Source: an uncultured Pseudomonadota bacterium
Lineage (GTDB): Bacteria > Desulfobacterota > Desulfobulbia > Desulfobulbales > Desulfurivibrionaceae
Assembly: GCA_937868185.1 (NCBI GenBank)
Contig: CALMMG010000169.1
Span: 1-50,474 of the forward strand
Length of the DNA stretch: 50,474 nucleotides
Reading direction: 5' to 3'
The stretch's first letter is position 1; each line of letters begins with the position of its first letter. A program made the position numbers and the translations under genes. Positions 1-50,474 of the stretch are shown here, piece by piece. The notes under the pieces are model-generated. The model did no database searches and was not told the DNA's origin. It saw only the letters and a program-made list of their open reading frames with translations.

Positions 1-1507
1 CCACCAACCCGGAACCGGCGGGAAAGGAGATGCCGATGGGGAAACGGGTGTGGGAATCGCCGCCGGTGCCCACCGTATCAGGCAACACCATGCGGTTGAG
101 CCAGGAATGGACCACCCCGTCGCCCGGGCGCAGACTGATGCCACCCCGTTCGCTGATAAAGGAGGGCAGGGTCTGATGGGTCTTCACATCCACCGGCTTG
201 GGGTAAGCAGCGGTATGGCAGAAAGACTGCATGACCAAGGGGGCTGAGAATTTCAGGCAGGCCAGCTCCTTGATCTCATCGCGGGTCATGGGCCCGGTGG
301 TATCCTGGGAGCCAACGGAGGTCATCTTGGGCTCGCAGTACATGCCAGGCCGTACACCCGGCAGGCCGCAACCCTTGCCCACCATCTTCTGGGCTAACGT
401 ATATCCCTTGCCGGTATCCTTGGGCACCTCCGGCTCCCGGAATAGGGTGGAGGGCGGCAACCCCAGTACCTCGCGGGCCTTGGCAGTGAGGCCCCGGCCG
501 ATGATGAGATTCACCCTCCCCCCGGCCTGAACCTCGTCGGGCAGGGTGGCGGGGGAGAGGCTGAAATTGACAACCACCTGCCCGTCGCGGCTGATCGTGC
601 CGGTGCGGGTGTTGATGGTGATGATATCGCCGGTTTCAAGACTGGTCACGTCGCACTGGATCGGCAGCATGCCTGAGTCTTCGGCGGTGTTAAAGTAGAT
701 CGGCGCGATGGTGGAACCCATCACCACCCCGCCGGTGCGCTTGGCCGGGACATAGGGGATATCGCGGCCCATATGCCAGAGCATGGAGTTCACCCCGGAC
801 TTGCGGGAAGAGCCGGTGCCCACCACGTCGCCCACATAGGCGATGGGGTGCCCCTTTTGCTTCAGCGCCTCGATAACCGGCAGCGAGCCGGGCAAGCGGT
901 TGATCAGCATGGACTGGGCATGCAGGGGGATGTCCGGACGACTCCACGCCTCGGAAGCCGGAGAAAGATCATCGGTGTTGGTCTCGCCCGCTACCTTGAA
1001 CACGGTAACGGTGAGTTCCTCGGGCATGGGGGGACGGGAGGTAAACCAGGTCGCCTCACCCCAGTTGGCCACCACCTGCTGGGCATGGGGATTGCTCTTT
1101 GCCTTGGCCACCACCTCATTGAATGCGTCATAGACCAGAAGGGTGGAGGAAAGCGCAGCCACTGCCGCCGGGGCCAGCTCACCATCGTCGAGTAGATCGA
1201 TAAGCGGCTGCACATTGTAGCCGCCCAGCATGGTGCCCAGCAACTGCACTGCCTTTTTCTTGTCGAGGAGGGGGGAGGTAATCTTTCCCTGCGCCACCCC
1301 GGCCAAAAAACTGGCCTTGACCTTGGAGGCCTCATCCACGCCCGGCGGCACCTGATTGCTGATAAGCTCCAGCAGGGTTGCTTCCGTGCCGGCGGCTGGT
1401 TTTTGCAGCAACTCCACCAGGGCAGTGGTCTGCTCGGCAGAAAGGGGAAGGGGGGGCAGACCACAAGCGGCCCGCTCCGCAACATGATTTCGATACGCCT
1501 CAAGCAT
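1..1507 (-). CDS. acnB: Aconitate hydratase B, N-terminal part (runs off the window)
   Basis: This is the N-terminal ~502 residues of an AcnB-type aconitase, which converts citrate to isocitrate in the TCA cycle and, in many bacteria, 2-methylisocitrate as well. The protein opens with MLEAYRNHVAERA, the typical AcnB HEAT-like N-terminus, and reaches the GTGGDSHTRFPIG motif close to the window edge. The three cysteines that hold the [4Fe-4S] cluster lie in the C-terminal part of AcnB and are outside the window. The ATG at 1507-1505 follows a good AAGGAGG ribosome binding site. A likely promoter lies at 1569-1598. The gene reads leftward, downstream of the ftsH terminator, so it is probably transcribed on its own. 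The identification is secure; completeness of the gene cannot be judged. Confidence 0.96.
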   Translation of the reverse strand, partial: MLEAYRNHVAERAACGLPPLPLSAEQTTALVELLQKPAAGTEATLLELISNQVPPGVDEASKVKASFLAGVAQGKITSPLLDKKKAVQLLGTMLGGYNVQPLIDLLDDGELAPAAVAALSSTLLVYDAFNEVVAKAKSNPHAQQVVANWGEATWFTSRPPMPEELTVTVFKVAGETNTDDLSPASEAWSRPDIPLHAQSMLINRLPGSLPVIEALKQKGHPIAYVGDVVGTGSSRKSGVNSMLWHMGRDIPYVPAKRTGGVVMGSTIAPIYFNTAEDSGMLPIQCDVTSLETGDIITINTRTGTISRDGQVVVNFSLSPATLPDEVQAGGRVNLIIGRGLTAKAREVLGLPPSTLFREPEVPKDTGKGYTLAQKMVGKGCGLPGVRPGMYCEPKMTSVGSQDTTGPMTRDEIKELACLKFSAPLVMQSFCHTAAYPKPVDVKTHQTLPSFISERGGISLRPGDGVVHSWLNRMVLPDTVGTGGDSHTRFPIGISFPAGSGLV

Positions 1508-1568
1508 GGGAAATACCTCCTTACATAATAAGAAACCGGGGCAGCCCGGTGATTTTTTCCAAACCAGA

Positions 1569-1598
1569 TTCCTACCCTTGCCGGACGCGACCTGTCAA
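1569..1598 (-). promoter_or_regulatory. Candidate sigma-70 promoter of acnB
   Basis: On the minus strand a perfect -35 TTGACA (1598-1593) is followed after 18 bases by TAGGAA (1574-1569), a fair -10. The predicted start gives a leader of about 55 bases before the acnB ATG. The region sits between the ftsH terminator and acnB, where a promoter is expected. Confidence 0.4.
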
Positions 1599-1625
1599 GG
1601 AGAACCTGAAGACCGGACCCCAGAC

Positions 1626-1656
1626 AAAAAAAAGCGGCAGGAGTTTCCCCTGCCGC
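1626..1656 (-). terminator. Rho-independent terminator after ftsH
   Basis: An 8-bp perfect GC-rich stem (GCGGCAGG at 1634-1641 pairing with CCTGCCGC at 1649-1656) has a short loop. On the minus strand it is followed by eight T residues (1633-1626). It lies 30 bases past the ftsH stop codon. Confidence 0.88.
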
Positions 1657-1685
1657 CCAACAGATTCACTGCATCTCCGTAATAA

Positions 1686-3458
1686 TCAACCAGCCGCCAT
1701 CAACCGCTCAATATCCTCGCTGCCAATGGTTTCCTTCTCCAACAAATCCTTGGCCATGGCCTCCAGGATTGTCCGATTATCGTTGAGCAGCCGGGTCGCC
1801 GTTTCTCTGGCCTCGGTCACCAATCCGGTCACGGCCTGATCGATCTTGACTGCAGTTTCCCCGCTGTACGGTTGTCGACTCCGCCCCATTTCGTCTGGTC
1901 CCGCAAAGTTCATGGGGCCGATAACCTCGCTCATCCCCCACTCGCAGACCATCTTCCGGGCAATGTTTGAGGCCCGCTCGATGTCGTTGCCCGCGCCGGT
2001 GGTCACGTCGCCAAAAACGATTTCCTCAGCCACCCGACCGCCCAGGAGGATGCAGAGGTTATTCATCAGCCACGACCGGGACTGCGAGTGTTTCTCATCG
2101 GTGGGCAGCTGCATGGTCAGCCCCAAGGCACGGCCACGGGGAATGATGGTCACCTTGTGTACCGGATCGGTGCCAGGCAGCAGCCGGGCAACCAGAGCAT
2201 GACCCGCCTCGTGGTAGGCGGTAAGTTCCTTGTCCTTACCGGTGAGGATCATGCTGGTGCGCTCCGCCCCCATCATCACCTTATCCTTGGCCTTTTCCAT
2301 GAGGGCCATGGAGATCTTGCCCACCTCAAAGCGGGCCGCCATCAGGGCTGCCTCGTTAACCATGTTGGCCAGCTCGGCCCCGGAAAAACCAGGGGTGCCC
2401 TTGGCAATGATGGACATATCCACATCGGTATCCAGCTGGACCTTGGCGGCATGGACCTTGAGGATCTTCTCCCTCCCCCGCACATCGGGCAGGGGCACGA
2501 TGATCTGCCGGTCGAATCGGCCGGGCCGCTTGAGGGCAGGGTCCAGGATATCGGGCCGGTTGGTGGCGGCGATGATGATGACCCCGGCATTGGCCTCAAA
2601 GCCGTCCATCTCCACGAGCAATTGGTTCAGGGTCTGCTCACGTTCGTCGTTACCACCGCCGGTACCAGCCCCCCGCTGCCTACCCACCGCGTCGATCTCA
2701 TCGATAAAGATGATACAGGGCGCCTTTTTCTTGGCCTCCTTGAACAGATCCCGGACCCGGCTAGCGCCGACGCCCACATACATCTCGACAAAATCCGAAC
2801 CGCTGATGGAGAAAAACGGCACCTGAGCCTCCCCGGCAATGGCACGAGCCAGCAAGGTCTTACCCGTGCCCGGCTCACCGGAGAGCAACACACCCTTGGG
2901 TATCTTGGCCCCCACCCTGGTGAAGATGCCTGGGTCGCGGAGAAAATCAACGATCTCGCCCAGCTCGTCACGGGCCTCTTCAATCCCGGCCACATCGGCA
3001 AAGGTGAGCTTGGACTCCTCACCCTCGATAAGGCGAGCCCGGCTCTTGCCGAAGGTCATCAACCCCTTGCCGCCACCGCCCTGCTGCTGGCGCATAAAAT
3101 AGAGACCAAGCCCGACCAGAACAATCATCGGCAACCAGGAGCCAATAATACTCACCAGCCAATGGGGCTCTGCTTTCTTTTCCACTTTCAGGCTGATCCC
3201 CTCTTTCATAAAGGGCTTTACCTGCTCCAAACTGTCTGGCAGCACGGTCTGAAAGCGATTTCCCACCAGATCTTGGGCCTCGGCCACGTTTTCCCGGATG
3301 GTGATCTTGCTCACCTTACCTGTATTGACGCTTTCCAGAAAATCGTTGTAGCTGATCTGATTGACCGGCTCAGCCGTTGGATTGAAAAGATGGATCAACA
3401 ACAGACCCACCAGGGCGATAACCAGCCAGATGGACAGGTTCTTGTAAAATTGGTTCAA
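1686..3458 (-). CDS. ftsH: ATP-dependent zinc metalloprotease FtsH (TTG start)
   Basis: Membrane-anchored AAA+ protease that degrades membrane and regulatory proteins. Visible in order: TM helix about 9-25, a periplasmic segment, TM helix about 103-121, Walker A GEPGTGKT at 194-201, Walker B FIDEID at 251-256, the second region of homology around 301-317 ([17 protein letters not shown]), zinc motif HEAGH at 416-420 and the third zinc ligand D492. At 590 residues it is slightly short for the family because the C-terminal tail is brief. The start codon is TTG, six bases after a strong GGAGG; the nearby ATG that overlaps this site is out of frame and closes at once. It is the last gene of a small operon with a membrane microprotein and a MerR-type regulator and ends in a strong terminator. 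The TTG start may lower its translation. Confidence 0.96.
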
Positions 3459-3520
3459 GGCATACCTCCAGGTTGTATTTTACAATGTTGTACACGATGC
3501 GGAGTGGAAGATGCAAGCGA

Positions 3521-3940
3521 TCAGGCGGAGATTGACCGATCGCCGGGCAAGCCGCCAAGCCGGTCGATCTTTTTCGGCACCAGGCTGCTGGACATGAAGG
3601 CCGTACAGAGCTTGCGTTTTTCAAAGGAGCAGCCAGCAATGTTCCAACAGGGGGTGTATTGCAGCAACTTATGGATGGCGGCCAGAGAGATGCCATGTTC
3701 GTGGATCATGGTGCGCAGGCAGGAAACCCATTTCAGGTTGTCCATGCTGTAATAACGCCACTTGCCATGCCGAGCGGGAGCCAAGAGCCCATCGTGCTCA
3801 TACATTCGCAGGGTGCGGGGGGTAACACCCAGCATCTCTGCGGCGGCGCTGATGGTGAAGACGGCCTGGTCATCGGCCAGCATGGGATGTCCAAAGCTGG
3901 GCCCAGAGATTTCAGATGGCAAAGAGGCATGTGCGTTCAT
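3521..3940 (-). CDS. MerR-family (HspR-like) transcription regulator with a Cys cluster
   Basis: A 139-residue regulator. Residues about 27-95 form the MerR/HspR winged helix-turn-helix (FTISAAAEMLGVTPRTLRMYE, then the WRYYS wing). The C-terminal tail holds three cysteines, C98, C104 and C112, around a CWNIAGC motif, which could bind metal or sense redox state; this is inference. The ATG follows GAGGG with suitable spacing. The gene starts 15 bases after the small membrane protein gene and ends 62 bases before ftsH, all on one strand, so an operon is likely. HspR-type regulators often control heat-shock and protease genes, so regulation of its own operon, including ftsH, is a reasonable guess. 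The DNA-binding family is secure; the ligand is unknown. Confidence 0.85.
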   Translation of the reverse strand: MNAHASLPSEISGPSFGHPMLADDQAVFTISAAAEMLGVTPRTLRMYEHDGLLAPARHGKWRYYSMDNLKWVSCLRTMIHEHGISLAAIHKLLQYTPCWNIAGCSFEKRKLCTAFMSSSLVPKKIDRLGGLPGDRSISA

Positions 3941-3955
3941 GGTGTACCCTCGTTA

Positions 3956-4153
3956 TCAAGATATTTCCAGGGGCATGGGCCCCTCGACCTTCAGGGACAA
4001 AACCGCGATAATGGCGGGCAAAGCGGCAAAGGGACCCAAGAGCAGGGAGAGGACAAAGGAGCTGACAAACCAGCAGGTTTCGGCTAGCTTGCCAGTGGAA
4101 ATGCCAACGACCGGGGTTGCGCCTTTTTTTTCGCTGCAGAGTATTTTCTTCAT
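3956..4153 (-). CDS. Small membrane protein upstream of merR-ftsH
   Basis: A 65-residue protein with a strong AGGAGG ribosome binding site and an ATG start. Residues about 28-55 are almost wholly hydrophobic, enough for one long or two short membrane helices, with lysines before and a charged tail after. I recognise no family. It stops 15 bases before the MerR-type gene and is followed by ftsH, so it may be a regulator or substrate of FtsH; that is only suggested by position. Good translation signals and a hydrophobic profile support a real gene. Confidence 0.6.
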   Translation of the reverse strand: MKKILCSEKKGATPVVGISTGKLAETCWFVSSFVLSLLLGPFAALPAIIAVLSLKVEGPMPLEIS

Positions 4154-4320
4154 GGCCGACCTCCTGTACCGGATGCCCTGGGCGGCGCAGAATCATTTCA
4201 TGCCCCGCTTTAACTAGATGTATACGCAAGGGGCATGCCAGACAAACCAAGAGCGAAGAGGGCGGAAAGAAATCAAATACGTTTTTTACATAAAAACAAC
4301 CCGTTACAACAATATAAAAA

Positions 4321-4348
4321 ATTATGTATAGGATACCTTGTATTACAA
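4321..4348 (-). promoter_or_regulatory. Candidate promoter for the membrane protein-merR-ftsH operon
   Basis: In an AT-rich gap the minus strand has TTGTAA (4348-4343), 16 bases, then CATAAT (4326-4321). The leader to the first gene would be about 160 bases. Other AT-rich boxes nearby make the choice uncertain. Confidence 0.3.
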
Positions 4349-4452
4349 TGACTGAATTAATCGTCGCTAAACAGGCTAACAATACTCCCAAATACGGCCC
4401 GTCGTGGATCATGTTGCGCCCAAAATACCCTTGGACTCTTCCCCACTGAGAT

Positions 4453-5121
4453 ATGACAGATACCAAACACTGCAAACAATGCGGCACCTGTTGCCGGAAA
4501 GGCGGGCCAACCCTGAGCCGGGAGGACCTCGACCTTGTCCGCCAAGGGTATATCCACCACGATCAGCTGGTCACCATCCGGCGCGGGGAGATGGGCTACA
4601 ATCCAGCCACCGCCAAGCTTGAGCCGGTTCCCGTTGAGTTGCTCAAGATTCGGGGGCAGGGGAGTGGCTGGACCTGCCTATTCTTTGCCGAAGAAAGCAA
4701 CGGTTGCACCATCTATGCGCACCGTCCCGCAACCTGTAGAATCCTCCAGTGCTGGCAGCCGGAACCGCTCCTGGCCACCATCTATCAGAACACCCTGTGC
4801 CGCGCCGACCTGATCAATCCTCACGACCCGATCCTGGCAGAAATAGAGCGCCATGAACAAGCCTGTCCTGGCCGGGAATTCACCGATCTGCTCGAAAAAG
4901 CTGCGGGGACAGAAGATCTCGCCCGACTCACCGAATTGGTGCGCGCCGATCTTGCCATCAGGGATGAGGTTGCCAAAACGACAGGGCTTTCGCTGGAGCT
5001 GGAGTTTTTTCTCTTTGGGAGGCCGTTTTTCAAGCAACTGGCAGGGTCTGGGATAGAATGTATCGAGGAAAACGGAGGGCTCCGTTTGGAGAGGCGGAAA
5101 AAGGCAACGTTGTCCGGTTAG
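4453..5121 (+). CDS. YkgJ-family cysteine-cluster protein
   Basis: A 222-residue protein of the YkgJ/Fli-type cysteine-cluster family, thought to bind zinc or iron. The N-terminal motif HCKQCGTCCRKGGP gives C7, C10, C13 and C14; a second group is in the stretch with GCTIYAHRPATCR and QCW. The C-terminal half is helical and variable. The start is preceded by only a weak purine stretch. It is convergent with rdgB, with a hairpin between them. The family is clear, the biochemical role is not; members have been linked to metal handling or methylation of partner proteins. Confidence 0.85.
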   Translation: MTDTKHCKQCGTCCRKGGPTLSREDLDLVRQGYIHHDQLVTIRRGEMGYNPATAKLEPVPVELLKIRGQGSGWTCLFFAEESNGCTIYAHRPATCRILQCWQPEPLLATIYQNTLCRADLINPHDPILAEIERHEQACPGREFTDLLEKAAGTEDLARLTELVRADLAIRDEVAKTTGLSLELEFFLFGRPFFKQLAGSGIECIEENGGLRLERRKKATLSG

Positions 5122-5133
5122 ATTTTTGCCGCA

Positions 5134-5159
5134 ATCCCCCTCCCTGTTCGGGAGGGGAT
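5134..5159. terminator. Hairpin between convergent genes, possible terminator
   Basis: ATCCCC-CTCCC (5134-5144) pairs with GGGAGGGGAT (5150-5159) around a TGTTC loop with one bulge. Neither side has a clear T-tract, so it may be a factor-dependent terminator or a simple mRNA-stabilising hairpin. Confidence 0.4.
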
Positions 5160-5171
5160 ACAACCGAGGCC

Positions 5172-5867
5172 TTACTTCACCTCCCGCACCATGATCTCTT
5201 CGGACCAGTCGTTGTGTTCAAACTGCTCATGATCCGGCTTGGCCGGTTTTTCCTCTGTAAGCCGCAGCTTGAGCCACTTGAGCACCTGCTCGAACTCCCC
5301 GGCCATCTCGGCCATGGCCCGCCCCCGGTGGCTGACCCGGTTTTTTTCCTCCATGGTCAGTTCGGCAAAGGTCTTGCCCAACTCGGGATAGAAAAAAATC
5401 GGATCATAACCAAACCCATCGTCGCCCCTTGGCGCGGTGAGCAATTCCCCTTCGCAGGTTCCCTCGTAGGTAAGGGCCGGGCCGCTGGGCACGGCGATGG
5501 AGATCACACAGTGAAAGGCAGCCTTGCGGTTGGTAATACCTTCCATGTCCTTGAGCAACTTGGCAGTATTCTCCACATCGCGGGCCTTTTCCCCGGCATA
5601 ACGGGCGGAATAGACACCGGGCGCGCCATCCAGGGCCTCAACCACCAAGCCGGAATCATCGGCGATACAGGGGAGCCCCAAAACCTTAGCGGTAAAATGG
5701 GCCTTTTTGTAGGCATTGTCGTCAAAGGTTTCGCCGTCTTCAACCACCTCGGGGATGGGGCCAAAATCGGCCAGACTTCGAATCTCCACCGGAAAATCCT
5801 TAAGCAACTCCTTAAACTCTTTGAGTTTTCCCTTATTCGTCGTGGCCAGAACCAATATATTGAACAT
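5172..5867 (-). CDS. rdgB: XTP/dITP diphosphatase (RdgB/HAM1 family)
   Basis: House-cleaning pyrophosphatase that hydrolyses ITP, dITP and XTP to monophosphates and keeps deaminated purines out of nucleic acids. Family motifs: ATTNKGKLKEF near the N-terminus, ADDSGLVVEALDGAPGVYSARYAG, and GFGYDPIF...ELTMEEKNRVSHRGRA. The 231 residues include a charged C-terminal extension of roughly 30 residues beyond the usual end. The ATG follows AGGAG with good spacing. It stands alone on the minus strand. Confidence 0.95.
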   Translation of the reverse strand: MFNILVLATTNKGKLKEFKELLKDFPVEIRSLADFGPIPEVVEDGETFDDNAYKKAHFTAKVLGLPCIADDSGLVVEALDGAPGVYSARYAGEKARDVENTAKLLKDMEGITNRKAAFHCVISIAVPSGPALTYEGTCEGELLTAPRGDDGFGYDPIFFYPELGKTFAELTMEEKNRVSHRGRAMAEMAGEFEQVLKWLKLRLTEEKPAKPDHEQFEHNDWSEEIMVREVK

Positions 5868-5984
5868 AATTTTTTCTCCTCGCTATCACCGTTAACACAC
5901 CTCAGGCAAAAATGATCATTTACCCGCATCACCGCCGGAAGTCAAGATCGGGCCACCCCCTGGTTTTCTATGAGATGTTACACT

Positions 5985-6002
5985 CCTTGACTTGAGTCAA
6001 GG
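5985..6002. promoter_or_regulatory. FNR/CRP-type palindrome upstream of the sulfite reductase-like gene
   Basis: A perfect 7-4-7 palindrome, CCTTGAC-TTGA-GTCAAGG, with half sites TTGAC/GTCAA like those of the CRP/FNR superfamily. A plausible -10 (TAGATT, 6023-6028) would put the transcript start near 6035 and the palindrome centre at about -41.5, the classic class II activator position. This suggests activation by an FNR- or HcpR-like protein; which one is inference. Confidence 0.6.
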
Positions 6003-6059
6003 TTATTGCAGACAATGAGGGATAGATTGCACCATAATCCCAACACCGGAGGACACCCC

Positions 6060-6692
6060 ATGTCAGAGCAACACCCAAAGAGCTACAATATTCTCCCCGG
6101 CCCCAAAATGGGCCTTGTCACCCCCGACTATCTCGAAGCCGTTGCGGCGGCGGCACGCAAGCACAATATTCCACTGCTCAAACTCACCTCGGCCCAACGA
6201 ATTGCCATCGGCGGCCACACCCCCGAGGCGGCGGCAGCCATCTGGCAGGATTTTGGCCAGACCGAAGGCCCCAAAAAGCCGGTGGGCATCCACTATATCC
6301 AGTCCTGCCCTGGGGTGCAGTGGTGCAAGTTCGGCCGGCAGGATTCTCCAGTATTGGGAAAAAAGCTGGAGGCTCTGATGACCATCCCGCTCCCGGCCAA
6401 GGCCAAGGTCGGCGTCTCCGGCTGCCCCATGAGCTGCTGTGAGAGCTTTGTCCGTGACCTGGGGATTTTCGGCAAAAAGAACGGCTGGACCCTGGTCTTC
6501 GGCGGCAACGGCGGCGGACTGCCAAGAATCGGCGACATCATTGCCCAGGATTTAAGTGATGATGGGGTAATCGCCCTAGCGGAAAAATGCCTCCAACACT
6601 ACGCAGCCAACGCCCGCAAACTGGAACGCACCGCCCGCTTCATGGAACGCACCGATCTGGAGCAGTTCAAGGGTGCAGTGCTGGGCGGCTGA
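6060..6692 (+). CDS. Low-molecular-weight sirohaem/[4Fe-4S] sulfite (nitrite) reductase-like protein
   Basis: A single-unit nitrite/sulfite reductase ferredoxin-like protein of 210 residues. Cluster motifs are C83-x5-C89 (CPGVQWC) and C122-x3-C126 (CPMSC, with an extra C127), the arrangement that binds a coupled [4Fe-4S]-sirohaem. Length and layout resemble the monomeric assimilatory-type sulfite reductases known from sulfate reducers. The ATG at 6060 has GGAGG seven bases upstream; an in-frame upstream ATG (6015) lacks such a site and was not used. An FNR-like palindrome precedes the gene. Substrate may be sulfite, nitrite or a sirohaem-related role; no partner electron carrier is encoded next to it. 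Confidence 0.85.
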   Translation: MSEQHPKSYNILPGPKMGLVTPDYLEAVAAAARKHNIPLLKLTSAQRIAIGGHTPEAAAAIWQDFGQTEGPKKPVGIHYIQSCPGVQWCKFGRQDSPVLGKKLEALMTIPLPAKAKVGVSGCPMSCCESFVRDLGIFGKKNGWTLVFGGNGGGLPRIGDIIAQDLSDDGVIALAEKCLQHYAANARKLERTARFMERTDLEQFKGAVLGG

Positions 6693-6710
6693 GCACAAAG
6701 CCGGTCGAAC

Positions 6711-8741
6711 TCACGGTTCTGTCTCGCCCTCGCCGCTCACGATGGTCAGCCACAACGGCACCGGGCAGCTAAGTGCCTCGGCCATGGCGCGGAAAAGCTC
6801 CGCCTCGCGGATGGTGATCTTTTCGTCATAGGTGATGCAATCCAGGGCGGCGGCGAGAACCTGTTGTCTGGTCTCGATGGCCGACTGCCCAAGCGTTTTC
6901 AGGGCACCGTCGAATCCCTTGAGCGGACACTCCTGTTCGGGCCGGTAACTGAACAGCTTCATCTCCTTGCCAAAAACCCGCACCGCCTGCATCAGCGATT
7001 TCCGGGCCAGATCTTCATCTCCATGGCCCAAACGGGAGAGCAGGGAGAGCACGCAGGAGATTTCGTCGCTCATCTGGCCTAGGGAACGGGCCGGCGCCAG
7101 GGAGAGTGGTTGCGGGTGGAAGCGTGCCTCCAGCTGCCGCAGCAACACATACCGCAGGGCGTACTCGAACAGATCGATCCTGCCGTCGGCCTGCATGAGC
7201 TGATCAACGATTCCTTTGAACACCTCATACTGGGGTGGGGAAAGACTTTTCAAGGCAGGCAGGGCCAAATCAACCAAGGGCAGCCGTATCTCCGGCAAAA
7301 GCGCCCCCATGGCCGGCAGAAGCCGCTCCAGCTCCTGGTACGATTCCTGATCCGCCTCCTTTTTCAACAGCCCAAGCTGTTTTGCCCGCAGGGTAGAATC
7401 GCCGTCGAGCAGGAGGCCATACACCACCAGCCGGGCCCCAAACCCGTTCCGGACCGCATCTCGAACCGGAAGAGGGATGCTCTCGATCATCTCCCGGGCC
7501 AGACGCAGATGGGCCCCTTCCGGGCTGCGAAGCGCCTCTTTCAGGGGTCGGCCCGCGGCCAGAGAGTGGATAAAGACATTGCGCCCATCATCTCCCGGGA
7601 CGGGAAATGCTCCGGGCACACCACCGGCCTGGCTGGCTGACACCGCATACGAGACAGCCTCTTCCTCCGAGAAAGACACCGCCTCTACCCGCACTGGAAA
7701 ATCCCCCCTGAACTCAGGATCGAGTCGTTGGATTCGAGCCAGCAGGGGAGGATGGGTGGAGAAGAGGTTGAACCAGCTTTCCGTAAGACCATTGCCGAAA
7801 AACATATGGCTGATCTCGGAGGCATGGGCGTCCCGAATCCGCGACCCGGCAGACAAGCCGCCGATCTTCTTGAGCGCCCCCGCAAGCCCCAGAGGATTTC
7901 GGGTGAACTGCACCGCCGAGGCATCCGCAAGAAATTCCCGCTGCCGCGCCACCGCGCTTTTGATAAGCCGGGCGACAAACACCCCGGTATAACCGAAAAT
8001 CAGCAGGACAATACCGATCAGCACCGCATATAATCCCCCGCCGCCCTGACCCTTTCCCGCACTGCGCACTCCCACGCGCTCCGTGGAAAAGGCACTTTTG
8101 AGCAGGATCTCACCCAACAGCCCGATGACCAGGATGCCGTGCAAGAACCCCTGGAGCCGGACATTGATCAGCATGTCGCCGGAAAGGATATGGCTGAACT
8201 CATGGGCGATCACCCCCTGTAGCTCTTCCCGGGTAAGGTACTGCACCGCCCCCCTGGTGACGCCGATCACCGCATCCTCTTGGGAAAAGCCGGCGGCAAA
8301 GGCGTTGATCCCGGATTCCCGGTCCAAGAGATAGACCGTGGGCACCGTGACCCCCGAGGCAATGGCCATCTCCTCGATGATGTTCAGCAACCGCCGTTCG
8401 TGAAAATCGCTGGTGTCCGGATAGATGACCCTCCCGCCCAGGAGCTGGGCGATGAGACTGCCGCCGCCGTTGCGCAACCGGAAGTATTTGTAAACGGTGC
8501 CCGCCAGAATCAGGGCCAGAACCACCATGGCGATCCTGGCCAGAAGGTGGAGATTCCACTGACGGGGGGAAAGGTCGAAAGGAGTCACCGAGACGTAGAG
8601 GCGCCCGGGGTTGAAGGTGGTCAGCACATAGAGGAAGACCGAGACCAGAGCGACCACCACCGCCACCGCCGTAGCAAAATAGAGCATCAGCCAGAAGGTC
8701 TTCCGACGGGCGGTATGCTGTTGTTCAAAAAAATCCCGCAT
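6711..8741 (-). CDS. Large membrane M48 metallopeptidase (HtpX-like) with TerB-like C-terminal region
   Basis: A 676-residue protease. Two TM helices at about 18-41 and 66-84 lead into an M48 domain with zinc motif HEFSH at 180-184 and third ligand E269 in QREFLADASAV; two more hydrophobic segments lie at about 200-216 and 237-258. The C-terminal ~300 residues are soluble and helical and contain patterns such as DGRIDLFEYAL and ITYDEKITIREAELFRA that resemble TerB-like modules. HtpX itself is about 290 residues, so this is the long version. It is 17 bases downstream of lemA, a pairing seen in many bacteria and suggestive of an envelope quality-control unit. Confidence 0.88.
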   Translation of the reverse strand: MRDFFEQQHTARRKTFWLMLYFATAVAVVVALVSVFLYVLTTFNPGRLYVSVTPFDLSPRQWNLHLLARIAMVVLALILAGTVYKYFRLRNGGGSLIAQLLGGRVIYPDTSDFHERRLLNIIEEMAIASGVTVPTVYLLDRESGINAFAAGFSQEDAVIGVTRGAVQYLTREELQGVIAHEFSHILSGDMLINVRLQGFLHGILVIGLLGEILLKSAFSTERVGVRSAGKGQGGGGLYAVLIGIVLLIFGYTGVFVARLIKSAVARQREFLADASAVQFTRNPLGLAGALKKIGGLSAGSRIRDAHASEISHMFFGNGLTESWFNLFSTHPPLLARIQRLDPEFRGDFPVRVEAVSFSEEEAVSYAVSASQAGGVPGAFPVPGDDGRNVFIHSLAAGRPLKEALRSPEGAHLRLAREMIESIPLPVRDAVRNGFGARLVVYGLLLDGDSTLRAKQLGLLKKEADQESYQELERLLPAMGALLPEIRLPLVDLALPALKSLSPPQYEVFKGIVDQLMQADGRIDLFEYALRYVLLRQLEARFHPQPLSLAPARSLGQMSDEISCVLSLLSRLGHGDEDLARKSLMQAVRVFGKEMKLFSYRPEQECPLKGFDGALKTLGQSAIETRQQVLAAALDCITYDEKITIREAELFRAMAEALSCPVPLWLTIVSGEGETEP

Positions 8742-8758
8742 CGTCTCTCACCAAATGC

Positions 8759-9343
8759 TCAGAAAACGACCTTGGGAGCCTCGCGCTCCTTTTTATCCTC
8801 AAGCTCCATAAACTGCGCGGGCTGAAAGCCGAAGAGCCCGGCAAAAAGCACGGCCGGGAAAAGCTCACGGGAGGTGTTGTAGGTCATGACCGCGTCGTTG
8901 AAGGCTTGACGGGCAAAGGCAATCCGGTTTTCCGTGGAGCTCATTTCCTCGCTGAGCTGCATCATGTTCTGGTTGGCCTTGAGATCGGGATAGGATTCCA
9001 CCAGAGCGAAAAGACGGCCCAAAGAGCTGGAAAGTACGCCCTCCGCTGCCACCACTCCCTGGATGGCCGCTGCGTTAGCCGGATCGGCCGCCGCCTGCTG
9101 CACGGCACCTGAGGCCTGGTTGCGGGCGGCAATCACCGCCTCCAGGGTTTCCCGCTCGTGCTTGATATACTCTTTGGCCACCGCCACCAGATTGGGGATG
9201 AGATCGTAGCGCCGTTTCAGCTGCACATCGATCTGGGCAAAGCTGTTTTTAAAGCGGTTGCGCAACCCCACCAGCCGGTTGTAGATTCCGACCACCAGCA
9301 AAACCAACACCAGAACCACGGCCAGAAAGACTATTCCTCCCAT
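8759..9343 (-). CDS. lemA: LemA family protein
   Basis: A 194-residue LemA protein: one N-terminal TM helix (about 4-22) followed by an extracytoplasmic helical domain with the family signatures YNRLVGLRNRFKNSFAQIDVQLKRR, YDLIPNLV, ALVESYPDLKANQN and FNDAVMTYN. I chose the ATG at 9343, seven bases after GAGGAGG; an in-frame TTG at 9349 lies directly on the binding site and is less likely. It is in an operon with the M48 peptidase. LemA function is not settled; the pairing points to envelope proteolysis. Confidence 0.93.
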   Translation of the reverse strand: MGGIVFLAVVLVLVLLVVGIYNRLVGLRNRFKNSFAQIDVQLKRRYDLIPNLVAVAKEYIKHERETLEAVIAARNQASGAVQQAAADPANAAAIQGVVAAEGVLSSSLGRLFALVESYPDLKANQNMMQLSEEMSSTENRIAFARQAFNDAVMTYNTSRELFPAVLFAGLFGFQPAQFMELEDKKEREAPKVVF

Positions 9344-9389
9344 GCTCAAACCTCCTCTTCTTTTTTATCCTTGTTCTGTATGTTCCCGT

Positions 9390-10688
9390 CTAAAACCAGA
9401 GATTGCAGACCGTCACCGCGGCAATGAGTCCGGCGGCCTCGCCGCAGAGCGCAGCAGGCAGAGTGTGCCGCGTCCGCCGGACCCCGATGGCGCCGAAATA
9501 AACGGCCAGCACATAGAGGGTGGTTTCGCTGGAGCCCTGGATCACCGAAACCATGGCGGAAAGCAGGCTGTCCGGCGACTGCTGGACGATCTCGCTCATA
9601 AAGGCAAAGGAACCGCTGCCGGAAAGGGGCCGGAGAAGGCCCATGGCCAAAGCCTCGGCCGGCATGCCCACCGCGGCGGTCAGGGGCGAAAGGACAGCAA
9701 CCAGAAGATCCATGGCCCCGCTGGCCCGAAACATGCCGATGGCGACAAAGATCGCCACCATGAAGGGGATGATCCGGATGGCGGTGGTGAAACCCTCCTT
9801 AGCCCCGTCGGTGATGGTTTCATAGATCCGCACCCCCCGCAGATAGCCGAAGATGAGCAGCCCGGAAATCAAGGCCGGAATCAGCCAGCTGGAAAGGCTG
9901 TTGAGACTGGCGGCAGATAAGGTCAATGGCGCATTGCTCAGCTGATACACTGCGCCCCCCGCGAAAACTGCAACCAGCAGCCAGACAAACCATTTCCCTG
10001 CCGCACTCGGCAACGAGAGCACAGGTTCGGCACAGACCTCTGCAGCCAGCGCCTCTGTCTCATAAGCCTCGTGCACCGCGACCAGCTCCTTGTCGCTGTT
10101 TCTATGGGCCAACATCTTGGCGGCAGTAATGGCCACGATGGTGGAGCAGGTGGTGGCGATAAGGGAGGGGATAAAGATGGCGGCCGGACTCGCTGCCCCC
10201 GCGGCGGCCCGGATGGTGATCACCCCAAGGGGCAGCAGGGTGACACTGGAGGTATTGATCGCCAAGAAGAGGCACATGGCATTGGTAGCCGTACCCTTTT
10301 CCGGGGCGAGTTTCTCCAGCTCCTGCATGGCCTTGATCCCCATGGGCGTGGCCGCGTTGCCCAACCCCAGGGCATTGGCCGCCATGTTCATGATCATGGC
10401 GGACATGGCCGGATGATCGTGGGGCACATCGGGAAAGAGCCAGACCATCAGGGGCCGCACCCAGCGGGCGACGATGCGCATCAGCCCCCCCGCCTCGGCC
10501 ACCTTCATGATCCCTAGCCAGAGGGCCATGGGGCCGATCAACCCGATGGCCAGGACCACCGCGTCCTTGGCCGACTCGAACGAGGCCTTGGTGAGGGCGT
10601 CCATCCGGTTGGTATAGGCGGCGGTCACCGTGGCCAGCACGACCAGGGACAGCCAGATGATATTGATAACCGAAGCTTTCTGTTGCAT
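9390..10688 (-). CDS. SpmA-SpmB fusion, nucleoside-recognition (gate) membrane protein
   Basis: A 432-residue polytopic membrane protein with about ten hydrophobic segments. The N-terminal half resembles spore maturation protein A (AIGLIGPMALWLGIMKVAE, GNAATPMGIKAMQEL, NTSSVTLLP) and the C-terminal half SpmB (AIRIIPFMVAIFVAIGMFRASG, RPLSGSGSFAFMSEI, QGSSETTLYVLAVYFG). Both halves contain the Gate (nucleoside recognition) domain. In Bacillus the two are separate genes needed for spore core dehydration. Fused forms occur in non-sporulating Gram-negatives, where the transported substrate is unknown. It is 46 bases upstream of lemA and probably cotranscribed with it. Confidence 0.88.
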   Translation of the reverse strand: MQQKASVINIIWLSLVVLATVTAAYTNRMDALTKASFESAKDAVVLAIGLIGPMALWLGIMKVAEAGGLMRIVARWVRPLMVWLFPDVPHDHPAMSAMIMNMAANALGLGNAATPMGIKAMQELEKLAPEKGTATNAMCLFLAINTSSVTLLPLGVITIRAAAGAASPAAIFIPSLIATTCSTIVAITAAKMLAHRNSDKELVAVHEAYETEALAAEVCAEPVLSLPSAAGKWFVWLLVAVFAGGAVYQLSNAPLTLSAASLNSLSSWLIPALISGLLIFGYLRGVRIYETITDGAKEGFTTAIRIIPFMVAIFVAIGMFRASGAMDLLVAVLSPLTAAVGMPAEALAMGLLRPLSGSGSFAFMSEIVQQSPDSLLSAMVSVIQGSSETTLYVLAVYFGAIGVRRTRHTLPAALCGEAAGLIAAVTVCNLWF

Positions 10689-10978
10689 GTTTCCCCCGTC
10701 TGCTCTACGCAGAAAACAAGGTACTCAAAATTCTGGCCAAAAAGCCAGGCTTTATTTTCCCATTTTGAAACAGCTTCTGATACGATAAAAAAACAAGCAC
10801 CGCTTGCCAAACACACCGGAGTTCTTCTTCCTTGCTACTGCAGATAACCGTAAGCCAACGGTCTATCTCTCGCTTGCCAGGGCTAAGGAAAACAGGTAGA
10901 TTTATAACAAGTGTTTTCATCATAATATACTTGCAGCTTCACTCTGCCGCAGGGCAAAAGAAAAAGAGAGGCGCAACG

Positions 10979-13066
10979 ATGGTAACCACCCGCTCACATC
11001 AAAGAAGAAAACGGTTTCTCTCCCGCAAAGCAACCTCCCTTGCAGCAATCTCCATCCTGATGGCCAGCAGCCAGCCCTGTTGGGCGGCACACTCCAATAT
11101 CACCGCGCTTTCCCTGGAAGAGCTGCTTGCCGTGGAAATCACCTCGGTTTCCAAAAAAAGCGAAAAGGCCACTGAGGCTCCGGCCGCTGTTTTTGTGATC
11201 AACCAAGACGACATCAAGCGCTCGGGCGCCACCACCATTCCAGAGGTGCTGCGCATGGTACCCGGCCTGCAAGTGGCACGGATAGACGCCAACAAATGGG
11301 CGGTAAGCAGCCGGGGCTTCAACGGCTTTTCCTCCAACAAACTGCTGGTGCTCATGGATGGCCGCACCATGTACAACCCGCTTTTTTCCGGAGTCCTCTG
11401 GGATACCCAGGACACCATGCTCGATGACATAGAACGGATCGAGGTGATCCGGGGGCCGGGAGCCAGCCTCTGGGGCGCCAACGCGGTCAATGGCGTCATC
11501 AATATCATCAGTAAACACTCGGCAGACACCCAGGGCGGTCTGCTCACTGCGGGAACCGGTACAGAAGAACAAGGGTTCGGCTCCATCCGCTACGGCGCCA
11601 AGGTCAATGACCACACCACCTACCGGGTGTATGGCAAAAATTTTTCCCGCAGCGATCTGGAATCCGCCGACGGTAGCAATGCCAATGATGACTGGCACCA
11701 AGCGCGGGGCGGCTTCCGGCTAGACAGCGTGGCCGCTCCCGATTCCCCCTATTCCTTCACCATCCAGGGCGACGGGTACAACGGCTATTCAGACGCGACA
11801 ACGAACATCCCCGATGCAACAAGCCCATACCTCTCAACCGACATCAGCAATCCCAGCAACGTCAGGGGCGCAAATCTCCTCACCCGCTTGACCAAAAAAG
11901 AAAAAGACAACTCGGAGATGTCGCTCCAGGCCTATTACGATCGGGAGAGAAACAATGACCTGGTTTTGGGCGACGACCGGGGCACGGGCGACATCGAATT
12001 CCAGCACCGCTTTCATGCCACGGAGAAGCAGGAGCTTACCTGGGGGCTTGGTTACCGATACAGCCACAATACCCTGGAAAACAGCCAGACCATCTCCTTT
12101 GCTCCGACCAGCAGAAGTGATATGTTGTTCAGCGCCTTTGTCCAGGACGAAATCACTCTGGTCGAAGACCTATTCCGGCTCACCCTTGGCTCCAAATTCG
12201 AGCACAACGATTTCACCGGCTACGAAGTGCAACCCAGCGGCCGGTTGCTTTATACGCCGCACAAGCACCATACCTTCTGGGCTGCGGTGAGCCAGGCGGT
12301 GCGAACCCCCTCGCAGGCTGACCGCGATGTCCGGATCAGCAGTGCTCTTGTCCCCACTAACTTTCTCATCGCCGCTGGCCATCCATATCCTTTTGCTGCT
12401 AATGAATTGGCGGAGATTACCATTAGCGGCAACGAGGAGTTCAAGTCCGAAAAACTCACGGCCTACGAAATCGGCTACCGGACCCAGGTCCATGAAAGGC
12501 TGGCCTTTGACGCCACCGCCTTTTTCAACGACTACAGCCGGTTGCGGACAATCCCCCTGGCGGGAGGCTCCATCATAACCCCCACTGGCAATCCGGCCTA
12601 TTTCTATCAGCTCGACTATAAAGACGGAAATGACATGAAGGGAAACACCTACGGCTTCGAGCTGGTGGCCGACGCCAAACCCCTGGACTGGTGGCGGCTG
12701 CAATTGGCCTACACCTTCCTGCGCATGGATTTGCATGAAACCGGCCAGGGGCTTTATGCCGGCGAGGATGCCGAAGGAGAAAGCCCCCGCAACCAGATTT
12801 CGCTGAGGTCCATGATGGACCTCAGCCCTACTATCACCCTGGACACCTGGCTGCGATATGTGGACAACCTGCCGACCTATGGCATCGACAGTTATGTCGC
12901 GTTCGACGCCCGGATCGGCTGGCAGCTCAACCCCCAGGTCGAACTCTCCCTGGTAGGACGAAACTTGCTCGATAATGCCCAACCTGAGTTCGGTGCGTTA
13001 TACATCAACATCATCCCCTCGGAAATTCCGCGCAGTGTCTATGCGCAAGTACGCATGACTTTCTAG
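10979..13066 (+). CDS. TonB-dependent outer-membrane receptor
   Basis: A 695-residue TonB-dependent receptor. The N-terminus has a signal peptide (basic start, hydrophobic core about 19-32, likely cleavage after CWA). A plug domain follows with PAAVFVINQDDIKRSGA, LLVLMDGRTMYNP, RIEVIRGPGASLWGANAVNGVINII, and the rest is a beta barrel ending in the aromatic YAQVRMTF. The ATG at 10979 follows AGAGAGG; open frame upstream has no such site. Ten bases later comes the YfiR gene and then a CHASE8 hybrid kinase. This receptor-YfiR-kinase set suggests a surface signalling unit rather than simple uptake. The ligand cannot be told from sequence, and I found no cobalamin riboswitch or clear Fur box upstream. 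Confidence 0.92.
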   Translation: MVTTRSHQRRKRFLSRKATSLAAISILMASSQPCWAAHSNITALSLEELLAVEITSVSKKSEKATEAPAAVFVINQDDIKRSGATTIPEVLRMVPGLQVARIDANKWAVSSRGFNGFSSNKLLVLMDGRTMYNPLFSGVLWDTQDTMLDDIERIEVIRGPGASLWGANAVNGVINIISKHSADTQGGLLTAGTGTEEQGFGSIRYGAKVNDHTTYRVYGKNFSRSDLESADGSNANDDWHQARGGFRLDSVAAPDSPYSFTIQGDGYNGYSDATTNIPDATSPYLSTDISNPSNVRGANLLTRLTKKEKDNSEMSLQAYYDRERNNDLVLGDDRGTGDIEFQHRFHATEKQELTWGLGYRYSHNTLENSQTISFAPTSRSDMLFSAFVQDEITLVEDLFRLTLGSKFEHNDFTGYEVQPSGRLLYTPHKHHTFWAAVSQAVRTPSQADRDVRISSALVPTNFLIAAGHPYPFAANELAEITISGNEEFKSEKLTAYEIGYRTQVHERLAFDATAFFNDYSRLRTIPLAGGSIITPTGNPAYFYQLDYKDGNDMKGNTYGFELVADAKPLDWWRLQLAYTFLRMDLHETGQGLYAGEDAEGESPRNQISLRSMMDLSPTITLDTWLRYVDNLPTYGIDSYVAFDARIGWQLNPQVELSLVGRNLLDNAQPEFGALYINIIPSEIPRSVYAQVRMTF

Positions 13067-13076
13067 GTAAAGTTCC

Positions 13077-13751
13077 ATGACGACTGGCACTTCACAGACC
13101 AAGACAACACCGATCCGCACATGGCTCTTTGCGGTGTTCGCGGTTCTGCTCCTCTTCTGCCTGCCTTGTGGCAAGGCCTCCGGTGCGGACTATGAAGAGT
13201 ATGAGATCAAGGCTGGCTTTCTCTACAATTTTTTCAATTTCATCAAGTGGCCGGACCGCTCTTTTAACTCCCCCCAAAGTCCTTTTATCCTGATTATTGT
13301 CGGCAGCGGGGGCAAGGAACAAACCGTTGAACATGCCTTACAGAACAGCTTTGTCGGTACCCGGCCCCTGAAAATTATCACCACCAACTCCACCGAGGAT
13401 CTTGGCAAGGCACACATGGTTTTTTTCCTGGAATCCTATAAAAATTCCGACCTGCCGAAGGTGTTGGCCCAGCTCAAGGGAAAACCGGTGATCACCGTGG
13501 GTGAGGAAAAAAACTTTATCACCCTGGGCGGCGATATCAACTTTGTGCAAAGGGGGACGAAGATTAAGTTTCAGATCAGCCCGGCCTCAACAGAAAAAGG
13601 GGATCTCAAAATCAGCTCCCGGCTCCTCATGCTGGCCGTGGCTCCTGAGCAATCGGCCATCGAGTACGACAGGCCCATCCGCGCCACAGCCCCCAGCACC
13701 AGAGCCTCGGACCTGACCCAGGAAACGACAAGGGAACATGGAATACTTTAA
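13077..13751 (+). CDS. YfiR family periplasmic protein (DUF4154)
   Basis: A 224-residue secreted protein: signal peptide at about 15-36 (hydrophobic core [15 protein letters not shown]), then the YfiR domain starting [19 protein letters not shown] and containing [15 protein letters not shown] and a late [18 protein letters not shown] motif with SSRLLMLA. In Pseudomonas YfiR is a periplasmic repressor of the YfiN diguanylate cyclase. Here its partner is probably the CHASE8 kinase, whose gene overlaps its end by 14 bases. An unstructured tail of about 35 residues follows the domain. It starts ten bases after the TonB receptor with AGGTAAAG as binding site. Confidence 0.88.
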
Positions 13752-16101
13752 CACGCTTCCCATTAGAAAAAAGCTCCTGCTGATAATCATGCTCGTTACC
13801 GGCGGGGTGCTGCTTTTTGTCAACAGCGTCATGTGCACCTACGATTTTTTTACCTTAAGGAATCTCCTGGTAAAAAACCTGGCCGTACTGACCAAAGCCG
13901 TTGCCGAAAACGCAACATCCACCGTGGTTTTTTCCGATCAGGAGGCTGCCACGGAAACGCTGCTGGCGCTGCGCGCCGAACCATGCATCCAGTATGCCGC
14001 CATCCTCACCCCGGACCGACGGGTTTTTGCCACCTATAATAATAACAAGACGATGACCAAGGGTGGGTTTCAGCCACCGACCATCCCCGTCAATACGCCG
14101 GTTTTTGGAAACGATTCCATCGATTACCTCACGGAGATAAAGCTCCAGGGAAAAACAGTGGGGATGGTCTTTGCCCGTTCCGATCGCCATGAAGAACCAC
14201 TTCTACTCAAGCGGTATTTCCTGGTCGCCCTCTTGGTCATGGGAATAACCTTTTTTCTCGTCTGGCTTATCACCTCGAAATTGCAGCGGATTTTCACCCG
14301 ACCCATTGAACAGCTTGCCGCAACCATTCGCGGAGTGACGCGGGATCAGGATTATTCCTTGCGAGCCTCGGTGAAAACCAAGGACGAAATCGGCGCGCTG
14401 ACCATGGGCTTTAATGAAATGCTCAATGAAATTGAACTCCGGGATCAGGCACTCACTCAGGCACACAGCAGCCTTGAAAAGAAGGTCGAGGAGCGGACCC
14501 GAGATCTTGTTTTGGCCAAGGAGGCAGCGGAGGCGGCAAGCCGGGCAAAATCAGAATTTCTCGCCAACATGAGCCATGAGATCCGCACCCCCATGAACGG
14601 GGTTATCGGCATGACCCAGCTGGCCCTGCTCACCGACCTGACCGCAGAACAACGGGATTTTCTCGAAACCATCGACCTTTCAGCCAACCGGCTGATCCAG
14701 GTCATTAACGATATCCTTGATTTTTCCAAGATCGAGGCGCACAAGCTGGACATCACCTCCAGCGACTTCAATCTTCGGGAAGCCGTCGAGGATACCACCC
14801 AGGAACTGGCAGTCCGGGCGCACGAGAAAAACCTGGAGCTGGTGTGCCATATCGAACCGGATGTTCCGGAATTTCTCATTGGCGACTCCTTTCGCCTCCA
14901 GCAGATTTTGACCAATCTCCTGGGAAACAGCATTAAATTCACCGAATCCGGCCAGATCTTCCTCAAGGTACAGCGCAAAGGGGAGTACGATGAAGCCGTT
15001 GAACTGTTGTTTTCCGTCTCCGACAATGGCATCGGCATCCCCGAAGACCAACAGCAAAAGATTTTTGACGCCTTCAGTCAGGTGGACAGCACCATGGCCA
15101 GAAAATTTGGCGGCACCGGCCTGGGGCTTTCCATCTCTTCCCGCCTTGTCCATCTCATGGGCGGCCGCATCTGGCTGGAAAGCACACCCAATGTCGGCTC
15201 CACCTTTTTCTTCACCATCCTCTGCCAAAAACAATCCGGAGAAAAAATCATCCCGCAAGCCTCTCCGGCCTTTTTGGAAGGAAAATCCGTTTTGGTGGTG
15301 GACGACAACCCCATCAACCAAAAAATACTGCTCCAGAAGCTTGCGCAGTTAGCCATGCAGGCAGAGGCTGTTTCCGGCGGCGCCGAAGCGCTGAAGGTGT
15401 TACAGGAACATCTTGCTAAAAAAACCCCCTTTGCTCTAGCCATTATCGACATCCAGATGCCGGACATGGACGGCTTCACCCTGATTGAAAAAATCCGCCA
15501 ACACTCTGGGCTAACCCAGCTGCCGGTGATCATTCTCACCTCCGCAGGTCTGCCGGAAGACAAAGAAAGAAGCAAGACCCTCGGAGTGCACGCCTATTTG
15601 CTCAAACCCTGTCGGCAAAAAGATCTACTCAAGAGTATCTCCACCGTTTTTGTGCAACCGAAATTGCCCGGTCCTCCCTCCGCAGCACCTCCAGCCGCGG
15701 AAAAAAAAGAGAAACTTCACATCCTTCTGGCGGAAGATAATCTGGTGAACCAAAAAGTGGCAAAAGGTTTGCTTGAAAGAGAAGGGCACTCTGTGGTGAT
15801 CGCCAATAACGGCCGGGAAGCCGTGGAACATTACGGGTCTGAACATTTTGACCTGATCCTGATGGATGTACAGATGCCGGAAATGGACGGCTTTGAGGCC
15901 ACCGAAAAAGTCCGCGCCCAGGAACAGGGAACGGCCCAACACATCCCGATCATCGCCCTAACGGCCCATGCTATGAAGGGCTATAGCGAAAAATGCCTGG
16001 CCGCTGGCATGGACGGATATGTCTCAAAGCCCTTCACCATCAAAACTCTCGTGGAGCGGTTAGACTCCCTTTCTTTTCCCAAGCTCGGGGATAACACCTA
16101 A
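13738..16101 (+). CDS. CHASE8-HAMP hybrid histidine kinase with two receiver domains
   Basis: A 787-residue BarA-like sensor. TM helices at about 13-32 and 161-180 flank a periplasmic CHASE8-type sensor; then a HAMP domain (about 181-235), a coiled coil, HisKA with phospho-accepting H280 in [12 protein letters not shown], HATPase (about 385-505; N box, [15 protein letters not shown]), and two receivers with phospho-acceptors D571 ([11 protein letters not shown]) and D710 ([11 protein letters not shown]). No HPt domain is present, so an external phosphotransfer protein is expected. It is the third gene of the TonB receptor-YfiR operon and overlaps yfiR by 14 bases. YfiR probably gates the periplasmic domain; that is inference from the arrangement. 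Confidence 0.92.
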
Positions 16102-16123
16102 TTTGCCCCCCAATTTTTTAACC

Positions 16124-16152
16124 TTGTACATTTGACTTGCCAAGAGCATAAT
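16124..16152 (+). promoter_or_regulatory. Candidate sigma-70 promoter of the PAS-GAF kinase
   Basis: TTGTAC (16124-16129), 17 bases, CATAAT (16147-16152). It lies in the 112-base gap between two sensor kinases, with a leader of about 54 bases, so the second kinase may be transcribed separately. Confidence 0.42.
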
Positions 16153-16213
16153 CAGGGGCGTTGTACGCGACATGGCCACCCGAGCATACCCCTTTTCGAG
16201 GCTTCCCCAGTAG

Positions 16214-18598
16214 ATGAGCGAAACGCCCCCCCTCCACCAAGCAACCAGCCCCCTTCCTCTCTCCGGCGATATCCTTGAAATCGTCACCGGAAATATCGGG
16301 GCAGGGCTCGCCGTCATCTCCCGCGACTTTACCATCCTCTGGGCCAATAAGGTCATGGAGGATCTCTATGGCAACACCCAGGGCAAGACCTGCTACCGCA
16401 CCTTTCAAGAACAGGAATGCGTCTGCCCAGGATGCGGAGTCCGGGCGGTTTTTGAACAGGGGTTGGAGCGGGTGGTCCAAGAGGTGGTAAGCCCCGACAA
16501 AAGCGGCAATCTTCTCGAGTTAGAGATCGTCGCCACCCCAATCCGGGATGCGCAGGGAAATATTACCGCAGCCCTGGAGCTGGTCCTGCCAATAACCGAG
16601 CGGAAACAGCAGGAAAAGATTCTGGCCGAGCTGCTCGCCTTCTCGCAAAGCCTGACCAGCACCGTTGACCTGAACAGTCTGTACCGGAAAGTCACCAGCC
16701 TTTCCTGCGAATTGCTGAACCTTGATTTCTCCACCCTGATGCTGATGAGCGATGACCAGAGCGCTCTGGTTATCAGGGACACCCTGGGGTTTCCGGAGCA
16801 GACCATCGGCCATTATGCCCTGCTCAAGGGTCAGGGCCTCTCCACCCATGTGGTGCTTGAAAAAAAGCCTGCGGTCGTGGTGGATTTCCAGACGGAAACC
16901 CGGTTTGAGATTCCTTCCCTGGTGGTTGAAAAGAATATCCGTTCCGCCCTCTGCGTGCCCATGATGCTGGGCGAGAACGTCTTCGGGGTGCTGATCGGCC
17001 ATACCCTGCAGCCTCGGGTTTTCAGCGAAGCAACAGTCCATATCTATCAGAGCTTTGCCAACCAGGCGGCAGTGGCGATCAAGAACGCCATACACATGCA
17101 CTCCCTGCACGCCTCGGAAAAAAAATTCCGCACCCTGTTCGACAGCACCAACGATGCCATCCTGATCTATTCCCTGGATTGCCGCCTCCTCGAGGTGAAC
17201 CGGGCAACCTGCGAGCGGTTGAACTACTCCCGGGAAGAACTCCTCGCCTTACCATTTATGCAGCTCGTTGCCTCCCCGTATGCCTCCCTGGCAAAAAACC
17301 GCATCGAGCAACTGAAAAAGGACGGCACGGCCATCTTCGAGTCCGCCCATCTCAAGAAAGATGGCGCTATTGTTCCCATTGAACAGAGTTGCAGTCTGAT
17401 TGAGTACGACACACAACCGGCAATCCTCTGTATCTCCCGCGATATCTCCGAACGGAAACGGCTTGACGAGGAACGCCTCCGAAGCCAAAAACTCGAATCC
17501 CTCGGGGTCTTGGCCGGGGGCATTGCCCACGACTTCAACAATCTGCTCACCGGCATCCTCGGTAACCTTTCCCTGGCCAAGACAAACCTGCCGGAAACAG
17601 GACCGGTTGCAGAACAGTTGGCCGAAACGGAAAAAGCCACCCTCCGGGCTAGGGAGCTGACCCAGCAGCTGCTCACCTTTGCCAAGGGCGGAGCACCCAT
17701 CAAGACAGAGGCCGCCCTGGCCGGGCTCATCCAGGATACCGCCGGTTTTTCCGTCCGCGGAACCAAGGCCGTATGCACATACGATTGTGCAGAGGATCTC
17801 TGGCTGGCCGAGGTGGATAGAGGACAGTTGGGCCAGGTTCTGCAAAACCTGGTGATCAACGCGGTCCATGCCATGCCCGAGGGCGGCATCATCCAGCTTG
17901 GCGCCGGCAACATTACCGTCAACCCCGATGAACTGCCACTAAGGCCGGGGAAATATGTGCTGATCACCGTCCAGGACCATGGCCAAGGCATCCCACCGGA
18001 GCATCTGGCAAAGATCTTTGATCCCTATTTCACCACCAAGCAGAGCGGCAGCGGCCTGGGGCTGGCGGTGGTCTATTCTATTATTGCCAACCATGCGGGC
18101 CACATCACCGTAGAGTCGGAACTGGGCAAGGGCACTCTCTTTTCCATCTATCTTCCCGCGACCGGGAAAAGTCCCCTGGCAAAAAAGCCCGTTTCGGCAA
18201 CGACCGCTCTTGCCAAAGGGCAGGGCAAGGTCCTGATCATGGACGACGAAGAACTCATCCGCAATGTTTCCTCCGCCATGCTCAAACAGCTGGGGTATGA
18301 ACCCCACACCGCCAATAACGGCGAAGAGGCCATTACTCTTTACCTGCACGCGCAACAAGAGGGGCATCCCTTTGACCTGGTGATCATGGATCTCACCGTG
18401 CCCGGCGGCATGGGAGGCAAGGAGGCCATTGGACACCTCCGCCAGCTCGACCCCCAGATAAAGGCGGTGGTCTCCAGTGGATATGCCAACGATCCGATCA
18501 TGGCCAACTTCAGCGAATACGGCTTTTGCGGGGTTGCCCCCAAGCCCTTCAGCCTCCAGGATCTCTCTATATTATTACAAATGATTTTAGCTGGTTAG
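16214..18598 (+). CDS. Soluble PAS-GAF-PAS histidine kinase with C-terminal receiver
   Basis: A 794-residue kinase without TM helices. PAS at about 18-135, including a cysteine-rich insert (CYRTFQEQECVCPGCG); GAF at about 150-295; second PAS at about 300-415; HisKA with H439 in GGIAHDFNNLLTGI; HATPase with DHGQGIPPEH and GSGLGLAVV; receiver with acceptor D726 (IMDLTVPGGMGG). The H box belongs to the NtrB-like HDFNN class. The cysteines in the first PAS could hold a metal or Fe-S centre. It follows the CHASE8 kinase but has a gap with its own likely promoter. No response regulator with an output domain is adjacent. Confidence 0.9.
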   Translation: MSETPPLHQATSPLPLSGDILEIVTGNIGAGLAVISRDFTILWANKVMEDLYGNTQGKTCYRTFQEQECVCPGCGVRAVFEQGLERVVQEVVSPDKSGNLLELEIVATPIRDAQGNITAALELVLPITERKQQEKILAELLAFSQSLTSTVDLNSLYRKVTSLSCELLNLDFSTLMLMSDDQSALVIRDTLGFPEQTIGHYALLKGQGLSTHVVLEKKPAVVVDFQTETRFEIPSLVVEKNIRSALCVPMMLGENVFGVLIGHTLQPRVFSEATVHIYQSFANQAAVAIKNAIHMHSLHASEKKFRTLFDSTNDAILIYSLDCRLLEVNRATCERLNYSREELLALPFMQLVASPYASLAKNRIEQLKKDGTAIFESAHLKKDGAIVPIEQSCSLIEYDTQPAILCISRDISERKRLDEERLRSQKLESLGVLAGGIAHDFNNLLTGILGNLSLAKTNLPETGPVAEQLAETEKATLRARELTQQLLTFAKGGAPIKTEAALAGLIQDTAGFSVRGTKAVCTYDCAEDLWLAEVDRGQLGQVLQNLVINAVHAMPEGGIIQLGAGNITVNPDELPLRPGKYVLITVQDHGQGIPPEHLAKIFDPYFTTKQSGSGLGLAVVYSIIANHAGHITVESELGKGTLFSIYLPATGKSPLAKKPVSATTALAKGQGKVLIMDDEELIRNVSSAMLKQLGYEPHTANNGEEAITLYLHAQQEGHPFDLVIMDLTVPGGMGGKEAIGHLRQLDPQIKAVVSSGYANDPIMANFSEYGFCGVAPKPFSLQDLSILLQMILAG

Positions 18599-18708
18599 GC
18601 GTGTCCCTCCACCCCTCCTCACGCCGCCAACACCACCGCCACTCCACAGCCAACAAAAAATAACGCAAAAACAGTAAGTTAAAAAAAACAGCCCCCCTAT
18701 TTTTTTTC

Positions 18709-18737
18709 TTGACACTTTTCTGCGCAATAGGCATAAA
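18709..18737 (+). promoter_or_regulatory. Sigma-70 promoter of the kamA operon
   Basis: A perfect -35 TTGACA (18709-18714), the ideal 17-base spacer and CATAAA (18732-18737). The predicted start near 18744 gives a leader of about 100 bases. This is one of the best housekeeping promoters in the window. Confidence 0.6.
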
Positions 18738-18753
18738 CTGGTTCAGTCAAGTA

Positions 18754-18779
18754 CGCTGACCCGCTTGCGGCTATCAGCG
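18754..18779 (+). other. Hairpin in the kamA leader
   Basis: CGCTGA (18754-18759) pairs with TCAGCG (18774-18779), and inside them CCGC pairs with GCGG across a TT loop. It lies only ten bases from the predicted transcript start and about 65 bases before the kamA ATG. There is no T-tract, so it is more likely a 5' stabiliser or a target of leader control than a terminator. Confidence 0.4.
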
Positions 18780-18843
18780 GTATCATTTTGAAATTATTTG
18801 TTTTTTCTTCGGGTTCTACCGCTAACCAGCAAGGAGAAGCACA

Positions 18844-20061
18844 ATGCAGCAAAAGGTTGTCCATCTTGAGGAGCAAGAGGAACCTCCAGGGTGTTGCCCC
18901 AGCCCTGCCTTTCCATTTCCCGGCCAAGCCCCCTCCCTCACCTTCCGCCAACGCCATTTCCCCTCCGTTACAGATGATGACTGGCACGATTGGCACTGGC
19001 AGCTTCGCAACCGCATCACCAGTCTCAAAAAACTCGGCAAGCTCATAGACCTCTCAGACAGCGAGCGGCAGGCCATGGCCTTTAATGGCGCCACTCTGCC
19101 CCTGGCCATTACCCCCTATTACGCCAGCCTCATTTCCCCTGACGACCCGAAGCAGCCGCTGCGGCGCACCATGGTGCCGGTGGTCAACGAGCTCCTGGTT
19201 TCCCAGGGCGAGGAACACGATCCCCTGGGCGAAGACAATCACTCCCCAGTACCCGGTCTGATACACCGATATCCCGACCGGGTCCTCTTCCTGGTCACCG
19301 ACTACTGTTCGAGCTACTGCCGTTACTGCACCCGCTCCCGGATGGTTGGCCGGCGCAAGAGCCACAGCCCGGCCCGCTGGCAAAAAGCCATCGCCTACAT
19401 CGCAAACAACCCGGCGATCCGCGACGTGCTTCTTTCCGGCGGTGATCCGCTAACCATGGGTGACGAACAGTTGGACTGGCTGCTCACCCGTCTGCGCCAG
19501 ATTCCCCATGTGGAGATGATCCGCATCGGCACCAAGGCGCCCATGGTGCTGCCCCAGCGCATCACGCCAGAGCTGGTCACCATGCTCAAAAAACATCACC
19601 CGCTCTGGATGAGCATTCACTGCACCCACCCCGACGAACTGACCCCGGAAGCGGCCAAGGCCTGCGCCATGCTCGCCGACGGTGGGATCCCCCTGGGCAG
19701 TCAGACCGTGCTCCTCTCCGGGATCAACGATTCGGTGGAAACCATGCGACAACTCATGCACGGGCTGGTAAAGATCCGGGTCAAGCCCTATTACCTGTAC
19801 CAGTGCGATCCCATCATCGGCTCGGCCCATTTCCGCACCCCGGTTTCCAAAGGACTGGAAATCTATCAGGGTCTGCGCGGCCATACCACCGGCTATGCCG
19901 TGCCCAACTATGTGATCGACGCCCCCGGCGGCGGCGGCAAGATTCCGCTCATCCCGGAAACCGTGGTCGGCCGCGAGGGCAACGATCTCCTGATCCGGAA
20001 CTACGAAGGCAAGGTTTACCGCTACCCCGACCTGATCGGCGCGGCAAACCGAGCAAGCTGA
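18844..20061 (+). CDS. kamA: KamA-family lysine 2,3-aminomutase (radical SAM, PLP)
   Basis: A 405-residue radical SAM enzyme that should shift the alpha-amino group of lysine to give beta-lysine. Cluster motif C155-x3-C159-x2-C162 (CSSYCRYC) and the PLP lysine K366 in DAPGGGGK are present. By alignment to clostridial lysine 2,3-aminomutase, the carboxylate-binding Arg is R164 and the two Asp that hold the substrate epsilon-amino group are D322 (YQCD) and D359 (IDAP); glutamate 2,3-aminomutases lack these, so lysine is the likelier substrate. The ATG follows AAGGAG. It heads a five-gene operon with two ATP-grasp ligases, a GNAT and a GNAT-HDAC fusion. EpmB of the EF-P pathway is a shorter relative, but no epmA or efp is nearby. 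Confidence 0.92.
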   Translation: MQQKVVHLEEQEEPPGCCPSPAFPFPGQAPSLTFRQRHFPSVTDDDWHDWHWQLRNRITSLKKLGKLIDLSDSERQAMAFNGATLPLAITPYYASLISPDDPKQPLRRTMVPVVNELLVSQGEEHDPLGEDNHSPVPGLIHRYPDRVLFLVTDYCSSYCRYCTRSRMVGRRKSHSPARWQKAIAYIANNPAIRDVLLSGGDPLTMGDEQLDWLLTRLRQIPHVEMIRIGTKAPMVLPQRITPELVTMLKKHHPLWMSIHCTHPDELTPEAAKACAMLADGGIPLGSQTVLLSGINDSVETMRQLMHGLVKIRVKPYYLYQCDPIIGSAHFRTPVSKGLEIYQGLRGHTTGYAVPNYVIDAPGGGGKIPLIPETVVGREGNDLLIRNYEGKVYRYPDLIGAANRAS

Positions 20062-20076
20062 AGACAAAGGAAATTT

Positions 20077-21060
20077 ATGCTGATCGGGATGACCTACGAC
20101 CTGCGAAGCGATTATCTGGCCGCAGGCTACGGGGAAGAGGAAACCGCCGAGTTTGACCGGGAATCGACCATCAAGGCCATTGACACCGCCCTGCGGGCTA
20201 TGGGCCACGAAACAGTGCCCATCGGCAATTTCATGGGCCTGATGCCCCGGCTTCTTGCCGGTGAGCGCTGGGATCTGGTCTTTAATATCTGCGAAGGACT
20301 CTACGGCTTTGGCCGCGAAGCCCTGGTCCCCGCCCTGTTGGAGGCGCACCGGATTCCCTATGTCTTTTCCGACCCCCTGGTCCTGGGGCTAACCCTGCAC
20401 AAGGGCATGAGCAAACACGTGGTGCGGGATCTCGGTATCCCCACCCCAGCCTTTGCCGTGGTGAAATCCATGGCGGATGTAACCGAGGTGGCGCTGCCCT
20501 ATCCGGTTTTTGCCAAACCGGTGGCCGAGGGCACCGGCAAGGGCGTGACCCCGGCCTCCAAGATCAGCACTGCCGAAGAGTTGCACGTGGTCTGCGCCGA
20601 TCTTTTGCAAACCTTCCACCAGCCGGTGCTGGTGGAATCCTACCTGCCGGGAAGGGAGTTCACCGTGGGCATCGTGGGCAACGGCAAGGGTGCCCGGAGC
20701 ATAGGCGTCATGGAGGTGGTCCTTTTACCCAACTCCGAGCCGGAGGTCTATTCGTACCACAATAAGGAGTTCTGCGAGGAGATGGTGGAATACCGCAAGG
20801 TGGACGATGCCGAGGCCAGACAGGCAGAGGCAACCGCCTTAGACGCCTGGCACGCCCTGGACTGCCGGGACGGCGGCCGGGTCGACCTGCGCTCCGACGC
20901 CAACGGCATCCCCAACTTCATCGAGGTCAACCCCCTGGCCGGGCTGCATCCCGAGCATTCCGACCTCTGCATCATCGCCGGAAAATACAACATCTCCTAT
21001 CAGACCCTGCTCAGCGAAATCGTGGCGGCCGCCATTAGCCGGCTCGGGCTTGCGGGATGA
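20077..21060 (+). CDS. D-Ala-D-Ala-ligase-like ATP-grasp ligase 1
   Basis: A 327-residue ATP-grasp enzyme that should form an amide bond through an acyl-phosphate. Motifs: VFNICEG at 68-74, the ATP-binding strand FAKPVAEGTGKGV (K147), a hinge region VLVESYLPGREFTVG, and the metal-binding end RVDLRSD...FIEVNPLAGLHPEHSD (268-296). Ddl proper has a GEDG motif and a serine/tyrosine set that are not obvious here, so the substrate probably differs from D-alanine. AAAGGA precedes the ATG; the gene starts 15 bases after kamA and its stop overlaps the next start by four bases (ATGA). In this operon one of its substrates may be beta-lysine; that is inference. Confidence 0.85.
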   Translation: MLIGMTYDLRSDYLAAGYGEEETAEFDRESTIKAIDTALRAMGHETVPIGNFMGLMPRLLAGERWDLVFNICEGLYGFGREALVPALLEAHRIPYVFSDPLVLGLTLHKGMSKHVVRDLGIPTPAFAVVKSMADVTEVALPYPVFAKPVAEGTGKGVTPASKISTAEELHVVCADLLQTFHQPVLVESYLPGREFTVGIVGNGKGARSIGVMEVVLLPNSEPEVYSYHNKEFCEEMVEYRKVDDAEARQAEATALDAWHALDCRDGGRVDLRSDANGIPNFIEVNPLAGLHPEHSDLCIIAGKYNISYQTLLSEIVAAAISRLGLAG

Positions 21061-22058
21061 AACACCTAAAAGTCGGCATCATCCACAACCAACCGATCCC
21101 CAAAGGCGAACCAAACTGGGAATCTTCCGCCGATGTCCTGGCCCAGGTGGAGGCTATCGAGGGTGCGCTCAACGAACTGGGCCACCCCCATGTGTGCATC
21201 CCCTTTACCCGCGATCTGGGTCATTTTGTCAGCCAGGTCCAGGCAGCGGAGATCACAACAGCCTTCAACCTCTGCGAGTCGGTGGATGAAGACCCGCTTC
21301 TCATCGGCCATCCGGCTGCAGTCCTTGAGCTGCTGTCCATTCCCTTTACCGGCTCCTCGGCCATGGCGCTGCTTCTCTCCACAGACAAACTCACGGTCAA
21401 AAGGCTGCTCACCGCCTCCGGCCTCCGCACCCCACCCTTCTTTATCTACGAAGGCTCCGAGGTGCTGCGCCCCGCCGGACTCAACTTTCCGGTAATCCTC
21501 AAGCCCCGCTTCCAAGACGCCTCCATCGGCATCGAACAAGAATCGGTGGTCGCAAGCAGCACCGAGCTTCTGCCCCGGCTGGAAGAGCTGTACGCCCGGT
21601 ATGGTGCCATCCTGGTGGAGGAGTATATCGTTGGCCGGGAGTTCAACGTCTCGCTCTTCGGCTATCCTAAAGCCCAGGTCATGCCCCTGGCAGAGATCGA
21701 TTTTTCCGGCTTTCCCAGCGAGCTGCACCGGATCGTCAGCTACAAGGCCAAATGGGACGAAGATTCCTTCGAGTACCACCACACCCAGCGGATTTTTCCG
21801 ACCAACCTGCCCGCGCCTTTGCAACAGGCCATGCGCCACATGGCCCAGGACTGCTTTACTCTTTTCGGCCTGCGCGACTACGCCAGGGTTGACCTGCGCC
21901 TCGATCAGCAGGGACGCCTGGCCATTCTTGAAATCAACGCCAATCCCTGTCTCAGCCCGGATGCCGGTTTTCCCGCCGCCGTGGCCCAAAGCAGGATGAC
22001 CTACACCGAAATGGTCGGGGAGTTCCTCCGGCTCGTTTCCTTAAGGGCCGCTCTATGA
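21057..22058 (+). CDS. D-Ala-D-Ala-ligase-like ATP-grasp ligase 2
   Basis: A 333-residue second ATP-grasp ligase, clearly related to but diverged from the preceding one. Motifs: FNLCES at 70-75, VILKPRFQDASIGI (146-159) for ATP binding, ILVEEYIVGREFNV (185-198) and RVDLRLD...LEINANPCLSPDAG (277-304). The FNLCES/SVDEDP region replaces the hG-EDG pattern of true Ddl. The gene overlaps both neighbours by ATGA, which implies translational coupling and fixed stoichiometry. Having two tandem ligases suggests two successive amide bonds, or one heterodimeric ligase. I cannot assign substrates. Confidence 0.85.
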   Translation: MKHLKVGIIHNQPIPKGEPNWESSADVLAQVEAIEGALNELGHPHVCIPFTRDLGHFVSQVQAAEITTAFNLCESVDEDPLLIGHPAAVLELLSIPFTGSSAMALLLSTDKLTVKRLLTASGLRTPPFFIYEGSEVLRPAGLNFPVILKPRFQDASIGIEQESVVASSTELLPRLEELYARYGAILVEEYIVGREFNVSLFGYPKAQVMPLAEIDFSGFPSELHRIVSYKAKWDEDSFEYHHTQRIFPTNLPAPLQQAMRHMAQDCFTLFGLRDYARVDLRLDQQGRLAILEINANPCLSPDAGFPAAVAQSRMTYTEMVGEFLRLVSLRAAL

Positions 22059-22528
22059 TCGCCATCCGACCCATTGCAGCCCAGGACCGCGCCCAACTCC
22101 TCCAACTGGTGGAGAAACAGGCTAACTTCAATGCCCAGGAGGTGGAGGTGGCCATTGAGGTCATCGACGACACCCTGGACCCGGCAAAAAACGATTACTG
22201 CATCCTCGTGGCAGTACACGAGGACCAGGAGGTGGTGGGTTTTATCTGCTACGGGGATATCCCCATGACCGAACGCCGCTTCGATCTGTACTGGGTGGCG
22301 GTGGATCCAGCCTTGGGCAGGCAAGGGATAGGTCGACTCCTCCTTGCCCGGATGGAGGCGGAACTGAGCGCCCAGGGGTCGGCCAAGGTTTACGTGGACA
22401 CCTCCTCCACCCCGGGCTATGATTCGGCCCGCGGTTTTTATGAAAAAAACGGCTATCAGGTGGCCTGCGTTCTCCATGATTTTTACCGGGACGGCGACGA
22501 CAAGGTGATCTACCTCAAGGAGTTCTAA
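22055..22528 (+). CDS. GNAT N-acetyltransferase
   Basis: A 157-residue single-domain GNAT. The acetyl-CoA motif A reads VAVDPALGRQGIGRLLL, followed by a typical late strand SARGFYEKNGYQV. It overlaps ATP-grasp ligase 2 by four bases. AblB, the known beta-lysine acetyltransferase of methanogens, is distinctly longer, so this is not an obvious AblB, but the beta-lysine context makes acetylation of beta-lysine or of its peptide the first hypothesis. Substrate unknown. Confidence 0.88.
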   Translation: MIAIRPIAAQDRAQLLQLVEKQANFNAQEVEVAIEVIDDTLDPAKNDYCILVAVHEDQEVVGFICYGDIPMTERRFDLYWVAVDPALGRQGIGRLLLARMEAELSAQGSAKVYVDTSSTPGYDSARGFYEKNGYQVACVLHDFYRDGDDKVIYLKEF

Positions 22529-22530
22529 CC

Positions 22531-24279
22531 ATGTTTCGTATCCGCCGGATCTACGACGACACCCTGACCATCGATCGGGAAACCATCGACCAGGTGCAGC
22601 AGATCCTGCGCAGCCAGTTCTCGGCGCTATCGGAAAGTGAGATCCGCAGTCTGGCCCAGAAACTTTCCAACCCCTTAAAATACCGCTTCCGCACCATCCT
22701 CTTCGTTGCCGATGATATGAAGCCCCGGGTCAAGGGGTTTGCCCTGCTCAACCATGCCCCGGATCTTTCCTTCTGCTTTCTCGACTTCATCTCCGTGGAC
22801 CCGAAAGCTGCGGCCGGTGGCATCGGCGGCGCCCTGTACGCACGGGTCCGGGAGGAGGCCCGCTCCCTCGGCGATGAGGGGATCTTCATGGAATGCCTGC
22901 CCGATGAGGTGAAGATCTGTAGCGAACCGGCCACGGTGAAGCAAAGCCGGGCCCGCCTCCGTTTCTACGAGCGCTACGGCGCCTTGCCCATCATCAATAC
23001 CGCCTACGAAACACCGCTCAAGCCGGAGTACGATTGCCCGCCCTATCTGGTCTACGACGATCTTGGCACCGGCAAGCCCCTTGCCAGGGAGAGGGTCCGC
23101 GAGGTGGTCCGCGCCATCCTCATCCGCAAATACGGCAAGGATTGTCCCAAAGGCTATATCGACATGGTGGTGGAATCCTTCCGCGATGATCCGGTGCTGC
23201 GCCGCCCGCCACGCTATATCAAGAAAGAGCCGATCAAGGTGCATCCCGTCAAGTCCCTGGAAAAATTGATCGCCCTCATCGTCAACGAAAAGCACGATAT
23301 CCACCATATCCGCGAGCGGGGCTACGTCGAAGCGCCGGTGCGCATTGCCTCCATCCTCAAGGGGATCGAGCCCACCGGGTTGTTCGAGCGGTTGCCGGCC
23401 CGCCATTTCTCCGAGCGGCACATCAAAAAGGTCCATGACCCAAAATTTGTCGACTACCTCAATCAGGTCTGCACCACCCTTGAGCCCGGCAAATCGGTGT
23501 ACCCCTACGTCTTCCCCATCCGCAACGCGGCCAGACCGCCCAAGGATCTGCCGGTACGGGCCGGCTACTACTGCATCGATACCTTCACTCCCCTAAACCA
23601 CAACGCCTACAAGGCAGCCAAGGGCGCGGTGGACTGCGCCCTGACTGCGGCCCAGCTCCTGGAGAAGGGCTACCGCCTGGCCTATGCCCTGGTCCGCCCG
23701 CCGGGCCACCATGCTGAAAGCCGGGTTTTCGGCGGCTTCTGTTATTTCAATTCGGCCGCCATCGCCGCCAATTATCTCAGTCGCGAGGGCAGGGTGGCAG
23801 TGCTTGACATCGATTACCACCACGGCAACGGCACCCAGGATATTTTTTATCAGCGCAATGATGTGTTGACCCTTTCGATCCACGGTCATCCCAGCTTTGC
23901 CTATCCTTATTTTTCCGGCTTCAGTGACGAGGTGGGGGAGGGGGCAGGCAAGGGATGGAACCGCAACTATCCTCTGCCGGAAGAGCTGGACGAAGCAGGC
24001 TACCGGCCGGTGCTTGCCAAGGCTCTCAAGCGGATCCGCGCCTTTAAGCCGCATTTTCTCGTGGTGGCGCTGGGACTTGATCCGGCAAAAAATGACCCGA
24101 CCGGCACCTGGTTGCTTTCGGCCGCGGATTTCGAGGAAAACGGTCGGATGCTCGGCAGCCTGCGGTTACCCACGCTGATCGTGCAGGAGGGCGGCTACCG
24201 GACCCGCTCACTGGGCACCAATGCCCGCCATTTCTTCTTGGGGCTCTGGGATGGCATGCACGAAAACAATCGCACCTGA
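22531..24279 (+). CDS. GNAT-histone-deacetylase-family fusion protein
   Basis: A 582-residue two-domain protein. Residues about 1-175 are GNAT-like (FLDFISVDPKAAAGGIGGALY, RLRFYERYGA). A linker of about 60 residues leads to a class II HDAC/acetylpolyamine-amidohydrolase domain (about 240-578). Its catalytic set is complete: tandem H393-H394 in RPPGHHAES, zinc ligands D428 and H430 in DIDYHHGNG, third ligand D517 in LGLDPAKNDP, and Y556 in EGGY. So an acetyl-transfer fold and a deacetylase are joined in one chain. AAGGAG precedes the ATG, two bases after the GNAT stop. It ends the operon, facing ahpC across a strong hairpin. The likely substrate is an acetylated amine made by this operon. Confidence 0.88.
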   Translation: MFRIRRIYDDTLTIDRETIDQVQQILRSQFSALSESEIRSLAQKLSNPLKYRFRTILFVADDMKPRVKGFALLNHAPDLSFCFLDFISVDPKAAAGGIGGALYARVREEARSLGDEGIFMECLPDEVKICSEPATVKQSRARLRFYERYGALPIINTAYETPLKPEYDCPPYLVYDDLGTGKPLARERVREVVRAILIRKYGKDCPKGYIDMVVESFRDDPVLRRPPRYIKKEPIKVHPVKSLEKLIALIVNEKHDIHHIRERGYVEAPVRIASILKGIEPTGLFERLPARHFSERHIKKVHDPKFVDYLNQVCTTLEPGKSVYPYVFPIRNAARPPKDLPVRAGYYCIDTFTPLNHNAYKAAKGAVDCALTAAQLLEKGYRLAYALVRPPGHHAESRVFGGFCYFNSAAIAANYLSREGRVAVLDIDYHHGNGTQDIFYQRNDVLTLSIHGHPSFAYPYFSGFSDEVGEGAGKGWNRNYPLPEELDEAGYRPVLAKALKRIRAFKPHFLVVALGLDPAKNDPTGTWLLSAADFEENGRMLGSLRLPTLIVQEGGYRTRSLGTNARHFFLGLWDGMHENNRT

Positions 24280-24292
24280 ACCCCGGAAAAAA

Positions 24293-24330
24293 GAAGGCCC
24301 CTTTTCCAGGGAGGGGGAAAAGGGGCCTTC
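24293..24330 (-). terminator. Strong terminator between the kamA operon and ahpC
   Basis: A perfect 15-bp inverted repeat (24293-24307 with 24316-24330, GAAGGCCCC...) around an eight-base loop. On the minus strand it is followed by CTTTTTT, so it is a good Rho-independent terminator for ahpC. On the plus strand it is followed by nine G residues instead, so for the kamA operon it can act only as a weak or factor-aided end. Confidence 0.85.
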
Positions 24331-24357
24331 AGGGGGGGGGAGGAGAGAGAAAAAAAA

Positions 24358-24969
24358 TTACTTCAGGGCTTCATATACATGCCCAACCAGTTTCGGTCCG
24401 GGGGTCAGGGTCTTGTCGCCGGCTTCCCAGCGCGCCGGGCAGGCCTCGGCGGGATGGGCCGCTACATAGACGCTGGCTTTTAGTTTACGCAACAGCTCCT
24501 TGGCACTGCGGCCGACGTTGTAAAAATTCACCTCAGAGGCGACCAATTTGCCCTCGGGGCTGATGATAAAGGTGCCGCGCAGGGCCAGGCCGGTACCGTA
24601 GTCATAAACGCCAAACAACTTGGCCACCGCACCGGTGGGGTCCGCCGCCATGGGGTATTTGGCATTTTCCAGGAATTTCTCCTCCCGCCGCCAGGCGAGA
24701 TGGGTGTAAACGGTATCGCTGCTCACCGTGATCACTTCGGCGCCAGCCGCCTTGATTTCCGCATATTCGTCAGCCAGATCGCCCAGTTCGGTGGAGCAAA
24801 CAAAGGTGAAATCCGCCGGATAGAAAACCAGCACGGTCCACTTGCCTTCTTTTTTCAACTGCGCCAGGGAAACCGTGCCAAAACTGTAATCCGTCGGCTC
24901 ATAGGTTTCCATGGTGAAATCCGGAACATTCTGACCAACCTGCAGGCCGCTGCAACAATTTTCAGCCAT
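24358..24969 (-). CDS. ahpC: 2-Cys peroxiredoxin (AhpC type)
   Basis: A 203-residue typical 2-Cys peroxiredoxin that reduces hydrogen peroxide and organic hydroperoxides. Peroxidatic C58 is in PADFTFVCSTE and resolving C177 in AEACPARW. There is an extra CC at residues 5-6. No AhpF is adjacent; thioredoxin is the probable reductant. A Fur/PerR-like palindrome overlaps the predicted promoter, so peroxide- or iron-dependent repression is likely. Confidence 0.95.
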   Translation of the reverse strand: MAENCCSGLQVGQNVPDFTMETYEPTDYSFGTVSLAQLKKEGKWTVLVFYPADFTFVCSTELGDLADEYAEIKAAGAEVITVSSDTVYTHLAWRREEKFLENAKYPMAADPTGAVAKLFGVYDYGTGLALRGTFIISPEGKLVASEVNFYNVGRSAKELLRKLKASVYVAAHPAEACPARWEAGDKTLTPGPKLVGHVYEALK

Positions 24970-25015
24970 GATATATCTCCATCGTAAGGGGTAAGCAAAA
25001 AAATCATCTCATGTT

Positions 25016-25050
25016 TGATAACAATTATCACTTAGAAAAATTAATGTCAA
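25016..25050 (-). promoter_or_regulatory. ahpC promoter overlapped by a Fur/PerR-like box
   Basis: The minus strand has TTGACA (25050-25045) as -35 and TAATTG or ATAATT about 16-17 bases on as -10. The palindrome TGATAACAATTATCA (25016-25030) covers that -10. It fits the 7-1-7 layout of Fur-family boxes with one mismatch between arms. It lies about 47 bases before the ahpC start. Confidence 0.6.
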
Positions 25051-25168
25051 ACCATTTTTATCCTGTTTGAACAAAATTACAAAATTCGCTTATATTTTAA
25101 TATGTTAGATAAAAATAAAAATGCAGCACAGCCCAAAATCACCGTTCTGGGCGGATAAAAACCTTGTA

Positions 25169-25201
25169 CTTTTCCGTTCTTCACGGTCTATCACGGAAAA
25201 G
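25169..25201. repeat. Perfect 9-bp inverted repeat before aroK
   Basis: CTTTTCCGT (25169-25177) and ACGGAAAAG (25193-25201) with a 15-base spacer. There is no T-tract after either arm. It lies in the ahpC-aroK divergent region and could be an operator or a hairpin; no factor can be named. Confidence 0.4.
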
Positions 25202-25216
25202 AAAGAGAGGCCACGC

Positions 25217-25246
25217 TTGACACCCCCCCTCTCTTTCCCGTAAATT
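25217..25246 (+). promoter_or_regulatory. aroK promoter, probably giving a leaderless mRNA
   Basis: A perfect -35 TTGACA (25217-25222), 18 bases, then TAAATT (25241-25246). The aroK ATG begins seven bases after the -10, where transcription would be expected to start, and no ribosome binding site precedes it. Confidence 0.45.
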
Positions 25247-25252
25247 CTCTAT

Positions 25253-25837
25253 ATGTTCACTCCACGGAGAAAAATAATCCTGACCGGCTATCGCGCCACT
25301 GGCAAGACCATGGTGGGGTTGATGCTGGCCCAGCACCTGAACCTCGATTTCATCGACATGGACGAGATGCTCGAGGCCCGGGCAGGGCAGTCCATCCGTA
25401 AAATCGTCGCCCAACAAGGCTGGGGGCAGTTCCGCCTCCTTGAGCGCGACCTGCTGGCCGAAATGATCTGCCGCAAGGACGTGGTTATTTCCACCGGCGG
25501 CGGGGCAATCCTCCATCAGGATATCTGGAATCTCCTGCGGCAGACCGGCCTTACCGTTTGGCTCACAGCGGATATCGATACCATCTGCCGCAGGCTCTCC
25601 GAAGACGCAAACAGCGCCAGCCAGCGGCCAACGCTCACCGACTCGGACATCTATGCCGAGGTGGCCCAGGTGCTGGCCGAGCGGGAGCCACTTTACAAAA
25701 AAGGGTCGCAACTCACCGTGGACACCAGCAACAAAACCGCGGGAGAAATTGTGCATATTATTGAAAAGGCCTTGGGAGACGACGAGTTTTTGCGCACCGT
25801 CGAAGCCTCGCTCCCCAAAGACCCCATATTCTGTTAG
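25253..25837 (+). CDS. aroK: Shikimate kinase
   Basis: A 194-residue P-loop kinase that phosphorylates shikimate at the 3-hydroxyl in aromatic amino-acid synthesis. Walker A is GYRATGKT at 12-19, DMDE at about 38-41 and the shikimate-binding STGGGA at about 82-87; the family pattern RPTL follows in the lid. A ~20-residue C-terminal tail extends past the usual end. No ribosome binding site is visible and the promoter suggests a leaderless transcript. Nine bases later comes aroC, the enzyme two steps further on, so the two form an operon. Confidence 0.93.
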   Translation: MFTPRRKIILTGYRATGKTMVGLMLAQHLNLDFIDMDEMLEARAGQSIRKIVAQQGWGQFRLLERDLLAEMICRKDVVISTGGGAILHQDIWNLLRQTGLTVWLTADIDTICRRLSEDANSASQRPTLTDSDIYAEVAQVLAEREPLYKKGSQLTVDTSNKTAGEIVHIIEKALGDDEFLRTVEASLPKDPIFC

Positions 25838-25846
25838 GTGCTGACA

Positions 25847-26902
25847 ATGGCAGGAAATACCTTTGGCTCTGTTTTTCGCGTAACCACCTGGGGCGAATCC
25901 CATGGCACCGCGGTGGGCGCCACCCTGGATGGCTGCCCTCCCGGTCTGCCGCTCACCGCCTTGGATATCCAGGCGGAGTTGGACCGGAGGCGGCCCGGCA
26001 AGGGAGGGCCTGCAGCCAGCCCGAGAAAAGAACCGGACGCAGTGGAGATCCTTTCCGGTGTCTTTGAAGGGAAAACCACCGGCACCCCCATTGCCCTGGC
26101 CATCTTCAACAAGGATGCCCACAGCAAATCCTACGACAAGCTCAAGGATATCTTCCGCCCTGGGCATGGCGACATCACTTATCTGGCGAAGTACGGCCTC
26201 CGCGATCACCGGGGCGGCGGCCGAGCCTCGGCTCGGGAAACCGCGGGAAGGGTGGCGGCCGGGGCCGTGGCAAAAAAACTCCTCTCCCGACACGGCATCA
26301 CGGTTATTGCTTACACCGTGGCCCTGGGTGAGATCTCCACCGCCAAACGCCATCTGGCCGAAATCAAGGACAATCCGCTGTTCTGCCCGGACAACGAGGC
26401 CGCAGCCAGGATGATCAACCATATCGAGGCGGTGCGCCTAGAGGGCGACACCCTGGGCGGCATTGTCGAGATTCTGGCCACCGGCTGCCCGGCAGGTCTT
26501 GGCGAACCGGTATTCGAAAAGCTCGACGCTGCCCTGGCCGGCGCACTGATGTCCATCGGCGCGGTCAAGGGAGTAGAGATCGGCGCCGGTTTTGCTGCCG
26601 CCGGTATGCGGGGTTCGCAGAACAACGACATCATCCTGCCCGACGGCTTTGCCACCAACAACGCAGGCGGGATTTTGGCCGGAATCTCTAACGGCGATGC
26701 CATCGTGACCCGGGTTGCGGTCAAGCCCATCCCCTCCATCAGCAAGGAACAACAGACCATCAACCTGGCCCACGAGCCGGTTCGGGTCAGCATCGGCGGG
26801 AGGCACGATATCTCCGCCATCCCCAGGATCATCCCGGTCTGCGAGGCCATGGTGGCCCTGACCCTGGCCGACCATCTGCTCCGGCAGAAGGCCATCGAGT
26901 AA
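25847..26902 (+). CDS. aroC: Chorismate synthase
   Basis: A 351-residue chorismate synthase that removes phosphate from EPSP to give chorismate and needs reduced FMN. Signatures: GNTFGSVFRVTTWGESHG at the N-terminus, HGDITYLAKYGLRDHRGGGRASARET, AAGMRGSQNNDI and NNAGGILAGISNG. I chose the ATG at 25847 (MAGNTFGS); an in-frame GTG nine bases earlier touches the aroK stop and is less likely. It completes the aroK-aroC pair; the other shikimate genes are elsewhere. Confidence 0.96.
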   Translation: MAGNTFGSVFRVTTWGESHGTAVGATLDGCPPGLPLTALDIQAELDRRRPGKGGPAASPRKEPDAVEILSGVFEGKTTGTPIALAIFNKDAHSKSYDKLKDIFRPGHGDITYLAKYGLRDHRGGGRASARETAGRVAAGAVAKKLLSRHGITVIAYTVALGEISTAKRHLAEIKDNPLFCPDNEAAARMINHIEAVRLEGDTLGGIVEILATGCPAGLGEPVFEKLDAALAGALMSIGAVKGVEIGAGFAAAGMRGSQNNDIILPDGFATNNAGGILAGISNGDAIVTRVAVKPIPSISKEQQTINLAHEPVRVSIGGRHDISAIPRIIPVCEAMVALTLADHLLRQKAIE

Positions 26903-27044
26903 TTCAGCCCCAAAGACAGGTAGGGGTACTACGTATTTTCTTGCGGGGAAACAACCTTTGTCTTTGCCATTCTGAGCAAAGCCGAGTAGTTATGAGTTGT
27001 CTTCTCAACTCGCCAGGAAGTTCAACCTCCTCGTTTTAGGTGCC

Positions 27045-27557
27045 ATGTCCGATTCCACCATCATCACCGTTTACGATCTCACCCCGGAAGAGGCGGAAAC
27101 CGTCATTCTGCGGAAGCATGATTATCCCAAGCCTTCGTCCTCAGAGCCGGCCCATGTTCACCTGCTCAGAATTCGGAGCTTGGGCTGGACCGTCGCCACA
27201 ATGTCCGACCAACGGGAAATCATGCATTACATCAATTATTTCAAGTGCACCCCCATGCTCCTTGAAGAGGCGCTCTGCATCTACGTGTGCGATAATCCCG
27301 CCTTTGCCGAGGTTCCGTACAGTATAGATGAACTGAAACGGCAGATTTCCTTGACAAGCCTTATCGGTTACAAAAAGGCCAACCTGCAGCTCATCAACAG
27401 GAATGCCCTGCGAGAGGGGATAGAAAAGCGAGATACCACCCCGGCTAAATTGCAAAAGGCGCTAGACATTGCCCAAAAGATGAAGGTACTCTATGCAGAG
27501 ATAAACAGGGAAATCCTCCAAAATCGGGAAATCCTTGAAGGAAAACATCCGCTGTAG
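27045..27557 (+). CDS. Unrecognised conserved-looking cytoplasmic protein
   Basis: A 170-residue protein I cannot assign. It starts MSDSTIITVYDLTPEEAE, has a mixed N-terminal region with pairs of aromatic and Cys residues (YINYFKC, CIYVCDNP), then a helical, charged C-terminal half rich in Lys, Arg and Glu (about 100-165) that could form a coiled coil. No signal peptide or TM helix. I prefer the ATG at 27045 with AGGTG upstream; the frame is open back to a TTG at 26997, and a small 6-bp inverted repeat (GAGTTG/CAACTC) overlaps that site. It lies between aroC and glgA with gaps on both sides, so it may be monocistronic. Confidence 0.6.
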   Translation: MSDSTIITVYDLTPEEAETVILRKHDYPKPSSSEPAHVHLLRIRSLGWTVATMSDQREIMHYINYFKCTPMLLEEALCIYVCDNPAFAEVPYSIDELKRQISLTSLIGYKKANLQLINRNALREGIEKRDTTPAKLQKALDIAQKMKVLYAEINREILQNREILEGKHPL

Positions 27558-27641
27558 TCGACGACAAAACTTCCCCCCCACGCCTTTCCGGAAAACCAAA
27601 TCCTCCCCGCAAACTTTCACGACACAGGATACGATAAGCGC

Positions 27642-29255
27642 ATGAGCAAGAATAATCCGCAGGCGCATACAATCAAAAACGTTTGGATGCTGACCAGGGA
27701 ATACGATGGTCTGGCCGGAGCTGGCGGGGTCAAGGATGTCGCCCGGCAACTGGCAGAGGCCCTGGCGCGCTCCGGCCGCAAAGTCAGCGTGGTTCTGCCG
27801 CTCTATGGCTTCATGGACCCAGAGCAGCTTGGCTTTGCTCCCCTGGAGCTGGGTTTTGAAATCGACCTGGATTATGCCGGGGAACCGCGGCGGGAATATG
27901 TACGGATTTTTACCAAAACAGGAGAACCGTCTGCCGGAAAAGGGTCGCTGGCCATCTACCTGATCGATGCGGCCCGCTACCTGGAAAAAAAGAGCGTCTA
28001 CACCTATACCGCCGAGGACGAGGCCCTGGACCCTTTCCACCACCAGGGCTCCGGCCATTTCGACTACTTCGCCATGAACGTTCTCCTGCAAAAAGCGGCG
28101 GCCGCCTTGATGATCCGGCTGGGGGAGCGGCCCGACATCATCCACTGCCACGACGGCCACACCGCCATCCTGCCCGCCATACTCCGCGAGAGCGAAGGAT
28201 GGCGCCATTACTTTGCCAAAACCGGCTGCGTGGTAACCATCCATAACGCCGGGATCGGCTACCATCAGGAGGTGGGCGACCTGCCCTTTGCCGAGGCAAT
28301 CACCGGCCTGCCCAAGGCATTGATCAGCAACAACCTGCTGGACGAAAAATTCGACCCCTTGCTTGCTGCCTCGCCCTATGCGGTTATGAATACGGTAAGC
28401 GAAAACTATGCCCGCGAACTGCGAGAAACCGACGATGACGAGCTCACCGGCTTCCTCGGCCACCGGCTCCTGGCGCGGGGGGTGGTACTCAAGGGCGTGA
28501 CCAACGGCATCAACCCCGCGGACTTTGATCCGACCAAACCAAAACCCCTGGGTCTTACCGCCGCCTTCAATCCAGCCAGCGGCGATCTGGCCGGTAAGGC
28601 AAAATGCCGCCAGAGCCTGCTCAAGGATTTGGCCCGACACAGCCTGAAAACAGTCCGCCAGACCGGCACCCTGGACAATCAGCCGGGCAACCCGCTGTTC
28701 ACCTTTGTCGGTCGTCTCTCCTCCCAGAAGGGGGTGGACAAGCTGTTGGGCGCCTTGGAAACCTTGCTGCCCCTGGACCAAAACTTCCAAGTTCTGATCC
28801 AGGGCTCGGGCAGCAAGGATATTGAAGAGGCCTTGGCCGGTCTGGCTGCCTCACCAAAAAACCTCGGTCGCATCTGCCTCTTGCGGGGCTACGACCAGCA
28901 GCTTGCCACCCGCATCTACGCTGCAGGCGACTTCTTTCTCATCCCCTCCCGCTACGAGCCTTGCGGCCTTACCGACTATATCGCCCAGCTCTTCGGCAAC
29001 CTACCCATCGTCCATAGCATCGGCGGCCTGGTTAAGGTAAAGGACGGGGAAACCGGCTTTTCCTACCCGGAGCACAAATCCGCCGCCCTGATGGGCGCCA
29101 TGCAGACAGCCCTGCAGACCGTCCGCACCAAACCCAAAAAAATCCAGGCCATGCAACAGGCAGCGATCAAGACCATCCACGACACCTACACCTGGGATAA
29201 AGTGCTGACCCGTTATTTATCGCTTTATCACGAGGCACTTTCACAGGTACAATAA
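27642..29255 (+). CDS. glgA: Glycogen/starch synthase (GT5)
   Basis: A 537-residue GT5 glucosyltransferase that extends alpha-1,4-glucan from ADP- or UDP-glucose. The N-terminal sugar-nucleotide motif is AGAGGVKDVARQLAEAL, a variant of the usual KxGGLxDV. Further motifs: PDIIHCHDGHTA, VVTIHNAGI, VTNGIN, FVGRLSSQKGVDKL and the catalytic SRYEPCGL near residue 445. The C-terminal Rossmann domain is complete. glgB and glgC are not next to it; gap follows 119 bases on. The unusual N-terminal motif leaves the donor nucleotide open. Confidence 0.9.
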   Translation: MSKNNPQAHTIKNVWMLTREYDGLAGAGGVKDVARQLAEALARSGRKVSVVLPLYGFMDPEQLGFAPLELGFEIDLDYAGEPRREYVRIFTKTGEPSAGKGSLAIYLIDAARYLEKKSVYTYTAEDEALDPFHHQGSGHFDYFAMNVLLQKAAAALMIRLGERPDIIHCHDGHTAILPAILRESEGWRHYFAKTGCVVTIHNAGIGYHQEVGDLPFAEAITGLPKALISNNLLDEKFDPLLAASPYAVMNTVSENYARELRETDDDELTGFLGHRLLARGVVLKGVTNGINPADFDPTKPKPLGLTAAFNPASGDLAGKAKCRQSLLKDLARHSLKTVRQTGTLDNQPGNPLFTFVGRLSSQKGVDKLLGALETLLPLDQNFQVLIQGSGSKDIEEALAGLAASPKNLGRICLLRGYDQQLATRIYAAGDFFLIPSRYEPCGLTDYIAQLFGNLPIVHSIGGLVKVKDGETGFSYPEHKSAALMGAMQTALQTVRTKPKKIQAMQQAAIKTIHDTYTWDKVLTRYLSLYHEALSQVQ

Positions 29256-29374
29256 TTCCGAGCCGGTTTTCCAACGCCGCTTTACTTATGCCCACATCAC
29301 TGGAGGCGCATCACACCCCTTTTTTCAGCACAGGACAGATATCCTCAGCACAAAAATACAGAAAGGAGACTGGC

Positions 29375-30379
29375 ATGGCGATACGGATAGGCATCAACGG
29401 TTTTGGCCGCATCGGCCGCAACATCTTTCGGGCCATTGACAAAGACCCCCTCTTTGCCGATATCGAGGTCATTGCCATCAACGACCTGACCAACAATGCC
29501 ACCCTGGCCCATCTGCTCAAATACGACTCGATCATGGGCGTGTATGATAAAAGCGTAACCGCCGGCGAAGATGGCATTGTCGTCAATGGCCGCCTGGTCA
29601 AGATCTTCAACCACCGCAATCCCGCCGAAATTCCCTGGGGCGAACTGGGAGTCGAGTATGTGGTCGAATCCACCGGTCTCTTCACCGATGGAGATAAAGC
29701 GGCCATGCACCTTGAGGCCGGGGCCAAGAAGGTCGTGATCTCTGCCCCGGCCAAGGGCAAAGTCAAAACCATCGTCATGGGAGTCAACGAAGACGAATAC
29801 GACCCCACGGAAGACCATATTATCTCCAACGCCTCCTGCACCACCAACTGCCTGGCACCCATGGTCAAGGTCATTCTCGACCGCTTCGGAATCAAGACCG
29901 GCCTGATGACCACGGTCCACTCCTACACCAACGACCAATGCATTCTGGATTTTCCCCACAGCGATCTCCGCAGGGCCCGAGCCGCAGCGCTTTCCATGAT
30001 CCCGACCAAAACCGGAGCCGCCGCGGCGGTCTCCTTGGTTATCCCCGAGCTGAAAGGCAAATTCGACGGGCTGGCGGTGCGGGTGCCGACCCCCAACGTC
30101 TCCCTGGTGGACGCGGTCATGGAGGTAGAAAGGCCAACCACGGTACCGGAGGTGAATCAGGCCCTGAAGGAAGCCGCCAACCGCTACCTGGGCTATTCCG
30201 AAGAGCCGCTGGTTTCCATCGACTACCAGGGCAACCCGCACTCCTCCGTAGTGGACGCCTTGTCCACCAAGGTGATCGGCACCTCGGTCAAGGTGTTGTC
30301 CTGGTACGACAACGAATGGGGCTACTCCAACCGGGTGCTGGACCTGATTTTGATGATGGAGAGTCAAAAACCGCTGTAA
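29375..30379 (+). CDS. gap: Glyceraldehyde-3-phosphate dehydrogenase, type I
   Basis: A 334-residue NAD-dependent GAPDH of glycolysis and gluconeogenesis. GINGFGRIGRNIFR opens the Rossmann fold; the catalytic Cys is in SNASCTTNCLAP; SYDNEWGYSNR is near the C-terminus. D-rich INDLTN after the second strand suggests NAD rather than NADP. The ATG at 29375 follows GGAGA; the frame is open a further 29 codons upstream without a binding site. Confidence 0.97.
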   Translation: MAIRIGINGFGRIGRNIFRAIDKDPLFADIEVIAINDLTNNATLAHLLKYDSIMGVYDKSVTAGEDGIVVNGRLVKIFNHRNPAEIPWGELGVEYVVESTGLFTDGDKAAMHLEAGAKKVVISAPAKGKVKTIVMGVNEDEYDPTEDHIISNASCTTNCLAPMVKVILDRFGIKTGLMTTVHSYTNDQCILDFPHSDLRRARAAALSMIPTKTGAAAAVSLVIPELKGKFDGLAVRVPTPNVSLVDAVMEVERPTTVPEVNQALKEAANRYLGYSEEPLVSIDYQGNPHSSVVDALSTKVIGTSVKVLSWYDNEWGYSNRVLDLILMMESQKPL

Positions 30380-30397
30380 GAAAAAGGGCATCGATAA

Positions 30398-31948
30398 ATG
30401 ATGAAGAGAGCTCTCGCTGTTTCCGCCATACTCCTGCTGACCCTGCTGACAGGATGCGCCACCATGAAGGCGGGCGGCGTCTGGCCTGTTCAGGATGACC
30501 CGAACGAATACTACTGGCATGCTCCGCAACGGATGGCTTCTCCCGAGGAAGCCATCGGCGCCATCAAGAATATGCAAGGGTACTTCGTTGAAATGGCAGG
30601 ATGGGACATCAGTACCCTCGACATAGACCGGTACGGCTTACGCGCCAGCGGGACTTGGACGGAGAAAAGCAGCCAGTGGGTCCCGTCCAACAGCGGCTTC
30701 TTTGCCGGCTCGACCTACGTCCCGGTTTACGGGGGGTCGGTACAGACGAACTCCGAGCAGCGGCAGGCATCCTTCGCTATCCCCTTTGACGAAGTGGCAA
30801 ACCTCCGCTTGTGCCGTTTCCCGACCATCAGCAAGGAATACAAGTGGGGCATTATCGTCAAATACAAGGGCGAGAGGCCAACGCTTCTGCTGAGGGTCCG
30901 CAGCAAAGAGGAAGCGACGCGTCTCATCTCGGCGCTCGAAACGCTGGCTGCGGAGCGCGGATACGAAATCTCTTACAACATCGGGCTCTATGCCCACCCC
31001 CTGACCGCAGAACAAAGCGCGGCACTCGGCCTTCCTAACGGGACCGGACTTCTTTTGACCCTCGTGCTGAAAGAAAGCCCCACCGACAAGGCAGGCCTCC
31101 GTGCCGGGGATGTGGTCACCGCCATAGGCAAAGAGCAGATCCGGGCTCTCCAAGATTTCGGGAATGCACACCCTGGACACAACAACTGGAACCTGTTTCG
31201 CCGCGAACGAGAGAATGGCCCGTATAGACCAATGTCGCTCGAGATAGATTTCCCCAAAAACCCCGAAAGCACCGAGACGGTGGCAACGCACGAGGACTAT
31301 TGGTTCAAGCCGACCAGGATGGCTTCGGCGGAACAGGCCGTGGGAATCATAAAAAATCTTCAGCAGGACATCGTCGGTGCAAGCGGCTGGCGCATCGATA
31401 CCCTGGAAGTTGACCGTTTCGGGATGCGGGCAAAGGGAAAGGATACCATGTTCATCATCCCCTTCGACGAGGTGTCCAAAATCATTGTCGAGCGTTATCT
31501 GGCACAGAAGAACTACGAGTGGGGGCTGTCCGTGTACTTCAGTCCCGAGAAGCAACCGCTCATACTGAGAACAGCGAGCGAAAAAGTCGCCCGTCGCCTT
31601 GGAGATGCGATTGGAACACTGGCGATGGAACAAGGCGCCCGCGTGCGGGCGGGCGCAGGAATTACGCTGCAAACCCTGACCGATGGGCAGCGCGAGGCTG
31701 CAGGGTTGGGCCACGAATCCGGGGTCATGATTCTTGACGTCTTTGTCGGCGGTCCAGCGGAAAAATTCGGTATCCGGCGCAACGACATCATCATCGAAGC
31801 CGGAGGAACACGAATCAGCACATATACAGAGCTCATCCAGATGATTTCAAAGGCCGAAACGGAAACGAGGCCACTGGTACTCAAACTGCTGAGGCCAGAA
31901 GGGGAATTGCGGAAAGAACATCTGTTGACACTACATTTCGAGAATTAA
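30398..31948 (+). CDS. Lipoprotein with two repeated units, each ending in a PDZ domain
   Basis: A 516-residue lipoprotein. The signal has lipobox LLTGC with C20 as the acylated residue and A21 after it, which usually means outer-membrane sorting. Two homologous halves follow, about 35-250 and 300-515. Each begins with a W-x-P/A-x-RMAS-E(Q/E)A-GIKN pattern (APQRMASPEEAIGAIKN and KPTRMASAEQAVGIIKN), continues through IPFDEV and a KxYxWG strand, and ends in a PDZ-like module (AGLRAGDVVTAIG and FGIRRNDIIIEAGG). There is no protease domain, so it may be a scaffold or sensor of envelope state. It lies 18 bases after gap. No known family name comes to mind. Confidence 0.82.
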   Translation: MMKRALAVSAILLLTLLTGCATMKAGGVWPVQDDPNEYYWHAPQRMASPEEAIGAIKNMQGYFVEMAGWDISTLDIDRYGLRASGTWTEKSSQWVPSNSGFFAGSTYVPVYGGSVQTNSEQRQASFAIPFDEVANLRLCRFPTISKEYKWGIIVKYKGERPTLLLRVRSKEEATRLISALETLAAERGYEISYNIGLYAHPLTAEQSAALGLPNGTGLLLTLVLKESPTDKAGLRAGDVVTAIGKEQIRALQDFGNAHPGHNNWNLFRRERENGPYRPMSLEIDFPKNPESTETVATHEDYWFKPTRMASAEQAVGIIKNLQQDIVGASGWRIDTLEVDRFGMRAKGKDTMFIIPFDEVSKIIVERYLAQKNYEWGLSVYFSPEKQPLILRTASEKVARRLGDAIGTLAMEQGARVRAGAGITLQTLTDGQREAAGLGHESGVMILDVFVGGPAEKFGIRRNDIIIEAGGTRISTYTELIQMISKAETETRPLVLKLLRPEGELRKEHLLTLHFEN

Positions 31949-31994
31949 ATGCCTCCCCTTGTTAAAGAGCCATAACCCACGGTAATTATGACTT

Positions 31995-32041
31995 TCACGA
32001 AACCGCCACCCCCTCTCGCGCTGTTTCGTGATTGCCTTTTC
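31995..32041. repeat. Perfect 9-bp inverted repeat before the GGDEF gene
   Basis: TCACGAAAC (31995-32003) and GTTTCGTGA (32033-32041) with a 29-base spacer, in the gap after the PDZ lipoprotein. It may be an operator or a long-loop hairpin; the following CCTTTT is a poor T-tract, so a terminator is only possible. Confidence 0.35.
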
Positions 32042-32075
32042 CCAACCAGCCTGCATTGTTACAAAGGGATTTTGA

Positions 32076-33542
32076 ATGGATAATTTTGATCATCCGGAAA
32101 AAACGTTATGGCTGCGCCTGTGGCAGCCTTTTTTTAATATGTCCATTTATGGAAAATTTACTCTGGTCCTGGTAAGTTTTCTTCTCGGTTATCTTGTCCT
32201 GGGGCTGCACACCTATCTCTTTCTTGAGACGATCAGAGACCAACTCCGCCAGCTCCCGGTGGACCAGGAACTCCTTGCGGTGACCATGCAAACGATTGCT
32301 TCCCATGTCACCCAAGGTGCTGTGCTGGTGACCCTGATCATGATCGCGCTGAGTCTTACCAGCTTTCTCTGCATCCGGCTTTTGGTCTCTTTCCTCGATC
32401 ATATGATCAGAAGCTTGCAATCTCTCAGAAATACGGAAGATGCCTGTAGTATCGGCGAACAAAGTTCGCTGATACCGGTTATTTCCCAAGATAAAATAGG
32501 AACCGTTGCCACCCTGGTTAATGAGGTGACCTCTGACATCCGCAATATCTCTTTGTTCCGGCGAACCATCGAAGCAGATGAAACCACCGAAGAGGTATAT
32601 AAGCGCCTAGCCTATGTATTCAAGGAACGGCTGGGCCTCAAAACCTTTGTCATCTGGGAGGTGCGGGCAAAGGACGAGAGTATTGAGGCGGTTTATACCT
32701 GGCCACAAGATCTGGAGACAGAGAGTTGTGTGATGAGTAACGCGAATCTCTGCCGGGCCAAAAGAACAGGAGACGTTGTCTCCTCCAGTGGCAATCCGAA
32801 TATCTGTCCGATTTTTCCCCTGGGAGAGATGATGACCCACAGTTGTGTGCCCATGGTGGTCAGCGGTCGGGTTCTTGGAGTGGTCCAGTTCCTTTCCCTC
32901 TATGTGGATTGTCCGGAACGGGAAAAAGCGTTGCGTCTTAATCTTAAGCGCGCTGGACAGTATTTAAAAGAAGCCTTGCCGGTCCTCCACGCCAAGCGTC
33001 TTGCCGGCAATCTCCAAGAAATGGCGACCAAGGATAGCATGACCGGCCTTTCCAACCGCCGCTTCCTTGAAAACAATATCAATCAGTTGATCGCCAGTCT
33101 GAAACGGAGAAAGAGCCAGATGGGCATTCTGATGTGTGATCTGGATTTTTTCAAGAAGGTAAACGATGAATATGGCCATGATGTGGGGGATCAAGTCCTG
33201 AAAACCCTGGCCATAATCCTGCAAAATAGCGTGCGGAGTTCGGACATCGTCATTCGCTATGGTGGCGAGGAATTTTTAATTCTTCTCCTCGACTGTGAAG
33301 AAAACATGGTCGGAGATGTTGCCGAGAAAATCCGGAAGGCCGTGGAAAAACAGGTTTTTCGGGCGGAGACTGGCTCTCTTCACAAGACCATCAGTGTTGG
33401 CACCAGTCTCTTTCCCAATGATACGGAGGCCTTCTGGGAGGGTGTCAAGTTTGCCGATATTGCCCTTTACAAGGCGAAGGAGAGCGGGCGTAACAAGGTT
33501 ATCAAATTCGAAAAAGCCCTATGGGATTCAAAAGAGTATTAG
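32076..33542 (+). CDS. Membrane diguanylate cyclase (GAF-like plus GGDEF)
   Basis: A 488-residue cyclase that should make c-di-GMP. Two TM helices (about 27-50 and 83-107) bound a short periplasmic loop; a GAF-like sensor is at about 165-305; the GGDEF domain is at about 315-480 with an active GGEEF at 396-400 and a product-inhibition I-site RxxD at R387-D390. The GAF-like part has clustered cysteines (SCVMSNANLC, CPIF, SCVP, DCPE). Its stop codon overlaps that of the convergent Lon-type protease by four bases. Confidence 0.9.
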   Translation: MDNFDHPEKTLWLRLWQPFFNMSIYGKFTLVLVSFLLGYLVLGLHTYLFLETIRDQLRQLPVDQELLAVTMQTIASHVTQGAVLVTLIMIALSLTSFLCIRLLVSFLDHMIRSLQSLRNTEDACSIGEQSSLIPVISQDKIGTVATLVNEVTSDIRNISLFRRTIEADETTEEVYKRLAYVFKERLGLKTFVIWEVRAKDESIEAVYTWPQDLETESCVMSNANLCRAKRTGDVVSSSGNPNICPIFPLGEMMTHSCVPMVVSGRVLGVVQFLSLYVDCPEREKALRLNLKRAGQYLKEALPVLHAKRLAGNLQEMATKDSMTGLSNRRFLENNINQLIASLKRRKSQMGILMCDLDFFKKVNDEYGHDVGDQVLKTLAIILQNSVRSSDIVIRYGGEEFLILLLDCEENMVGDVAEKIRKAVEKQVFRAETGSLHKTISVGTSLFPNDTEAFWEGVKFADIALYKAKESGRNKVIKFEKALWDSKEY

Positions 33543-35572
33543 GGATCTGTTGCAAATACGTGGGCGACAACATCGCTGACTTCGTCGATGGTGACACAGG
33601 CGAGATTCTTGGCCAGCAACTCGGGGATCTCGGTAATATTGCCCCGATTTTTTGCCGGAAAAACCACGGTGCGGATGCCGGCCCGACGGGCAGCCATCAT
33701 TTTTTCCTTAACCCCACCCACCGGCAGAACCCGGCCGGAAAGGGTAATTTCCCCGGAAAGAGCCACATCGAGCCGGGCCGGCCGATTGGTCAAAAGCGAA
33801 AGCAACGCCACCGCAATGGTGAGGCCAGCGGAGGGCCCATCCTTGGGAATGGCACCGCCCGGCACATGGATGTGAATATCGGTACCGTCAAAAAAATCAC
33901 TGGGGATGTTAAATAGGGCCGTATTGCTACGGATATAGCTCAAAGCCGCCTGGGCCGATTCCTTCATTACCTCGCCCAGGGATCCGGTCAAAATCAGGTT
34001 GTTATGCCCCTTCATCTGGGTGGCCTCGACAAAAATAATCTCCCCGCCCAAGCTTGTCCAGGCAAGGCCGGTGGCGACCCCGACCCGCTCCTTATCCTCG
34101 GCCACCTCAAAGTAATACTTCCGTGGACCAAGCAGCTCCTCAACCCGTTCCGGGGTAATGTGGAGCAGCGGCGGGCGGGAATTGTCCCGGTCGTCCTTTA
34201 AAATCTCCCGGGCAATCTTTCTGCACACCGAATCCAGAAGACGCTGCAGACTGCGCAACCCCGCCTCCCGGGTATATTCGCTGATGATCTTCGCTATGGC
34301 CGCATCGCTGAAAAGCGGTGGGTTGCCAGCCAACCCCGCCTCCTCAATGGCCCGGGGAATGAGATGTCTCTTGACGATCTCTTCCTTTTCTTCCAGCATG
34401 TAACCGGCAAGGTGCAAGACTTCCATCCGGTCGAGCAGCGGCGCGGGAATGGCATCGACGCTGTTGGCCGTGGCAATGAACATCACCCTGGAAAGATCAA
34501 AGGGCACATCGAGATAGTGATCGATGAAGTGGGAGTTCTGCTCATGGTCCAACACCTCAAGCAGGGCGGCGGCGGGATCGCCCTTAAAATCCTGACTGAT
34601 CTTATCGATCTCATCGAGCATGAATACGGGATTTCTGGCTTCAGCGCGGCGGATCTCCTGGATGATCCGACCCGGCAGGGCGCCGACGTAACTGCGGCGA
34701 TGGCCGCGGATCTCCGCCTCATCTTTAATCCCAGCCAGGGAGAGGCGGATGAATTTCCTCTCCAGGCAACGGGCGATGGATTTCTGCAGCGAGGTTTTGC
34801 CGGTACCCGGAGGGCCGACCAGACAGAGGATCGGTCCTTTGCTAGCAAACTGAACCCTTTTTTCCCCCAGGGCATCCTTGATGGTCGTCCGCAATTCATC
34901 AAGCTTCAACGGCTTGGCCAGCACATGGTAGGAGCCTTTGCGCATGGCTTGAACCGCAGTAGGCATGGTGGCATAGCCAGTTACCATGATCACGACGATT
35001 TCCGGATTTATGGCCTTGGCCCCCTCCAGGACCGCTAGCCCATCGACCTTCTCCATCCTGATATCGGTGACCACCGCATCAAAGGGCTCCTCGGCAAGAA
35101 GACGCAACGCATCTTCCCCGTTTGCCGCCACCCTGACCAGATAGTTCTCCCTGGTCAGGACATGTTCGAGATTATTCCGGGCAATCTCCTCGTCATCGAC
35201 CACCAGAATCCGATACCGGGTGGAAAGCTTCAGAATCCGCACCGCCAGGTGCTCGAGGATCCGCTCCTTGATCTCTTCCAGGCCAAAGTGCTCCTGATTG
35301 AGAATCCGCTCGGCCCGTGCGAAGTCCAGGTTGTCCTGGGTGGTTTGATTCCAAGGTAGGCTGACAAGATATTCGAGGTAATTGAGACCGATGGTGTATT
35401 CGGCGGCGGCCGGATTGGTTTTTTCCAGACAGGCCACTTCGCCCAAGGCAATCTTCTCGACCTTTTCCGGCAGGTGCCCCTTGAGAATTGCCAGGCGGAG
35501 TTTTTCAATCTCCGATTCCGGCGCATCTCCATCTTCCGTCTTTGTCGTACCCTTGCCAAACAAACGCATCAT
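33539..35572 (-). CDS. lon: Lon-type protease with an inserted receiver domain
   Basis: A 677-residue Lon-family protease of unusual build. Residues 20-115 match only the last helical part of the Lon N-region (YLEYLVSLPWNQTTQDNLDFARAE, HFGLEEIKERILEHLAV); the LAN substrate domain is absent. Residues 121-235 are a complete receiver: acidic D126/D127, acceptor D170 (VVTD), T198 and K220 (LAKP). AAA+ follows with Walker A GPPGTGKT (253-260) and Walker B FMLDEIDK; the protease part has catalytic S581 (KDGPSAG) and K622 (GGVKEK). The insert falls exactly between helical region and AAA+ core. ATGATG after GAGGTGG fixes the start. Phosphorylation probably controls activity; the kinase is unknown. 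Confidence 0.93.
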   Translation of the reverse strand: MMRLFGKGTTKTEDGDAPESEIEKLRLAILKGHLPEKVEKIALGEVACLEKTNPAAAEYTIGLNYLEYLVSLPWNQTTQDNLDFARAERILNQEHFGLEEIKERILEHLAVRILKLSTRYRILVVDDEEIARNNLEHVLTRENYLVRVAANGEDALRLLAEEPFDAVVTDIRMEKVDGLAVLEGAKAINPEIVVIMVTGYATMPTAVQAMRKGSYHVLAKPLKLDELRTTIKDALGEKRVQFASKGPILCLVGPPGTGKTSLQKSIARCLERKFIRLSLAGIKDEAEIRGHRRSYVGALPGRIIQEIRRAEARNPVFMLDEIDKISQDFKGDPAAALLEVLDHEQNSHFIDHYLDVPFDLSRVMFIATANSVDAIPAPLLDRMEVLHLAGYMLEEKEEIVKRHLIPRAIEEAGLAGNPPLFSDAAIAKIISEYTREAGLRSLQRLLDSVCRKIAREILKDDRDNSRPPLLHITPERVEELLGPRKYYFEVAEDKERVGVATGLAWTSLGGEIIFVEATQMKGHNNLILTGSLGEVMKESAQAALSYIRSNTALFNIPSDFFDGTDIHIHVPGGAIPKDGPSAGLTIAVALLSLLTNRPARLDVALSGEITLSGRVLPVGGVKEKMMAARRAGIRTVVFPAKNRGNITEIPELLAKNLACVTIDEVSDVVAHVFATDP

Positions 35573-35633
35573 CCACCTCGGTTGCGGCACAAGGGGGCAT
35601 CCTCTGTTTGCCAAACACCCCCTCCGCACTCTG

Positions 35634-35663
35634 TTTATACCTGTCCGCTACCGAAAAAAACAA
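35634..35663 (-). promoter_or_regulatory. Candidate promoter of the Lon-receiver gene
   Basis: On the minus strand TTGTTT (35663-35658), 18 bases, then TATAAA (35639-35634). The leader would be about 55 bases to the ATG at 35572. No clear sigma-32 heat-shock promoter was found upstream. Confidence 0.42.
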
Positions 35664-35967
35664 CCGGCTTTTTAAGGCATTGCGCCGAGAACAACCAACG
35701 TTGCGTTTCAACAACGCGGTATTCCAACTCGCAACAGCTGGCAACACACTGAAAATACAGGAATTAAAACGATAGCCCCCTCTGTCTCGTTGCAAACTGC
35801 AATAAATGCAAACACGCAAAAAACGCAAAAACTTTATTTATCTTTACATATCATTTGGTTAGCAACATTAACGCGCGTTGGCACGATATGTGTATTACTA
35901 GGTGGACAGGAAGCGCAACTAAGCACTTGATTAAGAGTGACAAAAATAAAACCAGGAGACAACGACC
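35664..35967. other. Divergent non-coding region between lon and a 56-residue gene
   Basis: About 300 bases, AT-rich in the right half, without a convincing gene. It contains five GCAA elements at 35792, 35799, 35808, 35816 and 35825, spaced 7-9 bases; a perfect 10-bp palindrome AACGCGCGTT at 35870-35879; a candidate TTTACA-N17-CATTAA promoter reading right; and a sigma-54-like half site at 35878. It must hold control signals for both flanking genes. Confidence 0.5.
35878..35893 (+). promoter_or_regulatory. Possible sigma-54 promoter (good -24, poor -12)
   Basis: TTGGCACG (35878-35885) equals the -24 consensus, but ten bases after the GG the -12 position reads GT rather than GC. About 75 bases before the small gene at 35968. 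Tentative. Confidence 0.25.
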
Positions 35968-36138
35968 ATGAAGAAAAATGCAAACATCAATCTGTTCGAC
36001 AGAATCATGATGGCTATCACCTTTGCCGAAGCCAACGAAGCCGACACCGCACGGGAAATCATGGAGCGCAGGGAGACAACCAGGCCGGCAGCCGGGCTTG
36101 ACAAGCGCCAGAATAGCAGGCCGACTCTCCGGATGTAA
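35968..36138 (+). CDS. Small protein of 56 residues
   Basis: A short gene with a clear CCAGGAGAC ribosome binding site seven bases before its ATG and a strong terminator 50 bases after its stop. The protein begins MKKNANINLFDRIMMAITF, then AEANEADTAREIMERRE, an amphipathic helix, and ends in a basic tail (RQNSRPTLRM). No TM helix or signal peptide. I do not recognise a named family. The promoter-like region, binding site and terminator together make it a credible free-standing gene. Confidence 0.7.
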   Translation: MKKNANINLFDRIMMAITFAEANEADTAREIMERRETTRPAAGLDKRQNSRPTLRM

Positions 36139-36187
36139 TCACAACCCTTCGGAAAAGAACACCTCCTCCCCACGCTTGCCACCGCGC

Positions 36188-36220
36188 AAAAGGGCTGCAG
36201 ATAACCTCTGCAGCCCTTTT
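36188..36220 (+). terminator. Strong terminator after the 56-residue gene
   Basis: GGGCTGCAGA (36192-36201) pairs perfectly with TCTGCAGCCC (36207-36216) around TAACC; flanking AAAA and TTTT extend the stem to 14 bp, and TTTTGTTCTTT follows on the plus strand. Confidence 0.9.
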
Positions 36221-36319
36221 GTTCTTTATTGAGAAACCACCGCCTTGCCTGTCCCCACGCCATTTTCTCCTTGACACCAAGAACGCATCTGCGCACTCTT
36301 ACAAGTACAGGAGAAGACC

Positions 36320-39300
36320 ATGACCACTGACAACAACACCCCGCCGGAACTGGAATCGGACGCACTCAAGGCTAATCTTCTTGAAACAGCTGTCGATTCT
36401 GTGACCATCGATGCCGCGCTGCTTCCGCTCCTTGATATCGTCAGCAATTACAGGGGGATAAGTAAAAATATCGAAACCCTGTTGTATGAGGTCAGTCATC
36501 CGTTCCGCAATTGGAAGATGATCCTGCCCAGATTCCGCTCCTTTGTCCTCAAAAATATCGACCATTATTTCCAGCACGAACAGGGGCCGGAAGCCTTCGC
36601 CCTCTTTTGCTCCATCTTTTTAAAAGCAGTGGAGGATGCTCGCAAGAACGAGGCGTTGCTAGCCACGGCCCTGGAAGGATTGTTGGCCTACTTGGACAAA
36701 CAGACCTCTCTGCTCACCACCGACACCCTACCGCGTTATCAGGGTGCTCTAGCGGAGTGCTTTGACCATCTCCACAATCTGGATGACGAAACCCTGCTCT
36801 TGCTAGTCCAGGGCCACCACCCCCTGGGAAAAAGCCTGATCCGCCTCAACGAACTCTGTCTTGCCACCCCGGGTTGCACTGTGGAACCCAGTGGTGCCCG
36901 GCTCCTGCAGCGGGTTCTGACCCTCAATTACCAATACTGGCTAAGCGAAGAAGATCCCCTCGCCTGGTTTACCGAGCAATGCGGGGATCTCTGCATGGGC
37001 TGGCGCTCCGGCTCCCTGTTCAACGCCATCTCCCACCCGAAGCTGAGCGAGCATCTGGCAAGTGCCACCCAGATTGACCCGGCCGCACCAACCGCTTTGA
37101 GTGCGCTACTTGCCCTGCCCAACCACATGGACATCGTTCGCCTTTACAAGCAGGCACCGGACCGACTCGGGGAAGAGATCGCCATCGAACCCCTGGCCGT
37201 GGACCGCTTTGTCGAGAACCGCAAGCTGCTCTTCCTCTTCCGGATCATGGATACCGCAGGGTTGGCCCTGATCCACGAGGAAACCTTGCGCGAGATCAAC
37301 CGCAGCCTGGTTCAACTCATCCGCCAGCAGACCTTCGAGGAGATCGAGCGCTTCCTGCTCACCACCCTCCAGCTCCTCAAGGCCAACGTCAAAAAATACC
37401 CGCACACCTCGCTGCAATGCATCCAGGTGCTGGGTTCCGAGGTGTTCCATCGCGGCAACAGCCGGTTGGTGGAAACCTTCCTCTTTGAAACGGTACGCTT
37501 CGGCTTTCAGTACGCTAATTTTCAGGGCTTGAACGACGACTGGCAGCCCATCACCAATCCGGCCCATCTGGACAACATCCGGGTCTGGCTCAGCCTGATC
37601 ATGCAGGAGCCCAAATGGTGCTCCACCCTGTTTTCCGCCCTGATCATCAATCTCAAGCTCTCGGGCACTTGCGTCAAGGATACCGATCTTTTTCAGCGCG
37701 ACATCACCCAGCTTTTGAACCACCCCATCGAGCCCATCTACAACCTGGCCAAGCAATTCGCCAAGCAGATGCCGGTTTTCTTCAATGAAATCGGGGCGGA
37801 AGGGCAGCTTCGCGATGTCTCCACCGAGCTCGACGAAATGCACCACCGCAAGGACCGGCTCATCCACTTCCTACGCAAGCAGGCGCACGTGGAGTCGAGC
37901 AACCTGATTGTCGATTTCATCGAGGCGATCTTCCTGTTCTGGCAGACCCTGGACAAATCCACCCTGGCAGGCTACCTGCCCGAGGAGGTGCTAAAGGAAG
38001 TGACAACCGAGGGGGTATTTGTCGATGACCTCCACACCCTGATGGACCGGGTGCTGAGCGATGGCCCCATCCGGAAAATCGAAGAACTGCTGACCTGGGA
38101 CGACCACCGCCGCGAGACCTGGCTGGCCGGACAACAGGACCTCAAGCCGGAAGAGGTCCGCCGCTTCACCCTGATGATCGAGATGTACCGGCTTTGCCAC
38201 CAGAAGTACAACCTGGGGGTGGAGGAGATTCGGCATCAGCTGCATCTTGCCGCCAACTCCGGCTTTCCGGAGATGGAACAGCTGGTGGGCGATCTGGAGA
38301 TCTGCGACCCCTTCCAGTGCCTGGAAGCGTTGCTCGACACCCTGGAGGGGCTGAAGGAGACCATCCAGAGCCCGGAACCCTTTGAGGCCAAGGAGGATAT
38401 CTACTACAAACGGCACATCGCCGTAGACATTCCCTCGGTCTATGGCCGCTACCGGGAGAAGAAATTCGACGCCCTCGGCCTCACCTTCCGCTTGGAAAAC
38501 CTGGCCAACGTCTATCTGGAAAAGCTCCCCGAAACAGTTAACCTCGCCTTCATCACCCGAGCCACCTTTATCCGGATCATGAAATGTTTGCGCCTCTATC
38601 TGCGGGCTCTGAAAATAGACGGCATCACCAGCCGACGGCTGGAAACCTACATGTCGCTTTTGACCAGCTCGTTTAACATCAAACGGTTCTCCTACACCCA
38701 GTATCTCGACATCTTCCGGGGCTTCACCGAGGGGGTGAAGGACATCATCTACACCTATTACACCAACATCCACGAGAACAACCTCTCCATCATCATCCCC
38801 AAGATCGGCGAGGCCAACCTGCTGCCCAAACACCGCTCGCTCTGGGAAGCCGACGATCTGCCCGGCAACACCTTGCGGCTTTCCGAAACCTTCATGCGAG
38901 ATCTCATCGCCACCACCTTCGGCCTCCAGCATCTGGACAACTTCATCACCCGCATCTACCAGACCCTGGAACACCAAAAAGAGATCTTGAGCGAAGAGCA
39001 TCTCGACCTGTTGATGACCTATAACCCCGACCGGGCGGTGAGCAGCCTGCACCTCAAGAACCACCGCACCAACAACCTGATTCTCTTGGGCAACAAAGGC
39101 TTCAACCTGACCGTCCTGGCCACGGACAACAAACCCGTGCCCCCCGGCTTTATCATCACCACGGAGATCTTCCGCTGCTGGCCGGTAATCAAAGATTTTT
39201 ACAAAGCCCGTGACGAGTTCATGGGCCAAGTCAAAAAAGCCCTAGCCGAGCTGGAAAAAAAGACCGGCCGGGGCTTCGGCGATCCGGCCAACCCTCTGCT

Positions 39301-40591
39301 TCTTTCCGTGCGCAGCGGCGCAGCCATCTCCATGCCAGGGATGATGGCCACCATCCACAACGTGGGGCTCAACGAAGAGATCAGCCAGGGCTTTGCCAAA
39401 TCCTCGGGCGAGGGGTATCCCCCCTCCTGCCAGATCGACTATCTGGCCTGGGACAACTACCGCCGCTTTCTCCAGTCCTGGGCCATGGCCGAGGGCATGG
39501 AGCGCGAGGTTTTCCAGTCCCTGATGAATGACGCCAAGACCCGCTACGGCATCATGGTGAAAAAGGATTTTTCCGCACCGCAGATGCGGGAGCTGGCCCT
39601 GGAATACCAGAAAAAGATCCGCCAGGAGGGCATTGGGATTCCCGCCGACCCGTGGCAGCAGCTCACCGGCGCGGTGGAGTTGGTGCTCAACTCCTGGTAC
39701 ACGCAGAAAACCCAAGAATACCGCAGCCTGATGGATGTCTCCGAGGCGTGGGGTACGGCGGTCATCGTCCAGGCCATGGTCTACGGCAATCTGGGGCCGG
39801 AATCGGGTAGCGGCGTGCTCTTCACCGCCCACCCCTACCGCAAGGTGAGCCGGGTGGCCCTGTGGGGCGATTACGCCACCGGCGACCAGGGGGAGGATAT
39901 CGTCAGCGGGTTGGTCAATACCCAGCCCATCTCCGTGGAACAGGCAGAACTGGATGGCCGCCCCGAGGAAAACAGCCTGGAGATACGATTTCCCAAGGTG
40001 TACGAGCGGCTGCTCGCCATCTCCCGTGAGCTGGTCTATGAAAAACGGTGGAACCCCCAGGAGATCGAGTTCACCTTTGAAGGACCGGAAGAAACGGATC
40101 TGTTTCTCCTTCAGACCCGGGACATGATCACCATCAAGAAACGGGAAAAATTTGCGGTATTTGCCGAGGGCAAAGTGCTGGACAAAGCCGTGCTCGGTTA
40201 CGGCATCGGCGTTTCCGGCAGCGCCCTCTCGGGACGTGCCGTGTTCACCGCCGCCAATATCCGGCAGCTTAAGGAGGAAGACCCAGCCACCCCGCTGATC
40301 CTCATCCGGCAAGACACCGTGCCTGAGGATATCAAGGAAATCGCCATGGCCGAGGGGTTGCTCACCGCACGCGGCGGTCAGACCTCCCACGCGGCAGTGG
40401 TCACCGTCCGGCTGGACAAAACCTGTGTGGTGGGCTGCAATGCCCTGAAGGTGTACGAGGCAGAAGAGCGTTGCGAGATTAATGGCCGCGAGATCCGTTT
40501 CGGCGATGCGATCAGCATTGACGGGCGCAAAGGCTTGTTTTTGCAGGGCGCCCATCCCGTAAGGGAGGAGGTACAGATTCTGCCGCTCTAG
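36320..40591 (+). CDS. Giant PPDK-like protein: ~900-residue helical N-region plus ATP-grasp and phosphohistidine domains
   Basis: A 1,423-residue protein. From about residue 915 it matches the nucleotide-binding domain of pyruvate phosphate dikinase (LLGNKGFNLTVLATDNKPVPPGFIITTE, SVRSGAAISMPGMMATIHNVG, GSGVLFTAHPY, IEFTFEGPEE...LLQTRDM). It ends in the swivelling phosphohistidine domain with H1357 in GGQTSHAAVV. The C-terminal PEP/pyruvate barrel of true PPDK is absent. The first ~900 residues are soluble, helical, and of no family I know. Thus it can presumably phosphorylate its histidine with ATP but needs another protein or substrate as acceptor. ACAGGAG precedes the ATG. Its stop overlaps that of a convergent CheY-like receiver by four bases. 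Confidence 0.88.
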   Translation: MTTDNNTPPELESDALKANLLETAVDSVTIDAALLPLLDIVSNYRGISKNIETLLYEVSHPFRNWKMILPRFRSFVLKNIDHYFQHEQGPEAFALFCSIFLKAVEDARKNEALLATALEGLLAYLDKQTSLLTTDTLPRYQGALAECFDHLHNLDDETLLLLVQGHHPLGKSLIRLNELCLATPGCTVEPSGARLLQRVLTLNYQYWLSEEDPLAWFTEQCGDLCMGWRSGSLFNAISHPKLSEHLASATQIDPAAPTALSALLALPNHMDIVRLYKQAPDRLGEEIAIEPLAVDRFVENRKLLFLFRIMDTAGLALIHEETLREINRSLVQLIRQQTFEEIERFLLTTLQLLKANVKKYPHTSLQCIQVLGSEVFHRGNSRLVETFLFETVRFGFQYANFQGLNDDWQPITNPAHLDNIRVWLSLIMQEPKWCSTLFSALIINLKLSGTCVKDTDLFQRDITQLLNHPIEPIYNLAKQFAKQMPVFFNEIGAEGQLRDVSTELDEMHHRKDRLIHFLRKQAHVESSNLIVDFIEAIFLFWQTLDKSTLAGYLPEEVLKEVTTEGVFVDDLHTLMDRVLSDGPIRKIEELLTWDDHRRETWLAGQQDLKPEEVRRFTLMIEMYRLCHQKYNLGVEEIRHQLHLAANSGFPEMEQLVGDLEICDPFQCLEALLDTLEGLKETIQSPEPFEAKEDIYYKRHIAVDIPSVYGRYREKKFDALGLTFRLENLANVYLEKLPETVNLAFITRATFIRIMKCLRLYLRALKIDGITSRRLETYMSLLTSSFNIKRFSYTQYLDIFRGFTEGVKDIIYTYYTNIHENNLSIIIPKIGEANLLPKHRSLWEADDLPGNTLRLSETFMRDLIATTFGLQHLDNFITRIYQTLEHQKEILSEEHLDLLMTYNPDRAVSSLHLKNHRTNNLILLGNKGFNLTVLATDNKPVPPGFIITTEIFRCWPVIKDFYKARDEFMGQVKKALAELEKKTGRGFGDPANPLLLSVRSGAAISMPGMMATIHNVGLNEEISQGFAKSSGEGYPPSCQIDYLAWDNYRRFLQSWAMAEGMEREVFQSLMNDAKTRYGIMVKKDFSAPQMRELALEYQKKIRQEGIGIPADPWQQLTGAVELVLNSWYTQKTQEYRSLMDVSEAWGTAVIVQAMVYGNLGPESGSGVLFTAHPYRKVSRVALWGDYATGDQGEDIVSGLVNTQPISVEQAELDGRPEENSLEIRFPKVYERLLAISRELVYEKRWNPQEIEFTFEGPEETDLFLLQTRDMITIKKREKFAVFAEGKVLDKAVLGYGIGVSGSALSGRAVFTAANIRQLKEEDPATPLILIRQDTVPEDIKEIAMAEGLLTARGGQTSHAAVVTVRLDKTCVVGCNALKVYEAEERCEINGREIRFGDAISIDGRKGLFLQGAHPVREEVQILPL

Positions 40592-40989
40592 GAAACCTTT
40601 GTGACTTTTTTGTGTTTCTGGTGACACCCGACCACGGTGGCAGCCAGGGTCTTTACCTGAAAAGGCTTGAGTACATAGCCATCTATCCCGAGCTTGGCGC
40701 AGGCCACGATGTCCTGCTTGTCGCTGACAGCGCTGACCATGATCACCGTGGTGGTCGTGTCGTGCAGAGTCTGCCGGATGGTCTGCAGCACTTCAAAACC
40801 GTTCATCTGCGGCATCATGATATCAACCAAGATAATATCCGGATGCCAAGCCTTATAGGCAACCAGTACCTCCTCGCCGTTGGTGGCAAGCTTGGTTTCA
40901 AAGAGATCTCCGTCCCGGAAGGCAATCTGCAAAAGCTGACGGGTTACCTCTTCGTCTTCGGCAATCAGAATTTTCAGTTTTTCAGCCAT
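40588..40989 (-). CDS. Single-domain response regulator (CheY-like)
   Basis: A 133-residue stand-alone receiver. Acidic pair E10/D11 (IAEDEEV), acceptor aspartate D56 in IILVDIMMPQMNG, then a serine in MVSAVS and K108 in YVLKPF. There is no output domain, so it should act through protein contact or as a phosphate relay. GGAGG precedes the ATG. It is convergent with and overlaps the end of the giant PPDK-like gene by four bases. Candidate partners in the window are the hybrid kinases that lack HPt domains, but nothing links them directly. Confidence 0.93.
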   Translation of the reverse strand: MAEKLKILIAEDEEVTRQLLQIAFRDGDLFETKLATNGEEVLVAYKAWHPDIILVDIMMPQMNGFEVLQTIRQTLHDTTTTVIMVSAVSDKQDIVACAKLGIDGYVLKPFQVKTLAATVVGCHQKHKKVTKVS

Positions 40990-41170
40990 GTTCCTGCACC
41001 TCCAGTATCCGATACCCGGTTGTAATAAGAGCGGGTGTGTTACCCTCTTTTGCTGGGATCAACAAGAAAAACTCTCAAAATGTATGCCACATTTTTTCGC
41101 AAAGACAAGCCATAGTTGTCTGCGCCAACCGTCGACTGAGCAGAGCGAATTGCTCCTCTGGCCGTAATCG

Positions 41171-42019
41171 TTATGCCGCGCAAAACGGTTCACGCACCGC
41201 ACCATCCCCCTCGAACTTACAGGCCAGGATTTCCGGGTCATGATAGAAAAGAAACCAGGCCTCCTTGCCGATCGCCTGCCCCATAAATTGTTCCTTAGCA
41301 GCAACAGAATCCAGGGGAAAATTGTCATAGGCGGTAATCCAGAGGGGATTACGGTAGGCGGGCATGGGCAGGAGATCGCCCAGATGCAAGGCTGCCTCTC
41401 CCCCTGATTCGAGCCAGACCGCCTGATGCCCTCTGGTATGGCCACCGGTGCGCACCAGGCGCACGCCCGGCAGAACTTCCGCATCGCCATCGACCAGGCA
41501 CAGGTTTTTTCCCTCTACCAGACCCGCGAAATTTTCCGGCCAGTAGGCACTGGCCGAACGTTTATTGGGAGCCACCACGTCCTCCCATTCCTGACGCTGG
41601 ATGTAGTGCATGGCCGCAGGAAAGGTCAGTTCCAGCCCGCCGGTATTGTTGTGCATGGTGACCCCAGCGGCATGGTCAAAATCGCCGTGGGTGAGAATAA
41701 CATGACCGATCGACTCACGGGAGAGCCCACGCCTGGCCAAACCAGCCAGAAGATCCCACTCTGCACGGACCCGGAAGATACCCTTCTGCTTTGGTGTCAG
41801 CTTGTTGCCAAGGCCCGTATCGATGAGCACGTTGCCGTCGCCCGTCTGTACCAGCATGGGCGAATTTGCCAACCGCACATGGTTGTCCGGGGTGGAGGCG
41901 CATTTCTGCTCCCATAGCTCCCGGGGCACCACCCCAAACATGGAGCCGCCGTCGACTTCGAACACCCCGCCTTGCAGCCAGTGGATGGTAAATTCGCCGA
42001 GCCTGAAACTCTGAGACAT
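41171..42019 (-). CDS. Metallo-beta-lactamase-fold hydrolase
   Basis: A 282-residue MBL-fold enzyme. The metal motif is THGDFDHAAG (H111, D113, D115, H116), so the second histidine of HxHxDH is aspartate, a variant seen in some lactonase-like subfamilies. Further motifs: VLIDTGLGN at about 64-72, GGHTRGHQ around 193-200 and LHLGDLLP. I chose the ATG at 42019, seven bases after AGGAGG; an ATG eight codons earlier would place that site inside the gene. It is divergent from the TudS-like gene with only 38 bases between the starts. Substrate unknown. Confidence 0.88.
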   Translation of the reverse strand: MSQSFRLGEFTIHWLQGGVFEVDGGSMFGVVPRELWEQKCASTPDNHVRLANSPMLVQTGDGNVLIDTGLGNKLTPKQKGIFRVRAEWDLLAGLARRGLSRESIGHVILTHGDFDHAAGVTMHNNTGGLELTFPAAMHYIQRQEWEDVVAPNKRSASAYWPENFAGLVEGKNLCLVDGDAEVLPGVRLVRTGGHTRGHQAVWLESGGEAALHLGDLLPMPAYRNPLWITAYDNFPLDSVAAKEQFMGQAIGKEAWFLFYHDPEILACKFEGDGAVREPFCAA

Positions 42020-42023
42020 CTTT

Positions 42024-42051
42024 TTGACCTCCTGATCTTTCATGCTACAAT
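42024..42051 (+). promoter_or_regulatory. Promoter of the TudS-like gene, probably leaderless
   Basis: TTGACC (42024-42029), 16 bases, TACAAT (42046-42051), each 5/6 to consensus. The ATG at 42058 lies seven bases after the -10, where transcription should begin, and there is no ribosome binding site. The -35 lies over the ribosome binding site of the divergent MBL gene. Confidence 0.5.
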
Positions 42052-42057
42052 ACCATC

Positions 42058-42585
42058 ATGGACAGCAAAATCACAATCGGCATCAGTGCCTGTCTCTTCG
42101 GCCAAAATACCCGCTACGACGGCGGCAACCGGCATGAACCTCTGCTTATCGCAGCCCTGAGCCAAATCGTCACCCTGGTGCCGCTCTGCCCGGAGGCGGA
42201 ATGCGGCCTGGGCATCCCCCGTGAGCCCATGCGCCTTGAGGGAAATCCTAAAAACCCGAGGCTGATGACCATCACCACCCGATGCGACCTGAGCGAACGG
42301 CTGCAGATCTGGTCCGCCCTGCAGATGGATGTGCTGGCAAGGAAAGGTGTTAGCGGCCTGATTCTCAAGGCCCGTTCTCCCTCCTGCGGTAGACAGGTGG
42401 CGGTGCATGGAATAGGGGAGGGGGAAACCCCACACAGCCCCGGCCTTTTTGCCCGCGCCTGGCAAGAGCGCTTTCCTGACCTGCCCATTGCCGACGAGGA
42501 GGAGCTGCGCGACCCAGGCCGGCTGGAAAATTTTCTCAAACACCTCACCGAAGAAAAACCGAACCGTCAGGAGAAACAGCGATGA
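42058..42585 (+). CDS. DUF523/TudS-like [4Fe-4S] protein
   Basis: A 175-residue member of the DUF523 family, which includes the thiouracil desulfidase TudS. Conserved cysteines: C12 (ISACLFG), C44 and C49 (LCPEAECGLGIPREP) and C110 (ARSPSCG); three of these are expected to hold a [4Fe-4S] cluster with one open iron site that takes up sulfide. The last ~25 residues are a charged tail. The gene stop overlaps the ald start by four bases. Physiological substrate is uncertain; removal of sulfur from a thiolated base or amino-acid derivative is the precedent. Confidence 0.88.
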   Translation: MDSKITIGISACLFGQNTRYDGGNRHEPLLIAALSQIVTLVPLCPEAECGLGIPREPMRLEGNPKNPRLMTITTRCDLSERLQIWSALQMDVLARKGVSGLILKARSPSCGRQVAVHGIGEGETPHSPGLFARAWQERFPDLPIADEEELRDPGRLENFLKHLTEEKPNRQEKQR

Positions 42586-43688
42586 TTATCGGCATACCGA
42601 AAGAGATCAAGGAAAAAGAGTTCCGCGTGGGCATCGTGCCGTCCGGAGTCAAGGCTCTGGTGCAAGCCGGACATGCGGTGCTGATCGAAAAAGGGGCCGG
42701 GGAAGGCAGCGGCATAACTGACCAACAGTACAGTGACGCCGGAGCGAGCCTGGCTCCCTCTGCCCTCGAGGTCTGGACAAAAGCCGATCTGGTCATGAAG
42801 GTCAAGGAGCCGCTGCCGCCGGAATATCCGCTGCTGCGGTCGGGGTTGATCCTTTACACCTACCTCCATCTGGCCCCACTCCCGGAGCTGACCCAGGTGC
42901 TGCTCGATGCCCAGGTGACCGGGGTAGCCTATGAGACGGTGCAGCTCGATAATGGCACGTTGCCGCTCTTGGCCCCCATGAGCCAGGTGGCTGGACGTAT
43001 GGCCATTCAGGTGGGCGCCCATTTTCTGGAAAAAGAGGCGGGCGGGCGCGGAGTGCTGCTAGCCGGGGTGCCCGGCGTAGCACCTGGGCATGTCACCATC
43101 CTGGGGAGTGGGACCGTGGCTGTCAATGCGGCGCAGATGGCCATGGGGCTTGGCGCGCAAACAACCATCATCGGCCGCAACCTGCGCCGCCTTGCCGAGT
43201 TGGACGACCTGTTTCAAGGCCGCCTCGTTACCCTGGCCAGCAGCCAGCAAACCATCGAGGAAGAACTTGCCCAAGCCGATCTGGTGGTGGGCGCCGTGCT
43301 GGTACCAGGCGCGCGGGCGCCAAAGCTGATCAGCCGGAAAATGCTCAGTCTAATGCAACCCGGGGCGGTCATCGTCGATGTGGCCATCGATCAGGGCGGC
43401 TGCGCTGAGACCTCCCGCCCCACCTATCATTCCGCTCCGGTCTATACGGTGGACTCCATCATCCATTATTGCGTGGCCAACATGCCGGGGGCGGTGCCGC
43501 GCACCTCAACCTTTGCCCTGACCAACGCCACCTTGCCCTATACCCTGGCCATGGCGAACAAGGGACTCGACCGCGCCATGCGAGAAGACCGCGCTTTAAT
43601 GCGGGGGATAAACGTGTATCAGGGAAAACTTGCCAGCCAGGAGGTGGCACAATCGCAGGGCAGGGAGTGGAGCGAGATGTGTTTTTGA
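42582..43688 (+). CDS. ald: Alanine dehydrogenase
   Basis: A 368-residue NAD-dependent alanine dehydrogenase that interconverts L-alanine and pyruvate plus ammonia. Signatures: MIIGIPKEIKEKEFRVGIVPSGV with the pyruvate-binding Arg, VMKVKEP with the catalytic Lys, YLHLAP with the catalytic His, and the NAD motif ILGSGTVAVNAAQMAMGLGA. The C-terminal VDVAIDQGGCAETSRPT stretch is typical. It overlaps the TudS-like gene by four bases with AGGAG upstream, so the two are translated together; an enzymatic link between them is not obvious. Confidence 0.96.
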   Translation: MIIGIPKEIKEKEFRVGIVPSGVKALVQAGHAVLIEKGAGEGSGITDQQYSDAGASLAPSALEVWTKADLVMKVKEPLPPEYPLLRSGLILYTYLHLAPLPELTQVLLDAQVTGVAYETVQLDNGTLPLLAPMSQVAGRMAIQVGAHFLEKEAGGRGVLLAGVPGVAPGHVTILGSGTVAVNAAQMAMGLGAQTTIIGRNLRRLAELDDLFQGRLVTLASSQQTIEEELAQADLVVGAVLVPGARAPKLISRKMLSLMQPGAVIVDVAIDQGGCAETSRPTYHSAPVYTVDSIIHYCVANMPGAVPRTSTFALTNATLPYTLAMANKGLDRAMREDRALMRGINVYQGKLASQEVAQSQGREWSEMCF

Positions 43689-43723
43689 GCGTGCCTTGTC
43701 CGGGCGTTATCGCTTGATCCGGT

Positions 43724-44329
43724 TTATCCTTGGCTGCGCAACGCCGCCAACTGTCGATCGTGCGTTTTTTCCAGCAGGAACAGGGCCAGGATCGCGCCCA
43801 ACAGAGCAAAGGCCATGTCGGACTGGGTGTCCCAGACATAGCCCTGGGTGGCAAGAAAGGCATCGGCCCCAGTGCCGGAGAGCACTGCCACCCACCACTC
43901 GATCAACTCATAGAAAGCGCTGATCGCCAAACAAACAGAGACCACCAGAAAATTGAGCCAGGTGCGCCCATTGACCACCGCCTTGCGGAGCAAGATCTCC
44001 CGGGTCACCATGGCCGGGATGAAGCCCTGGGCAAAATGGCCCAGCTTGTCGTAGTTGTTGCGTGGCCAGCCCAACACCTCCTTGAGCCAGTTAAAAAATG
44101 GCTCCTCACCGTAGGTGTAATGGCCGCCTTGCATCAGGATCAGGCTATGGACCAGAATCAAAGTATAAACAAGGGGGGTCAACGGAAAGCGACGACGGGT
44201 GAAAGCCATCACCACAACCGCGATCAGGGCAGGCAACACCTCCAGAAACCAGGTGTAGAAATCTTTTGGCGCAATGGCTGAGCAGACCAGCGCCGTCAAA
44301 TAGATGGCGACCCAGGCAATGGTTCTCAT
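43724..44329 (-). CDS. DUF2238 (YjdF-like) membrane protein
   Basis: A 201-residue inner-membrane protein with about five or six TM helices. Family patterns: HYTYGEEPFFNWLKE, NNYDKLGHFAQGFIPA and FYELIEWW, with a conserved GYVWDTQSDM near the end. Clustered His, Asp and Glu residues within the membrane region suggest an enzyme or metal site, but no function is established. GAGGAGG precedes the ATG. The start overlaps the stop of the upstream cysteine-containing protein gene by four bases (ATGA), so they form an operon. Confidence 0.87.
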   Translation of the reverse strand: MRTIAWVAIYLTALVCSAIAPKDFYTWFLEVLPALIAVVVMAFTRRRFPLTPLVYTLILVHSLILMQGGHYTYGEEPFFNWLKEVLGWPRNNYDKLGHFAQGFIPAMVTREILLRKAVVNGRTWLNFLVVSVCLAISAFYELIEWWVAVLSGTGADAFLATQGYVWDTQSDMAFALLGAILALFLLEKTHDRQLAALRSQG

Positions 44330-44928
44330 GGTGCCTCCTCTTTTTCAAGATCAGCAAAGGCCCGTCGCACCTCCTCGAGATGGCGTCGATACCCCTCGGC
44401 ATCACCATACTCCAGAAATTTCCCATAGCGGCTGTGCATGGTGGCCAACCGCCGGGCATGCTTGATCGGACACCAAAACTGCTCGGTGCGGGCGGCCACC
44501 TCCTGCACATAGGCGACCAACCCGTTGAAGTAGCTGCAGTACATACAGTTGAACTTCTCGATGATGTTCAGATAGGCCAAGGAATGGCGGTCGATAACGA
44601 TGTAGCGGTGCCGCTTCACCCTGGGGATGCCGTAAATCCGGAAGCACGTTGCCTGAAAAAACGTAACCGAAAGGTCCATAAACAGGGCCGGAATCAGCAT
44701 GACCCAGATGAGCGGCGCGGTGAGGAGGTTGAAAAACGAGGCTTCGGAGAGATACGGAGACAACCGCTGCATCAGAGCCCGATGCTGTTTTTTGACCTCC
44801 GCCTCGAACAGAACCTTTTTGCCGATAACCGTATAGTAAAATTCCGCCTCTTTCTTCTCGATCTCATGGAGGAGCTCTTGCTCAAGCTTCTTCATCGCCT
44901 CAAGCAAGGCCGTTATTCTCGTATCCAT
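44326..44928 (-). CDS. Membrane-associated protein with a CxxC and a third cysteine
   Basis: A 200-residue protein: an N-terminal coiled coil (about 8-55), a hydrophobic segment (about 68-92), and a conserved-looking basic part RIYGIPRVKRHRYIVIDRHSLAYLN followed by C128-x2-C131 (NCMYCSYFNG) and C153 (FWCPIKHAR). I know similar hypothetical proteins but no function. The three cysteines plus nearby His could bind a metal or haem. I chose the ATG at 44928 after GGGAGAG; the frame is open upstream only to a TTG. It is translationally coupled to the DUF2238 gene. Confidence 0.75.
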   Translation of the reverse strand: MDTRITALLEAMKKLEQELLHEIEKKEAEFYYTVIGKKVLFEAEVKKQHRALMQRLSPYLSEASFFNLLTAPLIWVMLIPALFMDLSVTFFQATCFRIYGIPRVKRHRYIVIDRHSLAYLNIIEKFNCMYCSYFNGLVAYVQEVAARTEQFWCPIKHARRLATMHSRYGKFLEYGDAEGYRRHLEEVRRAFADLEKEEAP

Positions 44929-44982
44929 CGCTCTCCCGTGCGCCTCAGTGCCGTGGTTCCAAGTCAAGCCCCCGGCGTATCA

Positions 44983-45021
44983 CAAAAAAAAGCAGGTTGG
45001 TCCAATTGGCCCAACCTGCTT
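44983..45021 (-). terminator. Terminator of the RRM protein gene
   Basis: An 11-bp inverted repeat (44990-45000 with 45011-45021, AAGCAGGTTGG/CCAACCTGCTT) whose loop can itself pair (CCAATTGG). On the minus strand it is followed by TTTTTT. Confidence 0.9.
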
Positions 45022-45058
45022 CCATAATCTCTCGCCTTGCAGCGTTTCCGTGTCCCGA

Positions 45059-45334
45059 TCAATAGCTGGGGCGGCGACGCTTTTTATCTTTTTTCTTCAC
45101 CTCGGCCTGATTCACCTTCAGGTCACGGCCCTTGAGCGAGGTCTTGTTCAGGGCCTTGATCGCCTTGTCCGCCTCGGAGTTGTTGGGCATCTCGATAAAA
45201 CCAAAGCCCTTGGATTGTCCAGAAAACCTATCCTTGACCAAGCTGATGCTGGCGACCTCACCGAAAGCGGAAAACATTTCTTTCAGCTCTTCTTCGGTGA
45301 CCCCAAAAGCAAGATTGCCGATATACATATTCAT
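45059..45334 (-). CDS. Small RRM-type RNA-binding protein
   Basis: A 91-residue protein: a single RNA recognition motif with RNP2 (MYIGNL) at 3-8 and RNP1 (KGFGFIEM) around 42-49, then a basic tail KKKDKKRRRPSY. Such short bacterial RRM proteins are seen in cyanobacteria and Desulfobacterota and are often induced by cold. I chose the ATG at 45334 after GGGAGGATGG rather than earlier in-frame starts. It has its own terminator and is probably monocistronic. Confidence 0.93.
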   Translation of the reverse strand: MNMYIGNLAFGVTEEELKEMFSAFGEVASISLVKDRFSGQSKGFGFIEMPNNSEADKAIKALNKTSLKGRDLKVNQAEVKKKDKKRRRPSY

Positions 45335-45443
45335 TGATCCATCCTCCCTCATGTGCATACATAACAACCGCTATCAAAAAAACCCAACGCACAGAGTTGG
45401 AGGATAGCGCCCCGGCCAACGATTGGCCCATCAGGAGAAGTGC

Positions 45444-45478
45444 AAAAAAATTAAGGGACCGGTGGTGCGCGGCCCCTT
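45444..45478 (-). terminator. Terminator downstream of the first tandem hybrid kinase
   Basis: AAGGG-A-CCG (45453-45461) pairs with CGG-C-CCCTT (45470-45478) with one mismatch. On the minus strand the hairpin is followed by TTAATTTTTTT. It lies about 140 bases past the kinase stop. Confidence 0.65.
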
Positions 45479-45618
45479 TTCACACATCTTCAGGTAATCT
45501 CACAGGGGGTTCTGGCGCCTCCCCAAACGAGAAAAAAACCAGAACCGAATGCGTTCTATAGCACGGATTGGGGTAACTACTCAAGCTTTTTCACGATTTT
45601 ACACATAATGACAACAAG

Positions 45619-47427
45619 TTAAGGAGAAACAGGGGGTAGCCATTGTCCCAATAGCTTGCGCAACAGCTCTTTCTTCACCGGCTTGGCAAGATAGTCATCC
45701 ATGCCCGCCTCCAAGCATTTCTGCCGATCGCCTTCCATGGCGTTGGCGGTCATGGCGATGATCGGCAGCCGCTTTTGGTCTGGAGTTTCCCGGCTGCGGA
45801 AGGTTTTCGTTGCCTGGTAGCCATCCAGCACCGGCATCTGGCAATCCATGAGCACTAGGTCGTAACGTTTCTCTGCCAGGGCAACCAGTGCCTTTTCCCC
45901 GTTCTCGGCAAGATCGACGGTGAGCCCCATACCGGTGAGCATCTTGCTGGCCACCATCTGATTAACCTTGTTATCCTCCACCAGCAGAATACACCCCTGC
46001 AAGGTGCCATCCGGCTGGGGCACGTTATCCTTCTGATCTTGGGGCTGCGTTCCCTCAGCCGCCACTGGAAACTCCAGCTCACACCAGAAAACAGAGCCTT
46101 TGCCCGGCACACTCTCCACCCCGATCTTGCCGCCCATCATCAGGACAAGCTGACGGACAATGGCCAACCCCAGACCGGTGCCACCATACTTGCGCGTGGT
46201 GGAGCCGTCGGCCTGGGTAAAGCTCTGGAACAGGTCTTTCTGCTTTTCTGCAGCGATGCCAATGCCGGTATCACACACTTCAAGCCGCAACATCACGTGG
46301 GAAACACCAACGGACAGGCACTGCACCCGGACCCGGACCTCGCCCTGAGGGGTAAACTTGATGGCGTTGGTCATGAAATTGATCAGTATTTGGCGCATCC
46401 GGGTCGGATCGCCGCGCAGGGTCTCCGGCACCTGGGGATCGATCTCGGCAACCAAAGCAACATTTTTGGCCTGGGCCTGGCTGGCGAGCAGGGTGACCAG
46501 ATCTCCCACCAGGGTGCGCAGACGGAAAGGAATCTCCTCCAGAACCATCTTGCCAGCGGCGATCTTGGAAAAATCAAGAATATCGTTCAAAATACTCAGC
46601 AACGCTTCGGCTGAAGAAGAGGCTGTTTTCACATAATCAAACTGAGCTCCATCCATCTTCGTGTCCTGCAAAAGCTGCAGGGTGCCAAGAATGCCATTCA
46701 TGGGCGTGCGAATCTCGTGACTCATATTAGCGAGAAACTCATCCTTGGCTCGACTGGCTGCCTCGGCTTCTTCGTTGGCTTGGCGGAGATCCCCCACCAG
46801 GGCATCGTTGGCAAACCGCATCTCCAGAGCGGCAACAAGGGCGTCCTGCATACGGATTGCCGAATTGATCAACATCAGGGTGTACAGAATGATAACGGTG
46901 GCCATGATGTCATAAAACTGGCCACCCTGTTTCAGAAGCAAATAGGCAAAGGGCAGCAGGGGGCAGGCCATATAGACAAAATAAAGATTGCGTAAAGGCG
47001 AGAGGATGGGGATGGCCCCGGCAGTAAGCCCCGCAACAATGAAAAATAACGCCATCTGCTCCATCATGGTAGCCGAGGTAAAAAAGAAAATCACCGCCAT
47101 TCCCCACATAACGCCGGTGAAAAATATCAGATAGATGTAGGCATGCACACAGCGCAGCGCTGCAGGCCCACAGGTATTCTTCTGCCTCTGGAAACAGAAG
47201 ATGACACCCAGTTTGGCGAGAAAAAGCACGCTCATGCCAGCCAGCCAGCCTTGCCAAACAGAAGCGGCAATCACCGGCCGCACCATCACACACAAGGCAA
47301 CACCCAGGATAAATGCCGTGATATTGCTGGAGTATCCAGAATCAAGCACCAACCTGACCAGTTCGTGTGTCACCAGCCTGCGGCTTTCTTTGTCCTTACC
47401 GCTGTGATATAGAAAAAATTTGAGCAT
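45619..47427 (-). CDS. Membrane hybrid histidine kinase, tandem copy A
   Basis: A 602-residue hybrid kinase. The N-terminal ~190 residues hold about six TM helices (a 6-TM sensor without a periplasmic domain). A very short linker leads to HisKA with H237 in [12 protein letters not shown], a HATPase domain ([23 protein letters not shown]) and a receiver with acceptor D528 in [11 protein letters not shown]. It is paralogous along its whole length to the kinase at 47622-49508 and lacks exactly 28 residues of that protein's coiled-coil linker. I use the ATG at 47427, the position matching its paralog. A relic of selD lies directly upstream. Confidence 0.9.
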
Positions 47428-47449
47428 GACTGATGCTATACCCTGTCCA

Positions 47450-47524
47450 TCAGATGATTTCAATGACTCGGATTTACTCGTCGATGATACCGATATTTAA
47501 GGAAACAGTCCTGCTCCTTAACTG
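47450..47524 (-). pseudogene. Decayed remnant of the selD 3' end
   Basis: Read on the minus strand in the selD frame, these 25 codons give [16 protein letters not shown], stop, IRVIEII, stop. The intact SelD ends RLGKRDYPLDFGIIGE...GTIEII, stop. The first 16 codons align without gaps, four codons are deleted, and the last residues IEII and the stop match. The bases after the stop up to the kinase ATG also match the intact locus (shared GGTATAGCATC, same 22-base distance). This shows that the duplicated unit included the selD end. Confidence 0.75.
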
Positions 47525-47621
47525 GCGAAATGGTGCAGAATTCACGGCCGGAAGCGGCTTCTCTCCCCGAGCAAAGACGTCGGCAGTGCCAGACCGACGA
47601 TGTGAGCATAAGGAGAACCAG

Positions 47622-49508
47622 TTAAGAAGAGGTGGCGAGCCATTGTCCCACCAGCTTGTGCAGCAACTCTTTTTTCACCGGTTTGGCAAGATAGTCATCC
47701 ATGCCCGCCTCCAGGCATTTCTGCCGGTCTCCCGTCATGGCATGGGCGGTCATGGCAATAATAGGCAGCCGCCTTGCTCCTTGGGGCTCCAGGTTGCGGA
47801 AGGCGCGCGTTGCTTCGTAGCCATCCATCACCGGCATCTGACAATCCATAAGCACCAGATCGTACCGCTTCTCTGCCAGCGCTGCCAGCGCCTTTTCCCC
47901 ATTCTCGGCAAGATCAACCGTCAACCCCATACCGGTGAGCATCTTGCTAGCCACCATCTGATTGACCTTGTTGTCCTCCACCAGCAGGATACACCCCAGC
48001 AAGGTGCTCTCTGCCTGGGGCAGGTTCTCTTTCTGCGCCTCGGTCTGCATACCAATGGCCGCCACAGGAAAATCAAGCTCGCACCAAAAGACAGAGCCCC
48101 GTCCCAGTTCGCTCTCCACCCCGATCTTGCCGCCCATCATCAGGACAAGCTGACGGACAATGGCCAACCCCAAACCGGTACCGCCATACTTTCGGGTGGT
48201 GGAGCCATCGGCCTGGGAAAAGCTCTTGAACAGGTCTTTCTGTTTTTCCTCCGCAATACCGATGCCGGTATCGCGGATTTCAAGCCGCACGACCACGCGG
48301 GACGCAAAGGCGGAGAGGCATTGCACCCGAACCCGCACCTCGCCCTTCTCAGTGAATTTAATGGCATTGGTCATGAAATTGGTCAGCACCTGCCGCACCC
48401 GGGTCGGGTCACCAAGAAGCACCTCCGGCAACTGTGGATCGATCTCCGCGCTCAAGGCAACATTTTTAGCCTGGGCCTGACTAGCGAGCAAGGTCACCAG
48501 GTCTTCCACTACGGTCCGCAAACTGAAGGGGATATCCTCAAGCACCAGCTTGTGCGCCGCGATCTTGGAAAAATCAAGGATGTCATTCAGGATGGACAGC
48601 AACGCCTCCGCCGAGGAATAGGCGACTTTCACATAGTCGATTTGGCTATCATCCAGTTTCGTGTCCTGCATAAGCTGCAGGGTGCCGAGGATGCCGTTCA
48701 TAGGCGTCCTAATCTCATGGCTCATGTTGGCAAGAAACTCATCCTTGGCCCGGCTGGCTGCCTCGGCAACATCACGGGCCTTAATCAACTCGTCTTCCGT
48801 GGCCTTGCGTCGTTCGTTCTCGGCAATGAGTTCCAGGTTGAGAGATTCGCTTTCCTCGCTGGCCTCCCGGAGGTGCGCCACCAGGGCATCATTGGTAAAC
48901 CGCGCCTCCAAGGCAGAGAACAGAGATTCCTGCATGCGGGTTGCGGAATTGACCAGCACCAAGGTGTAAAAAAGGACGATAATCCCCATGATCAGGTACA
49001 GGTCGCCGCCCTGCTCGAAAAGCCGGTAGGCCAAGGGAAAAAGCGGTAGGCAGATGTACCAGTAGTAGAGCTTCCGCAGAGGCGACAGGATGGGGATGGC
49101 ACCGGCACTGACACCGGCCCCAATGAAAACAATACCCATCTGCTCCAATGTCGCGCCGGGCGGAAAAAAGAAAAATACCGCCAGACCCCAGAAAACACCG
49201 GTGAGAAAAACCAGCCCCACATAGGCGTTCACACAAGGGGAGGTTGTCAGGCCCTGATTCTTTGGCTGTTTCCAATAACACCGAACAACCGCAAGCCTCA
49301 CACCAAAGATGGCCGTCATGCACAGTAGCCAACCGGTCAGCAGATTTAACGGGACAACCTTCTCCAGCATAAGAAAAAGTGCCCACGACAGGACATAGGC
49401 CGCAGTACTACTGGAATAACCGGAATCAAGCACCAGCCTGATCAGTTCATCCGTCACGGGCCCGGAGCGATTTCCCTTATGGTTATAATCCAGAAACAAG
49501 TTGCGCAT
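47622..49508 (-). CDS. Membrane hybrid histidine kinase, tandem copy B (presumed ancestral)
   Basis: A 628-residue hybrid kinase: 6-TM N-terminal sensor (about 1-200), coiled-coil linker (about 222-252), HisKA with H264, HATPase ([23 protein letters not shown]) and a receiver with acceptor D555 ([11 protein letters not shown]). It starts 22 bases after the selD stop, and an in-frame frame-through extends back into selD, but the ATG at 49508 with CAAGG upstream is the natural start. The link with selD may be simple cotranscription. It has no HPt domain, so like copy A it needs an outside relay protein. Confidence 0.9.
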
Positions 49509-49530
49509 ATCGGATGCTATACCTTGCCGA

Positions 49531-50474
49531 TCAAATGATTTCAATGGTTCCTGGCTTGCCTGTGACCACCTCGCCGATGATCCCGAAATCCAGGGGATAA
49601 TCCCGTTTGCCCAATCGCTCGGCAATGGAGTTGATCCCCTCGGCAGAGGCAGCAATGAGAAGACCGCCAGAGGTTTGCGGATCGAGAAGGACCATCTCCA
49701 TGGGATCCAGCTCCTCCAGAGCGCTTTTCATATGCGGCGCGTAAAAGGATTTATTTTTGTGGGCCCCTTCCGGGATGATGCCCATGGAGGCATGGTGCAG
49801 GGTTTCCGGCAATATCGGCACGGAGCGGGAATCGATGCGGATGGCCACGCCCGAGGACAACGCCATTTCGTAGAGATGCCCCACCAACCCGAAACCGGTG
49901 ATATCGGTACAGGCATGCGCCCCCACGGTCTGCATGAGCTGAGCCGCCTCCCGGTTCAGGGTGGCCATGACCTGGGTGATCATGGCCTCGGTGCCCTTAG
50001 CGGCCACGCCGCCTTTAAGGGCAGTGGAGAGGATGCCGGTGCCCAGGGGCTTGGTCAGCAGGAGGAGATCGCCCACCCGGGCGCCGGAGTTGAGGATCAC
50101 CCGGTTGGGATGGACCACCCCCGTTACGGAGAGCCCGTATTTCAGCTCGGCGTCTTCGATGGAATGGCCGCCCACCAGCAAGGCCCCAGCCTCCTTGATC
50201 TTGTCCAACCCGCCGCGGAGAATCTCCTGTAGGACGGACCGGCCCAACTCCTTGATGGGAAAGGCCACCAGGTTCATGGCCAGAAGCGGTTTCCCGCCCA
50301 TGGCGTAGACGTCGGAGAGCGCATTGGCTGCCGCCACCTGGCCGAACTGGTAGGGATCGTCGACAATGGGGGTGAAAAAATCCACCGTCTGGATGAGGGC
50401 GGTATCGTCGTTGAGACGGTACACCCCGGCATCCTCGCCCGTTGCCGCGCCCGCGATCAGGTTCGCATCGGTGG
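49531..50474 (-). CDS. selD: Selenide, water dikinase, 5'-truncated by the window edge
   Basis: About 314 residues of SelD, which makes selenophosphate from selenide and ATP for selenocysteine and selenouridine. Motifs: NLIAGAATGEDAGV, TVDFFTPIVDDPYQFGQVAAANALSDVYAMGGKP (read in part), LVGGHSIED, TDITGFGLVGHL and DPQTSGGLL near the C-terminus. The N-terminal glycine-rich loop with the catalytic Cys/Sec and Lys is beyond the window, so I cannot say whether this SelD is itself a selenoprotein. Its presence implies selenium use. The kinase copy B gene follows 22 bases after its stop. Confidence 0.95.
   Translation of the reverse strand, partial: TDANLIAGAATGEDAGVYRLNDDTALIQTVDFFTPIVDDPYQFGQVAAANALSDVYAMGGKPLLAMNLVAFPIKELGRSVLQEILRGGLDKIKEAGALLVGGHSIEDAELKYGLSVTGVVHPNRVILNSGARVGDLLLLTKPLGTGILSTALKGGVAAKGTEAMITQVMATLNREAAQLMQTVGAHACTDITGFGLVGHLYEMALSSGVAIRIDSRSVPILPETLHHASMGIIPEGAHKNKSFYAPHMKSALEELDPMEMVLLDPQTSGGLLIAASAEGINSIAERLGKRDYPLDFGIIGEVVTGKPGTIEII

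Follow-up and report, generated by a model that had tools for sequence, protein, structure and literature searches.

A conserved bacterial gene set that may build and reversibly acetylate a beta-lysine amide

Beta-lysine is known as an osmolyte and as a modification of EF-P. One of the closest described systems, AblA/AblB, pairs a lysine 2,3-aminomutase with a GNAT acetyltransferase. Two further systems use related logic. The N-acetylglutaminylglutamine amide system consists of asnO and ngg, the latter encoding a GNAT with an ATP-grasp domain, and in the PylB/PylC pair of pyrrolysine a radical SAM enzyme rearranges lysine and an ATP-grasp ligase makes an amide. Here, we analyzed a five-gene locus in the contig of an uncultured Desulfurivibrionaceae bacterium (the window, 50,474 nucleotides), which shares elements with each of these systems:

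18844 to 20061, + strand: kamA, lysine 2,3-aminomutase-type radical SAM enzyme, 405 aa
20077 to 21060, + strand: LigA, Ddl-fold ATP-grasp ligase, 327 aa
21057 to 22058, + strand: LigB, second Ddl-type ATP-grasp ligase, 333 aa
22055 to 22528, + strand: GNAT N-acetyltransferase, 157 aa
22531 to 24279, + strand: GNAT-deacetylase fusion, 582 aa
24293 to 24330, - strand: terminator-like hairpin, 15 pairs, with a T-rich tail on the - strand

The five ORFs share one strand, and the gaps between them, 15, -4, -4 and 2 bases, agree with the earlier note on this DNA. Its single promoter did not hold up: a TTGACA is present at 18709, yet no consensus pair lies upstream of kamA, and a sigma-70-type consensus scan of positions 18550-24450 returned 2 sites against 2.0 expected, none of them upstream of kamA. 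At the other end, the hairpin separates the operon from a convergent peroxiredoxin gene. No regulatory RNA, osmotic or other, and no riboswitch matched positions 17500-25500 at E <= 1, and scanning 59 loci at gathering thresholds gave 5 tRNA matches only.

In our assessment, the five genes somewhat more probably than otherwise form one conserved small-molecule pathway, which would make a beta-lysine amide, acetylate it reversibly and plausibly yield a protective or compatible solute. The best reading is an amide pathway centred on beta-lysine, perhaps together with a diamine. Against it stand the RNA scans above and the MscS-like genes: these gave 11 matches in 169 loci (6 Pfam-confirmed), of which 5 lay no more than 400 bases from a core ORF (455 kb of near flank) and 6 farther away (799 kb), so they are not clearly enriched near the core.

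KamA carries LAM_C and Radical_SAM domains, matches the lysine 2,3-aminomutase structure 2a5h with an E-value of 3e-142, and keeps the CxxxCxxC motif and the PLP lysine. Its D322 and D359 align with D293 and D330 of CsLAM (2a5h), which we take to be the binders of the lysine epsilon-amine. This lysine-type Asp pair was found in 108 of 109 loci, the exception (L068) being a distant 606-aa ORF, which bears out the lysine-type assignment made earlier; since the specificity residues are conserved, KamA probably makes beta-lysine from lysine. The enzyme belongs to the same superfamily as EpmB of EF-P beta-lysylation, but it scored 261.5 bits against the EpmB profile TIGR03821 (cut-off 369.3), and the ligases here are of another type, so we rejected that identity.

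The likeness to AblA/AblB lies in the order of aminomutase and GNAT and in the LAM-type specificity residues. Here, however, two ligases and a deacetylase are added, and the GNAT is not AblB. KamA scored 494.2 bits against the AblA profile TIGR03820, missing the cut-off of 525.4, although this was still the top of 11 families. At E <= 0.001, the AblB profile TIGR03827 matched neither the GNAT (10 families listed) nor the fusion (0 families), and identity with AblA/AblB was rejected. AblB was sought in 257 genomes, while the LigA, fusion and KamA lists come from 394; it exceeded its cut-off in eight of the 257, adjoining KamA in seven of the eight and sharing a genome with LigA in only one (G209). 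The distinction drawn previously between this set and AblA/AblB is thus upheld.

Both ligases share the fold and ATP-grasp core of Ddl enzymes. LigA and LigB matched Dala_Dala_lig_C with 86 and 90 bits, respectively. The LigA model (pLDDT 94.4) has D-Ala-D-Ala ligases as its top fold matches, the best Foldseek match being 8evz (E 3e-23); the Ddl fold of LigB was assigned by profile only, against E. coli DdlB 1iov (E 4e-36). Both were rejected as true Ddl enzymes, their best NCBIfam Ddl scores of 134.6 (LigA) and 127.7 (LigB) lying far under the cut-off of 243; these comparisons cover the best 25 of 34 families for LigA and the best 25 of 37 for LigB. The Ngg profile TIGR03103 was absent from the complete GNAT and fusion lists and from each ligase's best 25 families, beyond which lie 9 and 12 weaker ones. 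The locus resembles the N-acetylglutaminylglutamine amide system in its logic of acetyltransferase and ATP-grasp ligase, including four GNAT-ligase fusions, but where that system has an asparagine synthetase-like enzyme, this one has an aminomutase, and its two ligases are of the Ddl type. With PylB/PylC it shares a lysine-rearranging radical SAM enzyme and an amide-forming ATP-grasp ligase, whereas the enzyme families differ and the acetylation genes are extra. Our searches of the open-access literature found no published description of the five-gene set.

The GNAT matched Acetyltransf_7 with 53 bits, and its family profile matched the solved structure 2r7h ('Putative D-alanine N-acetyltransferase') with an E-value of 7e-57. 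The fusion comprises a GNAT domain (~1-160; a weak match of 22 bits), a linker, and an acetylpolyamine-amidohydrolase-like zinc deacetylase (~266-572; Hist_deacetyl, 254 bits). Among solved structures its deacetylase is closest to acetylpolyamine amidohydrolases (APAH), with which it shares the fold and the zinc site, the nearest being 6phr (E 5e-73); the model of the fusion has a pLDDT of 86.8. Residues H393, H394, D428, H430, D517 and Y556, presumably zinc-binding and catalytic by their HDAC superfamily assignments, are conserved in every one of the 57 relatives aligned. Unlike APAH, the fusion has an N-terminal GNAT domain and a conserved linker, and all 57 relatives carry P523-T524-G525 (PTG), a motif distinct from both PIS and the PEG found in HDAC10. 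According to PMC11532494, PIS marks bacterial polyamine deacetylases, and we rejected the fusion as a true APAH on the basis of this replacement.

All five families occur together in 36 of the 80 fetched loci containing the GNAT-deacetylase fusion, across several phyla and in varying gene order. Another 29 loci have the fusion only, and the genomes of 27 of these carry LigA elsewhere (E <= 1e-40), with KamA adjoining it in 26 of the 27. Among 394 genomes of the window's phylum, LigA is present in 150, the fusion in 44 and both in 43; KamA (E <= 1e-115) is present in 133, of which 121 also have LigA. Synteny in other phyla and this co-occurrence, for which Fisher tests treat related genomes as independent, indicate that these genes are not grouped by chance alone. 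The GNAT is fused to the deacetylase in 12 ORFs and to LigB in 4, and its being joined in turn to a ligase and to the deacetylase suggests one small substrate. Conservation of the neighborhood, co-occurrence and fusions together support the earlier proposal that the five genes act together, and the lack of conservation that the note had named as a refutation was not seen. Wider flanks revealed KamA at loci L136-L140 as well, and the GNAT is absent from all 7 loci of one family (f19). As the fusion is absent from 107 of the 150 LigA genomes, deacetylation is not essential; the deacetylase is accessory (43 of 150), which the earlier note had overlooked. The set was not found on the plasmids searched: 167 plasmid matches to the fusion all had <60% identity and none exceeded 80% of its length, and 530 matches to LigA were likewise all <60%, with 31% the best among the matches listed.

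The same ligases were also found beside putrescine-making genes, an observation not contained in the earlier note. In one LigA lineage, a pyruvoyl-dependent arginine decarboxylase (PvlArgDC) stands in the place of KamA, adjoining LigA in 18 of 20 loci from five families, the two misses being contig ends; agmatinase is present at 13 of the 20, and both enzymes scored over their cut-offs where tested. Arginine decarboxylase and agmatinase constitute a route to putrescine. PvlArgDC also occurs in 89 of 244 genomes without LigA, so it serves other needs too.

This arrangement could mean that two parallel products are made, with KamA-linked ligases using beta-lysine only, decarboxylase-linked ligases putrescine only, and the unlinked KamA serving another purpose. 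KamA and PvlArgDC indeed share none of 151 LigA loci, and the unlinked KamA copies adjoin other genes. We nevertheless regard this as unlikely, since all 21 decarboxylase-linked genomes searched encode a strong KamA elsewhere, and class-II LigA residues do not differ with linkage: positions 231, 296 and 297 are alike among decarboxylase-linked enzymes (Cys296 in 18 of 18), and Cys296 recurs in 14 KamA-linked loci.

An exported peptide natural product, siderophore or signal in place of a solute would fit the patchy distribution of the gene set and the frequency of ligase and acetyltransferase sets in peptide metabolism. We consider it improbable: within the limits of crude clustering and ORF calling, neighbors included no recurrent transporter, regulator or tailoring gene, and only response-regulator or kinase-like ORFs were common to many loci, while the broad phylum spread suggests a housekeeping or stress role. 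Least probable is a macromolecular target (peptidoglycan, lipid or protein acylation, with a protein deacetylase). In its favor, Ddl-like and HDAC-like enzymes have such targets elsewhere and PsApaH also deacetylates lysine peptides (PMC11532494), but the ligases and KamA fall below the Ddl and EpmB cut-offs and the GNAT is fused to LigB in some ORFs and to the deacetylase in others.

In the beta-lysine amide pathway that we favor, KamA would convert lysine to beta-lysine, as its specificity residues predict, and LigA and LigB would form one amide bond each, so that beta-lysine ends up in a small amide or isopeptide. For the partner to which beta-lysine is joined, the strongest candidate is a diamine, for instance putrescine, because the same ligases adjoin arginine decarboxylase and agmatinase, not KamA, in one lineage; this association was observed, whereas the chemistry is a prediction. 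The GNAT would acetylate an amine of the product or an intermediate, and the optional fusion may remove or reset the acetyl group. As for purpose, our guess is that a neutral, protective or compatible solute, by analogy with N-epsilon-acetyl-beta-lysine, is the most likely. Tentatively, the ligase pair could join beta-lysine and putrescine in a single new metabolite class found in many bacterial phyla. Such a compound would be a polyamine analogue with peptide bonds, and a dedicated acetyltransferase together with a polyamine-type deacetylase would switch its charge.

If this is true, an unrecognized pathway would exist in a third of the genomes sampled from the window's phylum (150 of 394 carry LigA) and in members of several other phyla, leading from lysine to an amide metabolite and linking beta-lysine chemistry with polyamine chemistry. 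Bacterial HDAC-like enzymes would gain a concrete small-molecule substrate, and the orphan structure 2r7h, which bears a guessed name only, would be explained.

The operon comprises five same-strand ORFs, separated by gaps of 15, -4, -4 and 2 bases, as the earlier note had stated.

18844-20061, + strand: kamA, KamA-family aminomutase (family match)
20077-21060, + strand: LigA, Dala_Dala_lig_C ligase (family match)
21057-22058, + strand: LigB, Dala_Dala_lig_C ligase (family match)
22055-22528, + strand: GNAT (family match)
22531-24279, + strand: fusion, Hist_deacetyl with a weak N-terminal GNAT match (family match)
24330-24293, - strand: strong hairpin, its T run on this strand, between the operon and a convergent peroxiredoxin gene

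A single promoter had also been proposed at 18709, where TTGACA is present, yet a scan for consensus pairs finds none there, and the two consensus sites in the operon region equal the shuffled mean. Immediately 5' of the operon lie two hybrid histidine kinases (13738-16101 and 16214-18598, + strand), of which the second contains PAS and GAF domains. The convergent gene encodes an AhpC-type peroxiredoxin (24358-24969, - strand), beyond which are a shikimate kinase (25253-25837, +) and a chorismate synthase (25838-26902, +).

Scanning genome contigs with the 582-aa fusion yielded at least 588 relatives, the best 80 of which (55-94% identity) were used. Profiles of the five proteins found all five families in 36 of these 80 loci, the others holding four (8), three (4), two (4) or the fusion alone (28). 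By the NCBI ranks of the record titles, the complete loci belong to Pseudomonadota (10), Myxococcota (6, titled 'Deltaproteobacteria bacterium'), Thermodesulfobacteriota (6), Planctomycetota (5), Chloroflexota (4), Bacteroidota (2) and Ignavibacteriota (1), with 2 unassigned; many are MAGs, and single placements may be wrong. The lack of conservation that the earlier note had named as grounds for rejection was thus not found: the gene set is real, conserved across several phyla and, as far as the open-access literature searched shows, undescribed. Besides the order of the window, KamA-LigA-LigB-GNAT-fusion, we found KamA-LigA-LigB-fusion-GNAT, KamA-fusion-LigA-LigB-GNAT and fusion-LigA-LigB-GNAT-KamA. 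In the fusion-protein tree, loci that have neighbours are scattered among those that lack them (17 label changes versus 24 in shuffles). The record behind one full-length fusion, that of locus L068, is titled Nanoarchaeota archaeon, which may reflect a binning error.

For 29 loci lacking KamA, LigA and LigB by tblastn, whole genomes were searched with LigA, which was present elsewhere in 28 at E <= 1e-15, 27 of these at E <= 1e-40. In genome G028 the search gave no more than a fragment at a contig end and a weak match, and in G032, a Nitrospiraceae MAG, it returned no LigA. KamA adjoins LigA in 26 of the 27 genomes with a strong LigA. Of the 27 genomes in the window's family, 14 have the fusion (E <= 1e-190), 15 have LigA (E <= 1e-30) and 13 have both. 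Our phylum sample held 394 genomes of at least 90% completeness, plus the window's own at 85.75%; among the 394, 150 have LigA (E <= 1e-40) and 44 have the fusion (E <= 1e-100), 43 of them together with LigA. The sole exception, G122, matches in family and fusion coordinates the genome of locus L043, where a contig end interrupts LigA. KamA (E <= 1e-115) occurs in 133 genomes, 121 of which also have LigA. The Fisher p values for co-occurrence (4e-19 for fusion and LigA, 5e-58 for KamA and LigA) are overstated, the genomes being related. KamA-LigA-LigB is thus the core of the set and the fusion is accessory, carried by 43 of the 150 LigA genomes.

Aligned to the lysine 2,3-aminomutase 2a5h, the window KamA has Asp at the sites of D293 and D330, the lysine-specific positions. 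A KamA match was present in 109 loci, and 108 of them retain both Asp; the exception is L068, a distant 606-aa ORF. The window protein scores 494 against an AblA cut-off of 525, and far under the cut-offs for glutamate and arginine aminomutases and EpmB. These results support, but do not prove, beta-lysine as the KamA product.

Both ligases score well below the Ddl cut-offs; the top fold matches of the predicted LigA structure, a high-confidence model (pLDDT 94.4), are D-Ala-D-Ala ligases. LigA is the more constant across phyla, with at least 52% identity to many other phyla and 34-39% in a second class. LigA position 296 carries Asp in 102 rows linked to KamA, the window among them; Cys stands there in 14 rows linked to KamA and 18 linked to the decarboxylase, and this Cys class requires one change on a quick tree.

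The GNAT profile matches the solved structure 2r7h, 'Putative D-alanine N-acetyltransferase', at 7e-57, with no other match near; that name was probably copied from an adjacent ligase annotation. By sequence and fold, the deacetylase domain is closest to acetylpolyamine amidohydrolases. PMC11532494 gives PIS as a motif of bacterial polyamine deacetylases and PEG as that of HDAC10. Because the presumed catalytic residues are invariant and PTG replaces PIS, both in 57 of 57 sequences, the domain probably functions as an amidohydrolase, on a substrate other than ordinary acetylpolyamines. The N-terminal domain of the fusion keeps the GxG of the acetyl-CoA motif (57 of 57) and not its usual Arg/Gln, and so is only a putative acetyltransferase. 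A profile census covered L034-L140, L144-L203 and L222-L241, so that some genomes may count twice; it found the fusion joined to a further GNAT domain in 12 ORFs, LigB joined to GNAT in 4, and two LigA-like domains in one ORF in L186 and L187. These fusions tie acetyltransfer, ligation and deacetylation to one pathway. In family f86, the two-LigA-domain ORF is seen in L186, L187 and L248.

Of 257 genomes, 8 have an AblB (TIGR03827) above the cut-off, and in 7 of these it adjoins KamA. Only one of the eight, G209, has LigA, at a separate ligase locus; the two routes therefore lie mostly in different genomes, a pattern compatible with alternative uses of beta-lysine. PMC9337991 places ablA under Na+ and c-di-AMP riboswitches; searches of the window region and of 59 loci found no such RNA. 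Acetyl-beta-lysine is predicted as an osmolyte in Pelobacter in PMC3543383. An osmotic role is a plausible guess for the present set. Four loci have a Pfam-confirmed MscS-type channel gene no more than 400 bases from a core ORF (L054:2202-3224, L072:10627-13026, L052:7209-8084, L180:2-1099), and L076 has a fifth, MscS-like gene without Pfam confirmation; comparison of near and far flanks gave no clear enrichment.

KamA does not adjoin LigA in five of the phylum's families (f16, f19, f43, f58 and f94). We fetched all 20 of their LigA loci from the phylum search: a pyruvoyl-dependent arginine decarboxylase (PvlArgDC) lies immediately 5' of LigA in 18, the contig ending on that side in the other two (L227, L229). 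Agmatinase is within the locus in 13 of 20, as is GNAT, which is missing from the 7 loci of f19; in two loci tested, agmatinase and decarboxylase both exceed NCBIfam cut-offs. KamA and the decarboxylase never share a LigA locus (0 of 151). KamA-linked and decarboxylase-linked loci intermingle on the LigA tree, which requires at least 3 changes; under a midpoint root, the smallest group that takes in the decarboxylase-linked loci (support 85) also includes three KamA-linked ones. KamA is encoded elsewhere (E <= 1e-134) in all 21 decarboxylase-type genomes searched, the 20 plus G204. The lysine-type Asp pair is kept in 17 of 18 such KamA loci, taken from 17 genomes; the one without it is a second copy. 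PvlArgDC occurs in 98 of 150 LigA genomes versus 89 of 244 lacking LigA, which counsels against over-reading the putrescine link. The window's own genome has no PvlArgDC; its agmatinase, above cut-off, is on another contig, and 24 of 27 genomes of its family have one irrespective of LigA.

Several further neighbours were recorded. KamA and arginine decarboxylase share a contig in f86, ~3.3 kb apart in L247 and ~10.6 kb in L251. Near unlinked KamA genes of decarboxylase-type genomes (L205, L207, L208, L210, L212 and others) there are often ORFs resembling orotate phosphoribosyltransferase and OMP decarboxylase and, at some, a MerR-like regulator, all named by eye. A methyltransferase follows GNAT in decarboxylase-linked L174:7758-8372, L203, L166 and L202; its best NCBIfam match is PmtA, under cut-off.

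The boldest reading, a product containing both beta-lysine and putrescine, seems unlikely to us. The best reading, towards which we lean slightly, is that the gene set encodes an amide pathway with beta-lysine.
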